NCBI RefSeq assembly: GCF_000012885.1
Contig: NC_007498.2
Span: 1,922,001-1,986,000, forward strand
Source: Syntrophotalea carbinolica DSM 2380
GTDB lineage: Bacteria; Desulfobacterota; Desulfuromonadia; Desulfuromonadales; Syntrophotaleaceae
Direction: 5' to 3'
DNA: 64,000 nt
Made by a program: the position numbers and the translations under genes. The notes below the pieces were generated by a model. The model saw only the letters and a program-made list of their open reading frames with translations. It was not told the DNA's origin and did no database searches. Of this stretch, positions 1-64,000 are shown piece by piece; position 1 is the stretch's first letter; each line of letters opens with the position of its first letter.

Positions 1-416
1 GGGCAAAGACCGGCTTCCATGGCACGGATTTCCTCCGGGATATTACGAGTCAGCGTTCCGAGGCAGTTATCCCTACCTTCGGCATCACGATCGATATTGA
101 ATCGCGGGGCATCGATGTCGTTAATGATGCAAAGCGTTAACTCCAACTGGCCATACGGCGTATCCGCAGCCTGCATAAAGAAAAGACAATCCGAATCTGC
201 GGGGGTTCTTCTGACCTCCACCCTGACAAGCCCCAGATCCGGAGGGCAAATATAACGTATCGAGGGTTCCCCCTGGTCACTGCCAGACCTACGGTCATCG
301 GAGAGCAGGGAAGGAGGAATCAAATCTCTATAGATATTCTCCTTTTGTTTCCGGGGTAGACCATTCAGTCCCCGGAGAGAACCGACGTTCCCGCTATCTT
401 CAGACGGTTGTTTCAA
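1..416 (-). CDS. Hypothetical protein, partial (runs off the left edge)
   Basis: An open frame of 138 codons enters the window immediately after the deacetylase gene and is still open at base 1, so its C-terminus is missing. The proposed start is a TTG at 416 with an AGGAAGG ribosome-binding site about 7 bases upstream that overlaps the stop region of the deacetylase gene; an ATG-only search would miss it. The first 50 residues are polar (start L-K-Q-P-S-E-D). The rest looks like a folded soluble domain with segments such as LGLVRVEVRRT, LELTLCIINDID and RNIPEEIRAMEAGL. I do not recognise the family. The tight spacing suggests co-transcription and translational coupling with the deacetylase. 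Coding status is supported by an uninterrupted frame and protein-like composition; function is unknown. Confidence 0.6.
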   Translation of the reverse strand, partial: MKQPSEDSGNVGSLRGLNGLPRKQKENIYRDLIPPSLLSDDRRSGSDQGEPSIRYICPPDLGLVRVEVRRTPADSDCLFFMQAADTPYGQLELTLCIINDIDAPRFNIDRDAEGRDNCLGTLTRNIPEEIRAMEAGLC

Positions 417-429
417 GGGATCGCCCTTC

Positions 430-1575
430 CTATCGAATAAACCCGAGGCCGTGCAAAGGCAACAGACGCCGCTCCAAAAATGCCAAAGTCCTGTCTAGCT
501 GATCCTGGGCACGGCTAAAATCGTCGGGTCGCGCCAAATGGGGAACGTCTCGTAATGATTTTTGACTGTTGCCGGATACCTCAAGAGCTTCATGGATCTC
601 TTCGGGCAGCGCATTGCCGACTTCCTGACCCGACATGATTGCCCACAACAGAGTCCATCCTCGAGCCGTATTAAGCTTATCATACCCTCCCCCACCCAAG
701 GCCACCCAGGGCAAGCCGCATTCCGCGAAGAATCGGCCCGCATATTCGACAGCTCCCGTTGTCATTTCAAGACGTGTAAGAGGATCGGTGCGCAGAATAT
801 CCATACCCATCTGGGTAACCAGAATATCGGGGGTAAAAGCATGCAGCAGCGGAATGACGATCCGCCCGAAGGCTTGCTCGAATATCAAATCGTCCGCATG
901 GGGCTCCATGGGAATATTCACCGCGTATCCATACCCTTCCCGCGTGCCCAACTCCTTGACAACCCCGGTATACGGAAAAAAGTCTTTGCCGATTTCGTGC
1001 AACGAAATGGTAAGAACACGATCTGTGGCGTAGAAAGCCTCCTGCACCCCATCGCCATGATGAGCATCAAGATCGACATACGCAACTTTGAAACCGCGCG
1101 CCACCATGGAATTTATGGCCACAACGGCATCGTTCAGATAACTGAAACCCGATGCGCGTGCGGCATGCGCATGATGCCACCCTCCCGCCATATTGAAGGC
1201 ACAGCGACAGTTTTTATCCAATACCTGTCGCGCAGCCTCCATGGTGCCGCCGCAACAAAGACTGACCCAATCGAAAAGATCCTCGAAAACGGGATTTTCC
1301 ATATCTCCGAGACCGAACCGGAAATCGGCCCGGCGAGTCGAGTCGCAACTGAATTCCTGAAGGGTGCGTAGATAATCCGGATGGTGAAAGGATAAAAGTT
1401 CAGCGTATGTGGCGCGGGGAGCTTCAATAAGACGGATGCCGGGACGGGAAAGCAAGTGCAAGGCATCAAGCAAAGCGTAAGTCAAAGCAAACCGCTCCAC
1501 CTTGAACGGATGCCCCTGGCCAAAAACACCTTGCCCAAAACGGCTGGAATAAATAAAGGCACAATCGCCATGCAT
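430..1575 (-). CDS. Histone deacetylase family protein (AcuC-like)
   Basis: 381 residues, the usual size for bacterial class I-type deacetylases. The zinc/catalytic signatures are visible: the His-His pair in GGWHHAHAARASGF (about 130-143), the zinc site in YVDLDAHHGDGVQ (about 165-177), an Asp in MGMDILRTDP (about 255-265) and the glycine turn ALGGGGYDKLN. The family removes acyl groups from lysine (AcuC deacetylates acetyl-CoA synthetase) or from small acetylated amines; the substrate here cannot be read from sequence. The start ATG at 1575 has GGGAGGG six bases upstream. It is followed by the partial TTG-start gene, probably in one transcript. A terminator at 1676-1697 separates it from tRNA-Gln upstream. 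Family assignment is firm; the acuC role is inferred. Confidence 0.9.
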   Translation of the reverse strand: MHGDCAFIYSSRFGQGVFGQGHPFKVERFALTYALLDALHLLSRPGIRLIEAPRATYAELLSFHHPDYLRTLQEFSCDSTRRADFRFGLGDMENPVFEDLFDWVSLCCGGTMEAARQVLDKNCRCAFNMAGGWHHAHAARASGFSYLNDAVVAINSMVARGFKVAYVDLDAHHGDGVQEAFYATDRVLTISLHEIGKDFFPYTGVVKELGTREGYGYAVNIPMEPHADDLIFEQAFGRIVIPLLHAFTPDILVTQMGMDILRTDPLTRLEMTTGAVEYAGRFFAECGLPWVALGGGGYDKLNTARGWTLLWAIMSGQEVGNALPEEIHEALEVSGNSQKSLRDVPHLARPDDFSRAQDQLDRTLAFLERRLLPLHGLGFIR

Positions 1576-1675
1576 ATGACGCCCTCCCCTCTAAAAGCTT
1601 TAACATCGTGCAGGGAGGCAGGTCAACTGCCAGGGCATACATTCAATCTTGCATGTCGGTCTTTGAATAAAAAAA

Positions 1676-1697
1676 AGGTGGAGCAAAGGCTCCACCT
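1676..1697 (-). terminator. Intrinsic terminator of tRNA-Gln
   Basis: A 9-bp perfect stem (AGGTGGAGC / GCTCCACCT) with a 4-base loop is followed, reading on the minus strand, by a run of T (plus-strand A run at about 1668-1675). It lies directly downstream of tRNA-Gln. Confidence 0.85.
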
Positions 1698-1758
1698 GTT
1701 GGCCGCCCCTCGGGACAACCTGTATCTATTTTCACACGCGTTGCTGCGTGAATGATTT

Positions 1759-1832
1759 TGGCTGGGAGACAAGGATTCGAACCTTGGTTGACGGAGTCAG
1801 AGTCCGTAGTCCTGCCGCTAGACGATCTCCCA
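1759..1832 (-). tRNA. tRNA-Gln (anticodon CTG)
   Basis: 74 bases with encoded CCA. The acceptor stem TGGGAGA pairs with TCTCCCA, discriminator G. The anticodon stem ACGGA/TCCGT encloses loop CTCTGAC, giving anticodon CTG (reads CAG). The T-loop GGTTCGAATCC is standard. It has its own promoter at 1845-1873 and a terminator at 1676-1697, so it is a single-gene unit. Confidence 0.95.
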
Positions 1833-1844
1833 AAAGCGAGTGAC

Positions 1845-1873
1845 GTTTTAACAAAGCCTATCGTCAGTGTCAA
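1845..1873 (-). promoter_or_regulatory. Sigma-70-type promoter of tRNA-Gln
   Basis: On the minus strand TTGACA (1868-1873) and TAAAAC (1845-1850) are separated by exactly 17 bases, ending about 12 bases before the tRNA 5' end. Perfect -35, good -10, right position. Confidence 0.7.
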
Positions 1874-1922
1874 GGGTAAAAATTCTTTTTTTCAAAAAAA
1901 ACCACTCGAACATCGCGATCCG

Positions 1923-4589
1923 TCAAGTATGCTCCATGTCTTGCAAACTGCGCTGAACGATTTCCCGCAAGTCGCGCGAGATCCCCTCCGTGGAGAACAT
2001 TTTGTTCAACTGTTCTTTCATCAAGGCACTTCTGTCATTGTCGAATCGTCGCCACGCGCTGAAGGAACCGGCCAGAGATGCGGAAACCTGTGGATTCAGT
2101 CGATCAAGTTTCATCACATAGTCGCCAACGAGATGATACCCGGCGCCGCTCGGTGCGTGAAATCCTCCAAGATTTCCGCGAGCGAAGGTATGCAACACAG
2201 CACGCACCCGATTGGGATTACACAGATTGAAATCCTCATGCGCGAGCAACCTGCGGATCTTGTCGACAATCAGGGGATGCCGCGCACCGGACTGGACAGC
2301 AAACCATTTATCCAGAACCAGAGGAATGTCCTTTGCGCGCTGATAAAACTGCGCAAACGCTGTCTGGCTTTCGGCATTTTCGACTTCCGCCAAAAGGGTC
2401 AGAAGAGCCAGACGATCCGTCATATTATCCGCTTCGTCAAGCCACTGCCTGACCTGTGGCCAGAAACCAGCCTTGGATTGAGCGGCAAGATAACTCAAAC
2501 AGACATTTTTCAAAGACCGACAACCCACTTCCTCCGGAGAGAAACCGTATCCGGCGGATGTATCTTTTATACAGGCCTGCCGAACGGATGCCCACTCATC
2601 ATGCAGAGCATCGCTCAGAGCCTCACGCAATTTACGTCGAACCGTGCAGATACCATCGATATCTATCCGGAGGCGTTGATCGACCAGATAGTTTTCGCTC
2701 GGCAGCATCAACATTTGGGCGGCCAACCCCCTATCCTTGCTACTTGAATGCAACACTTGGCGAAAGGCATCGATCAGCACGGGTTCGACCATGAAAGCCT
2801 GACCATCGGCCATGCGATCGACTCCGCGCATAATAACCTGCGTAACCAGTTGCTGGGCGGCATCCCAACGATTGAAGGGGTCGCTGTCGTGCACCGTAAG
2901 AAACATGAGCTCTGCATCGGAATAGTTGTATGTAAGTCTTACAGGAGCAGAAAAGCCCCTAAGCAGTGAAGGCACAGGACGTTCAGACACTTTGAAGCGG
3001 AAAACCTGTTCGGTTTTTTTAAGAGGTAAAATAGCGGTTGTATCACAGTCGGTTCCCGAATGACCCACTTCGCATACAGGCATCTCAGTCCCCGTGGAGT
3101 TCAGCAATCCGATAGCGACAGGAATATGCAGAGGTTGCTTATCCGATTGGCCGGGGGTTGGAGCGCAGCCCTGCTGCAACCGCAAACAGAACTCCTTGCT
3201 GCTCTCATCATAATTTCCTGTCGCCCGAATATTCGGAGTACCTGCCTGACTGTACCACAGGCGAAATTGGGACAGGTCGACCTGCGCCGCATCCTCCATC
3301 GCCTTGACGAAATCTTCGATGGTCACAGCCGTACCGTCGAAACGTGAAAAATAGAGCTCAAGCCCGCGGCGAAACATTTCCTTGCCCAGCAGATTGTGCA
3401 GCATACGCACAATTTCGGCGCCTTTTTCATAAACAGTGGCCGTATAAAAATTGTTGATTTCCTGGTAGGCCTCCGGGCGTACGGGATGCGCGAGGGGACC
3501 GGAATCTTCCGCAAATTGTACCGTTCGCAAAAGACGCACATCGTGAATACGCTTCAAAGACCTGGCCACCTCGTCCGCGGAGAATTGCTGGTCCCGAAAA
3601 ACGGTCAGCCCTTCCTTAAGACTAAGCTGAAACCAATCGCGACAGGTGACGCGGTTTCCCGTCCAGTTGTGAAAATATTCGTGGGCGACAACCTCTTCGA
3701 TCGCCTGAAAATCCAAGTCGGTGGCGGTTTCCCGATCGGCAAGAACATATTTTGAATTAAAGATATTGAGGCCCTTGTTTTCCATGGCCCCCATATTGAA
3801 ATCATCCACAGCCACGATCATATACAGATCGAGATCGTATTCGAGCCCAAAGACCTTCTCATCCCAAAGCATGGCCTTTTTAAGGGCTTCAAGCGCGTGT
3901 GTGCCGCGCCCCAGGTTGTGCCGCTGGAGATAGACGCGCAACGCCACTGAACGGCCGGAAGCGGTGACAAATGCACCTTCTTCAAATACGATATCGCCAG
4001 CCACCAGGGCAAACAGATAGCTTGGCTTGGGAAAGGGGTCATGCCAGGTGACTCGATGCAAACCGTCGGGAAGATCTTCGCTTGAAAGCAGGTTACCGTT
4101 GGAAAGAAGTACGGGATAGCGTTTTTTATCTGCAACAATGCTGGTGGTATACGTCGCCATGACATCCGGACGATCCGGGAAAAAGGTGATGCGGCGAAAT
4201 CCCTCGGCCTCACATTGTGTGCAGAACATCCCTCCAGAACAGTACAGGCCCTCGAGTACCGTATTATCCTGAGGCTGAATAATCACCTCGGTTTGAAGCT
4301 CGAAAACATCCGGCACCCCGAAAAGATAAAGACCACTTTCATCTAGACGATAATCGCGATCGGCCACTGGCGTGCCATCGATATGCAGTGAACGAAGCTT
4401 GAGATCGATGCCGTCCAGAAAAAGGGTCTGCTCCCGGTTTGTACTTCGGGGGTTGCGTCGCAAGGACATAAGGGTTTTTACAACGGTATCTCTTTCAGCA
4501 AGTTCAAAGGTCAAATGCACCTTTTCGACCAGGAATTCCGATGGCGCATAATCTTCCAGACGAACAACTTGACAACTGTTTTCCTGCAT
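1923..4589 (-). CDS. pepN: Aminopeptidase N (M1 zinc metallopeptidase)
   Basis: 888 residues, matching the proteobacterial PepN length (about 870-890). It removes N-terminal amino acids from peptides in the cytoplasm. The exopeptidase signature GAMENKGL and the zinc motif HEYFHNWTGNRVTCRDWF (HExxH with the distal Glu in LSLKEGLTVFRDQQF) are intact. The C-terminal half has the DUF3458-type beta and alpha-superhelical region (from about AGTPNIRATGNY). The ATG at 4589 has only a weak upstream GGGG; the N-terminus (NSCQVVRLEDYAPSEF) agrees with the family. A perfect 11-bp inverted repeat lies 26 bases upstream. No clear partner gene: gltX upstream is separated by a terminator. Confidence 0.95.
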   Translation of the reverse strand: MQENSCQVVRLEDYAPSEFLVEKVHLTFELAERDTVVKTLMSLRRNPRSTNREQTLFLDGIDLKLRSLHIDGTPVADRDYRLDESGLYLFGVPDVFELQTEVIIQPQDNTVLEGLYCSGGMFCTQCEAEGFRRITFFPDRPDVMATYTTSIVADKKRYPVLLSNGNLLSSEDLPDGLHRVTWHDPFPKPSYLFALVAGDIVFEEGAFVTASGRSVALRVYLQRHNLGRGTHALEALKKAMLWDEKVFGLEYDLDLYMIVAVDDFNMGAMENKGLNIFNSKYVLADRETATDLDFQAIEEVVAHEYFHNWTGNRVTCRDWFQLSLKEGLTVFRDQQFSADEVARSLKRIHDVRLLRTVQFAEDSGPLAHPVRPEAYQEINNFYTATVYEKGAEIVRMLHNLLGKEMFRRGLELYFSRFDGTAVTIEDFVKAMEDAAQVDLSQFRLWYSQAGTPNIRATGNYDESSKEFCLRLQQGCAPTPGQSDKQPLHIPVAIGLLNSTGTEMPVCEVGHSGTDCDTTAILPLKKTEQVFRFKVSERPVPSLLRGFSAPVRLTYNYSDAELMFLTVHDSDPFNRWDAAQQLVTQVIMRGVDRMADGQAFMVEPVLIDAFRQVLHSSSKDRGLAAQMLMLPSENYLVDQRLRIDIDGICTVRRKLREALSDALHDEWASVRQACIKDTSAGYGFSPEEVGCRSLKNVCLSYLAAQSKAGFWPQVRQWLDEADNMTDRLALLTLLAEVENAESQTAFAQFYQRAKDIPLVLDKWFAVQSGARHPLIVDKIRRLLAHEDFNLCNPNRVRAVLHTFARGNLGGFHAPSGAGYHLVGDYVMKLDRLNPQVSASLAGSFSAWRRFDNDRSALMKEQLNKMFSTEGISRDLREIVQRSLQDMEHT

Positions 4590-4614
4590 GCAAAAACCCC
4601 GTTGATTGCTAAAT

Positions 4615-4645
4615 AGTGTGCATCCGGAAACTCAGGATGCACACT
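4615..4645. repeat. Perfect inverted repeat in the pepN leader
   Basis: AGTGTGCATCC (4615-4625) and GGATGCACACT (4635-4645) are exact reverse complements with a 9-base loop, just upstream of the pepN start. There is no T run on either side, so it is not a standard terminator. It could be an operator or a leader hairpin. Confidence 0.6.
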
Positions 4646-4812
4646 GCGTAGTTTTCATAAGGGAAACGAGTGATTTTTCCCAAGGTCAAGAAAATCGAGC
4701 ACTTGCGCGGAGGCGTAGTTTTTACACCGCACAAGCAAGTGGGAAGATTGACGCAGAGATTGGGAAAAAGGACCGTTTCCGGATGAAAACTAAATATATC
4801 CGGCAAATAAAA

Positions 4813-4851
4813 CAGGGTGCCTTCCGACCATCGATACGGTAAAGCACCCTG
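4813..4851 (-). terminator. Intrinsic terminator after gltX
   Basis: CAGGGTGC (4813-4820) pairs with GCACCCTG (4844-4851) around a 23-base loop; on the minus strand it is followed by TTTTATTT. It lies 28 bases past the gltX stop. Confidence 0.8.
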
Positions 4852-4879
4852 CGTTTATCAAATTAAAAGCGGAAAAAGG

Positions 4880-6280
4880 TTACTGCCCCAACCGGGACAT
4901 GGCTCCCTGTAAACGCGCGAGAGTTTTTTCGCGTCCCAGGATCTGCATGATCAAACAGATGCTGGGACCGGTGGTACCGCCAACCAGAGCGACACGGGCG
5001 GGTTGCGCCAGTTTGCCGAACTTCAGACCGGTAGCTTCAAGCACGCCTTTAAACACTCCGTCGAGAATGTCTTCCTTCCAATCGTCGCAGGATTCAAGCG
5101 CAGCCGACAACGCTTCGAACACGAAACGATTATCCTCAATAAGAAATTTTGCCGCAGCTTTTTCATCGAACTGGATATCGTCCGCAAAAAAACACCGGGC
5201 CTGCTGTGCCATATCAACCAGTGTCTTGGAACGGTCCTGCAACGCCACGACGATGGGCTCCAGGTCGGCGATATTCGCAACATCGATGCCATCGGCCGCA
5301 AGATGTCCGGCCAGCAGCTGAGCAAGCCTGCCCGGGTTCCCGGTTTTTATGTAATGGCTGTTGAGCCATATAAGCTTTTCGGGATTGAAAACACTGGCCG
5401 ACTTGCCGATATTGTCCAGGCTGAAGAGCTGAGTCAATTCATCCTGGGTAAAAATCTCCTGATCGCCGTGGGACCAGCCAAGGCGCACAAGGTAATTCAC
5501 GAGAGCTTCGGGCAAATAGCCCATTTCCTTATATGCCATAACGGAGGTGGCGCCGTGTCGTTTGGACAGACGGCTCTTATCTGCCCCCAGAATCATCGGC
5601 ACATGAGCGAAATCGGGCACGGGATAGCCCAGAGCTTTATACAACATAATCTGACGCGGCGTATTGTTGATATGGTCATCTCCGCGCAGCACCAGATTGA
5701 TGCCCATTTCGGCATCGTCAACCACAACGACAAAATTATAGGTCGGCGTACCGTCCGTGCGCTGGATAATCAGATCATCCAACTCCTCGTTCTGGAAAGT
5801 GATGTCGCCCTTGATACGATCGTGGAAAGTGGTCGCCCCTTCCTGCGGAGCCTTGAAGCGGATAACATAAGGCTTATCGTCGCAGACTTCCTGCAATTGC
5901 CTGCACGTACCATCGTATTTAGGTTTGCGCCCGTCCTGCATGGCCGCTTCGCGTTTTTTCTCCAGTTCTTCCGCAGTGCAATAGCAACGATAGGCTTTCC
6001 CCTGTTCTACCAGTTGGTCGATCTTTGCGCGATACAAATCAAAACGATCGGATTGGTAAATGGGCCCTTCATCGCAACTCATACCGAGCCAATCCATGGC
6101 CTGAAGGATGGCGTCGACCGACTCCTGGGTGGAACGCGCCACATCGGTATCCTCAATTCTGAGAACAAATGTACCCTGTTCTTTACGCGCCAGAAGAAAA
6201 TTAAACAAAGCGGTCCTGGCCCCGCCGATATGAAGATAGCCCGTAGGGCTAGGCGCAAATCTCACGCGCAATTTGGACAT
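4880..6280 (-). CDS. gltX: Glutamyl-tRNA synthetase
   Basis: 466 residues, typical of the bacterial class I discriminating/non-discriminating GluRS. It charges tRNA-Glu with glutamate. The HIGH box is in [15 protein letters not shown] (residues about 11-25) and the KMSKS-equivalent in [11 protein letters not shown] (about 238-248). The anticodon-binding domain fills the C-terminal third. The ATG at 6280 has GGAGAATCC immediately upstream. A promoter at 6337-6365 would start the transcript right at a strong hairpin (6311-6331). Whether it also charges tRNA-Gln cannot be told here; gatCAB is not in the window. Confidence 0.96.
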
Positions 6281-6310
6281 TGGATTCTCCTGTAAGCTTA
6301 AAATGAAAAT

Positions 6311-6331
6311 GGGCTGTCGATTGGACAGCCC
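6311..6331 (-). terminator. Hairpin at the MEMO/gltX junction (terminator and/or gltX 5' hairpin)
   Basis: GGGCTGTC (6311-6318) and GACAGCCC (6324-6331) form a perfect 8-bp stem with a 5-base loop. On the minus strand it is followed by ATTTTCATTT. It can terminate the MEMO-like gene upstream. The predicted gltX start point (about 6330) falls at its outer edge, so gltX mRNA would begin with this hairpin. Confidence 0.7.
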
Positions 6332-6336
6332 ACACT

Positions 6337-6365
6337 TTTATACTGCAAAGGGATTGGCTTGACAA
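6337..6365 (-). promoter_or_regulatory. Promoter of gltX
   Basis: On the minus strand TTGTCA (6360-6365), 17-base spacer, TATAAA (6337-6342). It sits in the 118-base gap between the MEMO-like gene and gltX. Confidence 0.6.
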
Positions 6366-6398
6366 GTGATAATTGCCTCTGGATAGCGCCTTCAACCT

Positions 6399-7202
6399 CT
6401 ACTCGACAACCACCCCGGCATAACCGACCACTTCGGATTGGTCCCCCGTAACCTCGCCGGAGTTTCCATAGCAGACCAGACGGCCCTTTTGGGCCCCAAG
6501 ACATTGCGCCGCAGCCAACATAACGACCGTGGAAACGACGCCACACATGCTGATGTTCTCGCTGGCCACCGTGCGATATAATCCTTCCGGGTCGAGATCA
6601 CAAACATGTTTGAGTGCCATATGATCTTTTTTCCGGGCCGCTGCTCCGGGTTCGTAATGCGTCATATCGGAACTGGCCACCAGCAAAACCGGTTCTTTTT
6701 CCGCGGCCAATACCTGGCCGATAGCATTGCCCAAGGCCAGCAATTCTTCATAAGGTACCGGAGCCAGACACAGGGGCACGATTTGCACATCGGGGGCCCT
6801 GACCTGGAGAAAAGGGATTTGAACTTCCAGCGAATGTTCGAAGCGGTGAGCGAGATCGTCGGCCATAAGCCGCGGATGGGCCTGAAGAACTCTATCAGCG
6901 AGACCCTCTGCAATGGGCACTTCTCCCAAAGGAGTAACCCAGCTACCTTTGGCGAACAGGGCCAGAGATTCACCATATCCGGTATGGTTCGGTCCGATCA
7001 CCAACACTTTGGAGGGAATATCCACGCACCCGAAAGTCTGTCCGGCAATGGCTCCTGAGAACACATATCCGGCATGAGGGACCATAAGTCCGATAGCCGG
7101 GTGCGATTGGGTGGCTTTTTCCAGGTATGTTTCGACCATGGAGCGCAAACTTTTTGGATCCGCAGGGTAAAACTGCCCTGCAACAGCTGGCATGCGTCGC
7201 AT
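6399..7202 (-). CDS. amrB: AmmeMemoRadiSam system protein B (MEMO1 family)
   Basis: 267 residues covering the complete MEMO fold, related to extradiol dioxygenases. The expected metal/active-site residues are visible: His in VPHAGYVFSG (about 43), His in IGPNHTGYG (about 75), Glu/His in RFEHSLEVQIPF (about 125), His in SSDMTHYEPG (about 180) and Cys in STVVMLAAAQCLG (about 230). In bacteria the family usually occurs with an AMMECR1 protein (AmrA) and a radical SAM protein (AmrS); neither is adjacent here, which is unusual for the naming context. ATG at 7202 has GGGAGG five bases upstream. The biochemical role of the family in bacteria is not settled. Confidence 0.88.
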   Translation of the reverse strand: MRRMPAVAGQFYPADPKSLRSMVETYLEKATQSHPAIGLMVPHAGYVFSGAIAGQTFGCVDIPSKVLVIGPNHTGYGESLALFAKGSWVTPLGEVPIAEGLADRVLQAHPRLMADDLAHRFEHSLEVQIPFLQVRAPDVQIVPLCLAPVPYEELLALGNAIGQVLAAEKEPVLLVASSDMTHYEPGAAARKKDHMALKHVCDLDPEGLYRTVASENISMCGVVSTVVMLAAAQCLGAQKGRLVCYGNSGEVTGDQSEVVGYAGVVVE

Positions 7203-7420
7203 TCAAACCTCCCCTGTACTGACAAAATGCTGCGGATTGGCGATCCGCCGTCTCACAACATTCCTCGATGATTGTACCTACCGGGACGTTTCACTTTACC
7301 ATGTATCCCATGTTTGGCAATCTCCGCAGACAAGGATTCCAAACCTTGGGGAAGCGTCGAAAAATCCGGAAGGCGCTGCAGGGAAAGTTGATATGCAGGA
7401 AATGCACAGGACAAAAAAAA

Positions 7421-7445
7421 GAGCCAGCGACAGTATCGCTGGCTC
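7421..7445 (-). terminator. Intrinsic terminator of tRNA-Cys
   Basis: A perfect 10-bp stem (GAGCCAGCGA / TCGCTGGCTC) with a 5-base loop. The minus-strand downstream side is a run of eight T (plus 7413-7420). The plus-strand side (TTTGAATTT) is weaker. Confidence 0.88.
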
Positions 7446-7458
7446 TTTGAATTTGTTA

Positions 7459-7532
<74 letters not shown>

Positions 7533-7553
7533 CCATGTCTCAAAAGCTCGATA

Positions 7554-7583
7554 GTGATATCAGATCGTGCCCCCGAGTGTCAA
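7554..7583 (-). promoter_or_regulatory. Promoter of tRNA-Cys
   Basis: On the minus strand TTGACA (7578-7583), 18-base spacer, TATCAC (7554-7559), ending 21 bases before the tRNA. Confidence 0.6.
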
Positions 7584-7624
7584 GAGTAAAAAATCAACTT
7601 TATGATTTATGTGCCCGAAATCCC

Positions 7625-9655
7625 TCACGGTTGGCGCAACGCCCGGATAAGTTGCACATACTGATGCTCCTCAAAGGGGATTTCGTAAAACAGTGCACGC
7701 AAAAAGCCGTGTTCCGATCCATCCAGTGCTCCGTATAATTTATTTTTGAGGCGTGTCACAGGGTACATCTCGGCTGAGTTGAGTATGGAAGCAACTCTGG
7801 AGTTAAACGGTTCACTCAAGGGCTCCTCGAAGAGCAAAGTCAGCGGTCGGGCATTGGAGAGATCTTCTTTGCCGACGGCCTTCATGACGCGATCGACATC
7901 GGTGTTATCGCTATCCCGTGCGTCAAAGATTTTTTCAAGAATTATAGCCTTACGATAAAAACCGTCTTCGGTACCTTCCGATTCACGAATCACATTGAGA
8001 TACGTATAGGCATTTAACATAATGGCGGGAATTTCCTTGCCAAGATGCGCCACCATCGGATTAAAGGGCGTGTTGTGATTGGCCAGCCACATATCGACCA
8101 CTTTGGATTGTTCCAGTCGTGCGGCAATAGGGGTAATGTATCGGAAGTAATCTTCAACCCGACCATCCAGGTTCGATTGATATGCCAACTGCAAAATACT
8201 CGTAACATCAGCAGGAAACAATTCGACAGCCTGCAGCTGATATGCAAAAAACAGGGCTTTTGCTTCTACGCCGGTGCTATATTCGGAAAGCTGCTGGTAT
8301 AAGTCGGCAAGCTCACGGGCGGCATAAGCCGCCAGGAAATAGGCATTGTCCGGAACGATGTCCTGATCGATACGCGCATGCCTCTGAAACAGAGCACAGT
8401 ACTTCAATAGCGGGCTCTCTACGGGGAACAGCGTTTCTATTTCATAGGCTTTGCGACGGGACTTGTAGTAGTCGGCAAGCATAATGGAAAGTTTACCGGT
8501 GGCATCCCACAGGCGATGCATGGAAATCAGGTAATTGCCGCGCTTGTAATATCCGTCTGCGGTAAAATTGCCGTTTGGAGCGGCATGAAGTGCCAGCAGG
8601 TCGAACAGTTCAATACCTTTATCCAGGTACGCAACGGCCATACCCGGCAGTTTTTCGAAGAAGCGCGTCGTGGCAACAGGATCGTTGGGATCGATCATGC
8701 GCCTGGTGACATAGGTCAAAAAACCCATGTACTGTCCCATAATCGTCGCCCTGCCCTTATTCGTGTCCGCCCAATAATAGGCTAACTGATAAAATTTACG
8801 TGCCGCATTGAATTTGGCGACCAGTTCATCGGGCTCCGTTGCCGCTTCGAAATCATTGCGATTGGCCGTCGCTTCAAGAAAAGCCACGGCAAAGTTAAGA
8901 TTGTAATTATCCGAGGAAACTCCGTCCATCCTCTCGACAATGGCTTTGACGAGATTTTTATAACCATTTTCGAGAGTAAGCTTGTTCTCGATGGACAAAA
9001 TCACTGTGCCCAGGGATGACAGATTGGGCATTTCCTGTTCGATAATCGCTCTACGGATAACCAGATGGGCAATGTTTTCATACAAGTGGGGCAACTCTTT
9101 AACAAAACCCACTTTGGCACGCGTGTCGTCCATCAGAATGTTATCGACTTCCTGTTTCAGCACGGTATTTTCCCACAAGGAATATACCGAGGCGACAAAA
9201 CCGGGACTGTCTTTATCCGCCATACGCCGGTACGCGGTCAGCAGATGCTTCCAAAACGCTACATCTCCCTGCGGATCCTCATCCGGGAACACCGACAAAG
9301 CGGTTTCGGCGTTGTCCAGATGCACCATTTCGTCGTTTGCCAGATACAGACAGAATTCCGCGAGAGCCAGGCGGTAATACTGGCTTAATGGCTTGCCGAC
9401 AAAGAGACTATCCTGTTGCAGGCGCCCATCGGGACCGGTGCCGGACGTGAGAGTATCGATCAATCCATCGCGGTAAGTTTCGAGACTGCTCCCGTACTCC
9501 ATGCTTTTTTCCTGCAAAAGACTTTGCAGGTCGCTTTTGGGATACCAGCTGAAACGATAAGCAACATCCAGCAGATTGTCCCACTGAGCTGCACCAGCCA
9601 GGGCCGGCAAAACCAACAGCACTCCAAGAACGATTGCCAATTTCATTGATTTCAT
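7625..9655 (-). CDS. Exported 676-residue protein of unknown function, last gene of the ExbB/ExbD/TonB-like operon
   Basis: I do not recognise this protein. The ATG at 9655 has GTGAGG about 8 bases upstream, follows the TonB-like gene by 16 bases and gives a clean signal peptide (MKSMKLAIVLGVLLVLPALA, cleavage after the following GA). The open frame extends 57 codons further but that part overlaps the upstream gene and is not protein-like. The mature protein has no further membrane segment and is rich in Leu, Tyr, Asp and Arg; it looks all-alpha and repeat-like, with TPR-like stretches such as LAYQSNLDGRVEDYFRYI (about 520-540). As last gene of a proton-channel/TonB-like operon it is probably the periplasmic or outer-membrane-facing component of that machine. 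Function unknown. Confidence 0.75.
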   Translation of the reverse strand: MKSMKLAIVLGVLLVLPALAGAAQWDNLLDVAYRFSWYPKSDLQSLLQEKSMEYGSSLETYRDGLIDTLTSGTGPDGRLQQDSLFVGKPLSQYYRLALAEFCLYLANDEMVHLDNAETALSVFPDEDPQGDVAFWKHLLTAYRRMADKDSPGFVASVYSLWENTVLKQEVDNILMDDTRAKVGFVKELPHLYENIAHLVIRRAIIEQEMPNLSSLGTVILSIENKLTLENGYKNLVKAIVERMDGVSSDNYNLNFAVAFLEATANRNDFEAATEPDELVAKFNAARKFYQLAYYWADTNKGRATIMGQYMGFLTYVTRRMIDPNDPVATTRFFEKLPGMAVAYLDKGIELFDLLALHAAPNGNFTADGYYKRGNYLISMHRLWDATGKLSIMLADYYKSRRKAYEIETLFPVESPLLKYCALFQRHARIDQDIVPDNAYFLAAYAARELADLYQQLSEYSTGVEAKALFFAYQLQAVELFPADVTSILQLAYQSNLDGRVEDYFRYITPIAARLEQSKVVDMWLANHNTPFNPMVAHLGKEIPAIMLNAYTYLNVIRESEGTEDGFYRKAIILEKIFDARDSDNTDVDRVMKAVGKEDLSNARPLTLLFEEPLSEPFNSRVASILNSAEMYPVTRLKNKLYGALDGSEHGFLRALFYEIPFEEHQYVQLIRALRQP

Positions 9656-9671
9656 TGAACGAGCCTCACTT

Positions 9672-11072
9672 CTAGGGATTAACGCATTGTATAGCAGTAC
9701 GAAGCGCATCGCACCTATCGCCAAAATTTTCAGGATTATAAACATCAACCTGCAACGTGTAGGCGTTCTCAGGGTATTTGTAAAAGAAAACCATATTTCG
9801 GATGGAACATTTCCCTGCAGTATCAAGCTCGGTGGCCAACCTGGTTTTCAAATCCAGTTCCGCATCGGGATCGATACAGGCCTTGAGTTGGTTGAGGCTG
9901 ATCATCCGCGCAGGGTCGTAGTGACCTTCTTCGACACCGTTGAAATCGATCGCGCCTGAGGCCAGACCATCTCCGACAGGAGCGGAATTCGACAATTCGG
10001 TACCACCCAGCGCTCCCGAAGCGGTTCCGGAACCAACGAGAACCGGCACATCGACATCTTCGGCTCCGCCAATAAGACCGACCCTTTCGCCTACACTGCG
10101 GGCGGCGTAATCGGACGGTGCCACAGCGGCCGTTCCCGGATTCCCTGCCTCGGCAACATTTCCGGCAACTCCAGATGCACCGCGAATGGCGACGGCGGGA
10201 CCGCCCGTTGCCGGCACGAAGGTTTTAGCGGTGCCACTACCCCGCATACTTTGAGTGGCATGAGAAACTTTAAGATTGCGTGATACACCCCCACTCGAGG
10301 GAAGATCGACCTCCGTTGCGGATCCGTTCGATAACCTTGGGGCACTGCGTGTGGGCATAGCCGAAGATGCCGTTTGGGACGTTTGACTGTAACGACCTTG
10401 CAGCGAGGAAGAACTTATTTCGAGCTCATTCGCCGAGCGCGCAGCAAAGGATGCGTCAGGCCGTCCGGCAGGCATCGGTCCCGAAGTCGGCGCGGCGTCA
10501 CGGTATGTACGGGCCACGGTGCGTGGTCCCGGCAGCAGCGTGTCGTTCGTCGCCTTTTTGGGCAAGGTTACCACTTGCCGAGGCCTGGCCACAGGTACGG
10601 ATTCAGGCCGCACAACCACCACGGCCGGCGGTGTTTTAACAGGTTTGGGTAACGGTAAGGATCGCGGCTTTTGCACTGTTTTGACCGGCTCGACCGGAAG
10701 TTGCGCCGGAGGTGGCATGACGACATCGACAGGTGCGGGTTCCGGTTGAGGCTCCTCAAGTACCATGGCAAGGATTTCAAGGGGGGGATTGTCCTGCTGC
10801 TCCATAGCTGGCAGCAAAAAGCTGGCAAGGCCGAACATCATAATCAGGAACAAGGATGCGGCGACCACGGAAAATATCTGACCCAGCGGAAAATCCCGCT
10901 TCAGCAGACCTGCCCAAACGCCCCAGAATCCTACCGAGGCGGAATGCAGTCGCTGTTCGTGAGCGACAACCTGCGCACGCCCTCTTCGGTCCGCATAGAT
11001 ATCCTGGGTAGCGCGCGGCTGGGGAATGTTGCATACGCCCCAACCATAAAGACTTTCCTTCAGAAAAATCAT
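9672..11072 (-). CDS. TonB-like energy-transducing protein
   Basis: 466 residues. About 60 cytoplasmic residues precede one transmembrane segment (about 62-90, FSVVAASLFLIMMFGLASFL). A Pro-rich stretch (about 95-170, with PEPAPVDVVMPPPAQLPVEP) and a long Ser/Gly/Ala linker (about 180-370) follow, then a small C-terminal domain (about 385-466). That is TonB/TolA architecture: anchor, periplasm-spanning rod, terminal binding domain. The terminal domain has four Cys (in KACIDPD, GKCSIRN, DRCDALR, IQCVNP), unusual for TonB and suggesting two disulfides; it lacks the YP motif of classical TonB. The start ATG overlaps the ExbD-like stop (ATGA) and has GGAGAG upstream. The long cytoplasmic N-terminus is also atypical. 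Homology to TonB is by architecture and neighbourhood, not clear sequence match. Confidence 0.65.
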   Translation of the reverse strand: MIFLKESLYGWGVCNIPQPRATQDIYADRRGRAQVVAHEQRLHSASVGFWGVWAGLLKRDFPLGQIFSVVAASLFLIMMFGLASFLLPAMEQQDNPPLEILAMVLEEPQPEPAPVDVVMPPPAQLPVEPVKTVQKPRSLPLPKPVKTPPAVVVVRPESVPVARPRQVVTLPKKATNDTLLPGPRTVARTYRDAAPTSGPMPAGRPDASFAARSANELEISSSSLQGRYSQTSQTASSAMPTRSAPRLSNGSATEVDLPSSGGVSRNLKVSHATQSMRGSGTAKTFVPATGGPAVAIRGASGVAGNVAEAGNPGTAAVAPSDYAARSVGERVGLIGGAEDVDVPVLVGSGTASGALGGTELSNSAPVGDGLASGAIDFNGVEEGHYDPARMISLNQLKACIDPDAELDLKTRLATELDTAGKCSIRNMVFFYKYPENAYTLQVDVYNPENFGDRCDALRTAIQCVNP

Positions 11073-11545
11073 GGTCCGGACTCTCCAGCCTCAGTTTCCG
11101 TTTGCACGACAGTACGGGTGCCATCCGTCCAAACTCTGGCAATAACGCCGGCAGCGTATAAAAAGTCCTGGCTCAAGGAACTCTTTTCCGGTAGAAGCAT
11201 GGGACGGATATTACGCTCCTTGAGCGCTGTCAGGGCCGGCAACAAGTCTTCCTTGGCAAGGATCTGCGCATCGCTGGCAGGGGTGGTTTTACCAACGCCC
11301 GCCTTGATCAATCGGTAAGGCGTGGGGTGCTTTTCCGACACAGCATACACCTGCAGTTCCCAAGCTTCCTGAACTTTGGCGATGGGAGCCATCTTGCCGT
11401 GCTCCGGCACCACCGGCACATCCATTTCAGCCAGTTTAATAGTAATATTGTCTGGCGCACTCGGAATCAGGCTGAGACTGATGAGGAGCAAAAAGGCCAG
11501 ATCGGTAAAGGAAAAAAGCCAGGTTTGGCCATTCTTCATTTTCAT
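11069..11545 (-). CDS. ExbD/TolR-like biopolymer transport protein
   Basis: 158 residues with the short cytoplasmic tail, single membrane segment and periplasmic domain of ExbD/TolR. The membrane segment WLFSFTDLAFLLLISLSLIP carries the Asp (residue about 16) that is the conserved proton-path residue in ExbD and TolR. The periplasmic part is longer than its recognisable core and diverges from classical ExbD. Start chosen at the ATG 11545 (K-M-K-N-G follows) with GGTGA about 5 bases upstream; a TTG further upstream is possible. It sits between the ExbB-like and TonB-like genes and overlaps the latter by 4 bases. Confidence 0.72.
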   Translation of the reverse strand: MKMKNGQTWLFSFTDLAFLLLISLSLIPSAPDNITIKLAEMDVPVVPEHGKMAPIAKVQEAWELQVYAVSEKHPTPYRLIKAGVGKTTPASDAQILAKEDLLPALTALKERNIRPMLLPEKSSLSQDFLYAAGVIARVWTDGTRTVVQTETEAGESGP

Positions 11546-11559
11546 AACGGTCACCAACC

Positions 11560-12231
11560 TTATTTATCGGAATCGTCTACTGCCAACTGTGCAATGGCCG
11601 CCAACCCCTCATCAATACGCCGGTGCGCAAGGGCATAAAATACCTTGCGAAGAAATTCCAGGAAGGTGAAACAGATAAGAGCGATAAAGGTTGTATAAAG
11701 AGCTGTGGCAATCCCGGCTACGGTTATCTCGCTGTTGAGGGTTCCGGAATTGGCAAGAAAATGGACAACCATACCGATAATGGTACCGATAAAACCCATG
11801 GGAGGCATAAGATTCGCCATCATCCCCACCGGATCCAGAAATTTCTCCTCGAAGTAACGCTCGCTGAACTGAAAAGCGGCATCACGAATAAAGGCATCCG
11901 GCGGGATAACCTTATCCGCGGTGCCACGTTGCTGCTCCTGTTCATAATGCAATTTGGTACGGGCAAAGAACGAGGCCGAGATCAATGCCAACGGCATTTT
12001 GATATCGGTATTTAAGTTGTACAGCGATTGCCGTCCTGAAAGCTTTCGGAAATCGTAGAAAGCGAGAGCTCGAAACGACTGAAAAGACTTGATAAGTGCA
12101 AACCCAAATATGCAGGCCATGATCATATAAACAATGAGTTGCAACAACCCTGAGTAGCTATTGATCAGGTAAGTCAGAACATCGATAATTCCGTTAGACA
12201 ATACGTTGAAAATGCTTTCTTGTTCTGGCAT
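11560..12231 (-). CDS. MotA/TolQ/ExbB-family proton channel
   Basis: 223 residues with three membrane segments: about 22-45 (LLQLIVYMIMACIFGFALI), about 135-160 (NLMPPMGFIGTIIGMVVHFL) and about 168-192 (GIATALYTTFIALICFTFLE). The second and third carry the family signatures GxIGTxxGM and IATALYTT. The family forms a pentameric channel whose proton flow drives an ExbD/TonB-type partner. ATG at 12231 has AGAGGTG 8 bases before it. The ExbD-like gene follows after 14 bases, so co-translation is expected. Which process is powered is unknown; it is not the tol-pal operon (no tolB, pal, ybgC). Confidence 0.82.
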   Translation of the reverse strand: MPEQESIFNVLSNGIIDVLTYLINSYSGLLQLIVYMIMACIFGFALIKSFQSFRALAFYDFRKLSGRQSLYNLNTDIKMPLALISASFFARTKLHYEQEQQRGTADKVIPPDAFIRDAAFQFSERYFEEKFLDPVGMMANLMPPMGFIGTIIGMVVHFLANSGTLNSEITVAGIATALYTTFIALICFTFLEFLRKVFYALAHRRIDEGLAAIAQLAVDDSDK

Positions 12232-12288
12232 ATACATCACCTCTGATATAGTTCCGCAACAACCGATCCGCGCGTGACCTAAGAGTAA

Positions 12289-12834
12289 TTAATTTGGAGT
12301 AAAAAGTTTGGCCTCAAGGCTGGCAGCGCCTTCGGCTAGACGGGTACAGCCCATCTCTGTCGGGTCCACAACCGCGTTTTGAATGGCGGTATCCTTTTTA
12401 TAGCGTTTGTTGAACAACTTTAAGAGCTTCCTGGCACGGCTATCCTGCCCGGTTTCTTCATAGATAAAAGCACTCAGGAGATTGACTTTGGCGACCTCAA
12501 GACGTGTCTCCACATGCTGCTGAGCCTCTGCGTCCTGAAGAATCGGCATGGCATAGAGTTCTACATATTTTTGCACTTCACAGCGAAAGCCCTGACCGTT
12601 ACAGGGTTTCTGGGCCTCTTCCGGAGTCATGCGCCGATGGGTATCCAACTCCAAAGCTGTCAGGCGAAAAACCTTAAGGTTCTGCCTGACATTTTCCAGA
12701 TAAAGTTTTTTCTGTGGGATAGACATGTGCCCCAACACAGGTGCTTTAGGCCAATCGGCTTTGTTACAGGCACAGCAACCGGAAAGTGCCAGAATCAGAA
12801 CCGCCACCCCCAGCAAAAGAGCTTGTTTTCTCAT
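12289..12834 (-). CDS. Putative lipoprotein, first gene of the ExbB/ExbD/TonB-like operon
   Basis: 181 residues. The N-terminus is a lipoprotein signal with lipobox LSGC (Cys20) followed by CACN; the residue after Cys20 is Cys, not Asp, so outer-membrane sorting is possible by the usual +2 rule. The mature part is hydrophilic, probably helical, with three further Cys (KPCNGQGFRCEV, MGCTRL). I do not recognise a family. ATG at 12834 has AAGGAG 6 bases upstream; a TTG five codons earlier is less likely. The ExbB-like gene starts 57 bases after it. Confidence 0.7.
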   Translation of the reverse strand: MRKQALLLGVAVLILALSGCCACNKADWPKAPVLGHMSIPQKKLYLENVRQNLKVFRLTALELDTHRRMTPEEAQKPCNGQGFRCEVQKYVELYAMPILQDAEAQQHVETRLEVAKVNLLSAFIYEETGQDSRARKLLKLFNKRYKKDTAIQNAVVDPTEMGCTRLAEGAASLEAKLFTPN

Positions 12835-13053
12835 GCATGACTCCTTCAAAGATTCTTTCGCGTATAAAAGTTAACCAGATATCACCAATAATTCCATTAA
12901 TCTGACGTAGATCGCATATGCCGCGGCATACCAGGGAACCGAAAAGCCCGGCCCCAAGCTTCAGCATACCTGGCACGGGACGTCTTGCAACATGTTCCCA
13001 ACACAATCTTAAACACCTCGAAAATTCATCGGCCCCATGTTCAACACCGCTTA

Positions 13054-13920
13054 TCAGCGATCCAGGGGGCACCCGACAGCGTTTACCGGTGTGCCGAAGG
13101 GCGTTTCGGGACAATGGTCAAGCGCATCTTCAACGCCATCCGCATCGCGGTCGCCTCGCGTTGGTGCAGGACACCCTGCCGCGGTTACGGTCACCCCCTC
13201 AGCCGTTTCCGGACAGAGGTCGCGATAATCCGGAACCCCATCGCGATCGGCATCCCTGGAGCACCCACGGCGAGTCACGGCAACTCCCGGGGGAGTTTCC
13301 AGGCACTCGTCCACCGCATCCAACACGCCATCGCCATCCGTATCGAGATATTCCCGCGTTTCCTGAGGCGTACCAAGCTGGAAAACCACCCCTGCCGAAC
13401 ATACCAAGTTCCAATATGTGTCAGACTGATGAGCGGAATCACCGACATTGATGTCCAGGGTGGGACGGATGTCACCCCGCAAGGCCAGGTTTTCTGTAAT
13501 GAAATACTTGACGCCGCCGCCAAAATTCAGCTGGAGATCGTCATCTGAACTCTGCCCTTCCGGCTTGATGAACAGGGCACCGGCACCGCCGGCAAGATAG
13601 GGAACCAGACGCCCGAAGGGACGGAAATGGTATAGAACATCGACGTGTGCATCCAATAAATGAACATCCCGTCCTACATATTCTGAAGGCGAGTAAGCCA
13701 GGACCCCTTCGACACTCCAAATCTCGGAAAAATTATAGCCGACGGCAAGGCCGGCGTTGATCGAATCGTCGAGCGCCTGGTTACCTTCGACCAGGCGACC
13801 ACCGACATATGGCGAGACAGTAAAGACATGGTACTTATTTTCAGCCATTGCGGTACCAGACAGCGTACTGGTGAATACGAACAAAAAAAGAGCATAAAAC
13901 AACAAGTTCTTTTGACGCAT
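13054..13920 (-). CDS. OprF-like outer-membrane beta-barrel protein with TSP3 repeats but no OmpA domain
   Basis: 288 residues: signal peptide (about 1-26, ending GTAMA), an eight-stranded OprF/OmpA-like barrel (about 27-190, with FGGGVKYFITENLALRGDIRP), then three thrombospondin type-3 calcium-binding repeats (about 200-288; DTDGDGVLDAVDECLETP, DADRDGVPDYRDLCPETA, DRDADGVEDALDHCPETP). In OprF-type proteins an OmpA C-terminal peptidoglycan-binding domain normally follows such repeats; here the frame stops right after GCPLDR. The next 200 bases in other frames show no OmpA motif. ATG at 13920 has AAGGAG 9 bases upstream; the longer open frame (to 14238) is not protein-like. Probably a porin or stress protein that cannot bind peptidoglycan. 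Confidence 0.8.
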   Translation of the reverse strand: MRQKNLLFYALFLFVFTSTLSGTAMAENKYHVFTVSPYVGGRLVEGNQALDDSINAGLAVGYNFSEIWSVEGVLAYSPSEYVGRDVHLLDAHVDVLYHFRPFGRLVPYLAGGAGALFIKPEGQSSDDDLQLNFGGGVKYFITENLALRGDIRPTLDINVGDSAHQSDTYWNLVCSAGVVFQLGTPQETREYLDTDGDGVLDAVDECLETPPGVAVTRRGCSRDADRDGVPDYRDLCPETAEGVTVTAAGCPAPTRGDRDADGVEDALDHCPETPFGTPVNAVGCPLDR

Positions 13921-14209
13921 AACCATGATCTCCTTGGATCCCATATAAAAGCCTTCATTGCACAACAAACCGACAGCCTCTTGTCTGACCTGACAAATGC
14001 TTGAAACAGTATAAGGTTTCACCTCGACGGATCGACCATGTAATAGCATACACATGAGACCACTTAAAGAAAAAAAACCTGGAATGCGGCACGGATAGGT
14101 ATAACCGAAACCTCTGCCTGACGGTGGCCTTGAGCACATAACCGTAGCAATAACCACACCACTAAAGAAGGGTAGCTGAAAAGATTTGGCTGTCGCGACA
14201 CTACGAAAG

Positions 14210-16369
14210 CTAATGCACTGCAGACAACTGCCCGGCAATTCGAGAGTCTGAATTGGCCGTCAGCTGTTTCATATCGGTAAGTACCGCCATGGCCTCCCCC
14301 ACATACAAATCCCCAGAGATTTCATCCGCCAGATTTTCAAAATCCTTATCGGGGGACAATCGTTTGGAGGCCAGATCCTCTACGAAATCTTCGGCGCCTG
14401 CTGCACGCAGAGCCGATCGCTCCTCAAGTATGTCGGTCAGCCTGACAGACCGCAGGGTATCCCGACTACGCTGGCGATTACGTCGTGTTTCTGCGACAAT
14501 GGCATCAAACCGGTGCCCATTTGTGACTCTTTGTTCGCTTAAACGACGTAATTCGGCCACATTCGGAAGGCGACTCCAGCGCTTGAATGGAACGTTCGTG
14601 ATCGTATCCCAGGGCAACGCATATTCGATATATTTTTCCCCGGATTCAAGAAAAGCCAATCGATCAGGCAAATGAATATCCGGCTCAACCCCCTTAACCT
14701 GAGTAGACCCGCCGTTTATCCGGTAAAATTTCTGCACGGTAACCTTTAAGGCACCCAAGGGCTTGAGTTTGGCCAGAGGACTATAGGTTAGCGGCTGATC
14801 CATGTCGAAAATAGCCTGAACCGTCCCTTTGCCATGCGTCCCGTCCCCACCCACGACAACGCCACGCCCATAGTCCTGTATCGCACCAGCCAGAATTTCA
14901 GAGGCCGAAGCGCTGAATCGGTTGACCATAACCACCAGCGGACCGCCATAGACGATACCCGGATCCTCGTCTTCAAAAACACGGATATCTCCATCACTGC
15001 TTTTCACCTGAACCACGGGGCCTGAGGCAATAAACAGACCGGCAACACTAATGGCATCGGACAGCGAACCGCCGCCGTTATTCCTTAAATCCAGAACAAG
15101 GCCGGTTATTCCCTGTTTTTTAAGCTGCTCCAACTCGCGCCGGACATCATCGGTAACATTGCGTGCCTGTCGTCCCTCGCGACTGCCCTGAAAATCTCGA
15201 TAAAAAGAGGGAATCCGCAAATAGCCATAACACTGGCCCTTGTGACCGGAAACCGGCACCGTGGTACTTTTGGCAAAACCCTCTTCGATTTCGACAACAT
15301 CACGAGTGATGGCAATCACCCGCTCGGCGCCGGTCGGCTTACGAATAGTCAGATGTACTTCCGTACCCTTCTTCCCTCTGATCAAACGCACGGCATCGCG
15401 TAAACGGGTTTCAGTGACATCTATCGGCTCCTGGTTCCCTTCTCCGACTTTAAGGATGATATCTTCAGCGGCCAGCTGCCCCTGCTTGGCAGCAGGACTC
15501 CCGGGGATGATTTCAACGACCCGGATGAACCCGTCATCTTCTCGCAAGGTCGCCCCGATACCCTCCAAGGAACCCTTCATATAGATTTCGAAATCTTCCA
15601 GGGCATCCGGTGCCAGATAAGCCGAATGCGGATCATAGGCTCGAACGAACGCATTGAGAAAACGCTCGAAATGATCTTTTTCCGTCTGCTCCAAAAGGCG
15701 ATCGAGAAGATGCTCCGTACTGCGCCGCACCTTTTGAACAGCCTGTTCAAGCAGGGCAGCGTCTATGACGGCCTTGACCGGAAGGGCTTTATGTTCCGAC
15801 GATGCAGCCGCCTTGTTTTGTTCTTCATACAGTTGAACATAACGCATCAGCACCTGGTATTTGAGGATCTGCTGCCAACGGTTTTTTAAACCGGCCATAT
15901 CCTCGGCATAGTCGATTTTTTCAGGATCAGTCTCAAAAACCTCGTTGACCGTAAAGTCGAACCCATGATCCAGAATCTCCGGAATCATCCCGGAAACCGT
16001 TTCCACCCGAAGCCGCAACAAACGCGCCCCGGTTTTAGGCAATGAAAGCTCGCCACGAACAATTTGATCATCAATATTGTGTCGTTCCGCACCCAATCGA
16101 TCGATGTCCTCGCGAATAAGAAATCTTTTTTGGTAATCGAGTTGTTGGGCATACAGATCGAAAGCCGCTGCGGACAAGGTGTCATCGAGGGCTTTATGAC
16201 TGAAATGATTGGTGCTCATTTGCTGGCTGATGAGATGCGTCAGGAGGCGGATTCTCAAATGCTCGAGATCTTCGGGAGGTTGTTGCGAGGCCAGGCCAAC
16301 CCAGGAACCGGAAACTGCGATCAGCAAAATAACGGCAAGCAGATAAAAGCGTATTTTTTTAAATTTCAT
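14210..16369 (-). CDS. prc: Tail-specific protease (C-terminal processing peptidase, S41)
   Basis: 719 residues, matching E. coli Prc (682) rather than the shorter CtpA group. A membrane/signal segment (about 7-28), an N-terminal helical domain, a PDZ domain (about 240-330, GIGATLREDDGFIRVVEII) and the S41 protease core follow. The catalytic Ser is in NRFSASASEILAGA and the Lys in GTHGKGTVQAIF, the Ser-Lys dyad of the family. The C-terminal DUF3340-like extension (about 560-690) is also present. Prc trims C-termini of periplasmic and membrane proteins. Start chosen at ATG 16369. Upstream are about 560 bases without a gene. A second S41 protease of the CtpA type lies at 32.1-33.4 kb. Confidence 0.93.
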   Translation of the reverse strand: MKFKKIRFYLLAVILLIAVSGSWVGLASQQPPEDLEHLRIRLLTHLISQQMSTNHFSHKALDDTLSAAAFDLYAQQLDYQKRFLIREDIDRLGAERHNIDDQIVRGELSLPKTGARLLRLRVETVSGMIPEILDHGFDFTVNEVFETDPEKIDYAEDMAGLKNRWQQILKYQVLMRYVQLYEEQNKAAASSEHKALPVKAVIDAALLEQAVQKVRRSTEHLLDRLLEQTEKDHFERFLNAFVRAYDPHSAYLAPDALEDFEIYMKGSLEGIGATLREDDGFIRVVEIIPGSPAAKQGQLAAEDIILKVGEGNQEPIDVTETRLRDAVRLIRGKKGTEVHLTIRKPTGAERVIAITRDVVEIEEGFAKSTTVPVSGHKGQCYGYLRIPSFYRDFQGSREGRQARNVTDDVRRELEQLKKQGITGLVLDLRNNGGGSLSDAISVAGLFIASGPVVQVKSSDGDIRVFEDEDPGIVYGGPLVVMVNRFSASASEILAGAIQDYGRGVVVGGDGTHGKGTVQAIFDMDQPLTYSPLAKLKPLGALKVTVQKFYRINGGSTQVKGVEPDIHLPDRLAFLESGEKYIEYALPWDTITNVPFKRWSRLPNVAELRRLSEQRVTNGHRFDAIVAETRRNRQRSRDTLRSVRLTDILEERSALRAAGAEDFVEDLASKRLSPDKDFENLADEISGDLYVGEAMAVLTDMKQLTANSDSRIAGQLSAVH

Positions 16370-16930
16370 CAATGGTCATCTTTCAGATAACCCCACGATC
16401 ACATGACAATGTTGATCCGGTGAACGGTAGCACGCGAAATACAACGGCAACCATCACCCAGCGATTCGGGGTATGTATGAGAGAAACAATCTGCCACAGG
16501 GCACCGGCATCAGGCTATCGCCGAGCCGGGCCCCGTTCTGAACATCTTCGTAAGCATAACTTTAATAACATACCTTGCAAGCATGCTCCGGTGCAACAAT
16601 ACCGGTGTAAGTTGTCGCAAATACACAACAGATATGCTCCTCCACCCTTCACGCCCGATGCCAGCCGACAGCTCTGCACGATCCACAAGCAGTACCTCAT
16701 GAAGGGCGCTTTGTTCTGCTTAACTGCGCATAAGTGCTTCCAAAAGTTCTCGTTTCAATTCCGGCCAGAAGCCTACAATGGAAAGAAAGACATGCTTTTC
16801 CTGATGCGGCTACTGCTCATACTGGACAACAGGTACAACGGCAAGCTGCAAAATCGTGAAATTGACCGTTCCAGGAGGTAAACAGCGCTCGCAACAATCC
16901 CACTCTATAAGTGCGATACGGATAATCGTT
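16370..16930. other. Gene-free interval between ppaC and prc
   Basis: About 560 bases with no convincing gene on either strand. A plus-strand frame at 16372-16881 (169 codons) and a minus-strand frame at 16515-16700 have unlikely composition and no ribosome-binding site. No terminator or strong promoter stood out. It should hold the prc promoter and the end of the ppaC transcript. Confidence 0.6.
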
Positions 16931-18577
16931 TCAACTTTTCAGTATTTTCAGGAAATGGGGCAACAACTGTTTTTTACGGGACAAAACCCCTTTAAGTTCG
17001 AAAAGATCCGTATCGACATGGGGATACCCGACTCGAGCCATCAACTCACTGCGTCCGGAAAGCAACAACAGGCTGGTTGCCCTGACAATATCGGTCACCA
17101 TCAACCCGCCAAGATCAAGACCGCGTTTTTGGCACAGGCCTTCCAAAGCAGCGGCAATTTCCATCCTTCGTTCCTGGAATTCGTCGAAATTGACCACCTC
17201 AACCTGCCCCAGACCAAAATGCTTGCCATCCTGGCTATATTCCTTGAAGTCGGACAGAATCAGCTCTTCCATCGTTCCATAGGCAGCCAAGGCGCTGCCC
17301 GCGGCGAACATGCGAGCGCCAAAGTCCTGGGGATCCAGATCCGCTGCCTGCGCAAGCCAATCGCTTAATTCACGATCGATATCGGTCGCGGTCGGGGACC
17401 GGAGCAATACCGTATCGGAAAGCAGACCGGCCAACAACAGGCCGGCGGTCTGGGCGTCGGGCGTTATGCCGGCATCTCTGAAAAGTCCGGCGACAACCGA
17501 ACAGGTGCTGCCCAGCGGTTGATTGACAAATCGGATCGGGGCATCGGTCGGCATATTCCCGAGTCGATGATGATCGATGATTTCCAGAATCTCGACACGA
17601 TCGGCCCCCGGTACGGCCTGACTCAATTCGTTATGATCGACCAGCATAAGCTTGAACGGGACCTGGGCCAACAGGGTACTTTTGGTGGCTACCGCCGTCA
17701 CACGATGCGCCGCATCCAGTACCAGCACCCCCGGTTGCGTCGAATCCAGAAACCTGTAGCGCAGTGTTTCGAGCGACTCGTCCATCATGGCGGTGGAAAA
17801 CTCGGTGGTCATGAGGCATTCGACCGGCGTTGAAAGGCGCGTCAGGGACGCGGTTGTCGCGGTATCGTAGGATGTGGCGAGTACGTTTGTACCGTTCGCC
17901 CGTGCAGCCTCGAGCACATCCGTATTAATCGGCTGCCCGCCCGTCACGACCAGAATCCGCACACCGAGCCTGGCAGCCTGGAGTTGGATATCGTCGCGAT
18001 CCCCCGTTATCACCAGCAAGCGTGCCGGATCAAGCCCTTCCATGCGTCGACAGAAACTCTCAAAGGCCATGGCGCCGACATAAAGGTCAAACTCCTCCAC
18101 CTCCTGCGATTGCCCGTCATTAAGCACCTCGGCGCCCAGACACCGCGCCAGGCTCAAAGGCGAGGTCTGAATGCGACGGATACGCCCTTCTTGCCCGGCA
18201 ACGAGAAACTTTTCCGCGGCCTGGCGCAAAAAAAGCAACCCCAGAGCGCGCCCGTCCCTGTCGATGACAGGCAATGTTCCGATTGCATGATGGTGAAGCA
18301 GATCCAGCGCCCAGGCCAGAGGCGCGCCGGCATGAATAGTCACAGCAGGTTGCTTGACCACATCTCTGACTCGGGGCACCACGTCGGACAGCAAGCGAGG
18401 CGGCTCGACCCCCAGATGCTCCAGAACGAATTCCGTTTGCCGATTCAGATACCCGGCCCGCGCCGGAACCACGTTATCCATCCCCTGCAATCGACGTAAA
18501 CGTGCATAAGCCAGGGCACTGCAAACCGAATCCGTATCTGGATTACGATGTCCTACAACAAAAATCGTGTCTCTCAT
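16931..18577 (-). CDS. ppaC: Manganese-dependent inorganic pyrophosphatase with CBS and DRTGG domains
   Basis: 548 residues, the length of family II pyrophosphatases with a regulatory insert; simple ones are about 310. The DHH catalytic part is split: residues 1-65 (VVGHRNPDTDSVCSALAYAR) and about 305-548 (MLVDHNELSQAV, EIIDHHRLGNM, GLLLAGLLSDTVLL). The insert holds two CBS motifs (about 70-125 and 240-300) around a DRTGG domain (about 130-235). In characterised relatives such CBS domains bind adenine nucleotides (AMP/ADP inhibit, ATP or Ap4A activate), tying pyrophosphate hydrolysis to energy state. The start ATG overlaps the upstream DUF3108 stop (ATGA) with GAGGATGA just before it, so the two are translationally coupled. 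Confidence 0.93.
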   Translation of the reverse strand: MRDTIFVVGHRNPDTDSVCSALAYARLRRLQGMDNVVPARAGYLNRQTEFVLEHLGVEPPRLLSDVVPRVRDVVKQPAVTIHAGAPLAWALDLLHHHAIGTLPVIDRDGRALGLLFLRQAAEKFLVAGQEGRIRRIQTSPLSLARCLGAEVLNDGQSQEVEEFDLYVGAMAFESFCRRMEGLDPARLLVITGDRDDIQLQAARLGVRILVVTGGQPINTDVLEAARANGTNVLATSYDTATTASLTRLSTPVECLMTTEFSTAMMDESLETLRYRFLDSTQPGVLVLDAAHRVTAVATKSTLLAQVPFKLMLVDHNELSQAVPGADRVEILEIIDHHRLGNMPTDAPIRFVNQPLGSTCSVVAGLFRDAGITPDAQTAGLLLAGLLSDTVLLRSPTATDIDRELSDWLAQAADLDPQDFGARMFAAGSALAAYGTMEELILSDFKEYSQDGKHFGLGQVEVVNFDEFQERRMEIAAALEGLCQKRGLDLGGLMVTDIVRATSLLLLSGRSELMARVGYPHVDTDLFELKGVLSRKKQLLPHFLKILKS

Positions 18578-19407
18578 TCATCCTCGCTGTCAAATTGTAA
18601 AATGGCGCGCACATCGCCAAGACCAATCACATCTTTCACCACGACCCTAACGGGACGCATTGTATTATCGAACCATATGAAAAGGTTGCCGTCCCCCGTA
18701 TCAAAAACCTCCGGATCGAGGGTCACCTTCACCACCAGGCCATCATCGGGGGAATCCACCGCCTCGGAATGGCGGTCATTACCGAGCACTGAAATATCGA
18801 TGCTAGACGGGACCCCTTTGGCAAAGGCAGGGATCCGGTACTCAGCCCCGCTGCGAAGTGGACCGAACAAACCGGCCCTGAAATTATAAAACGCGCCGAG
18901 TATATCGTAGGGGAATGGCCCCTCCCCCATACTGTAATGTCTGGCTTTTCGCTGTCGCCCATTTCGGGTCACCCTCTCGATAACCTGCCGATTGGTATAG
19001 TCGTAAGCCCAATGTTTCAGCCGCGTTTTGACCGTATTACCCACGGTTTTGTAGATATCGGCATTGTGACTCACCGGCCGCAGGGTTCCTTCCGCCGAAA
19101 GCTGCAACTCCGAAGCATAGCGCTGCACCCTATGGCTGGTCAGCCATGCGGCGACCCCCATGGTTTGCGCTTTCAGCACGGCTCTATATCGGTCAGGGAC
19201 ATCGGTTTTTTCGAGAGAAAATGTCCCGACAGCAAGGCGATCAAACCATAGAAAACCGATATCGTAGATCAGTGTTTCTCCGCAGAGCTGATCCAACGCC
19301 CTACGCACGGGACGGGTATCCGCTAAGGACGGCGACGCGTTCGCCAGGCCGATCGGACCACAGATACCTGAAAGAAACGCCATACAGATTAATAACGCGG
19401 CTTTCAC
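18574..19407 (-). CDS. DUF3108 domain-containing exported protein
   Basis: 277 residues with a signal peptide (about 1-24, ending GLANA) and a beta-rich DUF3108 domain (LIYDIGFLWFDRLAVGTFSL at about 48-67, through GAFYNFRAGLF). Members are periplasmic/outer-membrane-associated proteins of unknown role, thought to adopt a lipocalin-like barrel. Start is a GTG at 19407 with AAGGAG 7 bases upstream. It overlaps ppaC by 4 bases; coupling an exported protein to a cytoplasmic pyrophosphatase has no obvious logic. The divergent arsR-rlmI pair lies upstream. Confidence 0.8.
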   Translation of the reverse strand: MKAALLICMAFLSGICGPIGLANASPSLADTRPVRRALDQLCGETLIYDIGFLWFDRLAVGTFSLEKTDVPDRYRAVLKAQTMGVAAWLTSHRVQRYASELQLSAEGTLRPVSHNADIYKTVGNTVKTRLKHWAYDYTNRQVIERVTRNGRQRKARHYSMGEGPFPYDILGAFYNFRAGLFGPLRSGAEYRIPAFAKGVPSSIDISVLGNDRHSEAVDSPDDGLVVKVTLDPEVFDTGDGNLFIWFDNTMRPVRVVVKDVIGLGDVRAILQFDSEDE

Positions 19408-19507
19408 TTGCTCTCTCCTTAGATACCGACGTATGCAAAAATCCGCTTCAGTCTAATCTTGAAACATTCAAAAGTCCACCGGCAGCGACGCAATCACAGC
19501 TTAATCC

Positions 19508-19536
19508 TTGACATGCATCCCGCGCACCACTACCAT
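19508..19536 (+). promoter_or_regulatory. Promoter of the arsR-rlmI pair
   Basis: TTGACA (19508-19513), 17-base spacer, TACCAT (19531-19536). It predicts a leader of about 80 bases before the ArsR start. Confidence 0.55.
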
Positions 19537-19624
19537 GCGCATACATTGGCGGCACCGCGAACAGGCGGATTGCACGCAATATCCAATCGAAAATTCCCTT
19601 AAATTGATAGAGACAGCCGAACCG

Positions 19625-19918
19625 ATGGACTTCGACAAAACTAAAAATTATGCGCGCGAAGCGGAGATTCTCAAAGCTTTGGGTCATCCCGTCCGCCTGA
19701 AAATCGTTGCCGGATTACTCTCGGAAACCTGCAATGTTAAAAAGATCTGGGAATGCCTCGAATTGCCCCAGGCTACCGTGTCCCAGCACCTGGCACTGCT
19801 TAAGAGCAAGGGCATCATCGAAGGTCATCGTACCGGAGTCGAAGTTTTTTACACCGTCATTTCAGATGATGCTCGTCGCATCGTTCAAGCCGTATTTCAA
19901 TTGAGTAACCCTTTATGA
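19625..19918 (+). CDS. ArsR/SmtB-family transcriptional regulator
   Basis: 97 residues, one winged helix-turn-helix: ILKALGHPVRLKIVAGLL (helices 1-2), LPQATVSQHLALLKSKGII (recognition helix) and the wing RTGVEVFYTVI. Two Cys (ETCNVKKIWECL, about 38-47) lie near the helix-3 position where metal- or thiol-sensing members bind ligand, but the classical ELCVCDL motif is not present, so the signal is unknown. The start at 19625 matches the family N-terminus; no strong ribosome-binding site. The stop overlaps the start of the rRNA methyltransferase (ATGA), an unusual coupling. Confidence 0.85.
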   Translation: MDFDKTKNYAREAEILKALGHPVRLKIVAGLLSETCNVKKIWECLELPQATVSQHLALLKSKGIIEGHRTGVEVFYTVISDDARRIVQAVFQLSNPL

Positions 19919-21093
19919 TCCAATTGCACCTCCGGCCCGGGCATGACCGCCGTGTTCGTCGCGGTCACCCCTGGGTTTTCAGTAATGAACTCCAGCCTCT
20001 TCGTAACAAGATAGCTCCAGGTGAGACGGTCGAAGTGCTGACCGCCCAGGGCGAATATCTTGGCACCGGATACTACAACCCCCATTCACTGATCGCCGCA
20101 CGCCTGCTATCCAGAAGCCGCGAGGACATCGACTCCGTCGATTTTTACTGCGAGCGCTTTCGGACCGCCTCCCGCATACGCCAAGCCATTTACGGCGAAG
20201 CCAACGCGGTACGCATGGTTTACGGCGAAGGCGATCATGTACCGGGTCTGGTGATTGACCGATACGACAATGTTCTTTCGGTTCAGTTTCTGACCTTCGG
20301 TATCGATTGCCGACGCGACCTCATATTGCAGGCCTTGCTGCAGGTATTTGACCCCGTTGCCATCATTGGCCGCAACAACGTGGCTGTGCGCGCCTTGGAG
20401 AATCTGCCGCAGGAAGTTGAGATTCTGTACGGCGAACTTCCCGAGCGCCTGGAAATCATCGAAAATGGCCTCCGTTTCATGGTCGATGTCCTGCAGGGAC
20501 AGAAGACCGGGCATTTTCTCGACCAAAAAGAAAACCACCTCGCATTGCGCGAAAGGGTGGCGGGTAAACGTATTCTCGATCTGTTTTGCTATTCGGGCAG
20601 CTGGGCTATCCACGCAGCACGCTATGGCGCCAAAGAGGTCCTTGGCATCGACATATCCGCCGGGGCCGTGGCTTTGGCGCAGGAAAATGCGCGCCTGAAT
20701 TTTCAGGATGCGACTTGCCGATTCGTTCAAGCCGATGTTTTCGACCGCCTGCGGGAACTCCACAGTCAAAAGGAGCGATTCGATGGCATCATTCTCGACC
20801 CGCCGGCGTTCATAAAAAACCGCAAGCGTTTACGTGAAGGCATCAAGGGCTATCTGACCATCAATCGTCGGGCCATGGAACTACTGGCAACCGACGGTAT
20901 TTTATTTACCTGCACCTGCTCTCACCATATGGATCGGGAAACCTTTCTCGACACCCTGCGCAAGGCGGCGTTCCAGGCCGGCCGGGAGATGCGGCTGCTT
21001 GAAATCCGCGGACAGTCATACGATCATCCGGTTTTATGTTCCTGTCCCGAAACCGAATATCTTAAGTGCGCTGTCATGCAGGCATGCGGATAG
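19915..21093 (+). CDS. rlmI: Class I SAM-dependent rRNA large-subunit methyltransferase (RlmI family)
   Basis: 392 residues: an N-terminal PUA domain (about 1-75, RRGHPWVFSNELQPL) and a Rossmann methyltransferase with SAM motif LDLFCYSGSWAIHA (about 221-234), motif IV ILDPPAFIKNRK and a catalytic Cys in FTCTCSHHM. E. coli RlmI makes m5C1962 in 23S rRNA; length and domain order agree, but related PUA methyltransferases have other targets. It is coupled to the ArsR gene by a 4-base overlap and converges on bioC with a 15-base gap and no evident terminator. Confidence 0.88.
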   Translation: MIQLHLRPGHDRRVRRGHPWVFSNELQPLRNKIAPGETVEVLTAQGEYLGTGYYNPHSLIAARLLSRSREDIDSVDFYCERFRTASRIRQAIYGEANAVRMVYGEGDHVPGLVIDRYDNVLSVQFLTFGIDCRRDLILQALLQVFDPVAIIGRNNVAVRALENLPQEVEILYGELPERLEIIENGLRFMVDVLQGQKTGHFLDQKENHLALRERVAGKRILDLFCYSGSWAIHAARYGAKEVLGIDISAGAVALAQENARLNFQDATCRFVQADVFDRLRELHSQKERFDGIILDPPAFIKNRKRLREGIKGYLTINRRAMELLATDGILFTCTCSHHMDRETFLDTLRKAAFQAGREMRLLEIRGQSYDHPVLCSCPETEYLKCAVMQACG

Positions 21094-21108
21094 AATCTTT
21101 CGTCCGGT

Positions 21109-21915
21109 TCATCGACACTTGTGTGCCACACCGTAAATGACGTGGTACGTTGCCGGCAAAAAGCCGTCAACGTTAAACCGACGGGTATAAAGCTCCTGCA
21201 AACGCGCCATGACTCGCCGTGACGCCAAACCGCGTGGTCGCCGCGACGACGCATTATGGGCGCCGACCCCCTTGATGGCGCGCAGTAAATCCGTCACCGT
21301 TGCATGATTTTCGCATTCGTTCTCTTCCCAAACGCGAAAGATTTTGAAACCCCCGTCCCGTAACGCATTTTCCACCGTGGCCTTGTCGGGCAAGGCAAGC
21401 ATATGATCCGGAGCCCTGCCCTCCTCGCCGATCACCGACTCACGGTAACATTCTTTGAGTTCCCACAAGGTCTTTTCGCCAAAAAGTGCGAAAATAAAGA
21501 TGCCCCCATCCTGCAAAACCCGTAAAGACTCGCCAAAAGCAATATTGAGGTCCTCCACCCACTGATAAACGGAGGAACTGCATATAACCGCCATGCTTCC
21601 GGATTTCAGAGACAGAGAACTGGCATCCAGATCAAGAGCCAGGGCGGCAGGAACGTTTTGCCGGGCCTGCACCGTCATGCCATGGGCCAGATCCGAGACA
21701 AGGGGACGCAATTGGGGATTTTCACGCACAATCTGCCGGGTCAGGTAACCTGTACCGGTGCCGATTTCCAACAAGCGCCCTGCAGAGGGGGCTTCCGCAT
21801 GAACAAGGGATGCGACCCGTTGCGCTACCCGTTTCTGCACCTGCGCATGGTCATCGTAGACTGCGGAACTGGCAGAGAAATGCTGCCGAACCTGACGACG
21901 ATCGATGGCGGTCAT
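21109..21915 (-). CDS. bioC: Malonyl-ACP O-methyltransferase
   Basis: 268 residues. The N-terminus RRQVRQHFSASSAVYDDHAQVQ matches BioC (R-x-F-x-x-A-A-x-x-Y-D), followed by SAM motif I LLEIGTGTGYLT (about 47-58). BioC methylates the free carboxyl of malonyl-ACP so fatty acid synthesis can elongate it to pimeloyl-ACP methyl ester. Start at ATG 21915, overlapping the bioH stop by 4 bases; the longer frame to 21999 lies inside bioH. Last gene of bioW-bioF-bioH-bioC. Confidence 0.92.
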   Translation of the reverse strand: MTAIDRRQVRQHFSASSAVYDDHAQVQKRVAQRVASLVHAEAPSAGRLLEIGTGTGYLTRQIVRENPQLRPLVSDLAHGMTVQARQNVPAALALDLDASSLSLKSGSMAVICSSSVYQWVEDLNIAFGESLRVLQDGGIFIFALFGEKTLWELKECYRESVIGEEGRAPDHMLALPDKATVENALRDGGFKIFRVWEENECENHATVTDLLRAIKGVGAHNASSRRPRGLASRRVMARLQELYTRRFNVDGFLPATYHVIYGVAHKCR

Positions 21916-22721
21916 GCCAAAAAATCCTTGAACAACGCCGCACACTGTCCCGTACGGGTGACAAAGGGGGCGTGACCGACATGCTCCAATTCCACCCACC
22001 GCGCATCGGGCAAATGCCGGGACAAATACCTCCCCGCATCGACCGGTATAATTGCGTCACACGCCCCGTGAATCACCAGCGCAGGAACCCTGGGCCAACA
22101 GCGACGACGCAAATCGCTACGACCGAGGGTGTCCAGTCCGCCCAGTGCCGCCGCTTTGGTCGGTGGCGGAGAACTATCCAGTAACGCGTGTCGAAGGTTG
22201 AGGATCTCATGGTCATCGAGGTCCTCGCCCGCGAACTGACGGGCAAAAAAGTCATGCAATGCCGCCTGGGAGTCTCTGCTGAACTGGCGGCCCAAGACCT
22301 TCAGCTGGGTTGCAGGTTGTCCCGATTTCCAGGTGTCGCGCTGCACGAAACAAGGGCTTGTGGAAATCAATATGAGTTTTTTCAGCCGCCCACCAAGATG
22401 CTCCAAAAGTTCAAGCGCAACCATACCGCCGAGGGACCAGCCCAACAGGTAGCTATCCGTAATGCCGATAATACCGAGCCATTCTTCCATGTCGGCAGCT
22501 AATTGCGGCAGATCGTAGCCGGATCCCGGTTCGGAGTGTCCGTGCCCTGGCAGATCGGGGGCCAGTATCCGAAACGAATCGGACAGATTTTGCATCAAGG
22601 GTAAAAAGACGGACGAAGACATCCCCCAACCATGCAGCATCACCACAACAGGCCCTTGGCCCTGTTCACGATAACTGATGGTGCGGCCATCGCCGAGACG
22701 ACAAAATTTCATAGTGGTCAC
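21912..22721 (-). CDS. bioH: Pimeloyl-ACP methyl ester carboxylesterase (alpha/beta hydrolase)
   Basis: 269 residues. Alpha/beta-hydrolase triad: nucleophile Ser in GWSLGGM (about 93), Asp in IHGACDAIIP (about 215), His in EHVGHAPFV (about 243); oxyanion motif LHGWGMSS (about 31). It would remove the methyl group added by BioC, releasing pimeloyl-ACP for BioF. Start taken as GTG 22721, overlapping the bioF stop and with GGAAGG 10 bases upstream; ATG at 22712 is the alternative. Placement between bioF and bioC makes the BioH role likely over a general esterase. Confidence 0.88.
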   Translation of the reverse strand: MTTMKFCRLGDGRTISYREQGQGPVVVMLHGWGMSSSVFLPLMQNLSDSFRILAPDLPGHGHSEPGSGYDLPQLAADMEEWLGIIGITDSYLLGWSLGGMVALELLEHLGGRLKKLILISTSPCFVQRDTWKSGQPATQLKVLGRQFSRDSQAALHDFFARQFAGEDLDDHEILNLRHALLDSSPPPTKAAALGGLDTLGRSDLRRRCWPRVPALVIHGACDAIIPVDAGRYLSRHLPDARWVELEHVGHAPFVTRTGQCAALFKDFLA

Positions 22722-23890
22722 GCTGAAAGAACCTTCCGAATCAAATCCGCGGCCCGCAGCAGGTCTTCAACCTGATGAGTTGCCATAAGTGTAGCCCGCA
22801 ATCGGCAGCGGCCCTGCGGGACGGTGGGAGGACGAATACCCTGCACAAAGATCCCCTGAGCCTCCAGCCAGGCACTGGCTCGCATGGTCGGCTCGGGATC
22901 ACCGGTAAGGATAGGAACAATCGGGGTTTCCCCGCGAACCTCGGGAGGCAGACTTTCGGTCAACTGTCCGGTAAACAGAGTGCATAATTTTTGCAGATTC
23001 ATGCGGCGTTGCCGCCCCTCACTGCCATTGACGATATCGAGGGCGGCGATACCGGCCGCAACCACGCCGGGTGGCAGACTGGTCGAGAAAATAAAAGAAC
23101 GGGCACGGTTAATCAAAAATTGCACCACAACATCCGGACCGGCAACGAACGCACCGAAGCCCCCCAGAGCCTTGCCGAGTGTCCCCATATGGAGATCGAT
23201 ATCCGTCAGGCACCCAAGATACTCCCCGGTTCCCTTGCCGCTATCACCGAGCACGCCGGTGCCATGCGCGTCATCCACCATAAGCAGGCAATCGTAGCGT
23301 TTTTTCAGGGCCACAAGTTCCGGCAACGGGGCAAGGTCGCCATCCATACTGAAAACGCCGTCGGTAACGATCAGCCACTGTCCTTTGCGCAACGGGGCTT
23401 CCTTCGCCATGAGACGTTCCAAAGCATGGGTGTCCCGGTGCGGATAGACCACGGTTTTGGCCCGACTGAGCCGACAACCGTCGATGATCGAAGCATGGTT
23501 GAGGCTGTCGGAAAAAATAACATCGTCCGCTCCCATCAACCCCTGCAAAATGCCGGTGTTGGCTGCGTACCCAGCGTTGAAAAGCAGCGCGCGTTGCGTC
23601 CCCTTGAACTGCGCAAGCTTGCTCTCAAGTTCCTCGTGAAGAGCCATGCTGCCGGAGACGAGACGACTGGCGCCGGTACCGGTGCCGCAATCCCTGGTCG
23701 CCCGGCAAGTTGCCTCGATAAGCGCGGGATGGTCGGCCAGGCCGAGGTAATTATTGGAACACAACAGCAGAACATCCTTACCGTCCAGCAGAACATGATC
23801 CCGCTGGGCGCCTGAAACGGTTTTCAGACCACGCAGCATCTCTTCATCGCGCAGATGGTCAAGAGTTTTCTGCCAGTGATCGAGCTTCAT
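22718..23890 (-). CDS. bioF: 8-amino-7-oxononanoate synthase
   Basis: 390 residues, PLP-dependent alpha-oxoamine synthase. It condenses pimeloyl-CoA or pimeloyl-ACP with alanine to KAPA. The PLP Lys is in MGTLGKALGGFG (about 235-246) and the pocket motif in LLMVDDAHGTGVLGD. The ATG at 23890 overlaps the bioW stop (ATGA) and has GGTGG upstream. Because BioW makes the CoA thioester and BioC/BioH lead to the ACP thioester, this BioF may have to accept both. Confidence 0.94.
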   Translation of the reverse strand: MKLDHWQKTLDHLRDEEMLRGLKTVSGAQRDHVLLDGKDVLLLCSNNYLGLADHPALIEATCRATRDCGTGTGASRLVSGSMALHEELESKLAQFKGTQRALLFNAGYAANTGILQGLMGADDVIFSDSLNHASIIDGCRLSRAKTVVYPHRDTHALERLMAKEAPLRKGQWLIVTDGVFSMDGDLAPLPELVALKKRYDCLLMVDDAHGTGVLGDSGKGTGEYLGCLTDIDLHMGTLGKALGGFGAFVAGPDVVVQFLINRARSFIFSTSLPPGVVAAGIAALDIVNGSEGRQRRMNLQKLCTLFTGQLTESLPPEVRGETPIVPILTGDPEPTMRASAWLEAQGIFVQGIRPPTVPQGRCRLRATLMATHQVEDLLRAADLIRKVLSA

Positions 23891-24684
23891 GCAGGCCACC
23901 TTTCGTCGGGGAATATGCGTCCGATGCGATCAATAAGCACCACTTGCCTTTCAAGGTACGGTATGAGCTGGGCCAGGTCGGCATCGGAACTCAAGAAAAA
24001 AGCCCGCCCCCCTCGAACCTCTCCGGCGGGTTTCAACAGGGGAAAACGCACATAACCGAGCGAAGCTCCCGCCACATACCCCGCGGTGTAGCCGGGATCA
24101 TCGGACCAGCACAATTCGGCGATCACGCCGGGGGCATGGATCACTTTGGCGGCAAGCACCAAAGCTTCGCGCACGTGCGGATTGTCAAGACCTGCGGTCT
24201 GCAGCAAATTTTTCAACCTGACGCTCGTCTGTTCGTCAAGATCCATCCGCGACACCCTGACACCGCGATACCGGTCCTTTTCAAGACGCTGTCCGGTGGA
24301 CGCATCCACCAACATCGCACCGCGCATACTGTCGCCGTTGGGCGCGGCGCCGCGCGCCATGGTTGCCATAGCCCGACGAGCTGCCTGTGGATTCACCCCC
24401 GCCTTTTCCAGCATCGACAAAGCCGCATCTCTGCCCTGCTCTACCGAAGCTACGCGAATCGTGCGAATATCGGGCAAGCCGTGACACACGATGTCCGCCG
24501 TATCAACCTTTTCAATGGACAGGAAAATCTGTTCGGCCTGCCCTTTATCATGGGCCAGAGCCCGCCGAACCATGGCGGATGCCAGAGCATGGAGGCGCTC
24601 GGCAGGGGCCAGGTTTTCTGCCCCTGAAATATGGCGTTCATCACAGGACGAACGCATGCGTATGCTGTAAAGAGACTCACTCAT
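23887..24684 (-). CDS. bioW: 6-carboxyhexanoate-CoA ligase (pimeloyl-CoA synthetase)
   Basis: 265 residues, the BioW length. N-terminal YSIRMRSSCDERHISGAE fits the family (YSvRMRas...HisGAE). Further conserved stretches are RGVRVSRMD (about 138-146), WSDDPGYTAGYVA (about 195-207) and a C-terminal GGRAFFL. BioW adenylates pimelate and joins it to CoA, allowing use of free pimelate. First gene of the operon. No Shine-Dalgarno precedes the ATG; the predicted transcription start is only about 2 bases upstream, so the message may be leaderless. Confidence 0.9.
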   Translation of the reverse strand: MSESLYSIRMRSSCDERHISGAENLAPAERLHALASAMVRRALAHDKGQAEQIFLSIEKVDTADIVCHGLPDIRTIRVASVEQGRDAALSMLEKAGVNPQAARRAMATMARGAAPNGDSMRGAMLVDASTGQRLEKDRYRGVRVSRMDLDEQTSVRLKNLLQTAGLDNPHVREALVLAAKVIHAPGVIAELCWSDDPGYTAGYVAGASLGYVRFPLLKPAGEVRGGRAFFLSSDADLAQLIPYLERQVVLIDRIGRIFPDERWPA

Positions 24685-24692
24685 GGCAATGA

Positions 24693-24747
24693 AAATTAGC
24701 AGCGGAAGGTCGGATTGTCAACAATAAGGATATGAAAGGTTGACATT
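24693..24747 (-). promoter_or_regulatory. bio operon promoter with probable BirA operator
   Basis: On the minus strand TTGACA (24716-24721), 17-base spacer, TAATTT (24693-24698). An inverted repeat overlaps the -35: TGTCAAC (24716-24722) and GTTGACA (24739-24745), 16 bases apart. Half-sites and spacing fit the known BirA box pattern (TTGTnAACC, 14-15 bases, GGTTnACAA). BirA bound to biotinyl-AMP would block RNA polymerase. Confidence 0.65.
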
Positions 24748-24775
24748 CAATGAAAGGCCTATGTCCCGATAAAAA

Positions 24776-24799
24776 ACCGCCTGTCTCTCGACAGGCGGT
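24776..24799 (-). terminator. Intrinsic terminator after dxs
   Basis: A perfect 10-bp stem (ACCGCCTGTC / GACAGGCGGT) with a 4-base loop, followed on the minus strand by a T run (plus 24770-24775). Confidence 0.88.
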
Positions 24800-24829
24800 C
24801 CGGGAACATCCATGGAGGGAAAATCGTTA

Positions 24830-26734
24830 TCAAGCTAAGGCGGTCGAAGAAGCATCCCCACGATCATGATGCATAAAATTGCGGACACTGGCGGCAATAC
24901 CCTCGGCGTCCAGACCGTAGCGCGCATAGAGCTGCTGCTGGGTACCCTGCTCGATAAAGCGATCCGGCAAACCGATACGCAGGACACGGACCGCCAAACC
25001 TTCATCGGCCAGCATTTCCAGTACCGCTGAACCGAAACCGCCTTGGCGCACATTCTCCTCGACGGTAACAACAACGCCGGTACGCCGTGCCTCAGCGATA
25101 AGAAGTTGCTGATCAAGGGGTTTCAGGAAACGCGGATCAACAACCGCTACCGACAACCCCTCCCCGGCAAGTATATCCGAGGCGACCAGAGCTTCCTTGC
25201 ACACAACGCCCAATGCAAAGATTACCGCATCGCTGCCGTCACGCAGTTTTTCCCCTTTACCGATAGGCATCGACTCGACGGAATCGGGCAACTCGAGCCC
25301 AAGAGCCTTACCGCGAGGATAACGATACGCCAAGGGGCCATCGTGTTGCGTTCCGGTCAACATGGCACGCTGCAGTTCGATCTCGTCGCGGGGGGCGATC
25401 ACTACCATATTGGGTATATGCCTCAGGAACGAATAATCGAACACACCATGATGGGTCGGGCCATCGGCCCCGACCAGGCCACCCCGATCGATGGCAAAAG
25501 TGACCGGCAGCCGTTGCAAGGCTACGTCATGCACCACATTGTCGTAGGCACGCTGCAAAAAAGTCGAGTAGAGAGCAACCACCGGCCTCATGCCCTGGCA
25601 GGCAAGTCCGGCGGCAAAGGTGACAGCATGTTGTTCGGCAATACCGACATCGAAGAATCGACTGGGATAGCGCTTGGAGAATTCCTTGAGCCCGGTACCT
25701 TCCAGCATCGCCGCGGTGATAGCCACAATGCGATCGTCTTTTTCAGCCATAGCAGTCAGAGTACTGCCAAAGACACCGGTAAAGCTTGCCGGCCCGCCCT
25801 TGGAGGCACGTACCTCTCCGGTTTCCTTGTCAAAGGGACCTACCCCATGGAACAGGCTCGGATTTTTTTCCGCCGGCTCGAACCCCTTACCCTTGCGGGT
25901 CACAACGTGAACAAGAACCGGTCCTTCGAGGTTAGCCACGTTTTCCAGCGCCGGGATCAGGGTCTCCAGGCGGTGACCGTTAAGCGGCCCGACATAATCG
26001 AAACCGAACGCTTCGAACAGCATTCCGGGAGTAAAGAATCCTTTCAGAGATTCTTCCGCCTTGCGCGCAACCTTGAGCAAATCTTTCCCGATACGGGGAA
26101 CGTGCCCCAGGAAATTTTCCGCCTCTTTTTTTAATCGCACCACCAACTCGGAGGTCATTTTGCGATTGATAAGAGAAGAAAGCGCCCCGACGTTCTGCGA
26201 AATGGACATTTCATTGTCGTTAAGTATGACAATGAGGTTTTTATTTTGATCGCCGGCCTGATTCAGCGCCTCGAAGGCCATCCCCCCCGTAAGGGAGCCA
26301 TCGCCAATGACGGCAACGAATTTTTCCTTGCCGTTTTTACAATCACGCGCAGCGGCCATACCTAAAGCAGCCGAAATCGAGGTGCTCGAGTGGCCCACAT
26401 CGAAGGCATCGTAAGGGCTTTCCTCGCGCTTGGGAAAACCGCTGATACCGCCCAGTTGACGCAAAGTATCAAAACGATCAAGGCGTCCGGTCAGCAATTT
26501 ATGGGCATAAGCCTGATGTCCCACATCCCATACGATTTTATCTACGGGGGTATTCAAGACGTGATGCAGCGCGATGGTCAACTCCACCACACCAAGGGAA
26601 CTGGCAAGATGCCCACCTGTCTGCGACACGGTATCGATGATTTTTGTGCGAATCTCCCCAGCCAAAACTTCAAGCTCTTTCACGGAAAGACCCTTTAACT
26701 CCGCGGGAGATTTAAGATTTTTCAACATACTCAC
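24830..26734 (-). CDS. dxs: 1-deoxy-D-xylulose-5-phosphate synthase
   Basis: 634 residues. It condenses pyruvate and glyceraldehyde-3-phosphate, first step of the MEP isoprenoid pathway. The thiamine diphosphate motif is [16 protein letters not shown] (about 146-161); the transketolase-like catalytic region ([14 protein letters not shown]) and Pyr domain (about 315-480) follow. Start taken as GTG 26734 with GGAGGT 7 bases upstream; GTG 26752 and ATG 26728 are alternatives. It directly follows ispA (isoprenoid chain synthesis), a common pairing. Confidence 0.95.
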
Positions 26735-26754
26735 TATGGAAACCTCCGTCACAC

Positions 26755-27645
26755 TCAGAAGGAGCGGTCCACGATATAATGTGCGATGCTTCTTAACGGT
26801 TCAGCGCGTTCATCAAAGCCGGACAAACTTTCGAGGGCTACATCGCGCAACTCTTTGGCGCGGTCCCGAGCGGCATCAAGGCCGAGCAAAGCCGGATAAG
26901 TCGCTTTGCCACGTTCCTGGTCGCTGCCGACATCCTTGCCGAGCAGTTCCTGATCACCGACAATATCGAGAATGTCATCGGCAACCTGAAAGGCTAAACC
27001 TGCCGCCTTGGCATAGCGGCCCAAGTTATCAACCTGCTCTGAAGAGGCCCCGCCAAGCACGGCACCGGATTGTACGGATGCCAGAATCAGCGCCCCGGTT
27101 TTACGGGTATGGATATATTCGAGAGTCGCCAGATCAATCTCTTTACCCTCCGAATCCATATCAACCACTTGGCCGCCGACCATCCCCATGGAACCGGCGC
27201 AGCGCGCAATATCCGCACTGACCCTGCGGGCGGCCTCGAGCGAAACGCCACCATCCTCTCCCAGTCGCGACAGAAGAATGAATGCTTCGGTCAACAATGC
27301 ATCGCCGGCCAGGATAGCAAGGGCATCACCATAAACCTTGTGACACGTAGGCCGCCCGCGGCGAAAATCATCATCATCCATGGCCGGCAAATCGTCATGG
27401 ATCAGGGAATAGGTATGTATCATCTCCATGGCACAGGCTGCCGGCATGACTTTATCCACGGTACCACCGACAGCCTCGCAGGCAGCCATCATGAGGATCG
27501 GCCGAATACGTTTGCCGGCGGCAAACGTGGAATAGCGCATCGCCTTGTGAAGGCTTATGGGGAGCACATCCTCCCCGGGCAGATAGGTATCAAGTGCCTT
27601 ATCCACCTGAGCCCGACGTTCTTTCAAGTAGGCATTGAGATCCAT
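26755..27645 (-). CDS. ispA: Farnesyl diphosphate synthase (short-chain polyprenyl synthase)
   Basis: 296 residues. Both aspartate-rich motifs are present: first [14 protein letters not shown] (about 84-97, the long FARM with insert typical of bacterial FPP synthases), second [13 protein letters not shown] (about 223-235). It elongates DMAPP/IPP to C15 (possibly C20). ATG at 27645 has GGAGGATAA right before it. It follows xseB by 43 bases, as xseB-ispA-dxs in many proteobacteria. Confidence 0.94.
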
Positions 27646-27688
27646 TTATCCTCCGATATAAATAATTGTTCAAATGGGTATTAAAACA

Positions 27689-27913
27689 TTATTCTTCGAA
27701 TTTGCCAATGGCCAGGGAACCGTCCTGTTTTCTAAGCAGGGTTTCCACCTGGGTTTCGACCGACTTCAGAAGTTCCTGACAGCGGTTGGCACACTTTACG
27801 CCGACCTCGAAAGATGTCAGGGACTCTTCCAGGGACAACTCCCCGGCTTCAAGCTTTTCCACAACGGCCTCCAGGGACCGCAGCGCTTCTTCAAATGTGT
27901 CAGGTTTATCCAT
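27689..27913 (-). CDS. xseB: Exodeoxyribonuclease VII small subunit
   Basis: 74 residues with the family pattern TFEEALRSLEAVVEKLEAG and LSLEESLTSFEVGVKC. It forms coiled coils that bind the XseA subunit; the complex degrades single-stranded DNA. AGAGG lies 6 bases before the ATG. It lies 88 bases downstream of xseA. Confidence 0.95.
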   Translation of the reverse strand: MDKPDTFEEALRSLEAVVEKLEAGELSLEESLTSFEVGVKCANRCQELLKSVETQVETLLRKQDGSLAIGKFEE

Positions 27914-28001
27914 GCATGCCTCTTATAAAAAATTCGGAGTGATTATCCACATCGGGAGCAAAAAGAGTCAAGGTTTTTAAGCACAAAAATCGCACCGATA
28001 C

Positions 28002-29207
28002 TTAATCTCCATGATCCACCTCGTCAACAGTAGCCTCTACGGATCCCTTTGCAAAACGTATTTGAACCCGATCGCCCGGTGTCAATGTGCGGGCATCACG
28101 AACTATCGTCGAGGTCTTTGCGGAAAACACAATGGCGTATCCGCGATCGAGGGTGGCCAGAGGCGACAACGCATGCAGACGACTGCCGGCCAGCCCAAGA
28201 CGGTTGGCAGCACGCTGCATCGTCTTTTCCATAGCCGAAAACAACCGTTTGCGCAACTGCTCGAGATCGCGATACTGGCGGCGCAAATCGTCGACCGGTG
28301 ACCGCAAACGGCGGCGCAAACCGTCAAGCCGCTCCTTGAGTAACGACAGGCGTCCCTGCATTTGTCCGCTGAGACGCATGACCAGGTGGTCGACATGCCT
28401 TTCCAGTTCCTGACGTCCCTGCACGACAAGTTCGGCAGCAGCACTGGGAGTCGGTGCCCGCAGATCGGCGACAAGATCCGAAATGGTCACATCGACCTCA
28501 TGACCTACAGCCGAGATAACAGGAATCCGGGAGGCAAACACGGCACGGGCCACGACCTCTTCGTTAAAGGCCCACAAGTCCTCCGGCGAGCCTCCTCCGC
28601 GACCGACAATCAGGACATCGGCCTGCCCATGGCGGTTAAAATCGGCAATTGCCCGGGCGATCTCGTCAGCCGCCCCATCCCCCTGCACGCGGACCGGAGA
28701 CAGCAACACGTGCAGACCGGCACCCCGGCGACGCAAAACGTTGAGAATATCATGAATGGCAGCCCCCGTCGGCGAGGTCACGACACCGATGGTGCGCGGG
28801 AAAGACGGCAGACGACGTTTACGCCCCACCTCGAATAAACCTTCGGCATCCAGCTTGGTTTTAAGTTTTTCAAAAGCCAGTTGCCAACTGCCTACGCCCA
28901 AAGGCTCCATCCGATCGACCACCAACTGCAGTTCACCGCGCTGGGGATAGAGGGAGACACGCCCGCCGCACAACACCTGCATACCGTTTTCGGGGGTGAA
29001 TTTCAGCAATCGGTTGCTGGATCGAAACATGACGCCGCGCAACTGGGCCTGATCGTCTTTTACGGCAAAGTAGTAATGCCCCGAAGACGGTGCCGAGAAA
29101 TTGGCGATTTCTCCCGTAACCAGTACCTGGACGAAGTTATCTTCGACAACCTCTTTCAACAGATAGACGAGGCGTGATACGGATACGGTTCCTTCAGAAA
29201 TATTCAT
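28002..29207 (-). CDS. xseA: Exodeoxyribonuclease VII large subunit
   Basis: 401 residues, close to the short bacterial XseA type (E. coli 456). An N-terminal OB fold (about 1-100, VTGEIANFSAPSSGHYYFAVKDD), catalytic region with VVTSPTGAAIHDI (about 138-150) and GRGGGSPEDLWAFN (about 203-216), then a long coiled coil (about 260-345) and a C-terminal segment with LDRGYAIV. All family motifs are present. First gene of xseA-xseB-ispA-dxs, divergent from the ParA-like gene. Confidence 0.95.
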   Translation of the reverse strand: MNISEGTVSVSRLVYLLKEVVEDNFVQVLVTGEIANFSAPSSGHYYFAVKDDQAQLRGVMFRSSNRLLKFTPENGMQVLCGGRVSLYPQRGELQLVVDRMEPLGVGSWQLAFEKLKTKLDAEGLFEVGRKRRLPSFPRTIGVVTSPTGAAIHDILNVLRRRGAGLHVLLSPVRVQGDGAADEIARAIADFNRHGQADVLIVGRGGGSPEDLWAFNEEVVARAVFASRIPVISAVGHEVDVTISDLVADLRAPTPSAAAELVVQGRQELERHVDHLVMRLSGQMQGRLSLLKERLDGLRRRLRSPVDDLRRQYRDLEQLRKRLFSAMEKTMQRAANRLGLAGSRLHALSPLATLDRGYAIVFSAKTSTIVRDARTLTPGDRVQIRFAKGSVEATVDEVDHGD

Positions 29208-29235
29208 GTGCGAAAACCTGTTTTCTGTCGAGATA

Positions 29236-29264
29236 TTGACTTCCGACCCCGGATTCCCTATAAA
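29236..29264 (+). promoter_or_regulatory. Promoter of the ParA-like gene
   Basis: TTGACT (29236-29241), 17-base spacer, TATAAA (29259-29264). It predicts a leader of about 125 bases. Confidence 0.65.
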
Positions 29265-29396
29265 ATGCTAGACTTCACACTCCGGAAGATTTCGTGATAC
29301 GGACACAGGGTACTCGCCTGAGCGCTTGACGCCATTCGTCGATCCCCCTGGGAACGTATTCCGAAGCCGATTTTTTATCAAACTCAAGGATAAGCG

Positions 29397-30812
29397 ATGC
29401 AAGAACCCTATGTGGTAACCGTATCCAGTGAGAAAGGCGGCGTTGGGAAAACCACCCTGGCCACCAATCTGGCCATCTATTTAAAGGCCTTAAACGAGGA
29501 AATGCCGGTTACCCTGTTCAGCTTTGACAACCATTTTTCCGTTGACCGCATGTTCCGCCTGGGCCGCACCATGCCCAAAGGCGACATGCTCGATCTGCTT
29601 TCGGGAAAACCTGTCGATAAAATTCTGGAGCTTGGCGAGTACGGCGTTCAGTTTATCCCTTCCAGTCGTAAATTGGACAGCGTGGCCAATCGCATCGATG
29701 GCTGTGACTGCCTGGCGAAAATCCTGGCCCAATCCGGCCTGAAAGGTATTGTTATCATCGATACCCGTCCGACCATGGACATCTTTACACAGAATGCCTT
29801 GTTTGCCGCGGACCGTGTCATCATTCCGGTAAAGGACACCCCGTCGCTCGAAAACTGCCGCAACCTCTACGACTTTTTCGAAGAACAGGGAATGTCCAAA
29901 CGTCCCTTGCGGTTACTACCGTGTCTGATCGATTCCCGAGTCCATTACGATGGACCCTTTAAAAATGCGTATCAGCTTCTGAAAGGCTATGCTATCAATC
30001 GGGGCTATAAATGCCTTGAGGGATTTATAGCCAAAAGCCCGAAAGTGGAATCCCTCAACACCAATCCCGAAGGAAAAATCTATCCGATCCTGACCCATGG
30101 CCGGGGCACCAATGTGCATCTCCAATTTGCCCATCTGGCCCGACAGATTTTCATCGGTGCCAAGGACAACACCCAGCGACGCCTGGAAACCATTCGTCTG
30201 GAATGCGAGCAACGGAACTTAAGCCGCGACAACAACTTCCTTACGCGGCGCAAACATGTACTGCCGGATTGCCTGATATGCGGACGGCCGCTGGTACACC
30301 ACAATGCCATGGAACCGGCCAGCTATTTTTGCATTACCTCCGACCACCAAGTGGCGGGGTTTCTGGATGAAGCCTGTTTTTCATCACTGGTATTCCGCCA
30401 CTGTTACCATACGCAGAAAAGAATAAACCCGGCCGACCCCCTTGTGGATTTGTTCCGGGAATCGGCATTGCGCTCCTATTTTGTTTTGCGCCATGCGGAC
30501 GACAACACCGCGGAAGCAGCACAGAGCCTGCTTTTTTATCGTTTCGATGAAGAAGGATTTGAAATATCCCATAAATCCATCCCCCTGCGCAAACACGAAA
30601 GCCGCTTTCTGCACAAGGAGCCATCGGCGCTGTTCCGTCTCGCCTCCCCAACGTTATTCGAAGAGGAAACCGCCCGCAAAGACCGATTCTTATTCATCCG
30701 CCGCATTAACAGCGATTTCCCTGAAGAGATTCTGCTGGACGAAAGTTATGCCCGGCTCGATGCCGCCATGCAATACATCGGCAGCAAACTGCCCCCCGCC
30801 TCCTCCGACTAG
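29397..30812 (+). CDS. ParA/MinD-family ATPase with an unrecognised C-terminal domain
   Basis: 471 residues; standalone ParA proteins are about 250-270. The N-terminal part (1-280) is a deviant-Walker P-loop ATPase: SSEKGGVGKTTLATNL (about 10-25), signature Lys in EKGG, switch region IVIIDTRPTMD (about 117-127). The usual DxP switch reads DTRP. The C-terminal half (about 285-471) contains Cys residues (LPDCLICGRPLVHH, YFCITS, DEACFSSL) that could bind a metal, then a charged stretch; I do not recognise it. There is no ParB gene or parS-like site nearby, so chromosome partitioning is unlikely; positioning of a cellular structure is more plausible. ATG at 29397 has AAGGA 6 bases upstream. It is a lone plus-strand gene. 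Confidence 0.8.
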   Translation: MQEPYVVTVSSEKGGVGKTTLATNLAIYLKALNEEMPVTLFSFDNHFSVDRMFRLGRTMPKGDMLDLLSGKPVDKILELGEYGVQFIPSSRKLDSVANRIDGCDCLAKILAQSGLKGIVIIDTRPTMDIFTQNALFAADRVIIPVKDTPSLENCRNLYDFFEEQGMSKRPLRLLPCLIDSRVHYDGPFKNAYQLLKGYAINRGYKCLEGFIAKSPKVESLNTNPEGKIYPILTHGRGTNVHLQFAHLARQIFIGAKDNTQRRLETIRLECEQRNLSRDNNFLTRRKHVLPDCLICGRPLVHHNAMEPASYFCITSDHQVAGFLDEACFSSLVFRHCYHTQKRINPADPLVDLFRESALRSYFVLRHADDNTAEAAQSLLFYRFDEEGFEISHKSIPLRKHESRFLHKEPSALFRLASPTLFEEETARKDRFLFIRRINSDFPEEILLDESYARLDAAMQYIGSKLPPASSD

Positions 30813-30855
30813 ATTTCTATCAAGTAGCAGGGCCCCTCTCTTGTCTGCGTGGCCG

Positions 30856-32043
30856 TCAATGCCGCAACAAGCGCGATACAGGAACCACCTCGACATCCTG
30901 CTGGCGTAAAAACGCCGCTTCCTGCTGCAGAGCCTCCACCGTCTGTGGGTAAGGATGACAGATGGCCACCACCTTGCCACGGGACCGAGCCATCTTCACC
31001 GCTTCACGTATCTGCCGGGCAATGGCATCGACGTTCTGACTGTTATCGAGGAAAATATCCCTTGAAACCGCGGGAATCCTGGCGCGACGAGCTTCGAGAA
31101 AAGCCACCGATCCGGGACTTGTGCGACTGTCCACAAAGAACAAGCCGTTTTTTTTCATCACCTCGAAAACAATCTGCAAGCCCTCGGCATATTGGGTAAA
31201 ACGCGACCCCATATGATTGTTGCCGCCCACTGCATGGGGCACATTTTCAAACATGCGCGTTACTCGCCGCTCAATCTCCAAACGATCCTGCCCGAGCAGC
31301 AACGCTCCCGGGCCGGGATTGTTGCGCGGATAGCTTTCCGGTTCCATGGGCATATGCACCAGCACTTCGCGACCGGCGCGATGCGCCAGTTCCGCCGATT
31401 GCAGCGTATGCGGTTCCTCGGGCATGACTGCCATGGTCAGATCGAGATCAATGGCCAGCAGCCGCCGCAACATGCGAAGATCGCGACCGAGATCATCCAC
31501 CACGATGGCAATCCGGGCCTTTGGGCGCACTTTGGCAGGTTTGCTCCGGGAACGCTTGAAATGCAGAGCGAAACTTGGAATTCCGTTAACGGAAACGCGC
31601 ACCAAAGGAGCAGGAGCATCAGCAAATGCGAACTTCAGCCGGGAAGACTGCTTCTCCAAGGCCCTAACCAATCCGTCATACCAGGCCTGTCCCGGATACA
31701 CCGACGGCAGATGATAATGCATAACATGATCGTCGGTGACGACATCCATCCCGGTAAAGGAAATCCCCTGACGCCACAAGGCACGTTCAATCTCTATCTG
31801 CACCGAGGTTCGCAGAACCTGATCCCGCGTATCGGCCGAGTCTGGCGGTTGTTTCGCTACGGGCGGCGAAACCTCGGGGGTCCGATTTGGCAACGGTGGT
31901 CGCTGGACAAAAGTCAACAACACAAGGGAAACAACGAGAAATCCCACAAGGAACAATGAGGCCAGCAAAACCTTGAAGGTGCGGTCCGGCTGCTTTTTTC
32001 GCGGCTGGCGTTTTCGTCGAACGGTCTTTTTTTTGGTAGCCAT
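30856..32043 (-). CDS. Divergent polysaccharide deacetylase family protein (YibQ-like)
   Basis: 395 residues. Very basic N-terminus (ATKKKTVRRKRQPRKKQP), one membrane segment (about 25-48, VLLASLFLVGFLVVSLVLLTF), a linker, then the divergent deacetylase domain (about 175-395): IAIVVDDLGRDLRMLR, LTMAVMPEEPH, EVLVHMPMEP, GNNHMGSRFT and VAICHPYPQT, the metal-binding Asp/His positions of NodB-like enzymes. YibQ relatives lie next to envC and ctpA in many proteobacteria, matching the order here, and are linked to cell-wall work; substrate unknown. A terminator sits directly before its start. Confidence 0.88.
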   Translation of the reverse strand: MATKKKTVRRKRQPRKKQPDRTFKVLLASLFLVGFLVVSLVLLTFVQRPPLPNRTPEVSPPVAKQPPDSADTRDQVLRTSVQIEIERALWRQGISFTGMDVVTDDHVMHYHLPSVYPGQAWYDGLVRALEKQSSRLKFAFADAPAPLVRVSVNGIPSFALHFKRSRSKPAKVRPKARIAIVVDDLGRDLRMLRRLLAIDLDLTMAVMPEEPHTLQSAELAHRAGREVLVHMPMEPESYPRNNPGPGALLLGQDRLEIERRVTRMFENVPHAVGGNNHMGSRFTQYAEGLQIVFEVMKKNGLFFVDSRTSPGSVAFLEARRARIPAVSRDIFLDNSQNVDAIARQIREAVKMARSRGKVVAICHPYPQTVEALQQEAAFLRQQDVEVVPVSRLLRH

Positions 32044-32052
32044 AATAAAAAA

Positions 32053-32071
32053 GGGGGATGCAGCATCCCCC
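32053..32071 (-). terminator. Intrinsic terminator between ctpA and the YibQ-like gene
   Basis: GGGGGATGC / GCATCCCCC palindrome (usable stem about 7 bp) followed on the minus strand by TTTTTTATTATG, so the T run abuts the YibQ-like start codon. Expression of that gene would need read-through. Confidence 0.75.
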
Positions 32072-32093
32072 TTGTGCGCATGAGGTGAAAGGA

Positions 32094-33413
32094 TCAGGCA
32101 GCCGTTTTATTCAGGCCCTTAAGCAATTCCCACCCTTTGAGCAAATCCAGGGCCCGAAGCAGCTGATAGTCTTTTTCAATGATCTTATCCGACGACACCG
32201 GGCTCGCAGGAATTTGTTTATTTTCCGGCTCACCTTGAGTTTTACCTTCGATTTCAAAATGATTGTCCAGATCTTTTTCACGGACACTGAAACCGTCCTG
32301 GACCTCCGTCAACGCCATCGGTCGCACAACAATATCAGGCGTAATCCCCTTGGCCTGAATGGAGGAACCCGAGGGCGTGTAGTAGCGCGCCGTGGTAAGA
32401 CGCAAACCCGCTTCATTTTCCAGCGAAATAACGGTTTGCACGGAACCCTTACCAAAGCTCTGGGTACCGAGAATAACAGCACGTCTGTTGTCCTGCAGAG
32501 CGCCTGCGACAATTTCTGAGGCGCTGGCGCTGCCACCATTAATAAGCACCACCATGGGGTAATCGGCTTCGGTACCCATGCGATGCGCTTCAAACCGCAT
32601 CCGACTGTCCTCGATCCGTCCCTCGGTGTAAACGATCAGGCCCTGGCGAAGGAACAGATCGGCGACGTCCGCCGCCTGTTCAAGAAGGCCGCCGGGATTG
32701 TTGCGCAGATCAAGGATCAAGCCTCGAAGCTCACCCTTGTTTTCGGCTCGCAAGGTTTTAAGAGCCGCTTTGAGATCCTTGCCTGAACGCTCCTGAAACT
32801 GGGCGAGCCGCACATAACCGAAACCATCGTCGAGCAGACGCGATTTAACGCTTTTGACCTTGATGATCTCCCGGGTCAGAGTGATTTCCCGCGGTTTATC
32901 GAAAGCCTCGCGCATAATGGTGATGGTAACCTGAGTGCCGGAGGCACCGCGCATCAACTTGACGGCTTCCATGATGGACAAGTCTTTGGTCAGTCGATCC
33001 CCGATCTTGACGATCATGTCCCCGGCGGCAAGTCCCATACGGTCTGCCGGAGTATCCTCAATGGGGGAAACAATCGTCAAAACCCCCTCTTTGAGAGTGA
33101 TTTCGATACCCAACCCGCCGAATTCGCCTGACGTATCGATCTGCATTTCGCGAAACATATCGGGAGAAAGATAGGACGAATGTGGATCGAGGACACCAAG
33201 CATACCGTTAATGGCGCCTTCGATGAGCTTGTCCATAGAAACTTCCTCGACATAGCTTTTCTGGATAATCGTCAAAACATCGGTGAATTGCTCCAGTTCT
33301 TCATAGGGCGTGCCGGTTTTTGCTTCGCTGCAACCGACAAAAAGGTTCGCCACCCAGCATCCCAGAACCAGGGTCAACAGCAAAAACACGCCGATCCGTT
33401 TTCCCTTCGTCAT
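32094..33413 (-). CDS. ctpA: Carboxyl-terminal processing protease (S41, CtpA type)
   Basis: 439 residues. Signal/anchor (about 5-25; Cys in CWVANLFVGCSEAK could be a lipobox), PDZ domain (about 95-185, GLGIEITLKEGVLTIV) and S41 core (about 190-370). Catalytic Ser in NGGSASASEIVAGAL and Lys in QSFGKGSVQTVI. EnvC-CtpA-YibQ order suggests a role in controlling cell-wall hydrolases, as shown for CtpA-like proteases elsewhere. Start at ATG 33413 with GGAG 8 bases upstream; ATG 33419 is too close to it. Confidence 0.93.
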   Translation of the reverse strand: MTKGKRIGVFLLLTLVLGCWVANLFVGCSEAKTGTPYEELEQFTDVLTIIQKSYVEEVSMDKLIEGAINGMLGVLDPHSSYLSPDMFREMQIDTSGEFGGLGIEITLKEGVLTIVSPIEDTPADRMGLAAGDMIVKIGDRLTKDLSIMEAVKLMRGASGTQVTITIMREAFDKPREITLTREIIKVKSVKSRLLDDGFGYVRLAQFQERSGKDLKAALKTLRAENKGELRGLILDLRNNPGGLLEQAADVADLFLRQGLIVYTEGRIEDSRMRFEAHRMGTEADYPMVVLINGGSASASEIVAGALQDNRRAVILGTQSFGKGSVQTVISLENEAGLRLTTARYYTPSGSSIQAKGITPDIVVRPMALTEVQDGFSVREKDLDNHFEIEGKTQGEPENKQIPASPVSSDKIIEKDYQLLRALDLLKGWELLKGLNKTAA

Positions 33414-33501
33414 GAACATATCTCCTTCCCTGTGGAGTCTGTCGGACTATCCATGATCCTGCTGCAAATTCGGCCGGTATAGTTCGACACACTCCTATAC
33501 A

Positions 33502-34668
33502 TCATGAACGCGGCTTGAGCCACTGAAGGGGGTCCAGCGGCGTACCACGTTGCCTGATCTCAAAATAAACCGTATCACTGCCTCCAAAGCCGGAGAGACC
33601 GACCTTGTCTCCGGCAGCAACGACATCGCCGACTTTATGAAGAAGTTGGCTGGCCTGCGCGTACAAGGTGTAATACCCATCACCATGATCGAGGATCAGC
33701 AGATTTCCAAACCCTCTGAACGGTTTTGAAAAAACCACTTTTCCCGCTGCCACGGCACACATGGGCAACCCCGGTTTTTGCGCAATCTCGATACCCTGAC
33801 TTTCGATACGGGTATCCAGTCCCGCATTGAAATTGGTGCCGAAACGCACCACAAGTTTGCCTTGCACGGGCCAGGGCAACCTGCCCTTCTGCTTTTTAAA
33901 ACCGACCGCCGAGCCACTATACGCGCCGGATTTTTCCGATTCAAGCGTTTTAAGTAATTTCCGCAAACGTCGGGCTTTTTCCTCCAATTGGGCGATTTCG
34001 TCTTTTATCGCCTCGCGCTTATTGCGTAGCTTGCTTATAGCCGCCTTACGAATCTTTCTGCCGTTTTTCAAGGTTTTCTGGCTGGCGTCAATGATACTCA
34101 ATCGCCGCTGCTGATCACCATGCAGGTTTTCGAGTTCCTGCAAGGCTGTCTGCAAGGCACGCCAATCCTCGCGGTAATCATTCAGCAGTAAACGATCCTG
34201 GCGCACCAGTCGGGTAAGATAAAGGAAGTTTTCGGCCACGCGGGAAGGGGAATCTTTTTGAAACAGTACTTTGAACAGGCGCATTTCCCCACGACGATAG
34301 ACAGCTCCAAGGCGCCGCCGCACCTGCTGTTCTTTTTCGGAAATCTGGTCGGTCAGGCTGGCAATACGCGTTTCTTTCGCTAGGATATCCTTCTTCACGC
34401 TGTTTAAGCGTTTTTCCAGGCGCGTGGAATTCTGTTGCAAACCGCTGAGTTCTTTTTCCAGCTCCATCAATTCCTGTTGCGCTTCACCTTCCCGAACCTT
34501 GCTTGTGTCAAGCTGCTTGGAAAGCCGTTCAATGCGATTCTGGATTTCTTTCAGATTCTGGCGTTGGCGATCGATATCGTCGGCCCTTGCAGGCCATACA
34601 AGACACAATAGCAAAAACAAAACGCCAAACGGCATGCCTGAAACAGCGGTTTTTGTGAATAACCTCAT
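33502..34668 (-). CDS. envC: Murein hydrolase activator EnvC-like (coiled coil + LytM/M23)
   Basis: 388 residues: signal peptide (about 1-28), long coiled coil (about 30-250), C-terminal LytM domain (about 280-388; GNLLILDHGDGYYTLYAQAS). The HxxxD motif of active M23 enzymes reads F-N-A-G-L-D and the HxH motif reads Y-A-Q, so catalytic His residues are missing, as in E. coli EnvC, which activates amidases rather than cutting. It directly follows ftsX, and EnvC is recruited by FtsEX. Start ATG 34668 has AGGA 7 bases upstream; it begins 2 bases after the ftsX stop. Confidence 0.92.
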   Translation of the reverse strand: MRLFTKTAVSGMPFGVLFLLLCLVWPARADDIDRQRQNLKEIQNRIERLSKQLDTSKVREGEAQQELMELEKELSGLQQNSTRLEKRLNSVKKDILAKETRIASLTDQISEKEQQVRRRLGAVYRRGEMRLFKVLFQKDSPSRVAENFLYLTRLVRQDRLLLNDYREDWRALQTALQELENLHGDQQRRLSIIDASQKTLKNGRKIRKAAISKLRNKREAIKDEIAQLEEKARRLRKLLKTLESEKSGAYSGSAVGFKKQKGRLPWPVQGKLVVRFGTNFNAGLDTRIESQGIEIAQKPGLPMCAVAAGKVVFSKPFRGFGNLLILDHGDGYYTLYAQASQLLHKVGDVVAAGDKVGLSGFGGSDTVYFEIRQRGTPLDPLQWLKPRS

Positions 34669-34670
34669 GC

Positions 34671-35567
34671 TCAAATCCTGACGAACTTTCGTAGAGAAAG
34701 TACGCTACCGGTAAAACCGAGGACCAGGCCACAGATCGCGATCGCTCCTTGCTGATAGGCCGAAAGGAAAAGAATACCATCGGCACCGGCCACCATCAGG
34801 ACACCATAAAGGCCTTCGCGTAAGACCAGCGTAAACACGCTCCAGACGCCGAACAGCGCCAGCAGGCCACCGAAAAGGCCTTGCAAAGCACCTTCCAGCA
34901 GAAACGGCATCTTGATAAAAAGAGGTGTGCCACCAACAAGAGTCATGATTTCAATCTCTTCACGGCGGGCATACAGGGTCAGCTTAATGGTGTTCGAAAC
35001 GATAAACAACGCGGCAAACAACAAAAAACCTCCAAATACGACGCCGGCCACTTTCAAGAGACCGACAAAGGCATCAAAACGTTCAAGCCAGTCCGGCTCA
35101 TAACTTACATCCGCCAATTCCGGAATCTGCCTAAGCCTTTCGACCACGGTCTCGACGCCGATCTGACTGCGACTTTCCTCATTAAGCACAACTTCCAGGG
35201 AAGCCGGCAAAAAATCCCTGCCGACGCCATCCAGCAGATCGGCATCCTCCCCGAGGCGCTGCTCAAAACGCCTGAAGGCTTCGTCGCGTGACACAAAATC
35301 GACCTGCTGGACCTCTTCCATGCCCTCGAGCATCGTCCGCCAGTCGGTGATTTTATCCTTATCCGGGACACGATCAAAATAGGCGACAACCTGAATTTCG
35401 CGGCCCCACTGTTCGGCAACCTGCTGAACATTAATGACCACAATGGCAAAAAAGCCCATAATCATAAGGGCTACGGCCACAGTACCGATAGCAGCACTGC
35501 ACAAAACAGGGGTCTGCTTGAGATTTCGACCGACCCTGCGGATAAAATAGCCGAGAGATTGCAGCAC
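34671..35567 (-). CDS. ftsX: Cell division protein FtsX
   Basis: 298 residues, four membrane segments: about 22-48, 170-195, 222-248 and 265-290, with a periplasmic loop (about 50-165) between the first two that binds EnvC-type partners. FtsX works with FtsE to transmit division signals across the inner membrane to amidase activators. Start is GTG 35567 with AGGA 8 bases upstream. Unusually it is separated from ftsE by 250 bases. Confidence 0.93.
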   Translation of the reverse strand: MLQSLGYFIRRVGRNLKQTPVLCSAAIGTVAVALMIMGFFAIVVINVQQVAEQWGREIQVVAYFDRVPDKDKITDWRTMLEGMEEVQQVDFVSRDEAFRRFEQRLGEDADLLDGVGRDFLPASLEVVLNEESRSQIGVETVVERLRQIPELADVSYEPDWLERFDAFVGLLKVAGVVFGGFLLFAALFIVSNTIKLTLYARREEIEIMTLVGGTPLFIKMPFLLEGALQGLFGGLLALFGVWSVFTLVLREGLYGVLMVAGADGILFLSAYQQGAIAICGLVLGFTGSVLSLRKFVRI

Positions 35568-35817
35568 AATTCTATTCCTTCAAAACAAAGTAACGATCAA
35601 AAAGGATTACAGGAAGCGTTGTTGCGGGAAAACAGAAAAATCAGGCATGATTTTCTCTGGATCACCCATCACCCATGAGGCAATACGGATTATATGCGGC
35701 ACACTGTACAGGTTGAGGTATCAGTGCAGTAAAGCTGTGCCGCGTTCGGCAAAGCACACACCTTTGGTCACAAGATACCATGCCGACAGGTGTCTTGAAA
35801 TACCGGGCCGCAAAGGG
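35568..35817. other. Non-coding gap between ftsE and ftsX
   Basis: 250 bases with no gene visible in any frame and no obvious terminator or strong promoter. ftsE and ftsX normally overlap or touch. Confidence 0.6.
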
Positions 35818-36483
35818 TCAAGGCATTTGATCGTCCACCAAACGCCCCTTGTCCAGAGACACGATGCGCCGCGGATAACGTCGAATGATTTCCCTGTCAT
35901 GCGTTGCAAGCAGTACGGTTGTCCCCCGGGCATTGGCCCCTTTGAAAAGTTCCATAATTTCGCAGGCAACGTCGTCGTCGAGGTTTCCAGTCGGTTCATC
36001 AGCGATCAGAATCAACGGATCCGTGACCAGAGCGCGGGCGATGGCCGCTCTTTGCTGTTCCCCCCCGGAAAGCTGCAAGGGAAAACGATGAAGTTTGCCC
36101 TGCAACCCGACATGTTTGAGAGCCTGATAGACTTTATTGCTGATCTCGTAACGTTTTTTTCCCTGGACTTCAAGGGGAAACGCGACATTTTCAAACAAGG
36201 TACGCGTAGAAATAAGTTTAAAATCCTGAAAAACGATGCCGAGCTTTCGACGCAGCATGGGGATACGCCACGAACGCATGCGCGTGATATTCATGCCGTT
36301 CACCAATATCTGGCCACGGGTGGGTTTTTCGGCACCGTATAGCAGCTTTAACAGGGTGGATTTACCGGCACCGGAAGGACCGGTCAAATAAAGAAAGTCG
36401 CCCTTGGGGATTTTAAGACTGAAATCAGTCAGGGCGGTGGCATCCTTTTGGTAAGACATGCAGACATTGTAAAGTTGAATCAT
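35818..36483 (-). CDS. ftsE: Cell division ATP-binding protein FtsE
   Basis: 221 residues, typical FtsE. Walker A GPSGAGKST (about 35-43), ABC signature LSGGEQQRAAIARAL (about 133-147), Walker B LILIADEPTGNLD. It is the ATPase of the FtsEX complex. ATG at 36483 (MIQLYNVCMSYQ) agrees with the family; upstream codons in the same frame belong to the pseudopilin gene region. It begins 7 bases after the second pseudopilin gene, so it may be read from the secretion operon. Confidence 0.94.
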   Translation of the reverse strand: MIQLYNVCMSYQKDATALTDFSLKIPKGDFLYLTGPSGAGKSTLLKLLYGAEKPTRGQILVNGMNITRMRSWRIPMLRRKLGIVFQDFKLISTRTLFENVAFPLEVQGKKRYEISNKVYQALKHVGLQGKLHRFPLQLSGGEQQRAAIARALVTDPLILIADEPTGNLDDDVACEIMELFKGANARGTTVLLATHDREIIRRYPRRIVSLDKGRLVDDQMP

Positions 36484-36490
36484 ATGCTCT

Positions 36491-36904
36491 CTACCAGTCG
36501 CGATAAGGTACGCCGTTGAGTCCGACAAGATCGCTGCCACTGTGCACGTCGAATACGGCACCGGTATCACCGACGACAGGATCAAGCACTTCCGGAGGTA
36601 TGGTGTACCATGTTTCCGCACTTCTGGTAAAGGGGTCCTTGGGGATACTTCTCAGATATCGTTTATCGACAAGCGCCTCGAGAGTATCCGGGTATTTGCG
36701 CTGGTCGGCGTAAAAGGCATCGATGGCCTTGCGCATCTGGTAGAGGTTTTCACTCAGCACGGACTCCCTGGCTCTTATGAGGTTACGCTGATAATGGGGC
36801 AGAGAGATACTCGCAAGTATGGCGACTATTGTCATGACGATCATGAGTTCGATAAGCGTAAAGCCGGCACTGCCCCCCCACCCTTTTGCGCATTTGGGCG
36901 CCAT
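36491..36904 (-). CDS. GspG-like pseudopilin 2
   Basis: 137 residues. Type IV prepilin signal with cleavage G/F in GGSAGFTLIELMIVM (after about residue 14), then a hydrophobic helix and a GspG-like C-terminal domain (LYQMRKAIDAFYADQRKYP, LRSIPKDPFT, VFDVHSGSD). GspG is the major pseudopilin of type II secretion. ATG 36904 has GGTGA 5 bases upstream and follows pseudopilin 1 by 4 bases. Possibly the counterpart of OxpG in Geobacter (recalled, not checked). Confidence 0.88.
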   Translation of the reverse strand: MAPKCAKGWGGSAGFTLIELMIVMTIVAILASISLPHYQRNLIRARESVLSENLYQMRKAIDAFYADQRKYPDTLEALVDKRYLRSIPKDPFTRSAETWYTIPPEVLDPVVGDTGAVFDVHSGSDLVGLNGVPYRDW

Positions 36905-36908
36905 CGAC

Positions 36909-37400
36909 TCACCAGCTGCTATAAATCGTGCCATCGAGTGCCGTCTGTTCGCTTTGAGAGTAGATATCATAGACATCCTTACCATCCCAGGTGCTCGAAT
37001 CCGGGGCATCCCGGTATCCCCGCAGCCCCCATCCCAACCCCTCATCGAAGGGGTCGCGAGGCAATTTTCGAAGATATTTTCGAGGAAAATCGTAGAGGCC
37101 CTTCCAATCCTTGCCTTCGACCAGTACGTCAAGGCTGGCCGGATAACCGGTCTGATCCGCTTCTGCAATGATATGGTTATCTTTGACCGCCTGGTCGTAA
37201 TCCTCCTTGTACTGATCGATGGCCATCCGCATGACCCTCAAGGCACGTCGCAACTCCATTTCCCGCGTCCGCTTAACGGTGACTTCGGCCAAAGGCAGCA
37301 CAGCCGTCACCAGAATGCCGAGTATGGCCACTGTAACGACGACCTCGATCAAAGTGAAACCGTGCGCATAAGACAACAGGCGGTTTTTATTGTTTCCCAT
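36909..37400 (-). CDS. GspG-like pseudopilin 1
   Basis: 163 residues. Prepilin cleavage site in YAHGFTLIEVVVTVAILG (after about residue 14), hydrophobic helix to about 35, then a GspG-type head (LRVMRMAIDQYKEDYD, LRKLPRDPFDEGLGW, VYDIYSQSEQ). The calcium-site region of GspG (DPF...S) is recognisable. ATG 37400 abuts the secretin stop. Two GspG-like genes in tandem, with no GspH/I/J/K visible, is atypical for type II secretion. Confidence 0.88.
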   Translation of the reverse strand: MGNNKNRLLSYAHGFTLIEVVVTVAILGILVTAVLPLAEVTVKRTREMELRRALRVMRMAIDQYKEDYDQAVKDNHIIAEADQTGYPASLDVLVEGKDWKGLYDFPRKYLRKLPRDPFDEGLGWGLRGYRDAPDSSTWDGKDVYDIYSQSEQTALDGTIYSSW

Positions 37401-39704
37401 TTATTCCATCTCGATCGTCAAAGGAGTGGCCGTGCAGGCGTCACTCAGCCCCTGCCCGGTATTTACCGTGCAATCGTCGAGCGAAAACACAAGGCTCCCC
37501 TCGCCAATGGTCTTGAATTCCACAATGGCGACAGGGCCTTCCCCTGATACGCCGCTTTTCCCCACCTCACGCTGCACATCAATGACCACCTCTTCGAAAC
37601 CATCGGAAGCCGACATGGTGGCATGACTCTCCTGCCCCTGCGTGCCCATCAAAGCGCCCGGGACAACCCCGACCGGCTGAACCAGAGCCGAGGGATAGCG
37701 CAAAGCAAACCGCGCTGACAGAAGGCTCCGTATCCCCATCGCCGACACTTGCAGAGCAAAGGACCGCTCCGGAGCCACTGTTTCCGGGCCGGAAAGTTGA
37801 AACTCATGAGGCCGCGTGGAATCCTTCGGCCCCGCCTCCGTCTTGCTCGGCTCAGACGTTTCGGCCGGGTCTTCATCCGTAAAGCGAGCAAATCGCGCAC
37901 CCGGAGCGAGATCGTCCTCGCCACCCGACCATATGGTCGCCACATCCGGCCTCGGCATATCGACGCTGCGTACGATATGCGGAGTAATGGAAAGCAGGAT
38001 TTCACTCTTGTTTTTTTCCTTGCTGCGGCCGGTGAAAAGATGACCGATAATCGGGATGCTGCCGATAAAGGGCAAGGTATCCCGTGTGTCGGACAGGTCA
38101 TTACGTATCAGACCGCCGATAATTGTACGTTCGCCATCCTTCAAAATGAGCGAGGAACCGGCATTGGTGGTTGAAATACGCAGTGCCGAGCCGCCACCGG
38201 CAATCTCTTCCTTTTCCAGAATGCTGCTGACCTCCAGGGTGAGTTTGGTGACGATGGTATCGTCGAGCTGAATATTGGGTTCGACATCGAGCTTGACCCC
38301 GACATCGATATACTGGACATTGGTGGAGGTGACATCCCCGGTGGTGGTGCTGATATTGGTCGTGACGATCGGCTCCTTGGTGCCGATATGCACTTTGGCC
38401 TTTTCGCGATTTTTAACCCGGATTTTCGGATTGGCCAGGATTTCGCTGTCAATCAGTGTCTTGGCGAAATCGAAGGTCGCGGTCGGCAGGGTATAGAAGG
38501 ATTCGAGACGGCTGAAACTTCTTACCAGGGTATCTGTCGTGCCTCCCGCCGCCAGGGTATCGCTCACCAGGTTAGTCACGACATTGCCATCGGTATCGAG
38601 GATCGTTCGCCCCATACCGGCACTGATGGAATAGGAACTGAGTTTCGGCCCGATATCCAGCAAATCGCGATGACTGACCTCGACCAGTTCGAGATCGAAA
38701 ACAACCTCCGAATCGTTACGGTCGGAAGCCTCCAATATCTGCCTGGCCAGCTCGATGACCTCGGGTTTATCACGCATGACAATCGCGTTAAGTTCATCAT
38801 GCACATATATTTTTCGCGTTTGCAGTATGGTCCGCAACAGATTCACAGCCTTTTTGGCTTCAATATGCGACAAATAAAATACCTGTATAATCCGGTCCTC
38901 GTATTGCTTTTCCTTTTCCTTGGTTCGGGGATAGACAAGAATGGTCTGGCTATTGAGAACCCGCTTGCCCAAACCGTTGAGTTTGAGCAAAAGATCGAGC
39001 ACTTGAGCGAAGGAGGCTTTTTTAAGCAACAGGGAAACAGGGCGCGGATTTATATCCTCATCCAGAATAAAATGAATCCCGGACAACTGGCTCAAAACTG
39101 CAAAGGCCTGGTGCAAATCCATCTCGGCGAATTGAAGACTCAAAGGTTCACGTGAACTCAAAGCCAACTCGTAACCATCCATGATGGTCTGACTGGCCAA
39201 TTCCACCTGGCGCAAAAGATCTTGGGCACCGGGATCGGATGGCATCAGATGCAGTGCTTTTCTCAGGTTGGCTTTTGCCTGACCGTATTTTCCCTTTTCG
39301 TAGAATTCCTCCGCTTCGGCTACGAGCTGTTGCGCCTCTACCCGAGCCTGAAGCTCCCTCAATCTCTGCACCGCAACCGCAAGATTGCCATCGAGGGTTA
39401 CCGCCTGACGGTATTCCGCAGCCGCCAGGGAAATCTCGTTTTCCGCGGCCAGCTGATTTCCCCTTTCGTAATGCTGCAATGCCGATCGATTCCGGGCTTT
39501 AAGCCATTTCAGACGATATTCGTGTCGTTCCGGCTCGGCAGCAACCGCCGCGGCATACTGCTCCATGGCAAGGTCGTATTTGCCCTGTTGAAAGAATCTG
39601 TCCCCGGCATTGAAGGCCTGCTTCCCTGCACAACCTGCCAATACAAGTATCAGCACCAACAACAAACCGGATTGCTTTATCGCTTTATTCATCGGGTTCG
39701 CCAT
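37401..39704 (-). CDS. GspD/PilQ-family secretin lipoprotein with TPR-like N-terminus and cohesin-like C-terminus
   Basis: 767 residues. Lipoprotein signal with lipobox LAGC (Cys25). TPR-like repeats follow (about 30-210; ALQHYERGNQLAAENEI, EAEEFYEKGKYGQAKANL). Then an STN-type domain (about 215-285), a secretin N domain (about 295-370; IEAKKAVNLLRTIL), and the secretin gate (about 375-590; VPFIGSIPIIGHLF read as LPFIGSIPIIGHLF, SEILLSITPHIVR). The last about 130 residues (from FQLSGPETVAPERSFALQV to the end) look like a cohesin-type beta domain rather than an S-domain. It forms the outer-membrane channel. Start ATG 39704 has GGAGG 9 bases upstream and overlaps the upstream gene by 20 bases; ATG 39692 is possible. 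Confidence 0.88.
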   Translation of the reverse strand: MANPMNKAIKQSGLLLVLILVLAGCAGKQAFNAGDRFFQQGKYDLAMEQYAAAVAAEPERHEYRLKWLKARNRSALQHYERGNQLAAENEISLAAAEYRQAVTLDGNLAVAVQRLRELQARVEAQQLVAEAEEFYEKGKYGQAKANLRKALHLMPSDPGAQDLLRQVELASQTIMDGYELALSSREPLSLQFAEMDLHQAFAVLSQLSGIHFILDEDINPRPVSLLLKKASFAQVLDLLLKLNGLGKRVLNSQTILVYPRTKEKEKQYEDRIIQVFYLSHIEAKKAVNLLRTILQTRKIYVHDELNAIVMRDKPEVIELARQILEASDRNDSEVVFDLELVEVSHRDLLDIGPKLSSYSISAGMGRTILDTDGNVVTNLVSDTLAAGGTTDTLVRSFSRLESFYTLPTATFDFAKTLIDSEILANPKIRVKNREKAKVHIGTKEPIVTTNISTTTGDVTSTNVQYIDVGVKLDVEPNIQLDDTIVTKLTLEVSSILEKEEIAGGGSALRISTTNAGSSLILKDGERTIIGGLIRNDLSDTRDTLPFIGSIPIIGHLFTGRSKEKNKSEILLSITPHIVRSVDMPRPDVATIWSGGEDDLAPGARFARFTDEDPAETSEPSKTEAGPKDSTRPHEFQLSGPETVAPERSFALQVSAMGIRSLLSARFALRYPSALVQPVGVVPGALMGTQGQESHATMSASDGFEEVVIDVQREVGKSGVSGEGPVAIVEFKTIGEGSLVFSLDDCTVNTGQGLSDACTATPLTIEME

Positions 39705-40341
39705 CAATAGGCACCTCCTCCTCTGAAGCCTCGGTCTGGAGCGGGATCCCGGCAGGTTGCGTTGCATCAGGTTCGATGCGTATCCCGTTGCCGGTGCCAG
39801 GTCCGGGTAACACCGAAACAGGGGGTTCCGCTGCCGGGATCTGCATGCTGGCATCCTCCTCATCGTATTTTACGGTCAGATACTGCGCGGATATGTTCAG
39901 TAATCGATAGCGATTCTCGGGGCCGAAAAGCTCCCCTGCAGCAACCACAAAAACCTCTCCCTCAAGGGACAAAAAAGCTTTTTGTCCCCCCTCGTGGCGC
40001 AATACCCCCAGGAACACGGGCACCGGCCTGGGCGGAGGCATAACGGGTGCCGCAACAACGGTTTGCGGGCTGTCTTCAACGCTGGCAGCTATGGGCGGAG
40101 GGACAGCGGGAACAAAAATCGGAGCAAAAATATTCACGGTAAGATGGTCAGGTGCTCCCTGCTCATTTTCCGATGTCCCCAAAACGTCGGATGCGATGGG
40201 GGTGACGTCGGTTACCGGGGAAACAACGGCGCTGCGTTCTATGCCGACCCTGGTCTGACGCGGCCAGTTGATATATGTGTAAACAAGCGCCAGAGCCAGT
40301 ACCCCCAGGAGTGCGAGCAGTGTTTTTCCAGAGTTACTCAT
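39685..40341 (-). CDS. PilP/GspC-like inner-membrane protein
   Basis: 218 residues: one N-terminal membrane segment (about 7-25), a Pro-rich linker, then a small beta domain (about 110-165; VPVFLGVLRHEGGQKAFLSL, YRLLNISAQYLTVKY) of the kind found in PilP, GspC and MshK. Such proteins link the inner-membrane platform to the secretin. A second low-complexity acidic tail (about 170-218) is extra. Overlaps pilO by 4 bases upstream and the secretin by 20 bases downstream. Confidence 0.7.
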   Translation of the reverse strand: MSNSGKTLLALLGVLALALVYTYINWPRQTRVGIERSAVVSPVTDVTPIASDVLGTSENEQGAPDHLTVNIFAPIFVPAVPPPIAASVEDSPQTVVAAPVMPPPRPVPVFLGVLRHEGGQKAFLSLEGEVFVVAAGELFGPENRYRLLNISAQYLTVKYDEEDASMQIPAAEPPVSVLPGPGTGNGIRIEPDATQPAGIPLQTEASEEEVPIDGEPDE

Positions 40342-40892
40342 GACGACACCGTTTTAAAATAGGCGACCAGGCGGATACGCAATTCCACAGAATCCCGTCC
40401 CGGTTGCCTGGCGGCAAGTTGCACCTCTTCTACGACAACGAGTTGCGTCCAGTTTTCAAGAGCCTCCAAGAAGGTCTTTATCTGGCGGTATTGACCGGTC
40501 ACGGAAAAATCGAGTTCGTATTTGAGCACGGTCGGCAGATCGGTTTTTCCTGGTTGATAGTTAATCCTATTGATATTAAACCCCGAATCCCCGGCGTACT
40601 GATACAACTGACGAATAAAATCCGGAAAATTTTCATATGCCGCAACGCGACCATAAAAGACATCGAGTTGCGCGGACATCCGGCTAACCTGCCGGTTTGG
40701 GTCATGCTCTCCCAGGCCGCGCATATTGGCCTGCTTGCGGATCAGATCGGCCCGGTCTTTATTCAGACCCGGCAACATGACAGAGAACAGGAGCAGACAA
40801 AGGATCAAATTTACCAGCAGGCCGCCAAACACCACCCAGGATTGGACATCACGACTTCGCCATAGTTCGGCAAGGATATGCTTCATGCCCAT
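40338..40892 (-). CDS. pilO: PilO/GspM-like pilus assembly protein
   Basis: 184 residues: one membrane segment (about 18-38), a coiled coil (about 40-70; NKDRADLIRKQANMRG), then a ferredoxin-like PilO domain (about 80-184; YRQIKTFLEALENWTQLVVVEEV). PilO pairs with PilN to form the inner-membrane platform. ATG 40892 starts 1 base after the pilN stop; longer frames upstream run inside pilN. Confidence 0.82.
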   Translation of the reverse strand: MGMKHILAELWRSRDVQSWVVFGGLLVNLILCLLLFSVMLPGLNKDRADLIRKQANMRGLGEHDPNRQVSRMSAQLDVFYGRVAAYENFPDFIRQLYQYAGDSGFNINRINYQPGKTDLPTVLKYELDFSVTGQYRQIKTFLEALENWTQLVVVEEVQLAARQPGRDSVELRIRLVAYFKTVSS

Positions 40893-40893
40893 A

Positions 40894-41436
40894 TCAGAAG
40901 CCCCCCTGAATACGAAGTTCACAGCGCAACGCGCTATATGTTTGCCCCAGTGCATCCTTGACCGTGCTGTTTTCCTGGCGCAGCAACAGAACCTGAGAGT
41001 AAGGCTTGTAGCGCAACAGGCCGGCAAGATATTCCCGAAACACCGTTTCATCTTTGGCTAAAACAAGAATAGACAGTGTCTGTTTCCCGAAATCCGGTTT
41101 TATGGAACGAACCTGAATCCCCTCTATCCAGGTTTGTTCCAAATGATTGAGCATGCGGCTCCACCGAAAGTCGCGACGCTGCATAATCTGCTCGGCTTTT
41201 CGGGCTTCTTCCTGAAGCCCCTTGTGATCTGCGCCATCCTCATAAGCCGCAGACTCTTTTGCTGTCATTTCAGCCAGACCGTCCAGCACCTTTTGATGGC
41301 GGTGCCAAACCACCGTCATACCAACCAGGCTCACCATCAGCCAAAAGCCGACAAACACCAGCAAAACCATGCGAATCTTTCGCAAAACCGCCTTATCCAG
41401 AGGGCGTGGGGAGACTAGATTCACTGTCAGTTTCAT
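40894..41436 (-). CDS. pilN: PilN-like fimbrial assembly protein
   Basis: 180 residues: N-terminal NLVSPRP motif (about 7-13, PilN normally has INLLP), one membrane segment (about 23-45), coiled coil, then a PilN domain (RMLNHLEQTWIEGIQVRSI, about 95-113). The N-terminal peptide of PilN inserts into PilM. ATG 41436 is the base after the pilM stop. Confidence 0.82.
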   Translation of the reverse strand: MKLTVNLVSPRPLDKAVLRKIRMVLLVFVGFWLMVSLVGMTVVWHRHQKVLDGLAEMTAKESAAYEDGADHKGLQEEARKAEQIMQRRDFRWSRMLNHLEQTWIEGIQVRSIKPDFGKQTLSILVLAKDETVFREYLAGLLRYKPYSQVLLLRQENSTVKDALGQTYSALRCELRIQGGF

Positions 41437-42324
41437 TCACCCTCCCATCATCATGCGTTCCGCCGCACCCTGTGCAGCGGCCAGGGCCGGAGAAATATGC
41501 CCATGGCCTGTTAACAACAGAACTTTTCGGCCGAAACAATCATTCAACGCATCCAAAGTTGTCTCATCCACGGGCCTGTCGGCATGAAGGAAAACCCGCG
41601 CCCGATTACGAGGGGAAAAATCCTGCGCACAACCGGCTACGATACGATGCAACTCCTGCAACTGATGAGAGATCCGCGAACCGACAGCCCCTGCCCTGTA
41701 ATAGGACAGCACCGAGTCGCGATAAGTTTGTACAATGATACCATCCTCGTTCATCGCCAGGAGAATGGCATCACCTTCGGGATCAAGCCGGTAACGCCAA
41801 TGTCGATATATGTTCAAGCCGAAAAATCCCACCGTGTGCAAAATAAAACCGGCTTTCTGAAAAAGGGTCTCATATCTGTCGAGAGCCTGTTTTTCCATGG
41901 CCACAACCAGAAGATGGGCTTTCCCACCCCCTGTGCGTTTAAGCACCTGATAGTCGAAATGAAGGTCGGCAATCCCCGGCAGCAGTTTGCGCAGTTGCCA
42001 CGCGACGACTTCTCGGCTCTCCTTGCGCGACCGGGTAAAACCAGCGACATCCATGGTCATGACGTAACCGCATCTATCCGGCAAGGACAATGCCAGTCTT
42101 CGCTCCTTAGAGGCGATCGGCAACAAAAGCTTATGCAGTGAATTTACAAACACCTGCTCAGCCTCCGGGGAGGCTTGTTTAAGCGACTCCAGCGTCATGT
42201 CCTTCGGCATATTTTCAATACGACTGGCAAACAACTGGGCACCCTTGCGCCAACGTCGGTGCATGCCTGCGATTCGCATATTGCCATCATGGAGGTCTAT
42301 CCCGATATATCGGCGCCTTTTCAT
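41437..42324 (-). CDS. pilM: PilM/GspL-like actin-fold ATPase
   Basis: 295 residues. Phosphate-1 motif IGIDLHDGNMRIAGM (about 7-21) of the FtsA/PilM actin fold; later motifs are divergent. No membrane segment, so PilM rather than GspL. PilM sits in the cytoplasm and links PilN to the assembly ATPase. The start overlaps the gspE stop by 4 bases. Confidence 0.8.
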   Translation of the reverse strand: MKRRRYIGIDLHDGNMRIAGMHRRWRKGAQLFASRIENMPKDMTLESLKQASPEAEQVFVNSLHKLLLPIASKERRLALSLPDRCGYVMTMDVAGFTRSRKESREVVAWQLRKLLPGIADLHFDYQVLKRTGGGKAHLLVVAMEKQALDRYETLFQKAGFILHTVGFFGLNIYRHWRYRLDPEGDAILLAMNEDGIIVQTYRDSVLSYYRAGAVGSRISHQLQELHRIVAGCAQDFSPRNRARVFLHADRPVDETTLDALNDCFGRKVLLLTGHGHISPALAAAQGAAERMMMGG

Positions 42325-44054
42325 AGCGTACTTTCCCCCTCGACAAACGTTACCCTGTTGATTTCGGGCAGACTGGTAATACCTTCGAAAACTTTCTCCA
42401 GCGCCGCCTGTCGAAGAAAAACCGTTCCCATACGCGCCGCATATTCGCGCAATTGTCCCACAGCGGCCCGACCGATAATCATTTCCCGTAATTCATCATT
42501 GACTTCGAGTAACTCGACGATGGCAGAGCGACCGGAATACCCCAGCCCATGACAATGTTCACAACCACGACCTTCGTAAAATGCGCGTTTGCCATAAAGT
42601 TCGCTGTCGAGGCCAGCCCTGGACAGGACCGAAGGGTCGTAATGAACCTGCTCTTTGCAATGTGGGCAGATTTTTCTGACCAGCCGTTGGGCCAGTACCA
42701 TATTCAGACCGGAAAGAAAGTGATAGGGATCGAGCCCCATATGTAAAAAACGACCCAATACGTCAAACACGTTGTTGGCATGCACCGTGGTAAAAACCAG
42801 GTGGCCGGTCAACGCCGATTGCACCGCAATTTCGGCGGTTTCCGAATCGCGAATCTCCCCGACCATGATTTTGTCCGGATCGTGCCTGAGTATGGAACGA
42901 AGTCCCCGGGCAAAGGTCAAACCTTTCTTTTCGTTCACCGGCACCTGGACGATACCGGGCACCTGATACTCGACGGGATCCTCGATAGTTATGATTTTTT
43001 CCTGTTCGGTATGAATCTCCCCGAGCGCCGCGTATAATGTCGTGGTTTTGCCGCTGCCGGTCGGGCCGGTAACCAGCACCATTCCATAGGGAGCACGAAT
43101 CTGTTTACGAAACCGTTTGAGTTCCCGTTGGTTAAACCCCAGCGCCTCCAGGCTTAAGCCTTTGAGATCTGCGGCTATATTGCCTTTATCCAGAATCCGA
43201 ATCACGGCATCTTCGCCGTAACTGCTTGGCAAAATGGAGATCCTGAAATCGATAGAACGACCTCCGATGCGAGACTTGAAACGGCCATCCTGGGGAATAC
43301 GGCGTTCGGAGATATCCAATTCACTCATAACTTTAATGCGCGAAATGATCGGGCCCTGGAATCTACGATCGAGCGGTTCCATGGCCCGGGAAAGCACGCC
43401 GTCAATACGATATTTGACGGTTACCCCTTGCGGACCGGACTCGATATGAATATCGCTGGCCCGCTTACTCAGGGCATCGACCAAAGTCGTGTCGATCAAC
43501 TTGATAACCGGACTATGTTCCGCATCCGGTTGCTCCCCGGCCAACAAGTCTTTATCCTCTTCAAGCGCATCATCAGGAATACTACGGAACTTCTCCAAAG
43601 TGCTTTCAAGAGCTTCACCAGTTATGGTTTGACTGCCGGCAACGTGTCTCAGGATATGGCTTTTAGCAGCGACTTTATAGAGAACCGGTACACTTACGGC
43701 CCATTTAAGCTGATCGAGGCGGTCGATATCCGTGGGGTCTGCAGTCGCAACAACCACACCTTTATCGGTACGTTGCAACGGTACGACTCCGAATCGAAGA
43801 GTCAGGTCTTCCGGTAATTGATCGAGCAATTCCGGGTCAGGGTGAAAGGAAGCCATATCTACATATTCGAGACCGAATTGACGAGCCAATACCCGGGCCA
43901 GAATTTCTTCATCATAAAAACCCAGTTCAATACCGGTTTCGCCAAATCGCAACCCCAGGACTTTCATTCTTTGCAAAATGACTTCGATCTGCCCTGGTGC
44001 GATAGCTCCAAACTCAACGAGCAATTCACCCATTTTAAGCCATCTATAGACCAT
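42321..44054 (-). CDS. gspE: GspE/PilB-family secretion ATPase
   Basis: 577 residues. N-terminal MshEN domain (about 1-150; GELLVEFGAIAPGQIEVIL), N2 domain (ALSKRASDIHIE), Walker [18 protein letters not shown] (about 333-349), Walker B and His box, and the tetra-Cys zinc loop CPHC...CEHC (about 470-515) typical of GspE. It powers pseudopilus assembly. ATG 44054 has AGGAG 7 bases upstream, 18 bases after gspF. Confidence 0.94.
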   Translation of the reverse strand: MVYRWLKMGELLVEFGAIAPGQIEVILQRMKVLGLRFGETGIELGFYDEEILARVLARQFGLEYVDMASFHPDPELLDQLPEDLTLRFGVVPLQRTDKGVVVATADPTDIDRLDQLKWAVSVPVLYKVAAKSHILRHVAGSQTITGEALESTLEKFRSIPDDALEEDKDLLAGEQPDAEHSPVIKLIDTTLVDALSKRASDIHIESGPQGVTVKYRIDGVLSRAMEPLDRRFQGPIISRIKVMSELDISERRIPQDGRFKSRIGGRSIDFRISILPSSYGEDAVIRILDKGNIAADLKGLSLEALGFNQRELKRFRKQIRAPYGMVLVTGPTGSGKTTTLYAALGEIHTEQEKIITIEDPVEYQVPGIVQVPVNEKKGLTFARGLRSILRHDPDKIMVGEIRDSETAEIAVQSALTGHLVFTTVHANNVFDVLGRFLHMGLDPYHFLSGLNMVLAQRLVRKICPHCKEQVHYDPSVLSRAGLDSELYGKRAFYEGRGCEHCHGLGYSGRSAIVELLEVNDELREMIIGRAAVGQLREYAARMGTVFLRQAALEKVFEGITSLPEINRVTFVEGESTL

Positions 44055-44072
44055 TCGAAAACTCCTGACGAA

Positions 44073-45281
44073 CTAACGAACCGTACCGGCCAGTTGAAAA
44101 ATCGGCAAATAAATGGCAATCACTATGCCACCGATCACCAGACCGACAAAAAGCAGAATGAGCGGTTCGGCCAAAGCGGCCAAACGATCCAGCTTATGAT
44201 CAATTTCCGATTCATAATACTCGGCAACTTCCTCGAACATCAGGCCAAGCGTACCGGTTTTTTCACCAGTAGCGATCATGCGCACGGCGATCTGGGGAAA
44301 GCTGGCATGGCGCTCCAGGGCGTTGCCGAGGCTATCGCCCTCATTGACCGCGCCAATGACCTTGGTAACACCCTCTTGCAAAACGGTATTGTTAAGCACG
44401 CCGCCAGCCAATTGCATGGCCTCGATAAGGGGCAAGCCGCTGGACAAAATCGTTGCGGTGGTACGGGAAAAATTAACCAGACCATTGAGTCGATACAAAG
44501 TACCGAGCAAAGGAATCTTAAGGAAAAGTCGATCGATCCCCCTTTTGCCCATGGTCGTTTGCGAGTATCTCCTCAGCGCAACCATGCCGGACATGACCAG
44601 AACGAGCACGACGAACCAGCCGCGCGCAGCCAAATCGGCAAGACCCAGAACAAAACGGGTCAAAAACGGCAAGGATACTTGTGCATCGGCGTAGATTTGA
44701 ACGAAACTGGGGATCACGAAGAAAACCATAAACAGCAAAACGAGAATCGTCGCCGCTACGAGAACCAGGGGATAAAGTGCGGCGGATTTGAGACGATCCT
44801 TAACCTGAGCCATACGTTTCTGATAGCCGAGATATCGCGCTAACGTCTGAGGAAGATCACCGGTTTTCTCTCCAGATGCAACGGAAGCAACGTAAAGACC
44901 CGGAAAATATTCAGGGAATCCGGCAAAGGCTTCCGACAGGGAACGTCCCCCTTTTACAGAGGTGAAAACTTCGGTTAAAACGTTCTTGGTATTTGCGGAA
45001 TCCTGATCGTGAACAAGAGAAGCAAGTATCTGGAGGATAGGCATGCCCGATTTTAACAGAACGAGCATTTCCTGGTTGAAAAGCAAAAATCTATGGGCTG
45101 GCCAGCCTTTTTGACGATACTCGCTGAAATAGGTAAAGGAAAAAAAGGCACGCCGTATCTTGAAGACGCAACACCCTTCTTCTTCCAGACTTTCCTGGAG
45201 TTCAAAACGGTTACGGGCCCGACAATTACGAATGACGACCCGTCCGTCAGGAGTGCCTACCCTGCAAATAAACAGTGCCAT
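44073..45281 (-). CDS. gspF: GspF/PilC-family inner-membrane platform protein
   Basis: 402 residues with the two duplicated GspF domains (about 65-190 and 265-390) and three membrane segments (about 165-190, 215-240, 370-395). FNQEMLVLLKSGMPILQIL and SSGLPLIEAMQLAGGV are the paired domain signatures. First gene of the secretion cluster. ATG 45281 gives a GspF-like N-terminus; the ribosome-binding site is weak. Confidence 0.93.
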   Translation of the reverse strand: MALFICRVGTPDGRVVIRNCRARNRFELQESLEEEGCCVFKIRRAFFSFTYFSEYRQKGWPAHRFLLFNQEMLVLLKSGMPILQILASLVHDQDSANTKNVLTEVFTSVKGGRSLSEAFAGFPEYFPGLYVASVASGEKTGDLPQTLARYLGYQKRMAQVKDRLKSAALYPLVLVAATILVLLFMVFFVIPSFVQIYADAQVSLPFLTRFVLGLADLAARGWFVVLVLVMSGMVALRRYSQTTMGKRGIDRLFLKIPLLGTLYRLNGLVNFSRTTATILSSGLPLIEAMQLAGGVLNNTVLQEGVTKVIGAVNEGDSLGNALERHASFPQIAVRMIATGEKTGTLGLMFEEVAEYYESEIDHKLDRLAALAEPLILLFVGLVIGGIVIAIYLPIFQLAGTVR

Positions 45282-45340
45282 GATGTTAAAAATTGTACCA
45301 TAGCTTGCCGGGTATAAAATATCGGCCCACACAAAAAGAA

Positions 45341-45365
45341 AAGGCACCGCAATCTGCGGTGCCTT
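45341..45365 (-). terminator. Intrinsic terminator after the tRNA-Asp/Val array
   Basis: An 11-bp perfect stem (AAGGCACCGCA / TGCGGTGCCTT) with a 3-base loop and a T-rich minus-strand tail. It lies 15 bases past the last tRNA-Asp. Confidence 0.88.
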
Positions 45366-45380
45366 TTCTTTAAACTTTTA

Positions 45381-45457
45381 TGGCGGGGCTGACGGGACTC
45401 GAACCCGCGACCTCCGGCGTGACAGGCCGGCGTTGTAACCGACTCTACTACAGCCCC
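45381..45457 (-). tRNA. tRNA-Asp (GTC), copy 1
   Basis: 77 bases with encoded CCA; acceptor GGGGCTG/CAGCCCC, anticodon stem CCGGC/GCCGG with loop CTGTCAC gives GTC. Identical to the copies at 45639 and 45818. Confidence 0.95.
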
Positions 45458-45475
45458 CGATTTTGCGTCTTTAAA

Positions 45476-45551
45476 TGGTGGGCGAAACAGGGATCGAACC
45501 TGTGACCCTCGGCTTGTAAGGCCGATGCTCTCCCAGCTGAGCTATTCGCCC
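45476..45551 (-). tRNA. tRNA-Val (TAC), copy 1
   Basis: 76 bases with encoded CCA; acceptor GGGCGAA/TTCGCCC, anticodon stem TCGGC/GCCGA with loop CTTACAA gives TAC. Identical to the copy at 45734. Confidence 0.95.
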
Positions 45552-45558
45552 ATTTTTC

Positions 45559-45578
45559 AGTCCGGGAATCCCCGGACT
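45559..45578. repeat. Hairpin upstream of tRNA-Val copy 1
   Basis: AGTCCGGG (45559-45566) and CCCGGACT (45571-45578), perfect 8-bp stem, 4-base loop, no T run. Possibly a processing signal in the array transcript. Confidence 0.5.
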
Positions 45579-45604
45579 TTGACCTTCGGTGGTACAGTAA
45601 AAAA

Positions 45605-45623
45605 GCACCGCGGCCGGCGGTGC
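45605..45623 (-). terminator. Internal terminator within the tRNA array
   Basis: GCACCGC / GCGGTGC stem with a 5-base loop, followed on the minus strand by TTTTTT. Nearly the same stem as the final terminator at 45341-45365, which marks it as part of a duplicated unit. Confidence 0.75.
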
Positions 45624-45638
45624 CATTCACCTTTTCAA

Positions 45639-45715
45639 TGGCGGGGCTGACGGGACTCGAACCCGCGACCTCCGGCGTGACAGGCCGGCGTTGTAACCGA
45701 CTCTACTACAGCCCC
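45639..45715 (-). tRNA. tRNA-Asp (GTC), copy 2
   Basis: 77 bases, identical in sequence to copy 1, anticodon GTC, encoded CCA. Confidence 0.95.
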
Positions 45716-45733
45716 CGGTATTGCGTTTTTAAA

Positions 45734-45809
45734 TGGTGGGCGAAACAGGGATCGAACCTGTGACCCTCGGCTTGTAAGGCCGATGCTCTCCCAGCTGAGC
45801 TATTCGCCC
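45734..45809 (-). tRNA. tRNA-Val (TAC), copy 2
   Basis: 76 bases, identical to copy 1, anticodon TAC, encoded CCA. Confidence 0.95.
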
Positions 45810-45817
45810 GTGTATAA

Positions 45818-45894
45818 TGGCGGGGCTGACGGGACTCGAACCCGCGACCTCCGGCGTGACAGGCCGGCGTTGTAACCGACTCTACTACAGCCCC
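45818..45894 (-). tRNA. tRNA-Asp (GTC), copy 3
   Basis: 77 bases, identical to copies 1 and 2. First gene of the array in transcription order; only 8 bases separate it from tRNA-Val copy 2. Confidence 0.95.
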
Positions 45895-46002
45895 CGATTT
45901 TGTGCATTAAAATAGGAAACGTTCGTAGCCCGAAGACAAATGGACAATTTTCAGACACGTTTGTTTCCCGCTTTAATCTTCAATCAGTTTGTGGCAACCC
46001 TA

Positions 46003-46275
46003 TTAGTTAACAGAGTCTTTCAGTGCCTTGCCAGGCTTGAACTTAGGAACCTTAGCGGCAGGGATATTCATCTTTTCGCCGGTTTGAGGATTCTGCCCTA
46101 CACGAGCAGCTCGTTCACCGACGCTGAAGGTGCCAAATCCGACCAGCGCTACTTTTTCTCCGGCTTTCAGAGCTTCAGTAATAACATCGGTAAATGCCTT
46201 GATGGCTTTTTCGGTTTCGGCTTTGCTAAGCCCTGCTTTCTCAGCCATTGCATTGACAAGATCGGCTTTGGTCAC
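46003..46275 (-). CDS. hup: DNA-binding protein HU
   Basis: 90 residues, complete HU fold: dimerising helices ([19 protein letters not shown]) and the arm with [18 protein letters not shown] and the conserved NPQTGE. HU binds and bends DNA and organises the nucleoid. Start is GTG 46275 with GGAGG 6 bases upstream. It has its own promoter at 46327-46356 and lies downstream of lon, as in many proteobacteria. Confidence 0.97.
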
Positions 46276-46326
46276 AATATACCTCCACTTTTGATTGAAA
46301 GATTTGGTGCCGCTGAAAGTGCGATA

Positions 46327-46356
46327 CTTATATCAGAACTCGAAAAAGAGTGTCAA
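46327..46356 (-). promoter_or_regulatory. Promoter of hup
   Basis: On the minus strand TTGACA (46351-46356), 18-base spacer, TATAAG (46327-46332), in the 102-base gap between lon and hup. Confidence 0.65.
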
Positions 46357-46377
46357 GCAATTATTTGCACTTTTCCA

Positions 46378-48783
46378 CTAATGACATACGGGGCCATCGG
46401 TGCCGAGACTCTGGTCTTTTACGGTTGAAGTCGACGCCAATGGCGAAGACATTTTAAGCCCCTGTTCGAGAACCTCATCCATATGAGATACCGGCAAAAC
46501 CTCGAGAGCTGAAAGAATAGTTTCAGGCACGTCTTCAAGGTTCTTTTTGTTCTCCGCCGGTATGAGGACACGGGTGATCCCTGCCCTTTTGGCGGCAAGA
46601 AGCTTCTCTTTAAGGCCGCCGATGGGCAGGACTCTGCCTCTCAAGGTAATTTCGCCGGTCATGGCAAGATTGCGATCGACTTCACGCCCGGTCAAAGCCG
46701 ACGCAAGCGCAGTAGCCATCGTTATACCTGCGGAAGGCCCGTCTTTGGGAATGGCACCTTCAGGCACATGAATATGTATGTCGATTTTATGATAAAAATC
46801 TTTTTCCAGTTGTAGCTCTTCCCAGCGAGATCGGATATAACTCAGGGCCGCCTTGGCGGATTCCTGCATGACTTCACCCAATTTACCGGTAACCGTAAGC
46901 TTGCCGTGTCCAGGCAGGATACTGGTTTCTATAGTGAGAAGCTCTCCTCCCACTTCAGTCCAGGCCAACCCGGTAGCCATGCCGACGCAGCTGTCTTCTT
47001 CCTTGATTCCATGCTCGTAGCGCGGAACCCCCAGAAACTCCTTAACAGCATCGGCGTCGAGGTTAAATTCCACCTTTTTACCTTTGGAAAGAACCACTTG
47101 CCGGGCAACCTTACGGCAGATATTCGCAATTTCGCGTTCAAGGTTACGTACCCCTGCTTCACGCGTATAACTACGAATAATGGCATAGATAGCACTATCC
47201 TGGAAATTCAGCCCCTTGGCGTTGAGCCCATGGGCCTTAATCTGTTTTTCAACAAGATATTTTTGGGCGATATTGACCTTTTCGTCCTCGGTGTAACCCT
47301 CGATGCGGATGACTTCCATGCGATCGAGCAGCGGCCGCGCGATGCTGTGCATGCTATTGGCAGTGGCGATAAACATAACGTCGGACAGATCGTATTCGAC
47401 CTCCATGTAATGATCGCCGAAGGTACCGTTCTGCTCCGGATCGAGAACTTCAAGCAACGCCGAAGAGGGATCCCCCCTGAAATCGCTGCTCACCTTATCG
47501 ATTTCATCAAGTAGAAACACCGGGTTTTTCACTGCAACCTTGCGCATATTCTGCACAATCTTGCCGGGCATGGCACCGATATAAGTCCGCCTATGGCCGC
47601 GGATTTCGGCTTCATCCCGCAAACCGCCAAGACTGATGCGCGCGAATTTGCGACCCAGGGCACGGGCAATGGATTTCCCCAGAGACGTTTTGCCGACCCC
47701 GGGCGGGCCGACAAGGCAAAGAATCGGGCCCTTGATTTTTTTGACCAGAGCCTGAACGGCAAGATATTCCAGGATCCGCTCTTTAACCTTCTCGAGCCCG
47801 TAATGGTCGGCTTCGAGAATTTTCTCAGCGTAAACCATGTCGCGACGATCCCGGGTTTTCTTTTTCCAGGGGACAGACGCCAACCAGTCCACGTAATTCC
47901 TGACCACCGTGGCCTCAGCGGAGGTCGGCGACATCATGCGCAGTTTGCGCAGCTCCGCCATAGCACGTTCCTGCGCATCTTTGGTCATGGAAGCTTGCTG
48001 AATCCGGTCCTCGAGTTCTTTCAACTCGATTTTGAATTCGTCGCTTTCGCCAAGCTCTTTCTGGATGGCCCGCATTTGCTCGTTAAGATAGTACTCTTTT
48101 TGGCTGCGTTCCATCTGCCCCTTGACCCGTGAACGGATTTTTTTCTCGATTTCGAGAATCTCGACTTCACGGGCAAGTAGGGTGATAAGACGTTCCAGAC
48201 GTTCAATGGGGTCTACCAGAGCCAAAAGCTCCTGTTTTTCGTCCACCCGCAAACTCAAGTGAGCAGCCACCGTATCGGATAAACGTCCCGGAGCCTGGGT
48301 GGCGGAAACCGAAGCGGCAACCTCAGCGGGGATCTTCTTGCTCAGGGAAACATAGGTCTCGAAAAGCTCACAAACGCTGCGAAGCAACGCTTCAAGTTCG
48401 GCATTTTCGACCACCTCGGCATCCGAGAGTTCGGTAAATTCTACCCGAATGCACTCGTCCGCCGATGCCCAATGATCTATCCGACCGCGGCTTTGGCCCT
48501 CGACAAGCACCTTGAGGGTTCCATCCGGCAATTTAAGCAGTTGGACGATATTAGCGAGGGTTCCGATTTCATAAACATCATCGAGGGAGGGCTCGTCTAC
48601 CTGAGGATCCTCCTGGGTAGCTAAAAAGATGAGTTTTTCACCTTCCATGGCCTCTTCCAGAGCGCGAATGGATTTGTCGCGCGCAACAAAAAGGGGCGTT
48701 ACCATGAAAGGGAAAATGACAATATCGCGCAAAGGCAGCAACGGTACTCCGTTGCTGCCTGTGTTAGTTTCCTGCATAGTCAT
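46378..48783 (-). CDS. lon: ATP-dependent protease Lon
   Basis: 801 residues, usual LonA length. N-terminal substrate domain (about 12-205), coiled coil, AAA+ module with Walker [14 protein letters not shown] (about 355-367) and Walker [11 protein letters not shown], then the protease domain with catalytic Ser in [15 protein letters not shown] (about 675-689) and the Lys in [13 protein letters not shown]. It degrades misfolded and regulatory proteins. Two in-frame ATG codons (48783, 48777) are possible starts. It follows clpX by 39 bases. Confidence 0.96.
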
Positions 48784-48822
48784 TATGATTCAATACTTCC
48801 CGGCAATCGGACCATGCTCGAT

Positions 48823-50073
<1,251 letters not shown>

Positions 50074-50096
50074 AAAAATCCTCCGTGCTAAAAAGC

Positions 50097-50681
50097 TTAG
50101 ACTTTCCTTTTAACGATATCGTCAACAATACCATACTTTTTAGCTTCCTCGCTACCCATGAAGAAATCTCGTTCGGTATCGGTAGCGATTTTCTCTAAAG
50201 TCTGCCCGGTGTGCGAAGCCAATACACCGTTGAGCGTTTCACGCAGACGAAGAATTTCCTGGGCATGAATATTGATATCCGTCGCCTGCCCCTGGAAACC
50301 ACCCCAGGGCTGGTGAATCATGATACGGGCGTGAGGCAGTGCAAAACGTTTCCCCTCACCCCCGGCAGCCAGCAATACGGCACCCATGCTAGCGGCTTGC
50401 CCAACGCAGAGCGTGGACACCGGACAGCGCACATATTGCATAGTATCGTAAATGGCCATCCCCGCTGTCACCACTCCGCCGGGCGAGTTGATGTAGAGAA
50501 AAATCTCCTTTTCAGGATCCTCGGACTCAAGAAACAGCATTTGAGCAATGATCAGATTGGCAACCTGATCATCAACGGCTCCGCCCAAAAAGATAATGCG
50601 GTCCTTGAGCAGGCGCGAAAAAATATCGTAAGCTCGTTCGCCTCTGCCAGTTTGCTCAACAACCATGGGGATAAGACTCAT
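50097..50681 (-). CDS. clpP: ATP-dependent Clp protease proteolytic subunit
   Basis: 194 residues. Catalytic Ser in [14 protein letters not shown] (about 98), His in MIHQPWGG (about 123), Asp in [12 protein letters not shown] (about 172). Forms the tetradecameric chamber used by ClpX. Starts 4 bases after the tig stop. Confidence 0.97.
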
Positions 50682-50685
50682 AAGA

Positions 50686-52005
50686 TCACTCCTCCGTCAT
50701 TTTGGCATTTTCAAGAGCTTCCTTGTCGACCATTTCGATCTTGGCTTTTCCTGTCAGGAAGGCCACGACTTTTTCTTCAGCCATCTGAGAAACCAGTCCG
50801 CGGCGGCTTTCGTCGTTGCTGTAATAATTCATGACAGCTTCTTTGGGAGCGCCACTGGTCTCTACGATTTCCTCGAGTTTATCTTTGATTTCGTCTTCTT
50901 CGACCTTGAGGTTTTCCTGCAGTGCGATCGCTTCCAGAATCAGGCTCGCCTTGACTTGCTTGGCGGCAACCTCGCGATAAATCTGCCTGAAGGATTCGGC
51001 GTTGATGCCCATATCCTCAAGGCGCATGCCCTGGGCCTGCATCCGATTCTGCAGGTTTTTCAGCATGTAGTCGATCTGCGAATCGATCATACCCTCCGGC
51101 ACTTCAAACTCATTGGCTTCAATCAGGGCATCGGTCATACGCTCGCGAAAATCCTTCTCGATGCGATCGCGCTCCTGCCCTTCAATGGACTCACGAATCT
51201 TGATTTTAAGATCCTCGACAGATTCCAGCCCGGCTTCCTTGGCGAATTCTTCGTCCAACGCCGGCAACACACGTTCTTTGATCTGATTCAGGCGAACCTT
51301 GAACACGGCAGGCTTACCGGCCAGTTCCTCGTTGCCATAATCTTCGGGGAAGGCAACCTCGATATCTTTATCCTGCCCACATTCCATCCCGACAACCTGG
51401 TCTTCGAAACCAGGGATAAAGCTATTGGAACCGAGTTCGAGTTCGTGCCCTTCAGCTTTGCCACCGGCAAACGCTTCGCCATCTACAAAACCTTCAAAAT
51501 CGATGACGGCAATATCTCCCGCCTGGGCCACTTCACGCTCGGACACTTCCACCTTGGCCCGGCTTTTAAGCATATCCTGCAGACGATCCTCGACATCCTG
51601 GTCTTCAACGGCAAAATTTTCCTTTTTAAGGTCAAGACCTATATAGTCTTTTGCCTCCACGTCGGGACGAACTTCCACTTCGGCCTCGTAGGTAAAGGCC
51701 TGACCGGGCTTCAATGGACCGTTATCTACAACTTCCGGTGCGGAAACGGCATTAATTTTTTCGTCTACAAGGGCTTTAAAAAAGGTCTCATTCACCAACC
51801 GTTCAAAAACCTGCCCTTCAACGTGTCCGGCGTACTGACGCTCAAGAACGCTCCGAGGCACTTTACCTTTGCGGAACCCGGGAATCTTGGCGGTTTTGGA
51901 CAACTTTTTGTATTCGTTGCTGAACTCGGTATCAACAGCTTCGACAGAAATTTCAAAAGACAGCTTCTTTTTAATGCTGCTGATATCTTCAACTTTAACG
52001 TTCAT
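50686..52005 (-). CDS. tig: Trigger factor (ribosome-associated chaperone/prolyl isomerase)
   Basis: 439 residues. Ribosome-binding domain with the signature PGFRKGKVP (about 42-50; family G-F-R-x-G-x-x-P), a PPIase domain (about 155-235, [17 protein letters not shown]) and the C-terminal chaperone domain. First gene of tig-clpP-clpX-lon-hup. An antisense frame of 447 codons spans the gene but is a codon-usage shadow. Confidence 0.96.
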
Positions 52006-52070
52006 TGATTGTCACCTCACTGAAAATAAGACTTATTGTAATTTATAAGTGCCGGACATCTGACGCAAAG

Positions 52071-52090
52071 TCGCACAGCGACATGTGCGA
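52071..52090. repeat. Inverted repeat upstream of tig
   Basis: TCGCAC (52071-52076) and GTGCGA (52085-52090) in the tRNA-Leu/tig gap, 8-base loop, no T run. Could be the end of the tRNA transcript or a leader structure of tig. Confidence 0.4.
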
Positions 52091-52134
52091 TTCCCGCCCC
52101 GCTAGATTCATATAGGGGGCGGTTCCGGAGTGAA

Positions 52135-52217
52135 TGGTGCGAGAGGGGGGAGTCGAACCCCCACGGTTGCCCGCTGGATCCTAAATCCAGTGCGTCTGCC
52201 AATTCCGCCACTCTCGC
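52135..52217 (-). tRNA. tRNA-Leu (anticodon TAG)
   Basis: 83 bases, class II with a long variable arm, encoded CCA. Acceptor GCGAGAG/CTCTCGC. Anticodon stem CTGGA/TCCAG with loop TTTAGGA gives TAG. Confidence 0.95.
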
Positions 52218-52301
52218 AATAAAGGATAAGTACAGTTATGCCGCAAAGCCGACCGCCCTACAGAGGTCAACTTAATATATATGCGGTCATTAAAACAAAA
52301 A

Positions 52302-52368
52302 GCCCGTCAGTCGTCAACCGGGCCGGAAACCTATCAAGGTTCGGCGCCATGGTCTACGGTAGACGGGC
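52302..52368 (-). other. Structured element between tRNA-His and tRNA-Leu, terminator-like
   Basis: GCCCGTC (52302-52308) pairs with GACGGGC (52362-52368), followed on the minus strand by GCTTTTTG. Inside is a second hairpin (GCCGGAAACCT with AGGTTCGGC, one bulge). It may terminate the tRNA-His transcript; two nested stems are more than a plain terminator needs. Confidence 0.55.
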
Positions 52369-52380
52369 GTAGTAGATAAA

Positions 52381-52457
52381 TGGGGTGAGTGAAGGGGTTC
52401 GAACCCTCGACAACTGGAGCCACAATCCAGTGCTCTACCAACTGAGCTACACCCACC
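52381..52457 (-). tRNA. tRNA-His (anticodon GTG)
   Basis: 77 bases including the encoded G at -1 (52457) characteristic of tRNA-His and discriminator C. Acceptor GTGGGTG/CACTCAC (one G-U). Anticodon loop TTGTGGC gives GTG. Encoded CCA. Confidence 0.95.
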
Positions 52458-52471
52458 ATGAAAGCGGCGGC

Positions 52472-52501
52472 ATTTTACTTAACCGTCACATTGTTTGTCA
52501 A
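52472..52501 (-). promoter_or_regulatory. Promoter of tRNA-His
   Basis: On the minus strand TTGACA (52496-52501), 18-base spacer, TAAAAT (52472-52477), 14 bases before the tRNA. Confidence 0.65.
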
Positions 52502-52957
52502 TCTTTTTTTCCGTTCCAACCCTGGCTTAAGGCCCCGCCGTTTCCTTAGATCCAGCCTGGCGGAAATCCAACTCTTTTGTCACCACATCACGTGGCGCCA
52601 CGATCAGAGGACAGGAATATATCCAACGAAGTCCGGCAAGTCAACAAAAAACATACAGACAAATCGACCCGTCAGCTCACCTTTGTTGCACCGCCCCCCT
52701 ACACGCCCCGCAAACGCCCAGATAAACGGCTTTGCCGACCCCGGATCCGCACAACCTTCTTATCATCCGTACAAGCCAAACCGCGAAGGCAGAGGGACAC
52801 CTGGAAGAACCATTCTCATTTAAAAATTCAGCAGCATCTGCGGCAGCGACAACCCGGCCTGGCGAAACACGACCTTAAACAGGAGAATTTCCTTGATAAT
52901 ATCGGTACCGGTTCCTATAATTCACCATTTACAGCTAACCCATGGGTAGGAAACGGG
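52502..52957. other. Gene-free interval before tmk
   Basis: About 450 bases without a convincing gene. The frame leading into tmk (from 52577) is open but its translation is not protein-like and thymidylate kinases do not carry such an extension. It should hold the promoter of the tmk-holB-ricT-metG group; none stood out. Confidence 0.55.
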
Positions 52958-53608
52958 ATGTCCTTTTTCATAAGCCTTGAAGGCATTGAAGGAAGCGGAA
53001 AAACTACGCAGATCAAACGCTTGGCCGACCGGCTTGAAAGCCTGGGCCATGCGGTACTGATCACGCGCGAACCCGGCGGCTGCCCTATCGCGGATCAGAT
53101 CCGACAGATTCTGCTTCATCCCGATAACGGCCACCTGGACCCGAAAGCCGAATTGCTTCTATACGCCGCGGCACGTGCACAACATGTGGCCGAGGTTATT
53201 CGCCCTGCCCTGGACCAAGGCAAGATCGTTCTGTGCGACCGTTATTGCGATGCAACACTCGCCTATCAGGGGTACGCCCGTGGCCTGGATCTGCCTATGG
53301 TCAAACAGCTCAACGAGCTGGCCGCCGGGAATTGCCGGCCTCACTTGACTTTGTTGCTGGACATGCCCCACGACCGTGGCCTGCTACGTGCCCGCAGCCG
53401 GAATGCCCTGGGCGCAGGACCTGAAGAAGGACGCTTCGAGCAGGAATCCCTGGCTTTTCACAACAAAGTGCGCCAGGGTTATCTCGACCTGGCCCGCCAG
53501 GAACCGCAGCGCATCAAAGTTGTCGATGCCAATGGTACTCTCGACGAGGTGTGCCACCGTATCTGGCTCACAACCTCCAACGCGCTCAACCTCCCGGGGG
53601 GAATGTAA
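52958..53608 (+). CDS. tmk: Thymidylate kinase
   Basis: 216 residues. P-loop LEGIEGSGKTTQIKRL (about 7-22), DR-motif ITREPGGCPIADQIR (about 40-54), and CDRYCDATLAYQGYARG (about 94-110). Phosphorylates dTMP to dTDP. ATG 52958 has AGGA 7 bases upstream. Its stop overlaps the holB start by one base. Confidence 0.96.
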   Translation: MSFFISLEGIEGSGKTTQIKRLADRLESLGHAVLITREPGGCPIADQIRQILLHPDNGHLDPKAELLLYAAARAQHVAEVIRPALDQGKIVLCDRYCDATLAYQGYARGLDLPMVKQLNELAAGNCRPHLTLLLDMPHDRGLLRARSRNALGAGPEEGRFEQESLAFHNKVRQGYLDLARQEPQRIKVVDANGTLDEVCHRIWLTTSNALNLPGGM

Positions 53609-54573
53609 TGTTTTCCCGAGTGCTTGGGCATCAAAGACAAAAAGACCTGCTGGAAAAGGCGGTATCCTCCAAACGCCTGCCCCACGCCTACCTTTTCGAA
53701 GGGCCCGAAGGTATCGGCAAACGCCTGGTCGCACTGGCACTGACCAAGATACTGTTTTGCGCCAACGGCAACAGTTGTGGAGATTGTCCCGCCTGCCACA
53801 AAGTTGACCATCACAATCATCCGGACCTGCATCAGCTCGGTCCGGATGGTAGCTCTATCAAGATAGAACAGATACGGGCGCTTCAAAAAGAGCTCTCTTA
53901 CCGTCCCCTTGAAGCCCCCTATAAAGTAAGCATTATCGATGGCGCGGAAAAAATGAACCCGGCAGCTGCCAATGCTTTACTGAAAACCCTCGAAGAGCCG
54001 CGAAGTCAGACCCTGTTGATCCTTCTCACGCCGGCTCCCGACGCTGTCCTGCCAACCATTCGGTCGCGCTGTCAGCGACTGCCGTTCTCCCGCATCCCTC
54101 GGGAGCGCCTGCAGGAAGTGTTGGTCGAACAGTTGAATATTGAAGATGCCCAAGCGCACATTCTCGCCACCTTATCCGAGGGCAGCTTCAAAAAGGCCCT
54201 GGGGAAGGACAGGGAGTTGTATCTGCAACGCCGGAAGGAACTGCTGAAGAACCTGACCGCTCTGAGTTCGGGAAGCATCATCCCCCTGTTAAACCTGGCG
54301 CAGAAATTCGCCGAGGAAAAAGACCTGCTGTTCGACATCCTGGAGATCATCCAGGCTTTCTATAGGGATCTGCTGCTACTCCAGCATGGTCGCCCCATGG
54401 ATGATCTGGTCAATGTCGACATGCTTGAAACCCTGCAATCCGTATCCCGCAGGGAAAACGTTTCATCTTTGCTGGGTAAACTCGATGCCCTCATGACTTC
54501 ACGGCGACACCTTGAAAGAAATGTCAACCGCCAACTGGCTATGGAAGTCCTGCTGTTGCGGCTTGTCGCCTGA
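53608..54573 (+). CDS. holB: DNA polymerase III delta' subunit
   Basis: 321 residues. Clamp-loader AAA+ fold: Walker A-like GPEGIGKRLVALALTK (about 32-47), four-Cys zinc module CANGNSCGDCPACHK (about 53-67), and KTLEEPRSQTLLILLT with the SRC motif IRSRCQRLPF. It is part of the clamp loader that places the sliding clamp. Start taTG overlaps the tmk stop (TAATG). Confidence 0.94.
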   Translation: MFSRVLGHQRQKDLLEKAVSSKRLPHAYLFEGPEGIGKRLVALALTKILFCANGNSCGDCPACHKVDHHNHPDLHQLGPDGSSIKIEQIRALQKELSYRPLEAPYKVSIIDGAEKMNPAAANALLKTLEEPRSQTLLILLTPAPDAVLPTIRSRCQRLPFSRIPRERLQEVLVEQLNIEDAQAHILATLSEGSFKKALGKDRELYLQRRKELLKNLTALSSGSIIPLLNLAQKFAEEKDLLFDILEIIQAFYRDLLLLQHGRPMDDLVNVDMLETLQSVSRRENVSSLLGKLDALMTSRRHLERNVNRQLAMEVLLLRLVA

Positions 54574-54642
54574 TCTTCATACAACCTTATCGACACGCTT
54601 CGCCAGGCGAAGCGGTGTCGCTTACTCAATTTGACAGGATTT

Positions 54643-55743
54643 ATGACTAGAATCGTTTCCATAAAATTCCGAACGGCCGGAAAACACTATCATTTCAATG
54701 CCGGCGACCTCGAACTGAAGTCCGGACAGTCGGTCATCGTCGAAACCGACCGGGGCCGCGCTCTGGGTACCGTTGTCGCCCCTCCCAAGGAAGTCCAGAA
54801 GGACAAGCTACCGGAAAATCTGAAAAATGTTCTTCGTACAACCTCGGAAGAGGATATTGCCTTGGCCGAAAGATCCGCCGCCAGGGAGAAAGAAGCTTTT
54901 CGCTTCTGTCTTGAGCGCATCAAAACCCGTCAGATGGAAATGAAACTGGTACGGGCCGAATATCTTTATGATGGCTCCAAGATCATTTTCTACTTTACGG
55001 CCGATGGCAGAGTCGACTTTCGCGAACTGGTCAAAGATCTGGCGCACTATTTTCACACCCGCATTGAAATGCGTCAGATAGGCGTCCGCGACGAGGCGAA
55101 ACTCATCGGTGGCATCGGCATCTGCGGCCGCGCCTTATGCTGCTGCACTTTTCTGACGGACTTCGTTCCGGTATCCGTGAAGATGGCCAAGGAACAGGGA
55201 CTGGCCCTCAATCCCAACAAGATTTCCGGACAGTGCGGGCGTCTGTTGTGCTGTCTGAATTACGAATACAAAACCTATCTGTCCCTCAAACAGCGCATGC
55301 CTAAATGTGGGCGACAGGTCAGCGTGGAGGGCAAGGAAGGTGAAATCGTAGGTCAGAATGTTCTCGACCAGACGGTTACCGTCAAACTTGAAGAAAACCA
55401 GAAAATCGAAGTTCCACTCGATAAAGTACAGGTTTCCCAAGGCCCGGCCAGGGAAAAGTCCGGCAAGGACGCTCCCCAGGCCAAACCACGCTCAAGAGGC
55501 CCTCAACGCCCGCGCCGAGGTGCCCAGAAGAAAGAGTCTGCCGCGACGGGCAAGAGGGAAGAGGACAAAGGCAAACAGCCCACGCAAGGCAAAACCGCGT
55601 CGAAACGTCGCGGCCAGAAGTCGGCCCAGCGGGAAACACCTGCTCAGACCGAAGGTACGCAGAGTGCCCGTAAAAGACCGAGAAGAAAAAGTCGTTCCAA
55701 AAATCGCCCAACTAAAAATACGCCTCCAGGAGACAAGCAATGA
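54643..55743 (+). CDS. ricT: PSP1-domain regulatory iron-sulfur protein (RicT/YaaT-like)
   Basis: 366 residues. PSP1 domain (about 50-135) and the Cys-rich core GICGRALCCCTFLTDF and SGQCGRLLCCLNYEY (about 165-215) that binds a 4Fe-4S cluster in the B. subtilis RicAFT complex, where it aids mRNA processing by RNase Y and sporulation. Non-sporulating deltaproteobacteria keep it between holB and metG, as here. The C-terminus (about 270-366) is a Lys/Arg/Gln/Pro-rich tail not in Bacillus YaaT, likely disordered and possibly RNA-binding. ATG 54643 has AGGA just upstream. Overlaps metG by 4 bases. Confidence 0.9.
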   Translation: MTRIVSIKFRTAGKHYHFNAGDLELKSGQSVIVETDRGRALGTVVAPPKEVQKDKLPENLKNVLRTTSEEDIALAERSAAREKEAFRFCLERIKTRQMEMKLVRAEYLYDGSKIIFYFTADGRVDFRELVKDLAHYFHTRIEMRQIGVRDEAKLIGGIGICGRALCCCTFLTDFVPVSVKMAKEQGLALNPNKISGQCGRLLCCLNYEYKTYLSLKQRMPKCGRQVSVEGKEGEIVGQNVLDQTVTVKLEENQKIEVPLDKVQVSQGPAREKSGKDAPQAKPRSRGPQRPRRGAQKKESAATGKREEDKGKQPTQGKTASKRRGQKSAQRETPAQTEGTQSARKRPRRKSRSKNRPTKNTPPGDKQ

Positions 55744-57275
55744 GCAACCGCTTTTATGTAACCACGCCCATCTATTACGTAAACGACGTGCCTCACATCG
55801 GTCATGCCTATACCACCGTCGCCTGCGATATGCTGGCTCGTTACAAAAGAGCACAGGGGCAGGAGGTCTTTTTTCTGACCGGCACCGATGAACACGGTCA
55901 AAAAGTTGAAAAGGCGGCCCAGGCAAAGGGGGAAACCCCTCTGGAACTGGCCGACCGGGTGGTCAAGCGCTATCAAGCCCTGTGGGAGAAGCTCAACATC
56001 TCTCATACCGACTTCATCCGGACCTCGCAGGAACGCCACAAAAAAGGGGTCTGTGATCTCTTTGAAAAGCTGCATGCAACCGGCGATATCTATCTCGGCG
56101 AGTACGAGGACTGGTATTGCACCCCCTGCGAGACGTTCTGGACAGAAACGCAGCTTATGGATGGATGCTGCCCCGACTGCGGACGCCCGACAGACAAGCT
56201 CAAGGAAGAATCCTACTTCTTTCGCATGAGCAAATACCAGGATCAGCTTTTAAAGCATATTGAAGAGAATCCGGACTTCATCCAACCGAGATCGCGCCGC
56301 AACGAGATCCTCAACTTTGTTCGCGAAGGTTTGCGCGATCTCTCCATCTCGCGCACATCGTTCTCATGGGGCATCCCCGTCCCCGGCAATGAACGCCACG
56401 TTATCTACGTATGGTTCGATGCTCTGACCAACTACATTACCGCCCTCGGATACCCCGACGACCCCGAAGGCCATTATAAAAATTTCTGGCCGGCCAATGT
56501 TCACATCATCGGCAAGGACATTTTGCGTTTCCATACCGTTTACTGGCCGACGTTCCTGTTGGCCGCCGGGCTGCCGCTGCCCGCCAAGGTTTTCGCCCAC
56601 GGATGGTGGACCGTCGAAGGCCAGAAAATGAGCAAAAGTCTGCAGAATGTTGTCGAGCCCAACATGCTGGTTGATAAATACGGTGTCGATGCCATCCGTT
56701 ACTTTCTGCTGCGCGAAGTCCCGTTCGGCCTGGATGGCGACTTTTCCCATGCGGCGCTGGTCCACCGCATCAACTCGGACCTCGCAAACGACCTCGGCAA
56801 TCTGGTCAGTCGTTCCACCGCTATGCTGAACAAATACTTTGGCGGCATCCTGCCTGAACCGAAGGACCGTCGGCCCGAAGATGAACCTTTCATTGCAGCT
56901 TTTGCGGATACCGTCCGGAAGGTTGATATCTTTATGGACGACCTGGCATTCAACAAAGCCCTGCAGACCATCTGGGAACTGATCGGACTCGGCAACAAAT
57001 ATATCGATGACACCGCCCCCTGGGCATTGGCCAAAGATCCCTCGCAGCAAGATCGTCTCGGAACGGTGTTGTACAACCTGCTCGATTCCCTGCGTCTTGT
57101 CGCACAGTTGATCGCCCCGGTTATGCCCGATACTTCCGATAAGATTCTGGCACTTCTCAACAGCAAACCGGATTCGCTGACAGCGATGGGCGACGACTGC
57201 TGGGGCGGGCTCGAACCCGGCTCCGAAATCGCCAAGGCCAAACCGCTGTTCCCACGCATCGAAATGGAAGCATGA
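55740..57275 (+). CDS. metG: Methionyl-tRNA synthetase (short form)
   Basis: 511 residues: catalytic domain with HIGH in DVPHIGHAYTTVACD (about 15-29), zinc-binding CTPC...CPDC (about 127-148), KMSKS in GQKMSKSLQN (about 295-304), and anticodon domain. It ends without the C-terminal tRNA-binding/dimerisation domain of E. coli MetG. ATG overlaps the ricT stop. Confidence 0.95.
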   Translation: MSNRFYVTTPIYYVNDVPHIGHAYTTVACDMLARYKRAQGQEVFFLTGTDEHGQKVEKAAQAKGETPLELADRVVKRYQALWEKLNISHTDFIRTSQERHKKGVCDLFEKLHATGDIYLGEYEDWYCTPCETFWTETQLMDGCCPDCGRPTDKLKEESYFFRMSKYQDQLLKHIEENPDFIQPRSRRNEILNFVREGLRDLSISRTSFSWGIPVPGNERHVIYVWFDALTNYITALGYPDDPEGHYKNFWPANVHIIGKDILRFHTVYWPTFLLAAGLPLPAKVFAHGWWTVEGQKMSKSLQNVVEPNMLVDKYGVDAIRYFLLREVPFGLDGDFSHAALVHRINSDLANDLGNLVSRSTAMLNKYFGGILPEPKDRRPEDEPFIAAFADTVRKVDIFMDDLAFNKALQTIWELIGLGNKYIDDTAPWALAKDPSQQDRLGTVLYNLLDSLRLVAQLIAPVMPDTSDKILALLNSKPDSLTAMGDDCWGGLEPGSEIAKAKPLFPRIEMEA

Positions 57276-57300
57276 TCACCGTCTGACTCATTATCCCAAT

Positions 57301-57324
57301 CAAGGGGCGCGCCTGCGCCCCTTG
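57301..57324 (+). terminator. Intrinsic terminator after metG
   Basis: A perfect 10-bp stem (CAAGGGGCGC / GCGCCCCTTG) with a 4-base loop and GTTTTT tail, which runs into the ribosome-binding site of the next gene. Expression of the TatD fusion must come from read-through or an unseen promoter. Confidence 0.85.
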
Positions 57325-57343
57325 GTTTTTGGAGCAAAACCCC

Positions 57344-58738
57344 ATGAGCGTAACACAACCGCCACTTATCGATACCCATGCGCACCTCGATAGCCGCCAG
57401 TATGACCAGGATCGGCAGGACGTCATTCAACGTGCTCTGCAATCGGGCATAACACATATGATCACCATCGGATGCGACCTCGCCAGCTCGCGCGCCAGCG
57501 TGGAACTGGCACGGCAGCATGCCAACGTTTATGCCGCGGTCGGTATCCACCCGCATGATGCCGCAGAACTCAATGAAAGCGCCCTTGAGAACCTCAAAAA
57601 TCTGGCAGACCGTAACCCCAAGGTCGTAGCCATCGGTGAAATCGGGCTGGATTATTACCGGGACCGCTGCCCCAGAGACATTCAGGTCGAAGCGTTTCGT
57701 CAACAAATCCGCCTGGCACGCAGCCTCGGTCGTCCCATCATCGTTCACGACCGGGACGCCCACCAGGATGTCCTGGATATTATGCGCGAGGAAAAAGCCG
57801 CGGAAGTAGGCGGTGTACTGCATTGTTTCAGCGGCGATCTGGCCATGGCCCACGAGTGTATGGATATGGGGTTCTATCTATCCTTCCCCGGCACCATCAC
57901 GTATCCGAAAAACCAGGCACTGCGCGATGTCCTCCAGGCCGTACCCACCGACCGTTTGCTGATCGAAACCGACTGCCCCTACCTGGCTCCGCAAGCATTG
58001 CGAGGCAAACGCAACGAACCGGCCCTGCTGCGCCATACCGCGGAAGAAATGGCACGCATCAAAGGTCTGACCGTGGAAGATATCGCCCGAGTCACCAACC
58101 TCAATGTCTATCAACTGTTCGGTATCGGCAGCGTCGATCTGGCCACGAAAATCGCTTACAGGATCCGCAATTCCCTTTATCTGAACATTACCAACCGATG
58201 CAGCAATGCCTGTGTCTTTTGCGCGAAATTTCGCGATTTTGCTGTAAAGGGCCACCAACTGAAACTTGACCACGAACCTTCCGTCGAAGAAATCAAGCAG
58301 GCGATCGGCGATCCCCGCAACTATGAAGAAATCGTTTTTTGCGGATACGGCGAACCCTTGTTGCGTCTCGACGTCATTCGTGAAATCGGCACCTGGCTGC
58401 ACCGACAAGGAGTCCCGGTACGTATCAACACCGATGGCCAGGCCAATCTCGTGTACGGACGCAACATCCTGCCCGAGCTCGGTACCTTTGTCGACGCCAT
58501 CTCCATATCCCTGAATGCAGCCGACGCCGCCACCTATCAGAAAATATGTCAATCCTGTTTCGGAGAAGACGGCTATCAGGCCGTCAAGGATTTTATAAAG
58601 GAAGCCAAATTCCATATTCCTTCGGTGACCGCGAGTGTCGTAGCGATGCCGGGAATCGACGTCGAGGCCTGCCGACACATTGTCGAACAGGAGCTCAAGG
58701 TGAACTTTCGCGTTCGACCCTACAATGAGGTCGGTTAA
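57344..58738 (+). CDS. TatD-family hydrolase fused to a radical SAM domain
   Basis: 464 residues. Residues 1-258 are a full TatD metal-dependent DNase: DTHAHLDSRQYDQD (metal His), GEIGLDYYRDRC (Glu), VHDRDAHQD, LHCFSGD and IETDCPYLAP. Residues about 270-464 are a radical SAM domain with CSNACVFC (about 285-292; CxxxCxxC) and GYGEPLLRLD, matching the TatD-linked radical SAM family. TatD acts in DNA repair; the radical SAM substrate is unknown. In many organisms the two are adjacent genes. ATG 57344 has GGAG 9 bases upstream. Confidence 0.93.
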   Translation: MSVTQPPLIDTHAHLDSRQYDQDRQDVIQRALQSGITHMITIGCDLASSRASVELARQHANVYAAVGIHPHDAAELNESALENLKNLADRNPKVVAIGEIGLDYYRDRCPRDIQVEAFRQQIRLARSLGRPIIVHDRDAHQDVLDIMREEKAAEVGGVLHCFSGDLAMAHECMDMGFYLSFPGTITYPKNQALRDVLQAVPTDRLLIETDCPYLAPQALRGKRNEPALLRHTAEEMARIKGLTVEDIARVTNLNVYQLFGIGSVDLATKIAYRIRNSLYLNITNRCSNACVFCAKFRDFAVKGHQLKLDHEPSVEEIKQAIGDPRNYEEIVFCGYGEPLLRLDVIREIGTWLHRQGVPVRINTDGQANLVYGRNILPELGTFVDAISISLNAADAATYQKICQSCFGEDGYQAVKDFIKEAKFHIPSVTASVVAMPGIDVEACRHIVEQELKVNFRVRPYNEVG

Positions 58739-58776
58739 CCCGGCAGACACCAAACATCATAAAGACGCCCATAAAA

Positions 58777-58800
58777 AACCTGCTTGTTTCCAAGCAGGTT
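58777..58800 (+). terminator. Intrinsic terminator after the TatD-radical SAM gene
   Basis: A 10-bp perfect stem (AACCTGCTTG / CAAGCAGGTT) with a 4-base loop and T runs on both strands, so it can also serve the PilZ gene from the minus strand. Confidence 0.9.
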
Positions 58801-58875
58801 TTTTGTGCCATATCCCATGTCCGACGGCTCATTCTGTGGTGAAATAGATTTTTGACACCTTACATCAGCAATACT

Positions 58876-59217
58876 TCAGCGATCCAACCCGCCACAATAC
58901 CGTTCGAAGATATCGGCTCCCTCCGTAATGGTCAGAATACGGATACCCATGCCCCCTTTTTTGGCAACACGAATCAAATTCGCCGGTACTTTGCGAGCCC
59001 ATTGAACCTGACCTTGCACCGATACGATACCCTGCCCAGGAAGCGTCAATTCAAGGCACAAAGATGTACCGGGCCGCAACGGCTGCGCCGTTTTTAAAAA
59101 AATACCTTCCCGATGAACATCTTCAGTGAACGCAATACGAACGGGCTTCTCTTCACCGTACCGCACCTGGATACGCCGGCGTGCACGCGTCTTTATGCGT
59201 CGGTCGCTCATCCCCAT
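58876..59217 (-). CDS. PilZ-domain protein
   Basis: 113 residues, a single PilZ domain. The c-di-GMP motif part RRxxR is present in DRRIKTRARRRIQVRY (about 5-20); the second motif (D/NxSxxG) reads D-V-H-R-E-G, with His for Ser, so c-di-GMP binding is plausible but not certain. ATG 59217 has GGAG 5 bases upstream. Confidence 0.85.
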   Translation of the reverse strand: MGMSDRRIKTRARRRIQVRYGEEKPVRIAFTEDVHREGIFLKTAQPLRPGTSLCLELTLPGQGIVSVQGQVQWARKVPANLIRVAKKGGMGIRILTITEGADIFERYCGGLDR

Positions 59218-59468
59218 GACCACTCCTTTTCAGCCCCTTGCACCATCATCCCCATATAAAAAATCTATCAACACGTTAATTCTATGTAAAAATTAACCTA
59301 ACATTAGAAACAACGCAACCTTTTAGATCCCATACAACAATGGGCATACCCCGGTTACTGATTAAAATTCAATTATACTGTAACAGCCCCCGGATTTTCC
59401 GCTAAAATGAAGAGGTAAGTTCAATATGCGAATTAAGGTTCTTACTCATCAAAAAAGGACATGACGGC

Positions 59469-59735
59469 ATGAAAGGCTTACTTATCAAAGACAAAACTCA
59501 TTGGTGCGACTCATGGTCGGCACAGATGGCAACCTGCCTGGAAATCCTCGATTCTACCTACAACTTGCTGATTTTCCATGAACGTCACACGGCAGAAGAA
59601 ATCCTTGCTCAGATGGATAACGCTCCGGAGCACATTTACCAGATCATCGACATTGAAAAAGGTCATGAAGACAACTGCGATATCGTCAGCGATGCCGGCA
59701 CCTATTACCGTATCAGCACATCGCAGCAAACATGA
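59469..59735 (+). CDS. Hypothetical small protein (88 aa)
   Basis: 88 residues, no recognised family. It begins M-K-G-L-L-I-K-D-K-T, has three Cys and no membrane segment or signal; acidic and probably alpha/beta (LEILDSTYNLLIFHE). AAAGGAC lies 7 bases before the ATG and the composition is protein-like. The preceding 250 bases are AT-rich and gene-free. Confidence 0.6.
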   Translation: MKGLLIKDKTHWCDSWSAQMATCLEILDSTYNLLIFHERHTAEEILAQMDNAPEHIYQIIDIEKGHEDNCDIVSDAGTYYRISTSQQT

Positions 59736-59914
59736 AACCGGGTAAATGATTTACAACATCCTTCTACCCCTGATAGCTTTTTCAAATGGGCCAATGTTTC
59801 TTGCGAAACCTGCGGTTCCTGCCACAGGCAGCCGACGCTTCGATGTGATAAACCTTCCCCGGATGTTCCGGAAGCCGCAGCTCAGGCAAAAAATCCAACA
59901 CCAGCGTAAATAAA

Positions 59915-59949
59915 TGGCGCGTTGCTCAAAAGGACAAAACAACGCGCCA
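59915..59949 (-). terminator. Terminator after the DUF3135 gene
   Basis: A 10-bp perfect stem (TGGCGCGTTG / CAACGCGCCA) with a 15-base loop, followed on the minus strand by TTTATTTACG. Confidence 0.7.
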
Positions 59950-60000
59950 AAACAGGAAACAGAAAGCAATGGCACCGGCCGATATATTTCGATAAAGCCG

Positions 60001-60351
60001 CTAATGCTTCACGTCACGCCCTTTCATGGGCAACACCTTGGCCGAAGCATGTTCCCGCTTTTCCCTTTCAGCGAGAACGCCGTTCGGGTCCTGTAATACA
60101 CGATTGAACTCTTCGAACTGTTCCCAGAACATGCCCATCATGGCGTTCATGCGAACGACGGGGTCGCGGTAACGTTTCAACCGCATCTCCACCTGGAACT
60201 GGATACCATAAGCGCGCTGCCGATATTTTTCCGGCAAATTTTCGATCATCTCATGAATCATGTCGTGCCGCTTTTTTTCAAAGGCTTCCGGGTCGGTCTG
60301 ATATAAACCAACCATTTCAAGGACCTGGCTTTTCTCTTCGTTAGAATTCAT
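60001..60351 (-). CDS. DUF3135-like protein
   Basis: 116 residues, helical and charged, with the pattern DPEAFEKKRHDMIHEMIENLP followed by YRQRAYGIQFQVEMRLKRY typical of the small DUF3135 family. Function unknown. No membrane segment or signal. Family by pattern memory only. Confidence 0.7.
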   Translation of the reverse strand: MNSNEEKSQVLEMVGLYQTDPEAFEKKRHDMIHEMIENLPEKYRQRAYGIQFQVEMRLKRYRDPVVRMNAMMGMFWEQFEEFNRVLQDPNGVLAEREKREHASAKVLPMKGRDVKH

Positions 60352-60447
60352 ATCGCCACCTCCCTTTACTTCATATTAACAGTCCCTTCCCGATAGGCAA
60401 GAAAAGCGAGGAATTCCCGGTCATTGAAGCTGTTTGCAGCCTTCCCG

Positions 60448-61077
60448 TCATTCTTTGAGTTGAACAATATTAACCTCCGCATCCAATCGATCCCACAGGT
60501 GACTGACATCTCCACATTGAAGGGTTATGGAAGAAAGGGTTTGGGTAAACTGCTCCCCGGTCCAGGCCGGTAACCGGCCGATATGTCGTCTTGCCTGTTC
60601 AATCAATGGGATCAACGGATTATCAACCAAATAAAGCCGACGACGTTGCCGATTACTGCCGTAAAAATTAACCATCAAATATGTCTGTTGCTCAAGGGCG
60701 CGTAAGAGTTGTCGATCACGGTCGTTATGATAATCCAGCCAGCATATATAGAGATACCGAACCAGTTGCCCGATACCCAACATCATGCCGATGGCGGCAC
60801 AGTTTTTTTGAAGAAACAATCCACCACGAATCTGCGGTTTGGACTCACCGAAATAGTCGATGGTATTCGTCCGGTCCAACACCCGAAGAGTTGCAGTGGA
60901 TGAAGATTGAGCATCGGACGTAAAACCCATTTCTCCGAATGCGTAATGGGCCAGAGACTTCCCGGCTGTTGCAGGTACCACAAATACCCCCTTTCGCCCG
61001 GAATCGACGATGTTCTTTTCTCCATGCATAATCTTGCCGCCTGAGCGCCCTTCCCATATACTGGCCACGGCAACCAT
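60448..61077 (-). CDS. Hypothetical protein (209 aa)
   Basis: 209 residues without recognised family. C-terminal two-thirds is helical and rich in Arg, Tyr and Gln (VRYLYICWLDYHNDRDRQLL, EQARRHIGRLPAW). Starts at 61077 (GAAGAG upstream) or at an in-frame ATG 16 codons later. It diverges from the alcohol dehydrogenase gene by only 49 bases. Confidence 0.55.
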   Translation of the reverse strand: MVAVASIWEGRSGGKIMHGEKNIVDSGRKGVFVVPATAGKSLAHYAFGEMGFTSDAQSSSTATLRVLDRTNTIDYFGESKPQIRGGLFLQKNCAAIGMMLGIGQLVRYLYICWLDYHNDRDRQLLRALEQQTYLMVNFYGSNRQRRRLYLVDNPLIPLIEQARRHIGRLPAWTGEQFTQTLSSITLQCGDVSHLWDRLDAEVNIVQLKE

Positions 61078-61126
61078 TTATACTCTTCAACTCTATCCTC
61101 TAATCCCAAGACTGGAAAGTCGCGAC

Positions 61127-62281
61127 ATGAATAATTTTACCTATTACAATCCGGTTCGTATTGTCTTTGGTCGTGGTTCCATTGCCCAGTTACAGCAACT
61201 CGTACCCACCAACCCCAAAATATTGCTGGTTTACGGTGGCGGTTCCATCAAACATAATGGCGTCTACGAGCAGGTCCAGGCTGCCTTGAATGACCATGAT
61301 GTGATTGAGTTTGCCGGCATCGAACCCAACCCTCTTTATGAGACCTGCATCAAAGCAGCCGATCTGGTAAAACAGGAAGGAGTCGGATTTTTGCTCGCCG
61401 TAGGCGGTGGGTCGGTGATGGATGCAACTAAATTCATCGCCGCCGCTGCCGCTTACACCGGTGCCGATCCCTGGGATATGGTTTTGAAAAAAGCTCCTGT
61501 CACCGACGCTTTACCCCTTGGCTGCGTGGTAACCCTACCGGCGACCGGTTCTGAAACCAACATCAATGCCGTCATTTCAAGGGCATCGACCGCTGAAAAA
61601 ATCCCTTTTAAAAGTCCATTGCTTTATCCGCAATTTTCCATACTCGACCCCGACACCACCTTCTCACTGCCCCAGCGCCAACTGGCCAACGGTATCGTCG
61701 ATACCTTCGTTCATGTTTGCGAACAGTACCTGACTTACGATGTTCATGCACACCTGCAGGATCGCCAGGCCGAAGCCATCCTCCTTACCCTGATTCAGGA
61801 GGCACCCAAGCTGTTCGGTCCCGATGACGACTATGACGTTCGGGCCAATCTGATGTGGTGCGCAACGCAGGCGCTGAACCACAATCTTGCCTGCGGCGTA
61901 CCAATGGACTGGTCTACCCATGCCATCGGTCATGAATTGACAGCGGCCTGCGGTATTGACCACGCCAGGGCACTGGCCATCGTCATGCCGGCCCTGCTAG
62001 ATCATCAACGGGTTCCCAAGGCTGACAAACTACTGAAATTTGCCCACCGGATATGGGGCATAACATGCACCGACACGAATGCGGCCATTGACACCGCCTT
62101 ACAATGTACCAGGAAATTTTTCCAGGACCTCGGCATGCCGACCCGCCTGAGCGACGCCCACATTCCCTCTACCGTTATAGCCAAAATCGCCAACCGCCTC
62201 GGACAACGATGTCCGCATATCGGGGAGCACCAAAATCTGGACACAAAAGCTATCCGTGCTATTCTCGAGGCGACTATTTAG
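61127..62281 (+). CDS. Iron-containing alcohol dehydrogenase (YqhD/butanol dehydrogenase-like)
   Basis: 384 residues. NAD(P)-binding GGGSVMDATKFIAAAA (about 98-113) and metal-binding Asp/His positions in ANGIVDTFVHVCEQYL and DWSTHAIGHELTAA plus GIDHARALAIVMP. N-terminus YYNPVRIVFGRGSIAQL is characteristic of the YqhD/BdhA group, which reduces aldehydes with NADPH. It faces an aldehyde dehydrogenase gene. ATG 61127 chosen from the family; ribosome-binding site weak. Confidence 0.92.
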   Translation: MNNFTYYNPVRIVFGRGSIAQLQQLVPTNPKILLVYGGGSIKHNGVYEQVQAALNDHDVIEFAGIEPNPLYETCIKAADLVKQEGVGFLLAVGGGSVMDATKFIAAAAAYTGADPWDMVLKKAPVTDALPLGCVVTLPATGSETNINAVISRASTAEKIPFKSPLLYPQFSILDPDTTFSLPQRQLANGIVDTFVHVCEQYLTYDVHAHLQDRQAEAILLTLIQEAPKLFGPDDDYDVRANLMWCATQALNHNLACGVPMDWSTHAIGHELTAACGIDHARALAIVMPALLDHQRVPKADKLLKFAHRIWGITCTDTNAAIDTALQCTRKFFQDLGMPTRLSDAHIPSTVIAKIANRLGQRCPHIGEHQNLDTKAIRAILEATI

Positions 62282-62335
62282 CCGAATAAATACAGGATGC
62301 CACCGGATGCGGTGATTGCATCACCGCCACAAAAA

Positions 62336-62368
62336 AAGGTCGGAACCCTTATCATGGGCTCCGACCTT
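62336..62368 (-). terminator. Terminator after the aldehyde dehydrogenase
   Basis: AAGGTCGGA (62336-62344) and TCCGACCTT (62360-62368), a 9-bp stem that can extend inward, followed on the minus strand by a T run (plus 62331-62337). Convergent with the alcohol dehydrogenase gene. Confidence 0.8.
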
Positions 62369-62403
62369 CGGATATCCGCAAATAAACTTACGCGTCACAT
62401 ATC

Positions 62404-63822
62404 TTAAAGCTGAATCGCTTTAATCTCCAGAAACTCTTCAAGTCCGTATTTCCCCATCTCACGGCCATAGCCGGATTGACGGTAGCCGCCAAAAGGCGCC
62501 TCGGTATTATACGGCGCACCATTGATATCTACCTGTCCGGCACGCAGCCGACGAGCCACAGACATGGCTCGTTCCGCATCCGCCGACCAAACCCCCGCAG
62601 CGAGACCATAGGGCGTGGCATTGGCCAGGGCTACCGCTTCCTCATCTGTCTTATAGGTCATGATTGATAAGACTGGGCCAAAAATCTCTTCTTGAGCGAT
62701 GGTCATTTTCGGCGTTACGCGGCCGAAAACCGTAGGTTGAACATAATAGCCACGATCCAGTCCGGCCGGTGCCTCGGTGCCGCCGAGGAGCAGCATGGCA
62801 CCTTCCTGAATACCACCGCGGATATATTCCGTAACTCTCTCATATTGACGTTTGGAAACCAAAGGACCGAGTCGCGTATTCTGGTCCATAGGATCCCCCG
62901 AAACGAATTTTCTGGCAACATTAACAGCCAACTCTGCAGCCTCTTCATAGAGCTCCTCGGGAACCAGCATTCGAGTCCAGGCACTGCAGGTCTGCCCGGA
63001 ATTGAGAAAACAGGCCTTAACCGTACCTTTGACCGCTTCGGGCAGATCTGCATCATCGAGAATAACGGAGGGGGATTTCCCTCCCAACTCCAAAGCAACG
63101 CGCTTGACCCCTTCCGCTGCCAATTCGGCAACCCTTTTGCCGGCACGGGTGGATCCCGTGAACGAAATCAGATCTACGTCGGCATGCCCCGCAAGGTGCT
63201 CGCCAACCACCGGCCCCGCCCCGCTGACCAGATTGAAAACCCCGGGCGGTAGACCTACCTGCGCTATAACATCCGCAAGCAGGAATGCATTCAAGGGGGT
63301 CACCTCACTCGGTTTGAGAACCACGGGGCAACCGGCAACAAGGGCCGGCGCCACTTTCGCAATAATCTGATGCAGAGGATAATTCCAAGGCGTAATGGCC
63401 GCCACAACCCCCGCAGGCTCTTTAACAATGAGGGAATGGCCTATGCGTTCCTCAAAAGAAAAACTTCTTGCGTGGTTGACGAAAGATTCAAGGGTAGCCA
63501 GCGGCAAACCGACCTGGATCATCTTTGTAAGTTTAAACGGCATGCCGAGTTCGGCCGTAATCACCTGGCTCATTTCCTCCGCGCGATGTTTAAGTTCGAC
63601 GTGAATTTTTTCCAGCCAATTCGCGCGTTCTGCCACCGGCGTAGTGGACCATTGTTCAAAAGCATTTCGCGCGGCCCTGACCGCGGCGTCAGCATCCGCA
63701 ACGGAAGCGGCCGGAACAGTCCCGATCGTTTCTTCAGTTGCAGGATTGACTACTTCAAAAACCCCATCACCGGACGCAGGTATCCACTGACCGTTAATGT
63801 ATAATTCATTCCTTTTCAGCAT
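62404..63822 (-). CDS. NAD(P)-dependent aldehyde dehydrogenase
   Basis: 472 residues. Catalytic Cys in NSGQTCSAWTRM (about 275-286), general base Glu in LELGGKSPSVI (about 244-254) and C-terminal EEIFGPVLSIM (about 375-385). Oxidises an aldehyde to acid; substrate unknown. ATG 63822 has AGGAGG 6 bases upstream; the longer open frame is not protein-like. A weak -10 (TATAGT) lies in the 178 bases upstream. Confidence 0.94.
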   Translation of the reverse strand: MLKRNELYINGQWIPASGDGVFEVVNPATEETIGTVPAASVADADAAVRAARNAFEQWSTTPVAERANWLEKIHVELKHRAEEMSQVITAELGMPFKLTKMIQVGLPLATLESFVNHARSFSFEERIGHSLIVKEPAGVVAAITPWNYPLHQIIAKVAPALVAGCPVVLKPSEVTPLNAFLLADVIAQVGLPPGVFNLVSGAGPVVGEHLAGHADVDLISFTGSTRAGKRVAELAAEGVKRVALELGGKSPSVILDDADLPEAVKGTVKACFLNSGQTCSAWTRMLVPEELYEEAAELAVNVARKFVSGDPMDQNTRLGPLVSKRQYERVTEYIRGGIQEGAMLLLGGTEAPAGLDRGYYVQPTVFGRVTPKMTIAQEEIFGPVLSIMTYKTDEEAVALANATPYGLAAGVWSADAERAMSVARRLRAGQVDINGAPYNTEAPFGGYRQSGYGREMGKYGLEEFLEIKAIQL

Positions 63823-64000
63823 CGCTTGCCTCCTGTTTTCTTTTCGGAAATTGGTGCAACTATACCAAATAGCCTCCCACCCATGAAGCCCTGCACGAAC
63901 ATTTCCCGGGGAACTCCACTTCGCGACACTAAAATGCGTTTTCTTGACAGGAATCAAGGGCCGTTGATTTGGCTTATGAGAGAGTAAAGCCATTCAGAAA

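Follow-up and report, generated by a model that had tools for sequence, protein, structure and literature searches.

Layout and sequence features of the five genes

The window analysed here is a stretch of 64,000 nucleotides (positions 1922001-1986000) of the genome of the anaerobe Syntrophotalea carbinolica DSM 2380, a single contig of 3,665,893 bases. Within it, five adjacent genes are encoded on the minus strand between 12834 and 7625, separated in gene order by 48, 2, -4 and 16 bases. The first (12289..12834) encodes a small, exported and helical lipoprotein of 181 aa with the lipobox LSGC, and it is followed by genes for an ExbB/TolQ-like proton channel subunit of 226 aa (11560..12240), an ExbD-like protein of 162 aa with one transmembrane helix (11069..11557) and a TonB-like rod of 466 aa (9672..11072). 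The last gene (7625..9655) encodes an exported protein of 676 aa, named P676 here, which carries a Sec signal and is predicted to form an all-helical, TPR-like alpha-solenoid. A tRNA-Cys gene (7459-7532) lies after the five cassette genes. Upstream of the lipoprotein gene, at 219 bases, sits another minus-strand gene (13054..13926), which encodes an outer-membrane barrel (OMP_b-brl, PF13505, E 1e-15) with thrombospondin-3 repeats (TSP_3). Elsewhere in the window (45381-45894), tRNA-Asp and tRNA-Val genes alternate in tandem, in three and two copies, respectively.

The five-gene set described in the first-pass annotation (lipoprotein, channel, ExbD-like protein, rod and 676-aa exported protein) was present in full, and chance open reading frames were ruled out because relatives keep the orthologues in identical order. 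Its reading as an envelope cassette of the ExbB/ExbD/TonB type was supported by the channel, which matched the MotA_ExbB family (PF01618) with an E value of 6e-8, exceeding the gathering score. An earlier statement that the proton residues of the motor are intact held for the most part. In the alignment of orthologues the channel keeps both threonines of TM2 and TM3 (T153 and T184), and the aspartate of the ExbD-like protein (D19 in the annotated frame, motif WL.F.D..FLLL) was invariant in 17 sequences, but the TM3 glutamate of E. coli ExbB (GIAEALLATA) is replaced by threonine in the window channel (GIATALYTTF). The ExbD-like protein had no match to Pfam ExbD (PF02472) at E <= 1; its assignment is based on its position, its topology, the transmembrane aspartate motif and the fact that the equivalent gene of a homologous cassette (locus L075) encodes a true ExbD (PF02472, E 3e-15). 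A PADLOC search, which includes the ExbB-motor defence system Zorya, gave no match at E <= 0.01.

According to the alignment, the rod is built from a cytoplasmic N-terminus with the motif LYGWG, one transmembrane helix, a Pro-rich periplasmic span and a C-terminal tip. At the loci that we call Geobacterales-type (families f22, f23 and f116, a label that we infer from kinship and genome features), the rod N-terminus carries YGHG or a close variant in place of LYGWG. The SHLS/His transmembrane motif of TonB and TolA was absent from the window rod and from most orthologues, and was present at a single locus, L039, where the rod starts with a TonB-like S-x-x-x-H helix and the contig ends upstream of it. 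A TonB origin of this N-terminus was considered and dropped, as a phmmer search against the PDB gave no match.

The tip (9675..9947, minus strand) comprises about 80 ordered residues. Inspection of 19 aligned tips revealed four cysteines in every one, at positions that shift by a few residues. The AlphaFold2 model of the tip is a small mixed alpha/beta domain of moderate confidence (pLDDT 77), for which structural searches with Foldseek and VIA-align yielded no row above Z 2.8 and no confident match. Neither the rod nor its tip matched the TonB C-terminal family in Pfam or NCBIfam, in agreement with the previous description of a four-cysteine, TonB-like tip that lacks the classical motif.

The AlphaFold2 model of P676 is an all-helical solenoid (pLDDT 75, with low confidence at 165-249). 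Its best structural matches (Foldseek, VIA-align) were helical repeats, the top one being a designed repeat at Z 14.1, which is about the level reached by unrelated helical models. As had been proposed for P676 and the lipoprotein, no family was found for either of them, nor for the tip, at a useful score in Pfam, NCBIfam or PADLOC. Sequence searches among solved structures did not detect any relative of P676, the rod or the lipoprotein, and the plasmids and viral contigs searched held no relative of P676. Inspection of the lipoprotein sequences showed that the lipobox is missing from some Geobacterales-type orthologues.

Distribution and conservation of the cassette

The distribution searches covered the window's own phylum, Desulfobacterota, and detected P676 in 18/136 genomes at the level of the order, in 38/277 at that of the class and in six of the 395 genomes drawn from the phylum. 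The gene order was the same as in the window in relatives wherever the contig was long enough, with identities of 39-83% for P676 and 51-92% for ExbB, and three other families of the order (L038, L040 and L041) possess all five genes with different flanks. The suggested search for P676 beside ExbB/ExbD-like genes elsewhere returned the same arrangement in several families of the order and in the Geobacterales-type families. Pairwise distances of the five proteins across 12 loci were correlated (r = 0.91-0.97; 2000 permutations of the labels never reached such values), a correlation that is partly due to the common ancestry of the genomes.

When 271 genomes of the class were searched with a profile of the rod tip, it was detected in 37, all of which (37/37) also have P676, encoded adjacent to it. 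The sole genome with P676 and no tip (G040) has its P676 gene cut by the contig end. The rod tip and P676 therefore co-occur near-perfectly.

Some loci showed peculiarities of their own. P676 is split over two frames in L033 (G004, around 11,090) and the rod in L034 (G007, around 8,700-8,890), by a sequencing error or a real disruption in each case. A second, longer P676 paralogue of about 860-900 aa is encoded directly after P676 in the Geobacterales-type loci L073 (around 9,830-12,517), L074 (9,662-12,253), L108 (3,949-6,594) and L109 (11,478-14,069). Finally, P676, the rod tip and LapG were each found twice in genome G462 (contigs C3 and C15, locus L161), through duplication or an assembly artefact.

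Outer-membrane barrels and Lap adhesins beside the cassette

L031 and L046 retain a barrel gene of the window type next to the cassette; L032-L037 have none there. Almost all Geobacterales-type loci are adjoined by a barrel gene with an AMIN and/or an OmpA domain, both of which bind peptidoglycan in other proteins. Pfam identified AMIN in L073, L108, L109 and L110 and OmpA in L113; the barrels of L074, L111, L114, L115 and L153-L161 are similar to the L113 protein, and the contig of L112 ends too soon. An outer-membrane barrel is thus likely to be an accessory or sixth component of the cassette.

A further neighbour was found in the genus g258, where 11 genomes show the order TolC, barrel, cassette and LapA-like giant adhesin, with LapD and LapG nearby (for L156, the stretch examined does not reach TolC). 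The LapA retention module was recognised by NCBIfam in the three adhesins tested (3/3), and the NCBIfam matches to LapG and LapD beside one adhesin (L113/L119) were below the equivalog cut-offs. LapG was among the matches in 11 of the 12 g258 genomes with P676, and four others of the genus (G457, G461, G467 and G468) were among neither the P676 nor the LapG matches. Because the genes are linked, this co-occurrence represents one island and not an independent association. A general link to Lap adhesins was rejected outside this genus: LapG was not found in most other P676 genomes nor in the window's genome, so that coupling to an adhesin cannot be general. One g258 locus, L160 (G470), holds a divergent cassette, whose P676 shares 55% identity with the L113 protein, and has no LapA nearby, which suggests a different origin.

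A different motor in two related loci

In two loci from another Desulfobacterota family (L075 and L076), recognisable homologues of the lipoprotein, the rod tip and P676 are accompanied by a different motor, consisting of an ExbD (confirmed by Pfam in L075) and two ExbB proteins, one of which carries a fused ExbD-like domain. The rods of both loci lack the YGxG motif in the N-terminus, although it is not certain where the L075 rod begins. This absence is what one would expect of a rod that docks on its motor through the N-terminus and on the transducer module through the tip. Together with the TonB-like N-terminus of L039, the swap suggests, from sequence comparison, that the rod N-terminus may follow the motor while the tip follows P676.

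Proposed role of the cassette

TolB is encoded in another part of the S. carbinolica genome (3,485 kb), close to an ExbB/TolQ-like match, and inspection of open reading frames placed Ton-type ExbB/ExbD/TonB genes at about 1.0 and 2.8 Mb, near large receptor-like genes. With Tol-Pal and Ton systems encoded separately in the genome, the cassette would be an additional machine. Neither TolB nor Pal was found in the cassette or among its neighbours in the window, and no TonB receptor lies beside the cassette in the loci examined or among the ten neighbours that were scanned in the window, bearing out the earlier view that this is neither a tol-pal nor a siderophore locus.

The likely and best-supported class of mechanism is force transduction across the envelope, driven by protons; what is moved, we infer. 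The ExbB-like and ExbD-like proteins would form an ion-driven motor in the inner membrane, on which the N-terminal region of the rod would dock. The rod would span the periplasm, and its tip, whose four cysteines probably form two disulfides, would engage P676 and the small lipoprotein beneath the outer membrane. This module could act on the barrel encoded by the adjoining gene or on a peptidoglycan-anchored partner and, through that partner, on structures at the cell surface, for example a LapA-type adhesin in genomes that encode one next to the cassette. We consider it fairly probable that the cassette is a proton-driven trans-envelope force transducer of the Ton, Tol and Agl-Glt kind, with its own transducer module and an outer-membrane or peptidoglycan-anchored partner, because of the conserved gene order, the correlated divergence of the proteins, the PF01618 channel, the conserved motor residues, the joint occurrence of tip and P676, the exchanged motor, and the barrel and Lap contexts. 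Against it stand the assignment of ExbD by motif and position, the rods mostly devoid of SHLS/His, the absence of the barrel in much of the window's family and the moderate confidence of the tip model. More tentatively, at somewhat less than even chances, the cassette may represent a distinct class of machine, apart from Ton, Tol and Agl-Glt, defined by an obligate pair of tip and P676 that accepts different motors and serves outer-membrane, peptidoglycan-anchored or adhesin partners.

The closest competing explanation, although an unlikely one, is a tether cycle like that of Tol-Pal, in which a barrel bound to peptidoglycan would have P676 or the lipoprotein pulled off it by the rod, controlling envelope cohesion and not any cargo. 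Both systems combine a proton motor and rod with a lipoprotein, a periplasmic helical protein and a barrel or OmpA-domain partner nearby; the AMIN or OmpA domains of the adjacent barrels would fit such a cycle, and the lipoprotein and the helical P676 could act as Pal- and CpoB-like parts. However, the cassette differs in having neither TolB nor Pal, the genome has a TolB and Tol locus of its own, and a presence in 38/277 genomes of the class is patchy, unlike that of a housekeeping tether.

It is less probable still, and rather doubtful, that the cassette is a divergent member of the Agl-Glt/Nfs systems that moves or positions surface polymers or adhesins in a gliding-like manner. The parts list of the 'core complex' (Luciano 2011, PMC3169522) parallels that of the cassette, with the lipoprotein CglC in the outer membrane, the barrels GltA/GltB, the 673-aa periplasmic TPR protein GltC (P676 is a helical protein of about the same size), the motor AglRQS and the TonB-like GltG/GltJ (PMC3169522, PMC4488436), but the cassette has one ExbD instead of two and homology was detected in the channel only. 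When profiles of P676, the tip and the ExbD-like protein were compared with the equivalents of GltC/GltD/GltE/GltG and AglQ/AglS from ten related loci, no match was obtained (probabilities of 0.1-4%), whereas the channel reached 36% with AglR; this comparison, which covered the equivalents from related loci, has limited sensitivity, since even ExbB/AglR, a true pair, reached only that 36%. The lipoprotein profile scored 58% against GltE, but over 22 residues of signal peptide only. Moreover, the core complex is present separately in the same class, and in genome G198 the two systems occur together, each at its own locus. Hence, neither the family searches nor this comparison gave a clear match of the two family-less proteins to a described TonB-, Tol- or gliding-type system.

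Finally, it is very improbable that the cassette is a Ton system dedicated to energising a TonB-dependent receptor encoded at an unlinked site: a Ton system shares with the cassette the channel family, the ExbD-like Asp helix, the ExbB-ExbD-rod order, a Pro-rich single-pass rod and, in L039, the S-x-x-x-H transmembrane motif, but the cassette has a four-cysteine tip without a TonB_C match, rods mostly without the transmembrane His, two extra exported proteins and no receptor beside it, and its tip always travels with P676 and not with receptors.

The proposed force transducer also resembles the vWA-type force transducers (PMC12204202), which are likewise uncharacterised, motor-driven transducer operons with a helical (TPR) partner, but no vWA domain was found in the cassette and SHLS/His is missing from the window rod. 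According to the same survey of 2025, many machines that couple the proton gradient of the inner membrane to the outer membrane are still to be discovered (PMC12204202). Few such machines are known, and the cassette is small, self-contained and conserved; judged by its sequences, the five-gene set recurs in many related bacteria, and no machine of this type described so far matches it. The swap in L075 and L076 separates the motor from the transducer module, so that target recognition by the rod becomes directly testable, and the Lap adhesins encoded beside the cassette in one genus provide a concrete function to test.
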